A DNA stretch of 32,391 bases from an uncultured Acidimicrobiales bacterium (GTDB taxonomy: Bacteria; Actinomycetota; Acidimicrobiia; Acidimicrobiales; SHLQ01), in assembly GCA_937969345.1 (NCBI GenBank), contig CALBVK010000263.1, forward strand, positions 1-32,391, read 5' to 3'. The position numbers and the translations under genes are program-made. This document shows, in pieces, positions 1-32,391 of the stretch. The notes beneath the pieces were generated by a model. The model did no database searches and was not told where the DNA came from. It saw nothing but the letters and a program-made list of their open reading frames with translations. Each line of letters starts with the position of its first letter. Position 1 is the stretch's first letter.

Positions 1-54
1 GGCGGCGTAGTCGAGGTCTTGATCGACGGGGTCGGTGGCGGTATCGGTAGTCAT
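1..54 (-). CDS. xseB: Exonuclease VII small subunit, 5' fragment
   Basis: Only the first 18 codons lie in the window (MTTDTATDPVDQDLDYAA); the gene runs off the left edge. The ATG (54-52) overlaps the TGA of xseA (53-51) in an ATGA arrangement, the usual translational coupling of xseA and xseB. The end of the fragment resembles the point where XseB proteins enter their conserved helical segment. XseB is the small helical subunit that binds XseA to form exonuclease VII, a cytoplasmic single-strand-specific nuclease. The call rests mainly on position and overlap, since too little protein is visible for a domain match. Confidence 0.75.
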   Translation of the reverse strand, partial: MTTDTATDPVDQDLDYAA

Positions 55-1487
55 GATTGTTCTTCCTGCGTTGGGTCGACAACGGACACGTTGCTGATGA
101 TGATGCCGTCGGCGACCTCGGTTACCAGTGTGTCGCCTGGATCGACGTCACCCACTGCCCGAACGACATCTCCTTGTGCGGTTCTTGTGATCGACCAGCC
201 TCGCTTGAGCAGTACTGCGGGGTCGGCGGCCCGTAGTCGAGCGTCGATATGGCCGAGTTCGGAGTCGGCGCTGCGGAGGATTCGGTCGGCGAGCTTCGGC
301 AGCTGGCCGGTTTGAGCGGTGAGGTGCTGGTCGGCACGCAACAACCCTTCACGCCCGGCGCGAGCCGCACGCCGAGAGCGTTCGACGAGGCGCTGATCGG
401 CCAGGTTCAGACCTTCGCGCCCAGCCAGCGCGCTGCGGCGAGCAATACCGGCGAGTCGTTGCTCGGCCAGCCTGGTGTGGGCGTGTGCGGTGACAGCAAT
501 GGCCTCCCATCGGCCTTCGACGTGTTCGACGTATCGAGCAACCGTCGAGCCGAGCGCCGCCGCGACCGCGGTCGGCGTCTTGAGCGCGGTGTGGGCCACA
601 ACGTCGGCGACCGAACGGTCGATCTCGTGGCCAATACCGGTGATGACCGGCACCGGAGCATCGGCGATGGTTCGACAGAGCTGCTCGTTGTCGAAGACCG
701 CGAGGTCGCCTCGCGAACCGCCGCCTCGAATGATGACGATCACATCGAGTGAACGGTCATAGAGCGAGCGCAGGCCCGCGACCAGCGTTCGGGGAGCCAA
801 GTCACCTTGGACCCGACTGTCACACGACGTGATCTGGAAGCCGTAGCCGGTGTTTGCGAGCTCATTGAGGAAGTCGGCTTCGGCGGCACTTCCGGTGCTG
901 GTGATCAGCCCGATCCGCAGGGGCACGACGGGAATGGTGAGCGCCTTGTTTCGCTCGGCGATGCCCTCTTCTTGCAAACGAGTCATGAGCGCATCTCGTT
1001 CGGCGGCCATCGCCGCAAGGATGTAGCGAGGGTCGATACCGGTCATCCGCAGTTGCAGCCGGCCCTGCTGTTGGTAGTAGTCGACGGCGGCTCGCACTCG
1101 CACCGCCATGCCATCGACGAGCCGCCCGACGTTTTGTCGCTTCAGCTGATTGTTGACGATCTGCTTTGTCTGGCTGAACAGGACGACGGACAACTTCGCA
1201 GCCGACGCCACCCCTGGCTGAGCTGGCTCGACCAGATCGAAGTAGACGTGACCGGCTCGTGAACGGTTGAGATTGCTGATCTCACCCTCGACCCACAAGT
1301 CGTCGGGAAAGAGCTGTTGGACCGCCCCACCGATGATCTCGTTGAGCTGCGCGACCGTGAAACTCGGTTCGTTCCTCGGCGGGGGAGGGGGCTCGGCGGT
1401 AAAGAGCGGCGTGTCCACCCAGGGGACGTTACTGGGCCGCGCTGACAGCACCGATCGCATTCGGGAAAACGACGAACCCCGGGCCAT
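51..1487 (-). CDS. xseA: Exonuclease VII large subunit
   Basis: This 478-residue protein is close in length to E. coli XseA. It has an N-terminal OB-fold (about 42-150, with GEISN at 68-72 and GHVYFDL at 79-85), a catalytic domain (about 155-310) and a long helical C-terminal region with repeated ADQRL-like segments. Family signatures include RGGGSRGDL (254-262) and the GIGHE...D...TPTAVA block (284-309). The enzyme degrades single-stranded DNA from both ends to acid-soluble oligonucleotides in DNA repair. It is coupled to xseB by an ATGA overlap. The start is uncertain: the ATG at 1487 lies inside a hairpin (1474-1510) that looks like the terminator of the upstream gene, and no clear ribosome binding site precedes it. 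Alternative starts are ATG at 1460, GTG at 1451 and GTG at 1418, all before the conserved domain. Confidence 0.95.
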   Translation of the reverse strand: MARGSSFSRMRSVLSARPSNVPWVDTPLFTAEPPPPPRNEPSFTVAQLNEIIGGAVQQLFPDDLWVEGEISNLNRSRAGHVYFDLVEPAQPGVASAAKLSVVLFSQTKQIVNNQLKRQNVGRLVDGMAVRVRAAVDYYQQQGRLQLRMTGIDPRYILAAMAAERDALMTRLQEEGIAERNKALTIPVVPLRIGLITSTGSAAEADFLNELANTGYGFQITSCDSRVQGDLAPRTLVAGLRSLYDRSLDVIVIIRGGGSRGDLAVFDNEQLCRTIADAPVPVITGIGHEIDRSVADVVAHTALKTPTAVAAALGSTVARYVEHVEGRWEAIAVTAHAHTRLAEQRLAGIARRSALAGREGLNLADQRLVERSRRAARAGREGLLRADQHLTAQTGQLPKLADRILRSADSELGHIDARLRAADPAVLLKRGWSITRTAQGDVVRAVGDVDPGDTLVTEVADGIIISNVSVVDPTQEEQS

Positions 1488-1510
1488 GGGAGGGACATGA
1501 CCCGGGGTTC
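1474..1510 (-). terminator. Hairpin with 10-bp perfect stem at the xseA start
   Basis: The arms GAACCCCGGG (1474-1483) and CCCGGGGTTC (1501-1510) are perfect reverse complements around a 17-nt loop. Read on the minus strand the second arm is followed by GTCGTTTTCC, a weak U-tract. It lies about 30 nt past the stop of the secreted acidic protein, so a terminator for that gene is the simplest reading. The first annotated xseA ATG falls in the loop, so it could instead occlude xseA translation. Confidence 0.6.
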
Positions 1511-1539
1511 ACAAGGAGGGAGAGTGTGGGGAATTTGTC

Positions 1540-2052
1540 TTATGCGTTGACCTCCTCAGCCTCGGCGTCATCGCCATCGTCGTTGTCGTCGTCATCGACA
1601 CCGTTGACACGGTCTTCGATGCGTTCGGTCTTTGTCTCGAGCTTCTCGGCTGCTTCCTCTTCGGTGAGATCGCCTTCGGCAACCTTGGCGTCGAGCTTCT
1701 CTTCGACCCGGTCGATCATTGCGTCGATGACGTCTTGTGCAGCGACGCCGTTCTCTTCGGCGATCTCGGCGATGCTCTGATCGTCCTGGAGACCTTCGCG
1801 AAGCTCATCGACCTCGATGCCGATCGTCTCTGCAACGAAGGCGAGCTTGCGGCCCTTGTTGCCACGACGGCCGCTGCGGCCTTCGTTGTTGGTGTCGTCC
1901 TCGACGGTGCCGTCGTCAGCGAGCTGGACTTCGACGACATCAACATCGTCGGCTGCGCCCTGTGGGCTGTCAGCGAGTGCAACTCCGGTGAGTCCAACGG
2001 TTCCAAAGATGAGAGCTGCGGAAGCGGCGATGGTGCGGGTGGTCTTGTTCAT
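1540..2052 (-). CDS. Secreted acidic helical protein of unknown function
   Basis: This 170-residue protein starts at the ATG at 2052, which has a good ribosome binding site (AAAGGA, 8 nt upstream); the frame is open further upstream but without such a signal. Residues 1-26 form a signal peptide (lysine near the N-terminus, hydrophobic core, ALA-DS cleavage-like site). A basic patch (GRSGRRGNKGRK) follows, then an alpha-helical region with a QSIAEIAEENGV motif, and a strongly acidic tail rich in Asp, Glu and Asn. The IAEIAEENGV...VDAMIDR pattern is common in secreted actinobacterial proteins of unknown function and resembles short helix-turn-helix or LysM-like repeats. It is probably monocistronic, with its own terminator at 1474-1510. 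Function is unknown; the acidic tail could bind cations, which is only an inference. Confidence 0.8.
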   Translation of the reverse strand: MNKTTRTIAASAALIFGTVGLTGVALADSPQGAADDVDVVEVQLADDGTVEDDTNNEGRSGRRGNKGRKLAFVAETIGIEVDELREGLQDDQSIAEIAEENGVAAQDVIDAMIDRVEEKLDAKVAEGDLTEEEAAEKLETKTERIEDRVNGVDDDDNDDGDDAEAEEVNA

Positions 2053-2221
2053 GATTTCTATCCTTTGTTGGTTTGGTGTCTTGTTGACAATGACCATCGT
2101 GCAGACCGTGGGGCAGGGGGAACGCAAGTGAGTGCAAAGGTTCTGACAAGATGCGAAATTCGTGTCCAGGGCAGCGAAACCCAAGGGTGTTCGGGTCGAG
2201 ATTTGGCGCCAGGTTCTGGGC

Positions 2222-2260
2222 CAAAACGCAAACATCGCCGACCCCATTTGGAGCCGGCGA
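2222..2260 (-). terminator. Rho-independent terminator after the DoxX-like gene
   Basis: The hairpin at 2235-2260 has an 11-bp stem including two G-T wobbles and an AAAT loop. On the minus strand it is followed by TGTTTGCGTTTTG (2234-2222), a U-rich tail. It lies 17 nt beyond the stop of the DoxX-like gene. The rest of the gap up to 2052 (about 170 bases) holds only the leader of the secreted protein; no further gene is visible. Confidence 0.75.
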
Positions 2261-2277
2261 AGAATGCAGGGCGATGG

Positions 2278-2961
2278 TTACGCCGGTTGCGATAACCCTT
2301 GGCGCAAACGGTGGTAGGTGAGGAAGCTGCACAGCGCACCGAACCCGCCGATCGTCGAGAGCATCAGCGCGGGGTCATCGATCACATCGGCCGGCGCCAA
2401 CGTCCGGATCCATGGAGCGCTGATCACCGCGAGGGTGGCGCTCGCCATCATGACGACCTCGAGGATGTCCGTGGTCGAGCCGTCCTGCGATCGGTCGGCA
2501 ACCCACAACAGCACCGCGCCCTGTGCGAGCAGGTAGAAGACCGAAGGACTCACGGCGCCGGCAGCGATGAAGTTCAGGTTGAGGAACATGCCGATGCCGA
2601 GAGCGAGGCCGACCTGCCGGTTCGTCACGAGCGCCGCGCCGAGCAGGAACTGGACAGCCATCACGACGAACGAGATGACGATGACACCGGGAGCGACGAC
2701 GAGATCGATCACGGGTTGATACCAGCTGACGGTCTGCTCGGTGTGCTCGCGGAGAAACGCTTCGAGCTCGGTGCCATCCCACCATTCACTCGAGATGAGC
2801 TTCTCGACGCCCGCGCGGGTCCAGCCGAGGCCGATGAAGAGTTGGATGAGCAGGACCCATGGCGGAACTGCGGTGAGGCGCGCGACGGTCGCGCTGACAA
2901 TGCTGGGACGTGCGCGGTGAACGGGCGAGGGGTCAGGTTTCGTGTGCGAATTTGTGTGCAT
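2278..2961 (-). CDS. DoxX/DoxD-like integral membrane protein
   Basis: This 227-residue protein starts at ATG 2961, preceded by TGGAAG about 5 nt upstream. The frame stays open much further upstream, but that stretch only shadows the endonuclease-like gene. An N-terminal hydrophilic segment of about 30 residues is followed by four or five hydrophobic helices, including PPWVLLIQLFIGLGW, a region with FVVMAVQFLLGAALV, and LGIGMFLNLNFIAAG. The FIGLGW..AGVEKL and NLNFIAAGAVSPSVF segments are typical of the DoxX / thiosulfate:quinone oxidoreductase small-subunit (DoxD) superfamily of inner-membrane proteins. The substrate is unknown. It follows the endonuclease-like gene by 70 nt in the same direction and ends at a strong terminator. 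Confidence 0.8.
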   Translation of the reverse strand: MHTNSHTKPDPSPVHRARPSIVSATVARLTAVPPWVLLIQLFIGLGWTRAGVEKLISSEWWDGTELEAFLREHTEQTVSWYQPVIDLVVAPGVIVISFVVMAVQFLLGAALVTNRQVGLALGIGMFLNLNFIAAGAVSPSVFYLLAQGAVLLWVADRSQDGSTTDILEVVMMASATLAVISAPWIRTLAPADVIDDPALMLSTIGGFGALCSFLTYHRLRQGLSQPA

Positions 2962-3031
2962 GGCTTCCACGCTGCGGGCGTGGTGCAAACGGCCCGGCCA
3001 GCGACTGGCAAGAATGTGACAAGATCTGCCG

Positions 3032-3739
3032 TCAGGCGACGGCGATCGTTGCGCTGAGGGCGAAGTGGTCGCTCCAGTAGAAGCGGTGTCCATCGACCAC
3101 CGTTGGTGCGTCATGGACGACCATGTCCGAAATCGTGATGCCGGGGCTCGCGAAGAAGCGAGTGAAGTATGCGGAGAATTCGTAGGCATCGGTGCGGAAC
3201 CGGTTCTTCTTGGAGTTCCAGGTTGGCCGTGGTGGCTTTGGTGTTGCGAAGCCAGCGGCGGTGACGAACTCGACGTCGGCGATCCGCATGTTCGTGTCCC
3301 CAACGATAAGCAAGCGCTCGGTGGGGCTGGCCGAGACGATCTCGCCAAGTTGTTCGAGGCGCCGACCCTCTCCACCGCGACCGGGTTCGAGATGCACGTT
3401 TCCAACCGTGAACGCTGGCCGGTCGCCGTGTTCGGGAAACGTGGCGAGGAGTCCGACCCCATCGATAGCGACGATCTCGGGTTCGGGTTCGGGCTCGGCA
3501 AGAGAAGCCTTCGCCACCAAGGTTGCGAGGCGTCCGTTATGCGACCGCGTGGTTGCTTGGAGCAAGTCGAGGGTCTCGACGAACGGCACCTGGTTCGGGA
3601 GCTCCTGCCAGCACACGACGTCGGGGTCGAGCTCGAGGGTGAACTCCCGAATCGCTTCTTCGATGTGGAAGTGCTGCACCGAGGTAGGAGCTTGTGCCGA
3701 CAGCTCGAGCATCGCCACATTCCAAGAGAGGATCTTCAT
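3032..3739 (-). CDS. Endonuclease/exonuclease/phosphatase-fold protein
   Basis: This 235-residue protein begins at ATG 3739 with a strong ribosome binding site (GGAGGAG, about 6 nt upstream). All signature elements of the DNase I-like EEP superfamily are visible: N7 in LSWNV, E46 in WQELP (metal ligand), H116 in VGNVHLEPG, D148 and N150 in VGDTNM, and the terminal D224-H225 pair in YWSDHFAL. These metal-dependent enzymes cleave phosphodiester or phosphomonoester bonds in nucleic acids, inositol phosphates or lipids; the substrate cannot be read from the sequence. There is no signal peptide, so it is probably cytoplasmic. It lies 34 nt after the ABC exporter gene, separated by a perfect palindrome, and 70 nt before the DoxX-like gene. 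Confidence 0.88.
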   Translation of the reverse strand: MKILSWNVAMLELSAQAPTSVQHFHIEEAIREFTLELDPDVVCWQELPNQVPFVETLDLLQATTRSHNGRLATLVAKASLAEPEPEPEIVAIDGVGLLATFPEHGDRPAFTVGNVHLEPGRGGEGRRLEQLGEIVSASPTERLLIVGDTNMRIADVEFVTAAGFATPKPPRPTWNSKKNRFRTDAYEFSAYFTRFFASPGITISDMVVHDAPTVVDGHRFYWSDHFALSATIAVA

Positions 3740-3754
3740 TGGTCTCCTCCAAGT

Positions 3755-3783
3755 GAACAGTTAGGGACAGTCCCTAACTGTTC
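3755..3783. repeat. Perfect 29-bp palindrome, REP-like
   Basis: The arms GAACAGTTAGGGAC (3755-3768) and GTCCCTAACTGTTC (3770-3783) are perfect reverse complements around a single central A. The element overlaps the last codons and the TAG stop (3776-3774) of the ABC exporter gene and ends 16 nt upstream of the next start. It has no U-tract on either side. Its form resembles dispersed REP-type palindromes, but only one copy is present here; an operator or an RNA hairpin limiting read-through are alternatives. Confidence 0.7.
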
Positions 3784-5711
3784 ATTGGTGCGTCAGAGCG
3801 GACGAGGTTCTCGTACAGCGTGTCGTAGAGGCCGCCGAGCGAGCGGAGCTCGTCGTGCGTGCCACGCTCGACGACAACTCCGTCGTCGACGACGATGATT
3901 TGGTCGGCCGAGGTGATCGTGGACAAGCGGTGCGCAATGACGAGAGAGGTGCGCCCGTCGAGCGCAGTTTCGAGCGCCTGCTGAATCAGGTGTTCGTTCT
4001 CGGTATCGAGGTGGCTAGTGGCCTCGTCCAAGATCACGATCGCTGGATCCTTGAGCAGCATGCGAGCAATCGCGAGACGCTGCTTCTCGCCACCAGACAG
4101 CCGGTAACCACGTTCGCCAACAACGGTGTCGAAGCCCTCGGGAAGGTCGTCGATCACCTGGAAGATGCGCGCTGCCTTGGTGGCCTCGACCAGTTGCTCG
4201 TCGGTGGCATCGGGATTTGCGTATCGAAGATTCGCGCCCACCGTGTCGTGGAACATGTGCGGATCTTGGTTCACGACGCCGATTGCCCGACGCAGACTGT
4301 CTTGGGTTACCGAGCGAACGTCGTGGCCGTCGATCTCGATACTTCCCTGGTCGATGTCGTAGAGCCGGGGCACGAGGTTCAACAGGGTGGACTTGCCGGC
4401 GCCCGACGGGCCCACGATCGCAACGAGCTGCCCTGGCTCGATGTCGAGGTCGATGCCCTTGAGCACCTCGCGCTCCTCACCTGCTCCCTGACTCGGCGAT
4501 TCGAGTACCGGCGTGATCCCCGCAGACATGTGCTTGCCTGGGCCACGATTTGGCGTGCGGCGGCCGGCGCCTTCGTCGAGCGAAGCGATCGTCGACTCGT
4601 CGGCGCTTGGGTAAGTAAAGGTCACGCCATCGAAGCGAATGCGCCCCGAGACGTTCGAGAGCGGTACTGCGTTGGGTGCATCTTCGATCGGGTTCACCAT
4701 GTCGAGAATCTCAAAGACACGCTCGAAGCTGACCAGGGCGCTGGTCACGTCGACTCGGGCATTGGAAAGAGCGGTAAGTGGGAGATAGACCCGCACGACC
4801 AGCAAGCTGAGCAGAGCGAGGTCGCCGACGCTGATCGTGCCGTCGATCACCATGCGCCCACCGAGCCAATACACCGCTGCGGTACCGAGCGCGCCGACCA
4901 GGGTCATTGCGGTCATGAAGACCCGAGCGAGCATTGCGGAACGGATCCCGATGTCGCGCACACGCGCTGCGCGATCGGCGAAGTCGTCCGCCTCGACCCT
5001 CGGACGACCGAACAACTTGACGAGCATTGCTCCGCTGACGTTGAAGCGCTCGGTCATCGTCGTGTTCATCGAGGCGTTCAACTGCATTGACTCGCGCGTG
5101 ATGTCGGCCATGCGGTTGCCGACCCGACGGGACGGAATCAGAAAGAACGGCAGAATCAACAGGCTGAGCAACGTGAGCCGCCATTCGATGGCGAACATCG
5201 CAACCAGCGTGATCGCGAGGTTGATGATGTTGCCAATGACGGTCGACAAGAACGTGGTGAAGGCTCGCTGGGCGCCGATGACATCGTTGTTCAGCCGCGA
5301 GATGAGCGCTCCGGTCTGGGTCTGGGTGAAGAAGCCGAGCGGCATGGCTTGGACATGACGAAACAGCTTGTCGCGTAGGTCATAGATGATGCCCTCGCCG
5401 ATCTGGCTCGACATCCAGCGTTCGATCATCGACACGACGGCAGCGCCAACTGCGGCGAGGACCACGAGCAACCCGAGCCAGTTCAGACGGGTCGTGTCCC
5501 GGTTCGCGATCGCAACATCGATGATGTCTCGGAAGGCGAACGACGGAACGAGACCTATGACGGTGCCCGCAATGATGAGGGCAACGAAGCCAACGACCTT
5601 GGTGCGGTAGGGCGTGGAGAATTCCCAGACACGCTTGACGGTGTCGCGGTCGACGCCCTTTGGCGCTTCATTGCCACTGCTCATGGAGTGGAGTACTTGC
5701 ATTGGATGCAT
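3774..5711 (-). CDS. ABC exporter half-transporter (MsbA/LmrA type)
   Basis: This 645-residue protein fuses a six-helix membrane domain (about 35-330) with a nucleotide-binding domain (about 355-640). Visible motifs are Walker A GPSGAGKST (434-442), the Q-loop at Q482, signature LSGGEKQR (538-545), Walker B AIVILDEA (557-564) and H-loop H594. It should act as a homo- or heterodimeric ATP-driven exporter in the inner membrane; the substrate is unknown. An unusual hydrophilic insertion of about 45 residues (370-415) separates the first strands of the ATPase domain (FTYPSADE) from the EVLKGIDL strand before Walker A. The start is ambiguous among ATG 5711, 5702 and 5684, none with a strong ribosome binding site. 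The gene begins 41 nt after the mscL terminator and its stop lies in a 29-bp palindrome. Confidence 0.95.
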   Translation of the reverse strand: MHPMQVLHSMSSGNEAPKGVDRDTVKRVWEFSTPYRTKVVGFVALIIAGTVIGLVPSFAFRDIIDVAIANRDTTRLNWLGLLVVLAAVGAAVVSMIERWMSSQIGEGIIYDLRDKLFRHVQAMPLGFFTQTQTGALISRLNNDVIGAQRAFTTFLSTVIGNIINLAITLVAMFAIEWRLTLLSLLILPFFLIPSRRVGNRMADITRESMQLNASMNTTMTERFNVSGAMLVKLFGRPRVEADDFADRAARVRDIGIRSAMLARVFMTAMTLVGALGTAAVYWLGGRMVIDGTISVGDLALLSLLVVRVYLPLTALSNARVDVTSALVSFERVFEILDMVNPIEDAPNAVPLSNVSGRIRFDGVTFTYPSADESTIASLDEGAGRRTPNRGPGKHMSAGITPVLESPSQGAGEEREVLKGIDLDIEPGQLVAIVGPSGAGKSTLLNLVPRLYDIDQGSIEIDGHDVRSVTQDSLRRAIGVVNQDPHMFHDTVGANLRYANPDATDEQLVEATKAARIFQVIDDLPEGFDTVVGERGYRLSGGEKQRLAIARMLLKDPAIVILDEATSHLDTENEHLIQQALETALDGRTSLVIAHRLSTITSADQIIVVDDGVVVERGTHDELRSLGGLYDTLYENLVRSDAPMNS

Positions 5712-5751
5712 GAGCCGAGGCTAACGAGATACGGCGAAACTCAGTGCGGGT

Positions 5752-5820
5752 GCAAAACGCAAACGAGCGGCGCCCCGAAGGACGCCGCTCATCTTGAGAA
5801 CACTGCGGTCGAGCCGCAGT
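5752..5820 (-). terminator. Tandem hairpin terminator after mscL
   Basis: Two hairpins follow the mscL stop on the minus strand. The first (5820-5802) has a 7-bp stem ACTGCGG/CCGCAGT with a 5-nt loop. The second (5790-5765) has an 11-bp stem with one G-T wobble and a TTCG tetraloop, followed by GTTTGCGTTTTG (5764-5753). The 12-nt tail is identical to that of the terminator at 2222-2260. This is a convincing intrinsic terminator that insulates mscL from the ABC exporter gene. Confidence 0.85.
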
Positions 5821-5830
5821 AGACCATTTG

Positions 5831-6232
5831 TTACTTTGCGAGTCCGTCGCGGATCTCGGTGAGGAGATCGATTTCGCTTGGGCCCTCTTCTTCAACCTCT
5901 GGTGGGTTGGCCTTGTTGTAGGCCTTCACGAGCATGAAGATGACGAAGCTCAAGATAATGAAGCCGAGCACGATGGTGATCCACGCGCCGATTTCGATTG
6001 CTGGCTCGCGCATCACAACGGTGCCATCTTCGAGCGTTACCTCTTGTGTTCCGCCGAGGCCGATCTTGATGTCGTTGAAGTCTGGCTGACCAAACACACG
6101 AGCCACGATTGGCATGATGATGTGGTCGACGAGACCCTGTACGACTGGCGCAAACGCCAAGGCCAGAATGAGGCCAACAGCGGCCTCAAAGATGCCACCT
6201 TTGTTTACGAAGTCTTTGAATTCTTGAATCAC
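5831..6232 (-). CDS. mscL: Large-conductance mechanosensitive channel
   Basis: This is a 133-residue protein, close to the usual MscL length. It has the N-terminal amphipathic helix (IQEFKDFVNKGG), TM1 (IFEAAVGLILALAFAPVVQGLV), a periplasmic loop, TM2 (IGAWITIVLGFIILSFVIFMLVKAYN) and a charged C-terminal helix ending in LLTEIRDGLAK. The homopentamer opens under membrane tension to release solutes during osmotic downshock. The start is the GTG at 6232: it has an excellent ribosome binding site (GGGGAGG, 6 nt upstream) and places the family's N-terminus correctly, although the frame remains open upstream. A 16-bp palindrome lies 24 nt upstream and a tandem terminator follows. Confidence 0.95.
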   Translation of the reverse strand: MIQEFKDFVNKGGIFEAAVGLILALAFAPVVQGLVDHIIMPIVARVFGQPDFNDIKIGLGGTQEVTLEDGTVVMREPAIEIGAWITIVLGFIILSFVIFMLVKAYNKANPPEVEEEGPSEIDLLTEIRDGLAK

Positions 6233-6256
6233 GGAAATCCTCCCCAGATTCTGTGA

Positions 6257-6272
6257 GCCGATATATATCGGC
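6257..6272. other. 16-bp perfect palindrome upstream of mscL
   Basis: GCCGATATATATCGGC is perfectly palindromic, with an AT-rich centre that stands out in this GC-rich sequence. It lies 24 nt upstream of the mscL GTG. It could be an operator, part of the mscL promoter, or a leader hairpin. The rest of 6273-6411 shows no gene; a 10-bp palindrome GTTGCGCAAC lies near 6295-6304. Confidence 0.5.
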
Positions 6273-6411
6273 CAACTAATTGCTGTTGTGCAGAGTTGCG
6301 CAACAAAACGACTGTAGTCAGGGGCGTTCGTGATCTGGTGCAATTGGACAAGGGATGTGGCGGAATATCAAACGCCGAAGGATCATCACATGTGGGGTAA
6401 CAGATTTGGCA

Positions 6412-6433
6412 CAAAAGAGCGCCCGCCTTCGGG
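6412..6433 (-). terminator. Possible terminator of the SRP RNA gene
   Basis: Directly after the SRP RNA, the minus strand reads CCCGAAGGCGGG, a short 4-bp stem, followed by CGCTCTTTTGT. The stem is weak but the U-tract and position fit a transcript end. Confidence 0.4.
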
Positions 6434-6540
6434 AGTGACGGCCAGGCGATCTGCGGCACACGGCAAGCATCGCTGAGAGCTGCTGCCTTCCGGCCCTGAC
6501 CCGGTTCACGAGTTCCCGTTGCACAGGACCCGACCGTCAC
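6434..6540 (-). ncRNA. ffs: Signal recognition particle RNA, small bacterial (4.5S) type
   Basis: On the minus strand the sequence contains the diagnostic apical SRP domain, GGGTCAGGGCCGGAAGGCAG followed by CAGC (about 6501-6478), which matches the conserved GGTCAGG-CCGGAAGG-AGCAGC core that binds Ffh. The ends pair through GTGACGG (6540-6534) and CCGTCAC (6440-6434), giving a hairpin RNA of about 107 nt, as expected for the small SRP RNA. With Ffh it delivers nascent membrane and secreted proteins to FtsY. The exact 5' end is uncertain; a possible -10 element (TATCCT) lies at 6568-6563. Confidence 0.92.
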
Positions 6541-6639
6541 ACCCCAAAGCGGGCGCACGGTCAGGATAGCGCCTTCGCGCCCGTACACATCACGGCAACC
6601 GGCCTGGACGAACCGGGCGTGGTGGAGAAAGCTGTCCCT

Positions 6640-7383
6640 ATGCACGAGAAGCCTGTCGCCATCATCGCCAACGCAAAGCACTACGTCGGACCAGCCCTTG
6701 CGGTGGTCATGGCGAACGCTGGCTACGACCTCGTGCTTGGAGAGCCTTCGTCGGACACGATCAAGGCAGTGAGTGAGGCCGGGGCGGACAGTTGGGTCGT
6801 CGATGGAGCGCTCGATCTGGCCGAACCTGCGTCCGCTCCACGCCTGGTCGACATGGCCATGGACGCGTACGGTCGCATCGACTCCGCCGTTTTCTTCACC
6901 GGGGATATCGTGCTCGGCAAGTTCGTCGACGCGACCGACGCGGACCTGGCCAAGGTGGTGTCGGGCAACATCGAGTCGGTCTTTCGATCGCTTCGAGCCT
7001 TTGCCCATCCGATGCTCGAAGCGGGCAGCGGCCAGATACTTGCGATCACGAGCGCTTCGGGCCTCCGGGTTACCCCAGGCGCGCCGCTGTATTCAGCGAC
7101 GCGAGCTGCGGCCAACATGATGGTGAAGAACCTGGCCATCGAGATTGCAGGCTCCGGGGTGCAGGTGAATGCGGTTGGCACCAACTTCATGGACTTCCCG
7201 GCCTTTCGCTCCGCCACGGGTGCTGACGATCCCGAGATCATGGCCAAGATCGAGCGAAACGTGCCCATGGGGCGTCTCGGAACGATGGACGAATTCGCAC
7301 AGTTCTGTCGCGTCTTCATCGACGGCACCGCGCGTTTCCAGACCGGGCAGGTCGTGGGCTTCGACGGCGGCTGGTCTGCATGA
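6640..7383 (+). CDS. Halohydrin dehalogenase-like SDR-fold enzyme
   Basis: This 247-residue protein belongs to the short-chain dehydrogenase fold but lacks the TGxxxGxG cofactor motif. It has the halohydrin dehalogenase catalytic pattern S-x12-Y-x3-R (S138, Y151, R155), aligning with the Ser-Tyr-Arg triad of HheC. The N-terminus (ANAKHYVGPA, 10-19) matches the halide-pocket motif T-x4-F/Y-x-G except that Ala10 replaces the conserved Thr. The later VGTNFMDFP...VPMGRLG segments also fit the family. Such enzymes reversibly convert vicinal haloalcohols to epoxides and accept nucleophiles such as azide or cyanide; activity here is inferred. ATG 6640 was chosen to match the short N-terminus of the family; GTG 6619 is an alternative. 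It leads a run with a GNAT and an MFS gene and is divergent from ffs. Confidence 0.82.
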   Translation: MHEKPVAIIANAKHYVGPALAVVMANAGYDLVLGEPSSDTIKAVSEAGADSWVVDGALDLAEPASAPRLVDMAMDAYGRIDSAVFFTGDIVLGKFVDATDADLAKVVSGNIESVFRSLRAFAHPMLEAGSGQILAITSASGLRVTPGAPLYSATRAAANMMVKNLAIEIAGSGVQVNAVGTNFMDFPAFRSATGADDPEIMAKIERNVPMGRLGTMDEFAQFCRVFIDGTARFQTGQVVGFDGGWSA

Positions 7384-7393
7384 CCGCCACGAC

Positions 7394-7939
7394 ATGACCA
7401 TCCTCCAGACCGAGCGGCTGACGCTTCGTCCGTGGGCACCTGACGATGCCGAAATTCTGCTCGAGATGCGAGCGAATCCCGAGATTGCGAAATGGCTGGG
7501 GTCTCCCGAACCGTGGACCGACCTCGAGACAGCGACCAACGCTATTGCGATGTGGCAGCATGCGGTGAACGCCGACGGTCCACTCGGAACCTGGGCAATC
7601 GTTCCCAACGTTCCCAACAAGGGCGACTCGGCGCCTGTCGGAAGCGTGTCGCTCGGTCAGATCCGTCTTGGCGACGAGATCGAGATCGGCTGGTACCTCC
7701 ACCCCGGTGCTGTTGGTCGTGGATGGGCGGCAGAGGCGGCGGCAACCACGATTCGCCATGGCCTTGCAAGCGGCATCGCCCGCATCTGGGCGCTCATGTG
7801 GCGTGATAACGAAGCGTCGGCAAAGGTCGCTCGACGCATCGGTATGCGAGAGCTCGGGGTGCTGGTCGACCCGTGGTACGGCTCGGAGCAGGATGCATAC
7901 TCGCGGATGTTCGTTGCTCGTCCCGATATGTTCGAGTGA
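7394..7939 (+). CDS. GNAT N-acetyltransferase, RimJ/RimL type
   Basis: This 181-residue protein starts with LQTERLTLRPWAPDDAEILL, the standard N-terminus of the RimJ/RimL (Acetyltransf_3) group. The acetyl-CoA binding region is at about 98-115 (IGWYLHPGAVGRGWAAEA), followed by the typical conserved segment ARIWALMWRDNEASAKVARRIGM. It should transfer acetyl from acetyl-CoA to an amine; the acceptor (protein N-terminus, small molecule or antibiotic) is unknown. The ATG at 7394 lies 10 nt after the dehalogenase-like gene with no clear ribosome binding site, suggesting coupling. Its TGA overlaps the start of the MFS gene (TGATG). Confidence 0.9.
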   Translation: MTILQTERLTLRPWAPDDAEILLEMRANPEIAKWLGSPEPWTDLETATNAIAMWQHAVNADGPLGTWAIVPNVPNKGDSAPVGSVSLGQIRLGDEIEIGWYLHPGAVGRGWAAEAAATTIRHGLASGIARIWALMWRDNEASAKVARRIGMRELGVLVDPWYGSEQDAYSRMFVARPDMFE

Positions 7940-9156
7940 TGAACGCTGATGGCGGCTTTGGGCGGCGCTTCTGGACATTGTGGTCGGCCTTTTCGGCATC
8001 GAACCTCGGCGATGGTCTCGCGCTCGTCGGCTTCCCATTGTTCGCCGTATCGATCACCGACGACGCACGATTGGTCGGTCTGGTTGCGGCCGCCCAGTTC
8101 CTGCCGTTCCTCGTCGTTGGCTTGCCTGCGGGCGTCATCATCGACCGGTTCGATCGTCGAAAGCTCGCGATGTTCTCACAGGTGCTTCGGTCGGCTGCGC
8201 TGCTCTTTGTCGGGTTCGCCGCGCTCGCCGACAGTGCAACCATTCCCCTGCTCGCGGCGTGCGCGTTCGTCGTCGGGGTGGGCGAGGTTCTGACCGACGG
8301 CGGACTGCCGGCCGTAGTTCGCGACGTCGTCACCCAATCACAACTCGAAGACGCGAACGCTCGACTTCGAGCGAGTGAGACCGTGTCGAATCAGTTCATC
8401 GGACCGCCGGTGGGCGCTTTGCTGTTTCAGTTCTCGAGCGCGGCGCCGTTCCTGCTAGCCGCAGGTTTGTACATCGCTGCGGTTGGTTTCCTGGCGGCGC
8501 TCACGGGCAGCTACCGGCCCGAGCAGTCCGACGATCCCGGCTCATTCATCTCCCAGATGGGCACTGGCCTGTCATATGTGTGGAATCACTCAGTGCTCCG
8601 GCCGCTCGCATTTGCGGTTGGCCTCTATGCGCTCGTCGGGTCAGCGCACCACTCAATGGGTGTCGTGTTGATCACTGAACGGTTGGGCCTTAGCGAAGTC
8701 CAGTACGGATTGCTTCTAGCGGTCGATGCCATCGCCGCTGTCGTCATGTCGTTCTTTGTATCTCGCTTGGTCAAGCGGACAAGTCATGGTTTCAGCATGA
8801 AGGTCAGCGTGGTCACGTTCGCTCTTCACGCGTTTATCTTTGGGTTCTCCGTCTTCGTGCCGCTGATCGTCCTCGGTTTCTTGATCGGCGGAATCGCGGA
8901 CCCCACCTGGAACGTGGTGAGCGCCACGGTGCGCCAGCGCCTGGTCGACGACGAGATCTTCGGGCGAATGATGACCGCCTATCTCTTCATTGCGTGGAGT
9001 ATGCAGCCCCTGGGCCCAATTCTTGGTGGTGTGATCACCGAGACTTGGGGTGTCGAGTGGGTGTACATCATGTCCGGCACCTGCGTGGCGTCGCTACTCG
9101 TGTTCGCCCGGCCGCTCTTCGCCAAGATCGACGCGGCTATGCAGTCCATTTCCTAA
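7939..9156 (+). CDS. MFS transporter, EntS/MFS_3-like
   Basis: This 405-residue protein has about 12 hydrophobic segments. The N-terminus (FWTLWSAFSASNLGDGLALVGFPLFAV) and the loop PAGVIIDRFDRRKLAMFSQVLR carry the major facilitator motif A between helices 2 and 3. A second signature, AVVRDVVTQSQLEDANARL..SETVSNQFIGPPVGALLF, is typical of the EntS-like exporter group. The start ATG overlaps the preceding TGA by one base (TGATG), so it should be translated with the acetyltransferase. It is probably a proton-driven exporter in the inner membrane; the substrate is not evident. The gene is convergent with the Rieske gene, with a palindrome cluster between them. Confidence 0.92.
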   Translation: MNADGGFGRRFWTLWSAFSASNLGDGLALVGFPLFAVSITDDARLVGLVAAAQFLPFLVVGLPAGVIIDRFDRRKLAMFSQVLRSAALLFVGFAALADSATIPLLAACAFVVGVGEVLTDGGLPAVVRDVVTQSQLEDANARLRASETVSNQFIGPPVGALLFQFSSAAPFLLAAGLYIAAVGFLAALTGSYRPEQSDDPGSFISQMGTGLSYVWNHSVLRPLAFAVGLYALVGSAHHSMGVVLITERLGLSEVQYGLLLAVDAIAAVVMSFFVSRLVKRTSHGFSMKVSVVTFALHAFIFGFSVFVPLIVLGFLIGGIADPTWNVVSATVRQRLVDDEIFGRMMTAYLFIAWSMQPLGPILGGVITETWGVEWVYIMSGTCVASLLVFARPLFAKIDAAMQSIS

Positions 9157-9166
9157 CCGCCAGCCA

Positions 9167-9228
9167 GGTACCAGGTACCTTTCCCTCAAAAGGTACCTGG
9201 TACCTTTTGCCCAAAAGGTGCCAGGTTC
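9167..9228. repeat. Cluster of three alternating REP-like palindrome arms
   Basis: GGTACCAGGTACCTTT (9167-9182) is the perfect reverse complement of 9189-9204, with a 6-nt loop. The second arm also pairs with a third (9213-9228): GTACCTGGTACCTTTT against AAAAGGTGCCAGGTTC, 16 positions with one mismatch and one wobble. The block 9193-9228 matches 10579-10614 at 32 of 36 positions. It lies between the convergent MFS and Rieske genes and could stop transcription from both sides. The form is that of REP elements mobilised by REP-associated tyrosine transposases; no transposase is present here. Confidence 0.8.
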
Positions 9229-9246
9229 GTTTTCATCTCGGTCGAG

Positions 9247-10398
9247 TTAGCGGCCTAGCCGGGTGCTGATGTATCGGTCGAAGTCGTAGACGTTTCGTTC
9301 GAGATACGACATCGGTGCTCGTTCGAATTGTGGGTTCTGGACTCGGCGTCGAATCCCCTCGACGATCGGGTGATCTTCGCTGTTGACCAGATGGATGAGA
9401 TCCATGACCTCGGCAATGTAGTCATCGACGTTCGCCTGATCGGCGAGCATTTCGGGTGCGACCGCTACCTGCCAGGCAATTCGCACCCGGTCGGTGCCGA
9501 GGGGAGTAATGCGCAGAAACCACAACCAGTCTGGTTGTAGCTGAATGACGAAGCCGGGAAACACGGCGGCGAGCACGATCGTCGAGCGCCACTCACCTTC
9601 GAGGGACGTGTTGGACTCGTGGCAGAGGTCGCCCCCGGGCTCGGCGACGCGATGATGAGCCCAGTCTGGGGTACCGGGGTACATAGTCGTGTGCTGAGTG
9701 CCGTCGCCGTTCACGCCAAAGCTGTCTTTGTGCACTTTGAAGATGTGGTATGCATCCATGAAATTCTCGACGAGCAGCTTCCAGTTGGTGTCCCACACAT
9801 CGACCGCCTCGTGCACCGGTACATAGCCGTCCATCTCAAATCGGCCGACAAGCTTGCTTAGGCCGCTCAGGCGGTCACCAAGTGGCGTGGGATCGTCGGC
9901 TTGGCTCACGAAGATGAAGCCTTCCCAGATCTCCGTGCGAATCGCGTTGAGCGCATGTCGGGATGGATCGAACGGTGTTCCGTCTGCTTCGACGCTGTCG
10001 TGCATGTAGGGCCCGCCGGCGAGGGAGCCGTCCAGGCGGTAGACCCAGGCATGGTACGGACACGTAATGCGGCTCTCGTTTCCGCAACCGTCGAGGAGCT
10101 CCGCTCCACGATGGACGCACACGTTGTCGAACACATTGATATCGCCTTGCGCAGATCGAATGACGATTACGGAGCGCTGTCCAGTCGAGGTGGGGATTTC
10201 TGCGGTGATGTAGTCGCCGGCATGAGGAACGTCGGCGGTGCGCGCCACACACAGCCAGTCGTTACCGAACAGGTCTGCTATCTCGGCGTTCAGCATCTCG
10301 GTGGAGCGGTAGGCCTCGAGCGGGAGCATCCGAGCGTTGGCGAACGGGAGCTTGGCGTGCCGGCCGAGCTGGTCGAATATCGAGTCGTCGTCGAGCAT
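9247..10398 (-). CDS. Rieske non-heme iron oxygenase, alpha-subunit type
   Basis: This 383-residue protein has an N-terminal Rieske [2Fe-2S] domain with ligands C94, H96, C113 and H116 (C-x-H-x16-C-x2-H). The C-terminal catalytic domain carries the mononuclear iron motif ENFMDAYHIFKVH (211-223), with D215 as bridging residue and H218 and H223 as ligands. It should hydroxylate or demethylate a substrate using O2 and electrons from a separate reductase; no reductase or ferredoxin is nearby. The substrate is unknown; similar enzymes act on aromatic acids, quaternary amines or choline-like compounds. ATG 10398 was chosen because it overlaps the upstream TGA (TGATG); GTG 10437 would add 13 residues. 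Confidence 0.93.
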   Translation of the reverse strand: MLDDDSIFDQLGRHAKLPFANARMLPLEAYRSTEMLNAEIADLFGNDWLCVARTADVPHAGDYITAEIPTSTGQRSVIVIRSAQGDINVFDNVCVHRGAELLDGCGNESRITCPYHAWVYRLDGSLAGGPYMHDSVEADGTPFDPSRHALNAIRTEIWEGFIFVSQADDPTPLGDRLSGLSKLVGRFEMDGYVPVHEAVDVWDTNWKLLVENFMDAYHIFKVHKDSFGVNGDGTQHTTMYPGTPDWAHHRVAEPGGDLCHESNTSLEGEWRSTIVLAAVFPGFVIQLQPDWLWFLRITPLGTDRVRIAWQVAVAPEMLADQANVDDYIAEVMDLIHLVNSEDHPIVEGIRRRVQNPQFERAPMSYLERNVYDFDRYISTRLGR

Positions 10399-11147
10399 CA
10401 GGACTGGTCCATCGTGAGGGTTTGGCCGATTCGCCACGGGTGGGTTGACGCCGTGATCACGTACTCTCCATGCTGCTCGTGCGCCAGGGAGAACTCACAG
10501 TCGAGCACCGCTCGCGCCGCAACGAGATCGTCGCAGCGGCGGATCATGTCGGCCAATCGCCCCTCCGGGGGTGAAGACGTACCTGGTACCTTTTGGGCGA
10601 AAGGTGCCAGGTACCTTCGGCGGTCGATTACTTCCACGACGACTGGGCCGATGCAAAAGAGTTCATAGCCGGGAGCCGTCGACCGGTGTCGGCGAACGTC
10701 GCCGCTCGTCTCCGGTACGCGATGCCATTCCTCGACGTATGCGCCGCTCGGCGCACGTTCGATCATGACCGACCCGTCCTCGTTCCACTCGAGCAAACCA
10801 GCCTCGGGGAAGAGCGTTTGGGGCTGCACAGCGATGCCGGGCTCGCTGAACCACTCTGCCGTCGCGGTTCGCACTCCATTGCGTTCGGCGAGCGGCGTGC
10901 AAGTCGTGAAGCCGCTGCTCGAGTCGGTCGATGCCAGTCGAACGAGATCGTCGCGGTCGCACGCATCGAGTGAGCCGCGCGCCGCGAGTTCGACGTGATC
11001 GGCGGCAAACCGCACATCGACCATGTGGGATTCGAACTGCATCCACACCACGATCGACGTGTCGTCGCGACTCCCGTCGGCATACTCGATCCACCGGCGC
11101 TGCCACACGCCGCGGAGGAGTTCGGGAACGCATGCTGACTCGGACAT
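10398..11147 (-). CDS. Unknown protein, possibly HRI1/lipocalin-like, carrying a REP element
   Basis: This 249-residue protein starts at ATG 11147; a longer frame upstream only shadows the opposite-strand gene. The N-terminal half has a repeating beta-rich pattern (GVWQRRWIEYADGSRDDTSIVVWMQ, VDVRF, TATAEWF, YVEEWHR), reminiscent of the two-lobed lipocalin-like HRI1 family; this is a weak match by eye. Residues 178-190 (RYLAPFAQKVPGT) are encoded by the palindrome at 10579-10614, so a REP-like element has been added in frame between VVEVIDRR and the C-terminal region. The stop overlaps the Rieske start (TGATG), suggesting that the two are made together. It could bind a ligand or assist the oxygenase, but the role is unknown. 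Confidence 0.75.
   Translation of the reverse strand: MSESACVPELLRGVWQRRWIEYADGSRDDTSIVVWMQFESHMVDVRFAADHVELAARGSLDACDRDDLVRLASTDSSSGFTTCTPLAERNGVRTATAEWFSEPGIAVQPQTLFPEAGLLEWNEDGSVMIERAPSGAYVEEWHRVPETSGDVRRHRSTAPGYELFCIGPVVVEVIDRRRYLAPFAQKVPGTSSPPEGRLADMIRRCDDLVAARAVLDCEFSLAHEQHGEYVITASTHPWRIGQTLTMDQS
10579..10614. repeat. REP-like palindrome inside a coding region
   Basis: Arms GTACCTGGTACCTTT (10579-10593) and AAAGGTGCCAGGTAC (10600-10614) pair over 15 positions with one G-T wobble around a 6-nt loop. It is a second copy of the hairpin at 9193-9228 (32 of 36 identical, same orientation), 1.39 kb away. Here it lies within an open reading frame and is translated in frame. Confidence 0.8.
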
Positions 11148-11243
11148 TCCCGCACCGTATGCGAAATCACGTCGATCTGAACAAGCGATCGGCCCAACGC
11201 CAACGCTCGGTTCGCTCGCTTCCGGGATATGGCAAGGTTGGTG

Positions 11244-11645
11244 ATGGTCGAATCGAATTGGCAACGAGAAATCATCGAACTTCACGAGACGTTCGAGGCG
11301 TACTTCCTCGGCACGATCAGCGACCTCGGCCGAGTAGACGCGGCCTTGGCAGAAGACTTCACGTTCGTGGGCCCAGACGCGAACGTGGCGAGCCGTGCCG
11401 CCACGTTGGCAGCCCTCGAAGCTGGCCATGCCCACACGACATCGCTCGAGATCCGAACCGTCGACCATCAATTGGTCCTCGAAGACGGAGACGTACTGAT
11501 CGCCGAGTACATCGAAGAACACGTGCTTGCTGACCGAACGAATCGTCGGCGGAGCACCGTCATCTTCTCGACATCAACGACCGCGCCCAACGGTTTGGTA
11601 TGGCGACGGGTCCACGAAACGTGGATCGATCGCGGGCTCGACTAA
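11244..11645 (+). CDS. NTF2/SnoaL-like fold protein (DUF4440 type)
   Basis: This 133-residue protein begins at ATG 11244, preceded by AAGG 5 nt upstream; ATG 11229 is an alternative adding five residues. The pattern of an N-terminal helix (WQREIIELHETFEAYFLG), DFTFVGPDANVASRAATLAAL, and beta strands ending in WRRVHETWI fits the cone-shaped NTF2-like superfamily, where DUF4440 and SnoaL-like proteins show a comparable LHETW/W.I.H.T end. Members act as small-molecule enzymes or binding proteins; no catalytic assignment is possible. It is divergent from the HRI1-like gene (start-to-start gap 96 nt) and convergent with the heliorhodopsin gene (17-nt gap). Confidence 0.78.
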   Translation: MVESNWQREIIELHETFEAYFLGTISDLGRVDAALAEDFTFVGPDANVASRAATLAALEAGHAHTTSLEIRTVDHQLVLEDGDVLIAEYIEEHVLADRTNRRRSTVIFSTSTTAPNGLVWRRVHETWIDRGLD

Positions 11646-11662
11646 CCGGCGGTCGCCATTGC

Positions 11663-12487
11663 TTAGGTGGGGATGAGCGTGTTGGCGAAGATCTGCCACG
11701 CCAGAGCACTCTTCGCAATGAAACTGAGGACGATGTAGACCCGTTCGCCGTGCAGATAGTCCGCCCACTTGCCAACACGCTTGTACTGCAACCACTGGTT
11801 GATAGCGAAGGTGTTGAAGAACACGAAGATCGACACGATGATGCCGTAGACGAATCCTGGGGGACCTTGGGCACCATCCTCGGCGAGGTTGAACCACAAC
11901 GGCGCGAGGATCGCAACCCATGGCCCGATGCCGGCAATGCATCCAAACCAGAATGGCGTCCACCAGGTCTTCTCGTCGCGGCCAGCGTCTCCGGAGGTGT
12001 TGACCATCTCCATGATCCAACCAAAGAGGATCATCGAGATGTTTGCGAAGGCGAGTCCGACCAGTCCCGCCAGATCGGTCACTCCGGTGGTGGCGGCGAT
12101 CAGCACCATCATCAGCGTGGAGGACAACGAGTACTCGACCCAACGGAAACGGTTGCGTCCTCGACGGAGTTCGCTCTTGTACTTCGGGAAGGCGATCACG
12201 CCCACGATGAGATGAAACAGTGCTGACAGAAGCGAGAACGCAGCCACGCCAACCGCCAGTGGGATTCCGAAGAACTCGTTGAGCACACCGTTCTCGAGCG
12301 GCGTTCCAGGTGGGCCGCTGATGTTGAAGCCGCTGACCGGTAGCTCGAAGTCGAGGTCACCGAGAACGATCATCGCAATGCCGGTCGCCAGGTGCAGGAC
12401 GAATGCCGCCAGGTTGAGGTTGCGCAGTTTGGAGGCGCGTTCAGAGCTGAGCTCGACGACCTCGCGATCAAAATCCAGTGATGCCAT
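11663..12487 (-). CDS. Heliorhodopsin
   Basis: This 274-residue seven-helix protein matches the heliorhodopsin family rather than type 1 pumps. The retinal Schiff-base lysine is K259 in SFIAKSALAWQIF, and the single carboxylate counterion is E118 in RFRWVEYSLSSTLM. H32 and H92 correspond by position to the two conserved histidines of heliorhodopsin 48C12, and NTFAINQWLQYKRVGKW in helix 6 is characteristic. In this family the N-terminus faces the cytoplasm, the photocycle is slow and no ion pumping is known, so a sensory or enzyme-regulating role is proposed. The start ATG has GGAG only 2 nt upstream, so it is not certain. No retinal-biosynthesis gene lies in the window. It is divergent from the NmrA-like gene (123-nt gap). 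Confidence 0.95.
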   Translation of the reverse strand: MASLDFDREVVELSSERASKLRNLNLAAFVLHLATGIAMIVLGDLDFELPVSGFNISGPPGTPLENGVLNEFFGIPLAVGVAAFSLLSALFHLIVGVIAFPKYKSELRRGRNRFRWVEYSLSSTLMMVLIAATTGVTDLAGLVGLAFANISMILFGWIMEMVNTSGDAGRDEKTWWTPFWFGCIAGIGPWVAILAPLWFNLAEDGAQGPPGFVYGIIVSIFVFFNTFAINQWLQYKRVGKWADYLHGERVYIVLSFIAKSALAWQIFANTLIPT

Positions 12488-12610
12488 GACTCCGGTCTAC
12501 AGGGTCAGATCGCTCGCACACGGATCCTTCGCTGCAACCTGCGCCCGCGGCACTCGAATGGCGACTACCTTCAAGGCCGGGTTGTCGCCCATTCGTTCTC
12601 TGGAGTCTGT

Positions 12611-13597
12611 ATGTCAAAGCCAGTCGTTCTCATTACCTCGGCCTCGGGTCGAATCGGTAAGGAGTTAGTCGCCCTACTCGCTCGCGATGGTGCTTTTACG
12701 ATTCGGGCGACATCGTTCACCGAGAGCAAAGCAGATTCACTGCGCGCCCTTGGTGCCGACGAAGTCGTACCGTTCGATCTGAACGATCCAGCCACTTGGG
12801 ACGGGGCGCTCGACGGTGTCAGCGCGGTCTATTCGGCGTCGCTCGATCCAATGCTTGAAGGTCACCTCGCGTTCAGTAAGGCAATGGGGGAGCGAAGCGA
12901 CCAGATTCGCCATGTTGTTCGAGTGAGCTGCATGGGTGCTGACACAAACACCGCGTCGTACGACCCCGACAAGCACTCGTCCCGAGCCGGCGCCGGAATC
13001 CCACTCATGCTGCAGCACTACTGGTGGGGCGAGAAGTCGCTGATCGACGCAGGTCTCACCGTCACCGTCTTACGCAACAACTTCTTCATGAACCATCTGC
13101 TCAAGACGGACTGCGACAACATCGCATCGGAGGGATGGTTTAGCAACCCGTTGGGCAACGCCCGCAACTCGTTCGTCGCTACTCGCGATATTGCCGAGGC
13201 CGCTGCGGTCGTGCTTTCCGAGGGGCCCGAGAAGCACGGCGACAAGTTCTATGACCTCACCGGGCCAGAGCCGCAAACCATGACCGAGATCGCGGCCGAC
13301 CTAGGCCGTGCGATGGGCAAGCAGCTCGAGTATCGAGCTCAGACCATGGAGGACTTCGAGAACGACTTCGGAAGCACGCGCGCCGAGTTCTTCGAATATC
13401 TCAGCAACGGCTTCTACTGTCGCTGCAGCCCGGACTTCTACAACCTCACCGGGCACAAGCCGACGTCGTACTACGACTACCTCACGACCGATGGAGCGTC
13501 GGGCGAGACCGGCCTCGACGAGTTGTGGCAGGGCAACCTTTGGAAGAAGGGCGAGGACGCCATGGCCGACGCTGCCGAGGTCAGCGCGGACGAGTAG
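12611..13597 (+). CDS. NmrA-like NAD(P)-binding protein (atypical SDR)
   Basis: This 328-residue protein has the N-terminal dinucleotide-binding motif ITSASGRIGKEL (8-19), an SxSGxxG variant of the NmrA-type GxxGxxG. It is followed by an NmrA-like layout: DLNDPATWDGALDGVSAVYSAS, VRVSCMGAD, a segment around LIDAGLTVTVLRNNFFMNHL, and FVATRDIAEAAAVVLSEG. The C-terminus contains an Asp/Tyr-rich substrate region. Members either sense the NADP/NAD state or reduce small substrates such as quinones; which applies cannot be read here. ATG 12611 has a good ribosome binding site (GGAG, 7 nt). The stop lies 85 nt upstream of tRNA-Ser. Confidence 0.88.
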   Translation: MSKPVVLITSASGRIGKELVALLARDGAFTIRATSFTESKADSLRALGADEVVPFDLNDPATWDGALDGVSAVYSASLDPMLEGHLAFSKAMGERSDQIRHVVRVSCMGADTNTASYDPDKHSSRAGAGIPLMLQHYWWGEKSLIDAGLTVTVLRNNFFMNHLLKTDCDNIASEGWFSNPLGNARNSFVATRDIAEAAAVVLSEGPEKHGDKFYDLTGPEPQTMTEIAADLGRAMGKQLEYRAQTMEDFENDFGSTRAEFFEYLSNGFYCRCSPDFYNLTGHKPTSYYDYLTTDGASGETGLDELWQGNLWKKGEDAMADAAEVSADE

Positions 13598-13682
13598 TCG
13601 TTCGCTGGCGGTAACGGGCGGAGACGCTTGTATCGTAATGATCTGCTTCGATGGGTTCGGCTAGCCGGATGCATCGTCTCCT

Positions 13683-13770
13683 GGAGGAGTGCGAGAGCGG
13701 CCGAATCGGCACGCTTGGAAAGCGTGTGAACCGCAAGGTTCCGTGGGTTCAAATCCCACCTCCTCCGCCA
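13683..13770 (+). tRNA. tRNA-Ser(GGA)
   Basis: An 88-nt class II tRNA with acceptor stem GGAGGAG (13683-13689) pairing CTCCTCC (13760-13766), discriminator G and an encoded CCA (13768-13770). The anticodon stem CACGC/GCGTG encloses the loop TTGGAAA, giving anticodon GGA at 13717-13719, which reads serine UCC/UCU codons. A long variable arm, typical of tRNA-Ser, and the T-loop sequence GTGGGTTCAAATCCCAC are present. A strong hairpin terminator follows at 13793. Confidence 0.97.
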
Positions 13771-13792
13771 TGTGATGTCAGTAAAGACGTCA

Positions 13793-13830
13793 GAGCCCCT
13801 GGACTTCGGTTCAGGGGCTCAGCTCGTTTT
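13793..13830 (+). terminator. Rho-independent terminator of tRNA-Ser
   Basis: A 12-bp stem (13793-13804 with 13809-13820, one G-T wobble) closed by a TTCG tetraloop is followed by AGCTCGTTTT. It begins 22 nt after the tRNA 3' end. Confidence 0.85.
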
Positions 13831-13842
13831 CGGCCACGCAGT

Positions 13843-14064
13843 GGGGTCGCGTCTCATCTTCCACTCGAAAAACCACCCAGCGGCCGCCTGGATACAACAC
13901 AACCCGGCGGGGTCGCGTCTCATCTTCCACTTCTGTCGCCAGTTGTCGCGGGACAGTCGTTTGGAATCCGGCTCGGATGGAAGATGAGACGCGACCCCCT
14001 CGCTGCCGGTTGATTTCGGGGGGAACGCGTGGGTGGTTGGAGATGGAGGATGAGACGCGACCCC
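13843..14064. repeat. Mirrored cluster of four REP-like units (BIME-like)
   Basis: Four copies of a unit beginning GGGGTCGCGTCTCATCTTCC occur: forward at 13843-13864 and 13909-13930, inverted at 13978-13998 (perfect) and 14044-14064 (one mismatch). Both pairs have a spacing of exactly 66 bp, and both nested pairs share the same symmetry axis (13953.5). The sequence between units on the left arm is weakly similar to the reverse complement of that on the right (a shared AACCACCCA and ACCCGGC/ACCGGC). The block fills the gene-free stretch between tRNA-Ser and the DUF389 gene, about 400 bases. It looks like a bacterial interspersed mosaic element; no coding function is visible. Confidence 0.85.
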
Positions 14065-14109
14065 CAAATGTTCGCCTGACGGGCGGGGATCCACACCTTC
14101 TGGTAATGA

Positions 14110-14138
14110 TTGCAATTAGATTACGAATGCATTACAAA
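14110..14138 (+). promoter_or_regulatory. Candidate promoter of the DUF389 gene
   Basis: In an AT-rich island, TTGCAA (14110-14115) and TACAAA (14133-14138) are separated by 17 bp, resembling -35 and -10 elements. The predicted transcript would have a leader of about 25 nt before ATG 14171. Confidence 0.45.
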
Positions 14139-14170
14139 TGTCATGCGAGCGGTCGCCGACGGGAGTAGCA

Positions 14171-15325
14171 ATGATCACGGACACCGCGCCACTGCAAGAG
14201 GCCGAGACCAGCCAGGACAGTGCACAATCCAGTGCGGATGCAAGCGCCGACACGATCGTCGGTACGAAGCGAGGCCCATTCGCTCGGATCGTCTCGATGC
14301 TCGGCCGCGCCGACCTCGGCCACCTGTCCGACGAGGATCGGGACCGAATACTGCGCGGACTATTCCATGAAGGACACCGGTTCCCGCGGTTCGCCCGACG
14401 CTTCGCTGCGCTCATGACGATGAGCGTGCTTATAGCGGTCATGGGGCTTCTTGCCGACTCGACCGCTGTCGTCATCGGCGCCATGTTGGTCGCTCCGCTC
14501 ATGGGTCCAGTACTTGGCTCCGCCGCCGCCCTAGTCATTGGCGAACCCCGCCAGTTCCTTCGACAACTCGCCGTCATGACGGTGGGGTCGGCAGGTGCGG
14601 TGGGGTTGGCCGCTGGAACGTCACTGATCTTCCCCGGCTCGATGGACCCCCTTCCGGCCGAGATCGTCGCTCGTACATCTCCAAACCTGCTCGACCTTGG
14701 CATCGCTCTCGCCGCGGGTGCTGCTGGGGCCTATGCCCAGATCCGCCGGGCCGCCGCCGATGCACTCACCGGCGTTGCTGTCGCTGTGGCACTCGTGCCG
14801 CCACTCGCCGTCGTCGGGATCACCCTGGAGATCGGTGAGTACGCCATGTCGCTCGGAGCCGTACTGCTGTTCCTCGCCAACGTCGCTGGCATCATCATGA
14901 GCGCGGCAATTACCTTCTTGCTGTGTGGCGTTGCGGCGAGCCGACGGGTGCCCGCACGCGCCGGGCTGGTCGTCGGCGGTCTGCGATGGGCTGCCCTCGT
15001 CGTCATCATCATGGTCCTGCCACTGCACATCACCCGGGCCCGCGTCTTGCCGCCGACCGACCCCACCGAAGACATCGAGCACTGGATCGGCACCTACCTC
15101 GAAGACCATGGGGGCGCTACCGAACTCGTTGGCGTGTCCGTCGAGCGGCTTGCCGCCGAGCTCTCGATCGACATTGTGCTCACCGAATCAGGACAGGTGC
15201 CCGTGGCAGAGGAACTCGCCGACCTTCTCGCTGGAGAACTCCAAGAGCCGATCATCGTGTCGACCCAAGTCGTTGAAGTGGAGACCGACGTAGCCCGAGC
15301 GGACGGTGACCCGGAAGGAGAGTAG
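14171..15325 (+). CDS. DUF389 integral membrane protein
   Basis: This 384-residue protein begins at ATG 14171 with GGGAG 6 nt upstream. After a polar N-terminus of about 70 residues, the membrane region starts with RFARRFAALMTMSVLIAVMGLLADSTAVVIGAMLVAPLMGPVLG. The AVVIGAMLVAPLMGPVLG and DALTGVAVAVALVPPLAVVG segments are hallmarks of the DUF389 family (TIGR00341/TIGR00271-type membrane proteins), with about seven helices in all. The C-terminal 95 residues form a soluble alpha/beta domain (VGVSVERLAAELSIDIVL...). The function of the family is unknown. The gene is convergent with the AAA ATPase gene, with only 2 nt between stops, and is preceded by a palindrome cluster and a candidate promoter. 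Confidence 0.93.
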   Translation: MITDTAPLQEAETSQDSAQSSADASADTIVGTKRGPFARIVSMLGRADLGHLSDEDRDRILRGLFHEGHRFPRFARRFAALMTMSVLIAVMGLLADSTAVVIGAMLVAPLMGPVLGSAAALVIGEPRQFLRQLAVMTVGSAGAVGLAAGTSLIFPGSMDPLPAEIVARTSPNLLDLGIALAAGAAGAYAQIRRAAADALTGVAVAVALVPPLAVVGITLEIGEYAMSLGAVLLFLANVAGIIMSAAITFLLCGVAASRRVPARAGLVVGGLRWAALVVIIMVLPLHITRARVLPPTDPTEDIEHWIGTYLEDHGGATELVGVSVERLAAELSIDIVLTESGQVPVAEELADLLAGELQEPIIVSTQVVEVETDVARADGDPEGE

Positions 15326-15327
15326 CT

Positions 15328-16632
15328 CTAGGGGCGGAAGCCCGGCCGACGACGACCGCGGCCGTTGTTTGCCTTCAGGTATGCCTCGAGCTCGTCGTAC
15401 TCGCCGCTCTTGTTCGAGTACATCACGTGATTGCGTGCGGTCTCCAGCCATGGACCTACCGTCGACGGCACCTCCTCGAGAGCATCGAGTAGGTGCGCCG
15501 TGGTCAAGGAGACGACCTCGCCCGCATCGAGCGATTCGTCGAGGCACTGTTCCACAGCGGACTCGACGATGAACGCAAGATCAGCGCCGGAGTAGCCATT
15601 GGTCTGCTGCAAGACCGCTGAAAGGTCGAGCTCCGTCGCTGGGCGATCTCGTAGATGGAAATCGAGGATTGCGCGGCGAGCTGGCTCGTCGGGAGGGAGG
15701 ACCAGCAGGCGTCGATCGAAACGGCCGGGGCGTAACAGAGCCTCGTCGACATCCCACGGGTGGTTCGTTGCAGCTAACACGAAGATCCCATCGTTCTCGT
15801 CAGCGACACCATCGAGCTCGGACAAGAGCTGGTTGACGACACCGCGAAGAGCTGCGGCGTGTTTGAGATGTGAACGCTTCTGACCGAGTGCATCGATCTC
15901 ATCGAAGAACAGAACGCACGGTGCGTTCCGGCGAGCTGCCTCAAAGACCGCGGCGAGGTTTCGTTCGCTCGCGCCGATCCACATGTCCAAAATATCGGCG
16001 AGCCCAACGTTGTAGAAGTTTGCGCCCATTTCGCCTGCAGTCGCTCGGGCGAGGAAGGTCTTGCCACACCCCGGTGGACCCCAGAGAAGGAGACCGCCAC
16101 TCGCTGACTTACGGAAGGCTGCGGCGAGCTCGGGGTTTCGCAGCGGCGCCAAGAACGATCGTTCTAGCTGCCGTTTGACGGCGTCGAGTCCGCCGATGTC
16201 GTCGAGGGTGATGTCCGAGGCCGCGAGCTCGCCGAACGTGACTTCTTCGGGCGCGGTCGAACTGTCCCACTTGTTCAACAGCTCGTCGGCCGTGTCAGGG
16301 ACGGGCAGGATCGCATCGTCGCCAGTGACGGGCATTGCTCGTCGAACATCGGGTTCATCAGCGCTCTCTCTCGCCACGGTGGTTGCGTCGCGTCCGGCTT
16401 GCAACGCGTCGGCGGTGGCGCCGTCCCCCGCCGCCCGAAATACCGAGATCGCAAGGTCGAGCGAATCGGGATCATCAGGTGCCGCCGCGAGCAGCGCATG
16501 AGCGTGAGGAACTGCGTCATTGGGTCGGCCGATCGACAGCAACCGCTCGAGCAGATGCCTTCGGACTCCAGTGTCCTCAGGTGCTGCTTCCAACGCGCTC
16601 TCAAGAGCACGAACCACGCCATCTTCAGTCAT
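15328..16632 (-). CDS. AAA ATPase with TPR-like N-terminal region
   Basis: This 434-residue protein starts at ATG 16632; a longer upstream frame shadows the divergent gene. Residues 1-80 are helical and resemble two TPR-like repeats (ALEAAPEDTGVRRHLLERLLSIGRPNDAV). The AAA domain (about 140-380) has Walker A GPPGCGKT (185-192), Walker B VLFFDEIDAL (240-249), sensor 1 LAATNHP (286-292) and second-region-of-homology LRPGRFDRR (300-308), placing it among classical AAA proteins (Cdc48/Vps4/FtsH clade). There is no protease or membrane segment, so it probably remodels a protein partner. The tail is basic (NGRGRRRPGFRP). Its start lies 45 nt from the divergent TPR gene, suggesting a shared control region and function. 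Confidence 0.92.
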   Translation of the reverse strand: MTEDGVVRALESALEAAPEDTGVRRHLLERLLSIGRPNDAVPHAHALLAAAPDDPDSLDLAISVFRAAGDGATADALQAGRDATTVARESADEPDVRRAMPVTGDDAILPVPDTADELLNKWDSSTAPEEVTFGELAASDITLDDIGGLDAVKRQLERSFLAPLRNPELAAAFRKSASGGLLLWGPPGCGKTFLARATAGEMGANFYNVGLADILDMWIGASERNLAAVFEAARRNAPCVLFFDEIDALGQKRSHLKHAAALRGVVNQLLSELDGVADENDGIFVLAATNHPWDVDEALLRPGRFDRRLLVLPPDEPARRAILDFHLRDRPATELDLSAVLQQTNGYSGADLAFIVESAVEQCLDESLDAGEVVSLTTAHLLDALEEVPSTVGPWLETARNHVMYSNKSGEYDELEAYLKANNGRGRRRPGFRP

Positions 16633-16677
16633 GGGGTTCAATCGGCGGGTGCGAAGGTGACTTGAATCCTCGACGCT

Positions 16678-17496
16678 ATGACCGATCGGCGAGGTATGGG
16701 CGACCCAGGACAAGCTCGCGAACGAGCGCGCAACCTGTTCATGATCGGTCGTCTCGCCGATGCGCGCGATGCTGCGCGCGAAGCGCTCGCCCAAGACGCG
16801 CTCGACGCATCCACGCTTCGCCTATCCGCCGATATCGAAGCCGCACTCGGCGACCTTGAGTCGGCGCTCGACTACGCAGCACAAGCAATCTCGGTTGAGG
16901 CCTCGGCGTCGTCGTACGCGGTGCTCGCCTCGGTCCAACGACGCACCGGCGACTTCGCTGCGGCCATTGCCTCGTGCGAACGAGGCTTGGCGCTCGATCC
17001 CGAACATGTGACTCTGCACGTGACCGCGTCCCTCGCATGGGCAGGCCCATGGTTGGACGGCTCCACCGACCGGCCATCCGAAACACGACGAGAAGCAGCG
17101 AACCAATCGGCCGCGTTGGCTTCTCGAGCGCTCGAACTCGATCCGACCGAGACGTTTCCCTACTACGCCGCTTCGGTAGCGGAACTCGTCCGCAACGACT
17201 TGTACGCAGCGGCATCGATACTCACGAAGGGCCTCGCCCTCGACCCTGAATGGGTCGCTGGCCATCTCCTTATGAGCGGTATCCGGGGCCGTCAGGGAAT
17301 GGTGAAGTTGGCGTCGCGTCATCTCGCCACGGCCGGGATGCTCTCACCGAACGACGAGACCCCGATTAGCCAACTTCGCGCTATCGCCGGCAAGCGACGC
17401 TTCCGACGAAACCGACCGGGCCCATCGATCTGGTGGTTGGCTCCCGAAGCACGCAAGATACTCGAAGCTGACGCCGAACTTGGTGGAGGTCGATGA
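16678..17496 (+). CDS. Tetratricopeptide repeat protein
   Basis: This 272-residue protein starts at ATG 16678 (ATG 16696 is possible). TPR motifs are visible from about residue 11 to 215, with typical consensus ends GRLADARDAAREALAQDAL (24-42), GDLESALDYAAQAISVEA (58-75), GDFAAAIASCERGLALDPE (91-109), ASRALELDP (148-156) and ASILTKGLALDPEW (179-192). The C-terminus is basic (KRRFRRNRPGP). There are no membrane segments, so it is a cytoplasmic scaffold. It is divergent from the AAA ATPase and its TGA overlaps the start of the membrane protein that follows, so these are probably one operon. The partner is not known. Confidence 0.9.
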   Translation: MTDRRGMGDPGQARERARNLFMIGRLADARDAAREALAQDALDASTLRLSADIEAALGDLESALDYAAQAISVEASASSYAVLASVQRRTGDFAAAIASCERGLALDPEHVTLHVTASLAWAGPWLDGSTDRPSETRREAANQSAALASRALELDPTETFPYYAASVAELVRNDLYAAASILTKGLALDPEWVAGHLLMSGIRGRQGMVKLASRHLATAGMLSPNDETPISQLRAIAGKRRFRRNRPGPSIWWLAPEARKILEADAELGGGR

Positions 17497-19004
17497 TGGA
17501 AGACATCGCCGTCATCGCCTTGACCATCGTGGTTCTGGGCGGGGGTCTCCTCGTTGCTCGTTTCGTAGGTCAACGACTGCTCGCGTGGAGTGCTCGTGTG
17601 CGCGATGGCGTTGAACATCGAGGCACCGTCTATGGCTCGGACATGATCGTACGGGTCTCCCTTATTGGCGTGTGGGCCGGCGGAGCACTCGGGTCGCTTG
17701 GCATCTTGCCTGCGATTGTGTGGGTCGCGACCAGCGATACCGAAGCTCGTCGTATTGCGGTGTCCATCATGGGCGTGTCCGGTGTGATCGTGGCCCTCGC
17801 GGTCCTCATGGTCATCGTCGGAATGCGGTTCTTTGTCCTCGAAGAGGACAGGATCACCCGGGTCGGAGCGTTCGGTGAACGGTCCGTACGTTTCGCCGCA
17901 ATCGATCGGTTCGATGAATCGGCCGGCCTTCCGGCGTTACGGATCCACAGCGACGCAAGAACTATGCGGGTATCGAAAACCCTCGCTGGATTCGACGACC
18001 TCTTCAATCGTCTGACCGAGCACGTATCTTCGCCCTATGAGGCGCCCGCGCAGGTCGGGCTTGGTGAGCCATCAACGGAGTACTCGCTGCACGAGACCGC
18101 CCACTTCGCGGTGTCTGCACAACGTCGGCGACTGAACACGATGGTCTTGATCTCGACGCTTGTCTTCGTGCTGGTGTGGCCATGGTTCTTGGTGGAAGGG
18201 GAACACGTTGTTCGCGACTCGGTCATCTTCATGGCTATGGGGTTTGGACTCTGGCTCGTCACGGTGTTGCTCGTCCGAACCGAAACGAGTCCATCGGGTC
18301 AACCAATCGAGCTGAGACTCGCTCGATCGGAGATTGGTTGGCGACTCTCCCGTGGCGAGTGGCAGACGCGGGCTCCGAACGAACTCGTGAGTGCGTCTGT
18401 CGAAACGACGATCATCTACGTCAAGAGTCAACCCGGTCACCGCTATCCGCTCCGTCTTCGGTTCACCGATGGCACGGTCTTGCAGATCGACGACCACCGG
18501 GGACGCCACCTTGGGTCCTCGACTCAATTGCTCGGTCTCGAATTGCGACGTCGGTACGTCACCACCGCCAACCGTGTCGAAGGCGATCGGGCCCACGCAA
18601 CAGCTCAACTCGTCGAGGCGAGGGCGGCGGAGACGAACGGCGATGTAGCGGCCGCTGTTCAGGCGTACCAGCGGGTCATTGCCCACTGGCCCGACGAATC
18701 ACACCTCGCCTTGCATCGATACTGCGGTGATCTTTTGCGAGCCCATGCCGACTCGCTCATGGGTGACGGCAGAGAGTTTCGCAAGCGGACCGCAGCGATC
18801 CGAGCAGATGCCGTCGGCCACTATCGAGCACACCTCGATACCTTCCCCTACGACGCCGATGCCTGGCAGGCGATCGCTGCGTGTGTTGGCGGCGGTTATC
18901 GAACCGATCTCGCCGACGAGTCGATCGCCAGTGCCGAGCAGCTATTGATGTCAGGTCGCCACACGCCGACCGAATACCTTCGTCCAGAACACGGACCGAA
19001 CTAG
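17496..19004 (+). CDS. Membrane protein with two PH-like regions and TPR-like tail
   Basis: This protein of about 502 residues is predicted to have five membrane segments (about 3-23, 50-78, 88-111, 213-233, 241-260). A PH-like beta region (about 112-175: FFVLEEDRITRVGAFGERSVRFAAI) follows the third, and a second one (about 270-352) follows the fifth. The C-terminus (about 362-480) resembles TPR repeats (ETNGDVAAAVQAYQRVIAHWPDE). The layout of two TM-plus-bPH modules is known from bacterial PH-domain membrane proteins; the function here is unknown. Two ATGs occur (17493, 17496); the second is better spaced from GGAGG (17485-17489) and either overlaps the TPR gene's stop. The end is 3 nt from the convergent neighbour. 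Confidence 0.85.
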   Translation: MEDIAVIALTIVVLGGGLLVARFVGQRLLAWSARVRDGVEHRGTVYGSDMIVRVSLIGVWAGGALGSLGILPAIVWVATSDTEARRIAVSIMGVSGVIVALAVLMVIVGMRFFVLEEDRITRVGAFGERSVRFAAIDRFDESAGLPALRIHSDARTMRVSKTLAGFDDLFNRLTEHVSSPYEAPAQVGLGEPSTEYSLHETAHFAVSAQRRRLNTMVLISTLVFVLVWPWFLVEGEHVVRDSVIFMAMGFGLWLVTVLLVRTETSPSGQPIELRLARSEIGWRLSRGEWQTRAPNELVSASVETTIIYVKSQPGHRYPLRLRFTDGTVLQIDDHRGRHLGSSTQLLGLELRRRYVTTANRVEGDRAHATAQLVEARAAETNGDVAAAVQAYQRVIAHWPDESHLALHRYCGDLLRAHADSLMGDGREFRKRTAAIRADAVGHYRAHLDTFPYDADAWQAIAACVGGGYRTDLADESIASAEQLLMSGRHTPTEYLRPEHGPN

Positions 19005-19007
19005 CTC

Positions 19008-19388
19008 TTACCGCCGATCTTCGATCGCCGCAGCCAGCCCGTGTGGGTCGGCAACACTCACCCAAAGGGCCGAGTGATCCTTGACGCCAATGACCTTGTC
19101 GATCTTGTCGACAAACCCAATGCACAGACCCAGACGATGGTTGGTGCCAAAGGTCAGCCCATCGTCGGCGAAGCTCAACCGTGCGCCGACGGCCGTGTAC
19201 CAACGATGTGGACCGGTGATGTCGGTGTGATCGATATTGCTGATCGGTGTTTCGACCGAGAACCAACCAAAGGTTGCCCGGAACAGGCCGTCATCGGTCA
19301 GCGTGACGCCGTCATCACTGCGCAGACGAAGCGACAAGAACATCGGCGTCCACTTCTTGTCGACGTCGTACGGAAAGTGTGTGGCCAT
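19008..19388 (-). CDS. Small PH-like domain protein, conserved hypothetical
   Basis: This 126-residue protein is beta-rich: MFLSLRLRSDDGVTLTDDGLFRATFGWFSVETPISNIDHTDITGPHRWYTAVGARLSFADDGLTFGTNHRLGLCIGF in broken segments. The DDG-FRATFG-W-V-TP-SNI and GARLS-ADDGLTFGTN-G-CI-F pattern is common to a family of actinobacterial proteins of PH-like fold. It has no signal peptide or membrane segment. It lies 2 nt after the propeller-like gene on the same strand (cotranscribed) and is convergent with the PH/TPR membrane protein, so two PH-like proteins adjoin. Function is unknown. Confidence 0.78.
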   Translation of the reverse strand: MATHFPYDVDKKWTPMFLSLRLRSDDGVTLTDDGLFRATFGWFSVETPISNIDHTDITGPHRWYTAVGARLSFADDGLTFGTNHRLGLCIGFVDKIDKVIGVKDHSALWVSVADPHGLAAAIEDRR

Positions 19389-19390
19389 AC

Positions 19391-20224
19391 CTACAGCTTG
19401 TCGGGTTCGGGCACCGCGTACGACTTGATGACGACATCGTCACGAACCCACGAGTGGTTCTTGTCCAAGAACGACAGGTGGACGTGCGTTTCAATTCCGT
19501 CGATCACCATCTCGCCGACGCCGATTCCTTCGATCTCCTCAAAGAAGGGAGGCCACGGTCGAACGGGCACGCGGCGATAGTCCGTCTTCTGGCCGGTTGC
19601 GGTGTCGAAGCAATGAATCCCCGGGAAGATCTCCCTGGGCTTTCCTCCAACCCGGAACACCTTCCGAATCCACTCCGGGATGCTCAACAGGTCGTCCGAG
19701 GCGAGGTATACCTGGCCCGTCTCCGTGAACGCTCCGCCTTGCACCCGATGTACGGGTTCGCTTAAGGCGATGTTCTGGTCGGTGCGAGCGATGCCGGTCG
19801 ATGGGTCGTACGCCGACAACGTGTCGGCAAAGTTCCAGTCGCAGGTGTAGAGCAGCCCGTTCGCTGGGTTGACCGAACACCAGGCGAGGTGGGCCATGTC
19901 GTCTCGTTCGACTGGCCGCTCGATTGGCACGAACGACCTTTGGTCGAGGTCGCGGTTGTAGGTGATCAGCGCTTGCGGGCTTTCGAGTGCGATCGAAACT
20001 ATGCCGTCCACGATCGACACGGCTCCAACATGGCCAGCGACACTGCGCGGAATCTCGGCGCGAACCTCGAGCGTGGAGAAGTCGGCCGAATACCGAGAGA
20101 CCCCCGGACGCGAGTCGTTCTGCGTGACGAACCAGCTGACGCCGTCGGTGGCTACACCCTGGCCTCGCCCCGTCCACTCCGCGCGGTACCGCTTGTTGAC
20201 TTCCCGCCATACGTTCATGCTCAT
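19391..20224 (-). CDS. Beta-propeller-like conserved hypothetical protein
   Basis: This 277-residue protein starts at ATG 20224 or ATG 20218; neither has a clear ribosome binding site, and a longer open frame is a shadow of the MOSC gene. The repeating pattern (GVATDGVSWFVTQND...VSRYS, GHVGAVSIVDGIVSIALES..ALITYN, HLAWCSVNPANGLLYTCDWN..DTLSAYDPSTG, VQGGAFTETGQVYLASDD, GIHCFDTATGQ) looks like a six-bladed propeller of the YncE/SMP-30-like type, about 40-45 residues per blade. No signal peptide is visible, so it is probably cytoplasmic. The pocket chemistry cannot be assigned. It is followed after 2 nt by the PH-like gene. Confidence 0.78.
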   Translation of the reverse strand: MSMNVWREVNKRYRAEWTGRGQGVATDGVSWFVTQNDSRPGVSRYSADFSTLEVRAEIPRSVAGHVGAVSIVDGIVSIALESPQALITYNRDLDQRSFVPIERPVERDDMAHLAWCSVNPANGLLYTCDWNFADTLSAYDPSTGIARTDQNIALSEPVHRVQGGAFTETGQVYLASDDLLSIPEWIRKVFRVGGKPREIFPGIHCFDTATGQKTDYRRVPVRPWPPFFEEIEGIGVGEMVIDGIETHVHLSFLDKNHSWVRDDVVIKSYAVPEPDKL

Positions 20225-20305
20225 TGCGGCGAGGCTATTCGAGACGAACCCTGATCGAGTGCCACCACGAAGCCGAAATCGCGAACGGATCTGACAGACT
20301 CGCAT

Positions 20306-20962
20306 ATGCACACAGAGCAGAGCCCAGCGGTGGCACTCACCGTCGAATCGGTCCAGATCGGCTCGGCCGCGCCAACCCCAGCATCGTCGGTGGGTGTCAC
20401 CGGCATCGATAAGCGCCCGGTCGACATCGCCCGCGTCGCACCCGCTGGCCTCGTCGGCGACACGATTTCCGACACCGAGCATCACGGCGGGCCAGATCAG
20501 GCTGTGTACATCTACAGCCGCGACGACTACGACTTCTGGCAAGCCGACTTGGGCCGCCCGCTCCAGGCTGGGGCGTTCGGTGAGAACATCACTATCGCCG
20601 GAATTTCTTCAGGCGATGTGCGGGTCGGCGACCGGTTTGTCATCGGCGACGCCGTTCTCGAAGCGACGAGCGCTCGCATCCCGTGCGGGACATTTCAGCA
20701 CCACATTGCGGAGAATGGCTGGGTGGCTCGCTTCCGGGATGCCCGGCGACCCGGTGTCTATTGCCGAGTGCTGGCCGGAGGCGATCTTGTCGCAGGTGCC
20801 TCGGCGCAACTTCTCCCCGCCGACGGGACGGTTTCGATTCTTGAGACACAGGATTTGTATTACACACCGTCGGCGGACGCGGACCGGGTCAGGACCGCCT
20901 TAGGGTCCCCGCTAGCGGCTCGAACACGGGCACTCTTCGAACGCCGTCTCGACAACGCCTGA
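20306..20962 (+). CDS. MOSC domain protein, YiiM-like
   Basis: This 218-residue protein shows the MOSC domain pattern: GVTGIDKRPVD (29-39), GLVGDTISDTEHHGGPDQAVYIYSRDDYDFW, LQAGAFGENITIAGI, GDRFVIGDAVLEATSARIPCGTFQ and RRPGVYCRVLAGGDLVAG. The cysteine in IPCGTF is the conserved MOSC cysteine proposed to bind sulfur or molybdenum cofactor. YiiM-like members support reduction of N-hydroxylated compounds with molybdenum cofactor. No electron-transfer partner or molybdenum gene lies nearby. It is divergent from the propeller-like gene with an 81-nt gap, and its ATG has no strong ribosome binding site. Confidence 0.9.
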   Translation: MHTEQSPAVALTVESVQIGSAAPTPASSVGVTGIDKRPVDIARVAPAGLVGDTISDTEHHGGPDQAVYIYSRDDYDFWQADLGRPLQAGAFGENITIAGISSGDVRVGDRFVIGDAVLEATSARIPCGTFQHHIAENGWVARFRDARRPGVYCRVLAGGDLVAGASAQLLPADGTVSILETQDLYYTPSADADRVRTALGSPLAARTRALFERRLDNA

Positions 20963-21034
20963 ACCTTATTTCACGAGTTCACCTGCCGATTGTGACAGGA
21001 ACGCAGTCCCTATCTCCGCGGTGAGATCACAGAA

Positions 21035-21979
21035 ATGCCAACGCAAAACCCAGGTGAGCACGCACACGTTGTCGACATTCGAGCAACGGTCGAAGCCCGA
21101 GATGCCTCGCGCCCGCCGAGGATCACATTTACGTTCCCCGGGCTCGATGATCCGTTGCGTCTCTGGACCGAACTGGAAGCGCTTCGTTGGATTGTGCCAG
21201 AACGGCCCGAGCCTGAATTAGAGATCGACTGGGACTCGCCGGAAGGTGCCGGCTTTAAGGTCCTGCCGTACATGATCGAAGGGTTCGAGGTCATCGCTGA
21301 CAACTGGCCCGCAGGTCGCGTGGCCGAGTGGAGTCTCGACACGATCAATCTGCTGCGTCGTCTCGGAGTTGATCTCGACATCCCGATCGCGTACCTCGCG
21401 TTCCTGCGCCGAACCCAGGTCGCGCTTCTCAACGATCCGAACCGTGACCGCTCAGAAGAGGCCAAACCAACCCCGATCCCGAATACCTTGCTGCTCAGCA
21501 AGCAGCCATGGTCATTGCTGGTCGACGACCCGACCGTCGACGTGTACGAGACGGCGACGGCCCCGGGCCAGCCGAACTGGTACTGGAGCGAGAGTACGCG
21601 TCACTCCGACGACATTGGGCAAACGGTCGAGGCACAAGACGCCGTGCTCGGCGCGGTCGAGATGGGCTGGGAGTTGCTCAGCCGTATGGAGGCCCCCGGT
21701 GCCGTCGACGGTCGAGATCGAATTCTGCGATTCGTCGTGCAGGACGTCAAAGATGGCTCGAACATGCTCGCCCGTTTGCAGGCTCTAGTCGGCGATCACT
21801 GCGCATCGATGCTCATGCGCCCGATTCGCAAGACCGGTGCGGTGACGAACTGCTTGCTCGTGATCTGTGTTGTGCCTCGTGAGCGATTCGCCGACATTGG
21901 TTCGCAGATGATCGCAGAGTTCCCCGACGCGATCGGCCGCGGTCGGCGATACAGCGCGGCTGTTCCCGAGGTCGCCTAA
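21035..21979 (+). CDS. Conserved hypothetical protein
   Basis: This 314-residue protein starts at ATG 21035 with GGTGAG 8 nt upstream. I do not recognise a family. It is soluble, with no signal peptide or membrane segment. It begins with a short beta-rich part (PPRITFTFPGLDDPLRLWTELEALRW), then an acidic, aromatic-rich region, a conserved-looking helix (AEWSLDTINLLRRLGVDLDIPIAYL), a proline-rich linker (KPTPIPNTLLLSKQPW), and an alpha/beta C-terminal portion (ILRFVVQDVKDGSN...CLLVICVVPRERFADIGSQ). Codon use looks like that of its neighbours. No partner is implied by position: it stands between the MOSC gene and the convergent coiled-coil gene. Confidence 0.7.
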   Translation: MPTQNPGEHAHVVDIRATVEARDASRPPRITFTFPGLDDPLRLWTELEALRWIVPERPEPELEIDWDSPEGAGFKVLPYMIEGFEVIADNWPAGRVAEWSLDTINLLRRLGVDLDIPIAYLAFLRRTQVALLNDPNRDRSEEAKPTPIPNTLLLSKQPWSLLVDDPTVDVYETATAPGQPNWYWSESTRHSDDIGQTVEAQDAVLGAVEMGWELLSRMEAPGAVDGRDRILRFVVQDVKDGSNMLARLQALVGDHCASMLMRPIRKTGAVTNCLLVICVVPRERFADIGSQMIAEFPDAIGRGRRYSAAVPEVA

Positions 21980-21994
21980 ACGCGTGGCGGCGCG

Positions 21995-22246
21995 CTAGTC
22001 GCGGTAAAAGTCGAAGCGTGGTTCGGAATTCTTTGCGTCGGCCACCGGCGCTCGCTGCTCTGGTGCGGGCCGTTGACGCTCTACGCGAAGGCGCAGAATT
22101 TCGACCTCTCGTTCGAGCTCGACGATGCGTGCGTCCTTGGCAGCGAGCTGCTCGTCAACGGTCATTTCGTCGGCGAAGAACTCGGCCTTCAGCGCCCGCA
22201 CGCGGGAGAGGCGACGCTCGGTTGCGTTTGGTCGCTTCGTTCCCAT
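21995..22246 (-). CDS. Small coiled-coil protein
   Basis: This 83-residue protein has a basic N-terminus (GTKRPNATERRLSRVRALKAEFF) followed by a predicted coiled coil (about 30-60: EQLAAKDARIVELEREVEILRLRVER) and a polar tail ending in EPRFDFYRD. Such architecture suggests oligomerisation or DNA-associated activity, but no family is recognised. The ATG at 22246 has no strong ribosome binding site. It is convergent with the hypothetical gene upstream (15-nt gap) and downstream of the lipoprotein gene on the same strand (67-nt gap). Confidence 0.6.
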   Translation of the reverse strand: MGTKRPNATERRLSRVRALKAEFFADEMTVDEQLAAKDARIVELEREVEILRLRVERQRPAPEQRAPVADAKNSEPRFDFYRD

Positions 22247-22313
22247 AGGTAAACGGTAGTACGGCTGTCAGGTCGTTGTCAGGCCAGCAGACCCGACGGG
22301 GAGGCTCAGCGCA

Positions 22314-22808
22314 CTACCCACACGAGACGGCGAAGGAACCGTCGGCGCGAACGCCAGCGGCCTCGGGCCCTCCGACGGAGGCGAACAGCGCCGTGCCTTC
22401 GCTAGTGCCACCGAGAACGGTCGAGGCAATGTTGTGAACGTCGATCGATTCCTGGGCGTACCAGCTCACGGCGGTGCCATCCTCGCGGGCGCCCTCGAGG
22501 GCGATGATCATCTCAAAATCGACCCCGGTGTCGAAGCGCTCGATCGTGGCGGTCACGTGGCCGCCCGAGTCGATCGTCCCTTCGCCGAGGGCAAACTTGA
22601 AGGTGCCATCGTCGTAGGTGTTGCAGATGCCGGCCTGGAGCTCGAACGACTGACGGCCGATCGTGAAGGCCATACGGTCGGCACCAGGAGCGACTTCGAC
22701 AACCGCTGGTTCGTCGGCCAGCGCAAGCGCTTCGGGTTCGGGTCCGGTCGCGGAGTCACCACCGCACGCTGCGAGAAGCAGGCATAGTCCGAGGAGGATC
22801 CGTCTCAT
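22314..22808 (-). CDS. Secreted lipoprotein of unknown function
   Basis: This 164-residue protein starts at ATG 22808 with AAGGG about 6-7 nt upstream. The N-terminus MRRILLGLCLLLAACGGD is a classical lipoprotein signal peptide with lipobox LAAC, so Cys15 should be lipidated and the protein anchored outside the cytoplasmic membrane. An acidic linker (about 20-45) is followed by a beta-rich domain (AFTIGRQSFELQAGICNTYDDGTFKFALGEG...) similar in pattern to small secreted lipoproteins of actinobacteria. Cysteines at about 62 and 163 could form a disulfide. The function is not known. Confidence 0.82.
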   Translation of the reverse strand: MRRILLGLCLLLAACGGDSATGPEPEALALADEPAVVEVAPGADRMAFTIGRQSFELQAGICNTYDDGTFKFALGEGTIDSGGHVTATIERFDTGVDFEMIIALEGAREDGTAVSWYAQESIDVHNIASTVLGGTSEGTALFASVGGPEAAGVRADGSFAVSCG

Positions 22809-22891
22809 ACCTGCCCTTCGGCGCGAATTCGTCCCCGGTTTAGAGCGATGTTCTCAGATGTCGAACAGGCCCGGTGTGCCAGACTCGGTCG

Positions 22892-23947
22892 ATGATCGTG
22901 GAATCGCTCCTGCCGCTCGGAAAGCTCGACCCCGGACTTCGAGAGCCAGACACACCGCTCCATATTGGTGAGTTTGCCGCCGGTGCTGCGCTCGCCGAGT
23001 CGGTCGGCCTCGATGCGGTCCTGGTCGAGGAAACAAAAGACGATCCGTTCCAGTTGTTGGCCCTCGGCGCCTCGACGACCGAGCGAATCCAGCTTGGGAC
23101 GTCGGTGGCAATGGCGTTTCCGCGCAGCCCGACCATCACCGCAATGTCAGCGTGGTCGTTGCAGAAGCTCTCACATGGACGCTTCGTCCTCGGACTAGGA
23201 ACTCAAGTCCGAGCCCATATCCAGCGTCGTTACGGGTTTGAGTGGTCAGCGCCAGCACCGTGGACTCGCGACTACGTGAACGCGATGCGCGCTGTCTGGG
23301 ATTGTTGGCAGAACGGCACGCCGCTCGACTTTGAGAGCGAGCACTACAACCTCAACCTGATGGTGCCGTTGTTCAATCCCGGTCCAATCGAACACCCCAG
23401 AATCCCCGTTCATATCGCAGCGATCGGTCCACATATGTGTGCCGTTGCTGGCGAGGTCGCCGATGGCGTCCGTTTGCACCCGGTGTGTACGCCACGTTTC
23501 ATCGACGAAGAGGTGCTGCCAAATGTCGCTCGTGGAGCGGCTCGCTCAAATCGAGATGTCGACGAGGTTGAGATTTGTATGAAACCGCTGATCGGCACTG
23601 CGCCCAATGACGACGCTCTCGAGCGGGTCATCCGTACCGTTCGGGCTCGTGTGGCCTTCTACCTGTCGACGCCCTCCTATCGTCGAACCTTCGAGCTACA
23701 CGGCTGGGGCGACATTGCCCGCGAGGCGTCGACACTGTCTCGCGAGAACCGTTGGGAAGAACTCCCCGGCCTTGTCCACGACGAGATGCTGCACACCGTG
23801 GCTACCGTCGGGAGGTACGACGAGATCGGTGCCAAGTTGCGTGAGCGCTATGTGGGCAGAGTCGATCGCATCGAGTTCTCGATCCCGGTGAATAACGAGG
23901 ACGACGCCGACGTCTTTCGGTCGATCCTCGACGAGGTTCGTTCCTAG
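22892..23947 (+). CDS. LLM-class F420-dependent oxidoreductase, TIGR03617-like
   Basis: This 351-residue TIM-barrel protein of the luciferase-like monooxygenase superfamily matches the actinobacterial F420-dependent group TIGR03617 in segment after segment: LLPLGKLDPGLRE, ETKDDPFQLLALGASTTERIQLGTSVAMAFPRSP, LQKLSHGRFVLGLGTQVRAHI, LNLMVPLFNPGP and AGEVADGVRLHPVCTPRF. It would transfer hydride between reduced F420 and an organic substrate, which is unknown. Use of F420 fits an actinobacterium. ATG 22892 gives the standard short N-terminus; the frame upstream has a GTG at 22874. It is convergent with the arylamine N-acetyltransferase gene (39-nt gap). Confidence 0.9.
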   Translation: MIVESLLPLGKLDPGLREPDTPLHIGEFAAGAALAESVGLDAVLVEETKDDPFQLLALGASTTERIQLGTSVAMAFPRSPTITAMSAWSLQKLSHGRFVLGLGTQVRAHIQRRYGFEWSAPAPWTRDYVNAMRAVWDCWQNGTPLDFESEHYNLNLMVPLFNPGPIEHPRIPVHIAAIGPHMCAVAGEVADGVRLHPVCTPRFIDEEVLPNVARGAARSNRDVDEVEICMKPLIGTAPNDDALERVIRTVRARVAFYLSTPSYRRTFELHGWGDIAREASTLSRENRWEELPGLVHDEMLHTVATVGRYDEIGAKLRERYVGRVDRIEFSIPVNNEDDADVFRSILDEVRS

Positions 23948-23986
23948 CTATGTTTGCTCCCGGCTATCCCGGCCGAGGACGAATCA

Positions 23987-24748
23987 CTACTCGCGCGCCA
24001 GGCCGAACCGTTCGAGAAGAACAGCATCCCAGTCCTCTTCGGCGACCTGGGTCTCGGTCGTGCCTTGTGGCGTGATCTCCTTGAGCAGCGTTGGTAGCAA
24101 CGTGAGCCGGACTGGTCCGCCATCAACGAGTCGCGTGGCGAACGGCGCTTTGCTCCATTGCAGCGTTGGGTCCGTTTGCAGGTGTTGCGATGACGCGTCG
24201 AAATCGGTGAGCTGAAGGGCGACTCGACGGAACCGATACTGCGGCTCGGGAAAGCCCGAGTCGTCGTGACGCGTCAAGGTGAGGCCCTGGCTGCTCGGGA
24301 TGAATTCAAACGTTCCAACGCCGCCGTCCTGAGGGCCTTGTTGATTCAGGTCGAGTGGAATCGAGAAGCTGTCGCCAAAGCCGACATCGACAAGATATGA
24401 GCGGTCGAGCTGAACCTCGAGCATCAGGTGATCGATGACCGCGTTTGGACCATCGAGCAGCACCGCTGCGCCTAAGCGCATCACCGAGAACCCAAGCGCT
24501 TCGAGAAGTGCACCGAACGCGCCGTTGAGCTCGAAGCACCAACCTCCCCTCGAGCGCGTGACGACCTTGTCGAGCGACCACTCGAGGTCGGTCCGAACCG
24601 GCGTGCCAGCGGCGACGTCGAGGTTCTCAAATGGCACGGTCGAGAGGTGCGCGCTCATCAGCGCCGACAGGCCAACGAGATCGAGCGTCGGTGCCGAATC
24701 GAGCCCGATCCGTTGGAGATAGCGCGGGACGTCGACTTCGTTGCTCAT
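23987..24748 (-). CDS. nat: Arylamine N-acetyltransferase
   Basis: This 253-residue protein shows the arylamine N-acetyltransferase catalytic triad: C71 in RGGWCFELN, H107 in IDHLMLEV and D121 in LVDVGFGD. The N-terminal VPFENLDV segment is also typical. The enzyme transfers acetyl from acetyl-CoA to arylamines and hydrazines via the cysteine thioester, in the cytoplasm. ATG 24748 fits the family; a longer upstream frame shadows the engB region. The length is slightly shorter than mycobacterial NAT (about 275). Its upstream region (24749-24871) is shared with engB, transcribed divergently. Confidence 0.93.
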   Translation of the reverse strand: MSNEVDVPRYLQRIGLDSAPTLDLVGLSALMSAHLSTVPFENLDVAAGTPVRTDLEWSLDKVVTRSRGGWCFELNGAFGALLEALGFSVMRLGAAVLLDGPNAVIDHLMLEVQLDRSYLVDVGFGDSFSIPLDLNQQGPQDGGVGTFEFIPSSQGLTLTRHDDSGFPEPQYRFRRVALQLTDFDASSQHLQTDPTLQWSKAPFATRLVDGGPVRLTLLPTLLKEITPQGTTETQVAEEDWDAVLLERFGLARE

Positions 24749-24871
24749 CGAGGTAACGGTAGCGCCGCGGCCGTTGTGGGTTCGGGTAGCGGGTGTCATT
24801 GTCGGTGGAGCTATCGACATCGTTCGGTGGTGAGCGCCGCGAAAAGACACCCTGTAACTACACTTCGACAC

Positions 24872-25468
24872 GTGTCCGGACCGCTGCAACTCGAGTTTGT
24901 GATGTCCGCGTCCAAACACACCCAACTCCCCGCGTCATTGGTCGAGGTTGCGGTGGCTGGTCGCTCGAACGTCGGCAAGAGCTCGCTTCTCAACGCGCTC
25001 GCCAATCGCAAGGGTCTCGCCAAGACTTCCAAGACCCCAGGTGCGACCCGTTTGCTCAACGTCTTTGAGTTGCAGCCCGAGGGATCTGGCAAGTGGCTCG
25101 TCGACCTTCCCGGTTACGGCTACGCAAAGGCGCCAAAGCACGAGCAGAAGCGCTGGGCTCAAATGATCGAGGACTACTTGATCGAGCGGGAAACGCTCGA
25201 GCTTGTACTCGTTCTCGTCGACGGAGAGGTCGGGCCGACCGCGCTCGACAAGCAGTCGATCGAATGGTTCCGACACATCGGTATCCCGATCAAGATCGTC
25301 GCCACGAAACACGACAAGGTGAAGTCGGCGAAGCTCGGATCTCGCAAGAAGGCCGTCGCCGAAGGCTGCGGTGTCGAGAAGAAGGACGTCCGGTGGGTGA
25401 GCGCGGCAAAAGGTGTCGGCATCCCCGAACTCCGCGCCGAGATTCACACATTCCTGGAGTATGAATGA
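24872..25468 (+). CDS. engB: Ribosome biogenesis GTPase EngB/YsxC
   Basis: This 198-residue protein matches EngB (YihA/YsxC) in full: LEFVMSASKHTQLPASLVEVAVAGRSNVGKSS aligned to the E. coli N-terminus in parts, with G1 GRSNVGKS (30-37), G2 threonine in TPGATR, G3 DLPG (78-81), G4 TKHD (145-148) and G5 SAAKG. It is an essential GTPase for large ribosomal subunit assembly. The start is GTG 24872, the only candidate upstream of the conserved FVMSA; ATG 24902 would remove conserved residues. No ribosome binding site is seen, so a leaderless transcript is possible (TGTAACT about 15 nt upstream could be a -10). The stop overlaps the next gene (ATGA). Confidence 0.95.
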   Translation: MSGPLQLEFVMSASKHTQLPASLVEVAVAGRSNVGKSSLLNALANRKGLAKTSKTPGATRLLNVFELQPEGSGKWLVDLPGYGYAKAPKHEQKRWAQMIEDYLIERETLELVLVLVDGEVGPTALDKQSIEWFRHIGIPIKIVATKHDKVKSAKLGSRKKAVAEGCGVEKKDVRWVSAAKGVGIPELRAEIHTFLEYE

Positions 25469-26940
25469 AGCGTCTGGTCCGTTGGCTCGCACTGGCAGGT
25501 GTCATTGGCGGCGGAGTCACCTGGTGGCAGCGCCAGCAGGGGAGTGACGACATCGTTGGATCCATGGGGAGTGCCGGCCGCAATGCAACGGTCGCCAAGA
25601 TGGGCGCTCGCACCGGTGGACGTTGGGCGGTAACCCAAGCAAAGAAGACCTTTGCGTCAGCGGAACGCCGCGAAGAGCTGTCGGCAGAATTCGAGATGAA
25701 GACCACCGAGGATGTCGTGGCATCGCTCGGCAATCTCAAGGGCGCCATGATGAAGGTTGGTCAGATGGCCAGTTACCTCGACCTCGGACTGCCCGAGAAC
25801 GCTCGGGCCACGCTCGCCTCGCTGCAGAGCGACGCTCCACCAATGTCGGGCGAACTCGCTGCATCGGTGATTATCGACGAACTTGGCACACACCCCGACG
25901 AGTTGTTCGCCGAGTGGGACCCCGTGCCGATCGCGTCGGCATCGATTGGCCAAGTACACCGTGCACTCACCCACGACGGCGAGGCCGTTGCGGTCAAGGT
26001 GCAATACCCCGGAGTCGCGGAGGCCATCGAGTCCGACCTGCGGACAAACGACGTGCTCTTCTCGGCGTTGCGAGTGCTGTTCCCTGGTATCGACACCTCG
26101 ACCATCACCGAGGAACTACGCGAACGGCTCAGCGAAGAACTGAACTACGAACTTGAAGCGAAGAACCAACGTCACTTCGCCGCACACTTCGACGGACATC
26201 CGTTCATTCACGTGCCACACATCTTCGACAAGTACTCGAGTCGCAAGGTGCTCACCTCCGAACTTGTCGTGGGCTCAAATTTCACCGAGGTCCTCGACTG
26301 GTCTCAGGAAGAACGGGACCTTGCGTCTGAAACGCTCTTCCGGTTTACGTTCGGTTCGATCTATCGACTTGCAGCGTTCAACGGCGACCCACATCCCGGC
26401 AACTACATTTTCCATGGTGGCGGGCGAATAACGTTCCTCGACTTTGGCCTGGTCAAACACTTCAGTGAGGCCGATACGGCATTGTTCGAAGCGCTGATCA
26501 CCGAGATGGTGATCGATCAAGACTTCGCATCGTTCCGCACGACGATCGAAGAAGCTGGGCTGCTCCCACCGGGGCAACGCTTCTCCAATGAGCTCATCGG
26601 CGACTACTTCTCGTTCTTCTACGACTTCGTGCAGCACGACCGGGTCTTCACCTTCGACGAGGACTACTCCGCTGCCGGAGTGAAGGCGATCTTCGACACG
26701 AGCGGCGAACACGGCGAGCTCAAGAAGGTCCTCGACGTGCCGTCCTCGTTCGTCGTCCTACAGCGGATCAACCTGGGGGTCATTGCACTGTTTGCTCAGC
26801 TTGGTGCGACCGGCAACTGGCGCAAGGTCGCCGAAGAGGTCTGGCCGTTCGTCGAGGCAGAACCATCGACAGAAATGGGTCGGACCATCGAACGATGGGG
26901 CCGCGCAAGCGGTGCCAGAGCGTCATACGAAGGTCTCTAG
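25465..26940 (+). CDS. ABC1/UbiB-family atypical kinase
   Basis: This 491-residue protein has the ABC1/ADCK signature motifs: KxGQ (K97 in MMKVGQM), the alanine-rich loop ASASIGQVH (157-165), VAVKVQYPG with the lysine at 178, EELNYELEAKNQ (224-235), NGDPHPGN (306-313) and FLDFG (324-328). The N-terminus has one hydrophobic segment (about 6-20), so it may be membrane-anchored. Family members bind ATP and are linked to isoprenoid lipid or quinone biology; here quinone (menaquinone) or other lipid handling is inferred. It overlaps engB by 4 nt (ATGA), so it is cotranslated with the GTPase gene. The start at 25465 is well supported by this overlap. Confidence 0.92.
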   Translation: MKRLVRWLALAGVIGGGVTWWQRQQGSDDIVGSMGSAGRNATVAKMGARTGGRWAVTQAKKTFASAERREELSAEFEMKTTEDVVASLGNLKGAMMKVGQMASYLDLGLPENARATLASLQSDAPPMSGELAASVIIDELGTHPDELFAEWDPVPIASASIGQVHRALTHDGEAVAVKVQYPGVAEAIESDLRTNDVLFSALRVLFPGIDTSTITEELRERLSEELNYELEAKNQRHFAAHFDGHPFIHVPHIFDKYSSRKVLTSELVVGSNFTEVLDWSQEERDLASETLFRFTFGSIYRLAAFNGDPHPGNYIFHGGGRITFLDFGLVKHFSEADTALFEALITEMVIDQDFASFRTTIEEAGLLPPGQRFSNELIGDYFSFFYDFVQHDRVFTFDEDYSAAGVKAIFDTSGEHGELKKVLDVPSSFVVLQRINLGVIALFAQLGATGNWRKVAEEVWPFVEAEPSTEMGRTIERWGRASGARASYEGL

Positions 26941-26959
26941 GCTCGACTAAGTTCGGGCC

Positions 26960-27115
26960 ATGGTGGATGACAACGGCGGTAGCCCACATGTGACGCCAGG
27001 TAGGCCCAAAGGGAGCGGAAGTCGTGCTCCCTGGGTGATTCTTGGGCTGATCGTCGTGTGTGTCATGGCGGTGATTATCAGTATCGGGATCGCGATCTTG
27101 GTGCTTCGGGGCTGA
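26960..27115 (+). CDS. 51-residue single-pass membrane protein
   Basis: A short open frame between the ABC1 kinase and yaaA encodes a polar N-terminus (MVDDNGGSPHVTPGRPKGSG) followed by one hydrophobic helix (about residues 25-49: WVILGLIVVCVMAVIISIGIA) and a short basic end, LRG. The composition is that of an actinobacterial small membrane protein. There is no clear ribosome binding site; the ATG is 19 nt past the upstream stop. The frame is open in the direction of its neighbours. It may be a real small protein, but without homology the evidence is modest. Confidence 0.55.
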   Translation: MVDDNGGSPHVTPGRPKGSGSRAPWVILGLIVVCVMAVIISIGIAILVLRG

Positions 27116-27147
27116 CATTTGTGCTCAGAATCCGATAAACAACGAGT

Positions 27148-27933
27148 GTGCTGATCGTTGTTTCTCCCGCAAAGTCGCTCGACTATGAGTCGAAGCTGGC
27201 AACCAAGAAGTTCTCCGAGCCCGAAATGCTTGATCGGAGCGATGCGCTCGTTTCGGTGATGGCCACCAAGTCACCCGACGAGATCTCGTCGATGATGCAC
27301 GTCTCACCCGCCCTTGGTGAACTCAACTTCACCCGCTTCCAAGAGTGGGAACGGCCCTTCACCACCGAGAACGCTCGTCCCGCGATCCTCGCGTTCGACG
27401 GCGACGTGTACACCGGCATGGACGCCCCAAACTCGTTCTCCGAACGCGACTTCACCCACGCACAAAAGACACTGCGGATCCTGTCTGGCTTGTACGGGGT
27501 GCTTCGCCCACTCGACCTGATGCAGCCATACCGGTTGGAAATGGGCACCAAGCTCAAGACCTCCGACGGCAACAACCTCTACGACTTCTGGGGAACCGAG
27601 ATCGCCGAGAACCTCAATGACGCCATCGAGGAAAGCCCGGGAGCGAACGTGCTCATCAACCTTGCATCGAACGAGTATTTCAGCGCGGTCGACACCAGCG
27701 TGCTCAACGCGCCGATCGTGGCCCCGGTCTTTCTCGATGCCAAGGGATCGGGCGACTACAAGATCGTTAGCTTCTTCGCAAAGCGCGCTCGTGGAGTCAT
27801 GAGCGCGTGGATCATTCAGAACCGAATCAGCACTCGAAAGGCATTGGTCGACTTCGAGGGCATGGGTTACCACTACGATTCGGAACGTTCGTCGAGCGAT
27901 CGCCCGGTGTTCATTCGCCGTAGCGACGACTAA
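27148..27933 (+). CDS. yaaA: Peroxide stress protein YaaA
   Basis: This 261-residue protein matches YaaA (DUF328/UPF0246): N-terminus MLIVVSPAKSLDYES, FDGDVYTGMDA, LRILSGLYGVLRPLDLMQPYRLEMGTKL, LINLASNEYFSAV and the later RGVMSAWIIQNRI block. In E. coli, YaaA lowers free iron and protects DNA from peroxide damage, and related proteins bind DNA. The start is GTG 27148, which yields the conserved first residues. It follows the small membrane protein by 32 nt and is followed by the DUF2510 gene after 32 nt, so cotranscription is possible. Confidence 0.93.
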   Translation: MLIVVSPAKSLDYESKLATKKFSEPEMLDRSDALVSVMATKSPDEISSMMHVSPALGELNFTRFQEWERPFTTENARPAILAFDGDVYTGMDAPNSFSERDFTHAQKTLRILSGLYGVLRPLDLMQPYRLEMGTKLKTSDGNNLYDFWGTEIAENLNDAIEESPGANVLINLASNEYFSAVDTSVLNAPIVAPVFLDAKGSGDYKIVSFFAKRARGVMSAWIIQNRISTRKALVDFEGMGYHYDSERSSSDRPVFIRRSDD

Positions 27934-27965
27934 GGGGCTCGGCTCCTACCCAGGGGGAAACAAGC

Positions 27966-28628
27966 ATGTCGGATTCAGCAACACCAGGTTGGTACCACGC
28001 CGAAGGCGATCCACCGAACACCGAGCGTTACTGGGACGGATCTGCCTGGACGGAAGGACCTCGCCCGATCGGGGGAACTCCTCCAGTGGCACCGACCGAT
28101 ATGCCGTCGATGGACCCACCGGGCTCGAACATGCCGGTCATGGGACAAACGCCGCCGCCGTCAGATCTTCCAGGAGCAGCTCCGGGAGGCTTCGGGACCG
28201 TGACCCCCGGGCCCGCCGATGCACCCGGCGGCTTTGGGTCGGTAACCCCGAGCCCAACAACACCTCCTCCAGGGATGCCCGTTGCCGGCGGTGCGCCCGG
28301 CTTTGGGACTCCTCCCGCTGGTGGCGCAATGCCAGGTGGCATGGCTCCAGGTGGATTCCCCGGCGCTCCGGTCGGAATGGGTGCTGCCTACGCCGAATCG
28401 AGCCAGGCCACCATGGCGCTTATTCTGTCGCTGGTCGGCCTGATTTGCTGCCTCACGTCGCCGGTTGGCGCCTATCTGGGTTACGCCGAGAAGAACGCGA
28501 TCGATGCCGGCCGTCGAGATCCAAAGAACCGCGGTATGGCCCAAGCAGCGTTCATCATTGGCTTGGTGCTGACCGGACTGAGCTTGCTCTTCATCCTCTT
28601 AGTTCTGGTCGGTGGCTTCAGCGCCTAA
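27966..28628 (+). CDS. DUF2510/DUF4190-like membrane protein
   Basis: This 220-residue protein begins with a DUF2510 domain (PGWYHAEGDPPNTERYWDGSAWTEGPRP, 7-34), a short motif found in actinobacterial membrane proteins. A long Pro/Gly-rich linker (about 37-135) follows, then two membrane helices (about 146-170 and 194-216) with a polar segment between, resembling DUF4190. ATG 27966 has a strong ribosome binding site (GGGGGA, 8 nt upstream). It is convergent with the ABC-2 permease gene with only 6 nt between stops. Function is unknown; similar proteins are thought to act at the cell surface or in stress response. Confidence 0.85.
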   Translation: MSDSATPGWYHAEGDPPNTERYWDGSAWTEGPRPIGGTPPVAPTDMPSMDPPGSNMPVMGQTPPPSDLPGAAPGGFGTVTPGPADAPGGFGSVTPSPTTPPPGMPVAGGAPGFGTPPAGGAMPGGMAPGGFPGAPVGMGAAYAESSQATMALILSLVGLICCLTSPVGAYLGYAEKNAIDAGRRDPKNRGMAQAAFIIGLVLTGLSLLFILLVLVGGFSA

Positions 28629-28634
28629 CCCGCT

Positions 28635-29399
28635 CTAGCGGTTCGGCGTCCAGCGGAAAAACTTCAGAGCGACGACCGCTCCGAATAGACCCCATCCAAG
28701 AACGACGAGCCAATGGTCCCATGGCCATGCGGCTCCGTCGGCGAACGGGTTGTAGCTCTCTTGGAGGGCCATATTCATATGGCTGACCGGGAACAGGTCA
28801 CCGATTCTGGAGACCCAATCGGGAACCTGGTCGCTTGGGAGGAACACCCCGCTGATGAAATAGAGCGGCAACATGATCGCGTTGGTGACCGCGGGAGCTG
28901 CATCTTCGGACGAGATGATCACCGTCATTGCGAGACCGAGCGCAGCGAACGACATTGCGCCGAGCACAAGAGAGATCGCAAGACTCGGTAGCGTCTCGAA
29001 CTGCAGCGATACGCCGTAGACCACACGCCCGATCACGCTGATAATCACGGTCATCGCAACGGCGATCACCGCTCCAGCGAGCATCTGCGACAGGATGAAA
29101 ACCCACGGCGGAATTGGCGTACCGCGGGTGCGCTTAAGCATGCCGCGTTCGCGTCGTGTCGTCATGGTGATCGCAAGGTTCACCGTGGTTGCTGAGACGA
29201 TTGCGAGCGTGAGGATGCCCGGCACGTACAAGGTCGAAACCTTGGCGCCGTTGTCGAGGGTGTTGTTGCCAAAGATCGAGGTGAACAGCACGAGGAAGAT
29301 CAGCGGTAAGACGACCGTGAAGAACGTCGCAGCCGGGTTGCGGCGAAAGATCAGTAGATCGAACTTGAGCTGATGAAGGACCCGACGAAATGCGCTCAT
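28635..29399 (-). CDS. ABC-2 type transporter permease
   Basis: This 254-residue protein starts at ATG 29399, overlapping the TGA of the ATPase gene (ATGA). It has a cytoplasmic amphipathic N-terminus (LKFDLLIFRRNPAATFF) and six hydrophobic helices, with the family's ABC-2 features RRERGMLKRTRGTPIPPW in the first cytoplasmic loop and PLYFISGVFLPSDQVPDWVSRIGDLFPVSH near the end. It forms the membrane half of an ABC-2 exporter with the adjacent ATPase; the cargo (drug, lipid or polysaccharide) is not evident. It is convergent with the DUF2510 gene. Confidence 0.93.
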   Translation of the reverse strand: MSAFRRVLHQLKFDLLIFRRNPAATFFTVVLPLIFLVLFTSIFGNNTLDNGAKVSTLYVPGILTLAIVSATTVNLAITMTTRRERGMLKRTRGTPIPPWVFILSQMLAGAVIAVAMTVIISVIGRVVYGVSLQFETLPSLAISLVLGAMSFAALGLAMTVIISSEDAAPAVTNAIMLPLYFISGVFLPSDQVPDWVSRIGDLFPVSHMNMALQESYNPFADGAAWPWDHWLVVLGWGLFGAVVALKFFRWTPNR

Positions 29400-30301
29400 C
29401 GTTCGTGTCCCTCGGTCAGCTGGAGGTACACGTCTTCGAGCGTTGGCCGTGCCACGTTGAGTTCGGGCAATGAGACGCCCATTTCCGTCGCCCAATTCGT
29501 GAGCTCATGCAAAGAGACGAGCGAGTCCTTTGTATCGATCTGTGCTTGACCGTTGCTTGGGTCAACGCGTGCGCCCAGGCGATCCGGTGGTCGGGGATCG
29601 GCGGCGTCGGGTTTCCAGCTGATTCGAGTCTGTGCGTTGACCTGATCGGCAAGTTCCTCCGCTGTGCCTCGGGCCAGGATCTTGCCGGCGCCGATGACGA
29701 CGATGCGGTCCGACAGGTGCTCTGCTTCATCCATGTAGTGCGTGGTCAGCAGGACGGTCTTGCCGATGTCACGTAGCGCCTCGATCATCCCCCACGACTC
29801 GCGTCGTGCTGTTGGGTCGAACCCGGTGGTGGGTTCGTCGAGGAACACGAGCTCGGGATCGCCGACGAGTGCAAGCGCGAGATCGAGTCGGCGCTTTTGT
29901 CCGCCGGAGAGTTTGCGGGTCCGATGGTCTGCGCTGCTGGTGAGTCCAACGAGCTCGAGGGTTTCTTCGGGGTTGCGTGGGTTCTCGTAGTACGCGGCCT
30001 GCATCCGTACTGCTTCGCCGGCGGTGAGCTCGGGGACCGGTTCTGATTCCTGGAGAACGATTCCGATCTGCTCTCGCCACGACAGGGGTGCGCGTTCCGG
30101 GTCGACGCCGAGCACTTCGACTTCACCCGACGTTCGCTTTCGGAATCCTTCCAGGATTTCGATCGTGGTCGTCTTGCCGGCACCGTTGCTCCCAAGGAAG
30201 GCGAGTATCTCGCCGGTGGTTACTTCGAGGTCGATTCCGTCGACTGCAGCGAAATCGCCGTAGTGCATCTTGAGATCGCGTACGCCGATCGCTGTCGTCA
30301 C
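29396..30301 (-). CDS. ABC-2 type transporter ATP-binding protein
   Basis: This 301-residue protein has Walker A GSNGAGKTT, Q-loop VLQESEP, signature LSGGQKRRLDLALAL, Walker B LVFLDEPTTGFDP and H-loop LLTTHYMDEAEHLSD, followed by a C-terminal extension (about 215-300) as in DrrA-type multidrug or lantibiotic exporters. It powers export with the following permease. The start is GTG 30301: GGAGG lies 5 nt upstream on the minus strand, while ATG 30328 has no such signal. The operon is divergent from the TetR-like gene, with a hairpin in the intervening region. Confidence 0.93.
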   Translation of the reverse strand: MTTAIGVRDLKMHYGDFAAVDGIDLEVTTGEILAFLGSNGAGKTTTIEILEGFRKRTSGEVEVLGVDPERAPLSWREQIGIVLQESEPVPELTAGEAVRMQAAYYENPRNPEETLELVGLTSSADHRTRKLSGGQKRRLDLALALVGDPELVFLDEPTTGFDPTARRESWGMIEALRDIGKTVLLTTHYMDEAEHLSDRIVVIGAGKILARGTAEELADQVNAQTRISWKPDAADPRPPDRLGARVDPSNGQAQIDTKDSLVSLHELTNWATEMGVSLPELNVARPTLEDVYLQLTEGHER

Positions 30302-30363
30302 GAAGGCCTCCAGGGGGTCGTTGGCCATTCTTGTTGGCCACGCAGAAGAAGGCCAAACGCGCT

Positions 30364-30397
30364 CGAGCGGGCGAACAGTTTCCCAGTCGCCCGCTCG
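30364..30397. promoter_or_regulatory. 11-bp inverted repeat between ABC operon and TetR gene
   Basis: CGAGCGGGCGA (30364-30374) and TCGCCCGCTCG (30387-30397) are perfect reverse complements with a 12-nt spacer. They lie 63 nt upstream of the ATPase GTG, in the 264-nt divergent region. A smaller inverted repeat TGGAC/GTCCA is present near 30493-30507. These are candidate operators for the divergent TetR-like regulator or leader hairpins; nothing else is visible in the gap. Confidence 0.45.
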
Positions 30398-30565
30398 TTC
30401 CGCCTCCGAGAGCCTTGCAGCCCCCCGCCGGAGGAATCCGTGTCCGCCGCCCACCATTTCCGCCCACGAACATTCTTATTATGGCCGCTTTGGACTTTGG
30501 ACGCAATGTCCAGAACGAAGTTTTTGTTACACTTTCGATACGCGTCCTATCGATCGGAGAGGCAT

Positions 30566-31354
30566 TTGGCGTCAGCGAAGCGGCAGCGCCTCAGCGCAGA
30601 TGAAACGCGGGAGCGCCTCGTTATTGCTGGCATGGCACTCTTAGCGCTCAACGGCATGTCGGTGGGGCTCGACGCGGTCACACTCGAGCAGGCAGTCCGC
30701 GATGCCGACGTTTCCCGCTCGTCGGCTTACGCGGCCTGGTCGACCGATGACCGATATTCACCTCAAGAGCTCTTCCAGCGCACCGTCTTGCGCCGGGCCG
30801 TCGTCGACCGCAACGCCACAATCGAACAACTTCAAGAGATCGTGATGGCGGTCGTGGTCGAGCACGGCGAGACCATGAACCCTCGCGAGCTGCTCCGAGA
30901 AATGATCCGCGTCGGCGGAGCCGCAAATGTCGAAGCGGTCGCCGGCTCATCGAGTTGGCAGCTCGTGATTGCGTTGCGCGCAATTCTGCACAGCACGTTC
31001 GGACGAGGCCGTGACGAAGACCTCGCCGCGTGGATGGACGAATCCGAAGAAGAACTGCGGTTCGAGACCATTAACGATGTCTACAAACCGCTCGTGGAAA
31101 TCACCGGGCTTCGCCCTCGCCCCGAATACGGCGAACTCGCGTATCAGTACGGCGAGATCAGTGCTGCAGCGATGACCGAAGGTTTGGCAATGCGCTATTC
31201 GCTGCGGGCCCGTGAACATCTCGACGGCCTTGTGCACCCGCACGATCCGGGCCGCGAATGGTCCCTGTACTCACTGATGTTCGAGCAGATCGTGCACCGG
31301 TTCTTCTTGCCAATCGATGCCGACGACTGGAACGTTGACGGTCTCGAGGCTTAG
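30566..31354 (+). CDS. TetR/AcrR-like transcriptional regulator
   Basis: This protein of about 262 residues has an N-terminal helix-turn-helix region of the TetR type (about 1-70: SADETRERLVIAGMALLALNGMSVGLDAVTLEQAVRDADVSRSSAYAAWS), where the last part corresponds to the recognition helix. The C-terminal domain (about 80-260) is helical and likely binds a ligand. The start is uncertain: TTG 30566 has GGAGAGG just upstream (3 nt, short), while ATG 30506 would add 20 residues including the hydrophobic stretch KFLLHF and would overlap promoter-like sequence. It may control the divergent ABC-2 exporter. Its TAG overlaps the end of the convergent P450 gene. Confidence 0.82.
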   Translation: MASAKRQRLSADETRERLVIAGMALLALNGMSVGLDAVTLEQAVRDADVSRSSAYAAWSTDDRYSPQELFQRTVLRRAVVDRNATIEQLQEIVMAVVVEHGETMNPRELLREMIRVGGAANVEAVAGSSSWQLVIALRAILHSTFGRGRDEDLAAWMDESEEELRFETINDVYKPLVEITGLRPRPEYGELAYQYGEISAAAMTEGLAMRYSLRAREHLDGLVHPHDPGREWSLYSLMFEQIVHRFFLPIDADDWNVDGLEA

Positions 31355-32391
31355 GCCACCGGAGTGAACTCGACCGGCAGGTGCTTGATGCCGTGAATAA
31401 AGTTCGACTGCAAAATGTCTGGCGGTCCCGCAGCCTCGATGTCGGGTAATCGCCGGAAAAGCTCTCGATACATGACCGCGATCTCGCGGCGAGCGAGATG
31501 CGCTCCAAGGCAAAAGTGCGGGCCGGGACCGCCGAAACCGAGATGGCGGTTTGGGTCGCGCAGCACGTCGAACCGCAGCGGATCATCGAAGACTCGCGGG
31601 TCCCGATTCGCCGCGGAATAGAACATGGCCAGCTTGTCGCCTTCGGCGATCTCGACTCCGCCGAGCACCGTGTCGCGGGTCGCGGTCCGACGCATCAAGT
31701 TCACCGGGCTAGCGAGCCGGACGATCTCCTCGACCGCAGTCGAGGTGACGCTGTCGAAGTCGCCGCGCCAGATCTCGCGTTGATCCGGGTTCTTGGTCAG
31801 GTAGTGCATTCCCCACGAGATCGCATTTCGTGTGGTCTCGTTGCCGGCGACGACCAGGAGGATGAAGAAGCTGGCGATGTCTGACGTGCTGAGTTGTTCG
31901 CCGTCGAGCTCGGCGTTGACGAGGATCGATGTCAGATCGGTTCCGTCGCCGCCTTTCTTCGATTCGGCGATGCTCGTCATCAATTCCGCAAGCGCGCCGC
32001 CCGCGCCGAGAACCGCCGTTGGAATGTCAGATGCCTCAGCGACGTACTCAGGGTCAGAGGCACCGAGGATGATGTTCGTCTGATCGAAGACGAAATCAAG
32101 CTCGCTACGAGGTACCCCCATGAGGTCGCAAACAATGGCGAGCGGTAGTCGGGCAGCCACGTCAACAACAAAGTCACACGAACCGCGCTCTTGAACTTCA
32201 TCGACGATGAGATTGGCCTGCGAGACGACGGATTCGTCAAGTTCGGCGAGCATCCGCGGCGTGAACCCTCTCGACACCAGCTTTCGCAGGTGCCCGTGGC
32301 GAGGATCGTCCATAGCAATCATGGAGCTGAAGAAGTTGTTGAAGACCTCGGGGAAGTCCATCACGGTTATGCCCTGAGCTGATGAATACAC
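31351..32391 (-). CDS. Cytochrome P450, 5'-truncated by the window edge
   Basis: The visible 346 residues are the C-terminal part of a bacterial P450. Motifs are the I-helix AGNETT (182-187 of the fragment), the K-helix ExxR (E222, R225), an FxxP-like region and the heme-binding loop FGGPGPHFCLGAHLARRE with C294 as thiolate ligand. The N-terminal part, including the B-C region, lies beyond the right edge. The sequence is similar in style to the CYP125/CYP142-related group of actinobacteria, some of which oxidise steroids, but the substrate is not determined. Electron donors are not in the window. The 3' end overlaps the convergent TetR stop by 3 nt. Confidence 0.94.
   Translation of the reverse strand: MYSSAQGITVMDFPEVFNNFFSSMIAMDDPRHGHLRKLVSRGFTPRMLAELDESVVSQANLIVDEVQERGSCDFVVDVAARLPLAIVCDLMGVPRSELDFVFDQTNIILGASDPEYVAEASDIPTAVLGAGGALAELMTSIAESKKGGDGTDLTSILVNAELDGEQLSTSDIASFFILLVVAGNETTRNAISWGMHYLTKNPDQREIWRGDFDSVTSTAVEEIVRLASPVNLMRRTATRDTVLGGVEIAEGDKLAMFYSAANRDPRVFDDPLRFDVLRDPNRHLGFGGPGPHFCLGAHLARREIAVMYRELFRRLPDIEAAGPPDILQSNFIHGIKHLPVEFTPVA

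Follow-up and report, generated by a model that had tools for sequence, protein, structure and literature searches.

The window, by which we mean the whole stretch of 32,391 nucleotides that was analysed, comes from an uncultured Acidimicrobiales bacterium. On its minus strand lies a two-gene operon whose upstream gene contains a short palindromic repeat; an element of the same repeat family is found in an intergenic position. The features are as follows.

9166..9235, no strand assigned: intergenic REP-like element of three palindromic units, of the same family as the in-gene copy; includes 9193-9228
9247..10398, minus strand: Rieske-type ring-hydroxylating oxygenase alpha subunit; its ATG overlaps the stop codon of the upstream gene
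10398..11147, minus strand: gene for a 249-residue HRI1-like beta-barrel protein, with insert; ATG at 11147, stop TGA at 10398-10400
10574..10617, minus strand: REP-like palindrome within the gene, made of two 21-nt units spaced 25 bp apart, one hairpin; it adds a net 36 bp (12 codons) when compared with orthologues
10579-10614, minus strand: core of the in-gene element

The palindrome and its host operon

The 36-mer at 10579-10614 shares 32 of its 36 bases with the intergenic copy at 9193-9228, a match for which the chance expectation within the window is ~3e-10; the original prediction had given the same count, and recomputation returned it unchanged. The in-gene 36-mer is also self-complementary at 30 of 36 positions, as a short stem-loop palindrome, and the intergenic copy is adjoined by a third palindromic unit (9166-9180). 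Repeat-like sequence at the in-gene site is slightly wider than the core, covering ~10574-10617 (39-44 nt). As predicted, the reading frame passes unbroken through the element: the peptide RYLAPFAQKVPGT (nt 10578-10616) is located at exactly residues 178-190 of the HRI1-like protein, and stop codons are absent from all six frames of the repeat. As mRNA, the stretch is predicted to form a hairpin of -23.6 kcal/mol (z -4.7), equalled by none of 200 shuffles.

The stop codon of the HRI1-like gene and the ATG of the Rieske gene overlap by one base (TGATG), in line with the stop-start coupling stated at the outset. A Rieske oxygenase follows the HRI1-like gene in the orthologues examined (54-69% identity). 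The operon of HRI1-fold (double lipocalin-like) protein and Rieske alpha subunit, found at 9247-11147 of the window and at orthologous loci L080-L089 and L093, is conserved across the Acidimicrobiia. The label "HRI1-like" is supported by fold: the protein matches yeast HRI1 (YLR301w, 3rby) across 185 residues with Z 13.6, an rmsd of 3.9 and 10% identity. Yeast HRI1 was not among the best Foldseek rows and was found on a second look, and a Pfam search with 18 members of the HRI1-like protein set gave no HRI1 family match at E values up to 1. Judged from its substitutions, the gene is evolving under constraint, because 10 of the 13 codon differences from the gene of the sister species (genome G010) are synonymous (pN/pS ~0.1). 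Its conserved residues are intact in the insert-carrying copy; for the Rieske gene, pS is 0.21 and pN 0.027.

The repeat family and its probable transposase

Multi-copy REP-like GGTNCCWGGTNCC palindromes are scattered between the genes of the window's genome (G000), a draft of 455 contigs that is 84% complete. Elements are built from a 21-nt palindrome, AAAAGGTACC-W-GGTACCTTTT, that recurs every 25 bp, and typically contain two or three such units. A search of G000 with AGGTNCCWGGTNCC gave 45 hits in 17 clusters, and the reversed control gave 0. Hits were likewise frequent in G010 (45), G009 (43), and G006 (19), with 0-5 in other members of the genus. The in-gene copy has the two-unit form and aligns with its closest relatives in the genome over 34-37 contiguous nt with 1-3 mismatches; other copies extend to ~65-70 nt. 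Most family elements, like the in-gene copy, lack stop codons in all six frames. One insert-free site was recovered, where a full three-unit element on contig C247 of G010 faces a gap of ~64 nt in contig C53 of G006. A clean insert-free counterpart of the element on contig C416 of G000 was not found, the flanks being rearranged in G010, G006, and G009.

A gene for a Y1 transposase (Y1_Tnp, PF01797; G000:C449:15454-16086) has arrays of the GGTNCCWGGTNCC-type repeat on both sides, composed of nearly symmetric units whose number differs between the two arrays. A repeat-bracketed transposase is likewise found in G010, G006, and G009. A transposase of at least 67% identity occurs in exactly the four repeat-rich genomes, and identity in the other seven is at most 52% (Fisher p 0.003). 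In G007 (C101) and G008 (C266), palindromes of a sister type, AGGTGCCWGGCACCT, flank the transposase, which there shows 52% identity (loci L201 and L202). This sister palindrome has 106 copies in G007 and 51 in G008, and is missing from G000, G010, and G009. From this distribution, transposase and palindrome appear to evolve together, each clade with its own palindrome, and we infer that the repeat is mobilised by its cognate Y1 transposase/RAYT.

The transposase scores 47 against Pfam Y1_Tnp (cut-off 23) and 57.1 bits against NCBIfam NF047646 (REP_Tyr_transpos), below the equivalog cut-off of 80. In the 58 clusters inspected, neither a GT(A/G)G head nor a CGTC tag recurred as a constant feature at one end of the palindrome. 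Since the GTAG head of classic REPs is absent and the transposase falls below the NCBIfam cut-off, we name the family REP-like and RAYT-associated, not classic GTAG REP; the term "REP-like" used at the outset was apt.

Two other repeat arrangements were seen. At G000:C31:5148-5403 (L137), two copies of the repeat lie ~216 bp apart, each followed immediately by TGTGGATAACTTG with a DnaA-box-like TGTGGATAA. Within the window, positions 13836-14065 hold four copies of short direct and inverted repeats, GGGGTCGCGTCTCATCTTCCA / TGGAAGATGAGACGCGACCCC, in pairs with 66-bp spacing.

For a census of copies inside and outside genes, we combined pattern and BLAST hits, fetched the surrounding stretches, and called genes with a home-made caller based on codon usage. 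This yielded 112 clusters in six genomes: 70 in G000, G010, G006, and G009, and 42 in G007 and G008. Only the site described here and its twin in G010 are wholly intragenic, leaving 110 clusters that are not fully inside a gene; in G000 alone the figure is 16 of 17 (P for one or fewer intragenic clusters among 17, ~3e-13). As the clusters are mostly extragenic despite a coding share of ~86% in the fetched DNA, gene insertions are avoided or purged. One apparent further intragenic copy, on contig C85 of G009, was rejected: it is a loose pattern match ahead of the real repeat, which begins at the stop codon. Many clusters touch gene ends. At L025 (G000:C351:701), L196 (G009:C85:9201), L238, L246, L254, and L255, the stop codon of the neighbouring gene is provided by the palindrome end or adjoins it.

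Orthologues, possible exchange between species and protein models

Orthologues of the HRI1-like protein were gathered from the order and from GTDB contigs, and 18 from the Acidimicrobiia were aligned. The segment is present only in the window's gene and in that of the sister species G010, both known from metagenome-assembled genomes. In G006 (58% identity), G016, G017, G018, and others (47-58%), a gap of exactly 12 residues lies over the REP-encoded residues, as the proposed alignment was expected to show; one insert-free orthologue is two residues longer at this place, and eight more distant, shorter marine orthologues are without the whole loop-helix region. Among the 18 orthologues, no species that lacks the repeat, and none outside the two sister species, carries the segment. 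The comparison supports the segment being an insertion relative to orthologues, made in the lineage that holds the window genome and G010, with a net gain of 36 bp. Base-exact placement of the junctions is prevented by the divergence of the nearest insert-free orthologue (58% identity) and by the length of the repeat-like stretch (39-44 nt), which exceeds the net gain by a few bases.

Compared with contig C47 of G010, window positions 10576-11208 differ at 3 sites in 632 bp, against 91 in 1329 bp on the left side. This near-identical tract is embedded in sequence differing by ~5-7%, and on the left it stops at the edge of the in-gene palindrome. The pattern suggests a recent exchange tract with one end at the repeat, and within this tract the insert may have passed between the two species. 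Given this possible exchange, presence in two species is no proof of long retention, and the near-identity of the tract makes the zero substitutions inside the repeat uninformative on selection. At the intergenic element (9166-9235), identity with the same contig is 94.5% to the right of the repeat and 84% to the left. Recombination breakpoints may lie at repeats.

The AlphaFold model of the window protein has a mean pLDDT of 84.8, and residues 181-195 are its only internal stretch below 50; an unaligned insert would in part be expected to score low, but a position between strand and helix fits a loop. In the model of an insert-free orthologue (93.6), an 11-residue strand-helix connection, short and confidently modelled, lies at the place of the insert. 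The models fit an insert that lengthens, at low confidence, the variable loop joining a barrel strand to the next helix; the loop placement suggested at the outset is thereby supported by two models.

Origin of the translated segment and its precedents

We consider it highly probable that a mobile, RAYT-associated REP-like palindrome inserted in frame in the HRI1-like gene and was tolerated in a variable loop. A two-unit copy would have entered the gene in the lineage common to the window genome and G010, presumably through the Y1 transposase that the family flanks, and was probably close to neutral for the protein. The frame was kept because the net gain was 36 bp; the absence of stop codons in six frames allowed the repeat to be read as ~12 extra residues; and since the insert falls in a variable strand-helix loop, the protein and the Rieske operon survived. 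A full element of ~64 nt would break the frame, so only forms with a net length divisible by three would be survivable in a gene.

Three other explanations were weighed against this one. The segment might be ancestral and lost in the other orthologues, its likeness to the repeat being secondary. Indels are indeed frequent in the loop concerned, but this history needs independent loss of the identical 12 residues in all other lineages, and it is the DNA, not the peptide alone, that matches family members at 34-37 contiguous positions; we regard it as extremely unlikely. That the HRI1-like gene is a decaying pseudogene, with the insertion merely awaiting purge, is scarcely more credible. The gene was not detected in some genomes of the genus; however, the frame is open and the conserved residues are kept in two species, the low pN/pS and the retained stop-start overlap with the Rieske gene pointing the same way.

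REPs elsewhere act on mRNA, and the strong predicted hairpin lies ~175 nt ahead of the Rieske start. It might be retained for tuning operon expression, for instance because it slows ribosomes or shields the transcript ahead of the Rieske gene. Against this, all other species conserve the operon although they lack the hairpin, the family has been purged from genes elsewhere, and the exchange tract leaves no comparative sign of selection on the repeat; we give this explanation a small chance. Similarly improbable, in our estimate, is the more far-reaching proposal that the untagged, transposase-associated palindromes of the Acidimicrobiia (GGTNCCWGGTNCC / AGGTGCCWGGCACCT, one per clade) gave rise to a translated loop in a conserved protein of the Rieske operon, and that the loop or its mRNA hairpin has a role.

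Insertion of a mobile palindrome with tolerance in the protein, as preferred here, has precedents. The best known are the RPEs of Rickettsia, which are ~105-150 bp long, code for a conserved peptide, and frequently lie within genes (PMC2229807, PMC10969869). They share with the present repeat a mobile palindrome placed in frame in a conserved gene and tolerated in the protein, whereas the present repeat is ~40 bp long and almost never intragenic. Di Nocera et al. (2013, PMC3733652) catalogued GTAG and CGTC REPs that are read in frame inside genes of many species; these repeats are mostly extragenic, with a minority wholly within ORFs, where dimers encode 20-30 residues, sometimes in only one affected gene per species, and their ends often provide the stop codon of neighbouring ORFs (PMC3733652). 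The present family is likewise short, mostly extragenic, and read in frame when intragenic, but it is untagged, its host belongs to the Acidimicrobiia (Actinomycetota), and its insert comprises only 12 residues. The original view that in-gene palindromes are rare for REPs agrees with our census, but must be set beside the intragenic REPs catalogued in several species (PMC3733652).

The association with a transposase also has parallels. In RAYT/REP systems (Nunvar 2010, PMC2817692) and in their TIR-associated relatives, the TIRYTs (PMC3733652), a Y1 transposase is bracketed by genome-scattered palindromes, as here, and each transposase clade has its own repeat, as in the present system. Unlike RAYT/REP, the present repeat has no GT(A/G)G head, and its transposase stays under the REP_Tyr_transpos cut-off (57.1 against 80). 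In the library that was searched, no paper dealing with REP or RAYT families of Actinobacteria turned up.

The in-frame intragenic palindrome is thus a known, rare phenomenon to which the present case adds an example from the Acidimicrobiia, and the understanding of REPs is unchanged by it. The case is well delimited, bringing together insert-free orthologues, the source family, a probable transposase, and a structural location. It also puts a figure on how rarely such insertions survive, one site among 112 repeat clusters, when random placement would put most in genes, and it extends to the Actinobacteria a phenomenon reported mainly from Rickettsia and proteobacteria.
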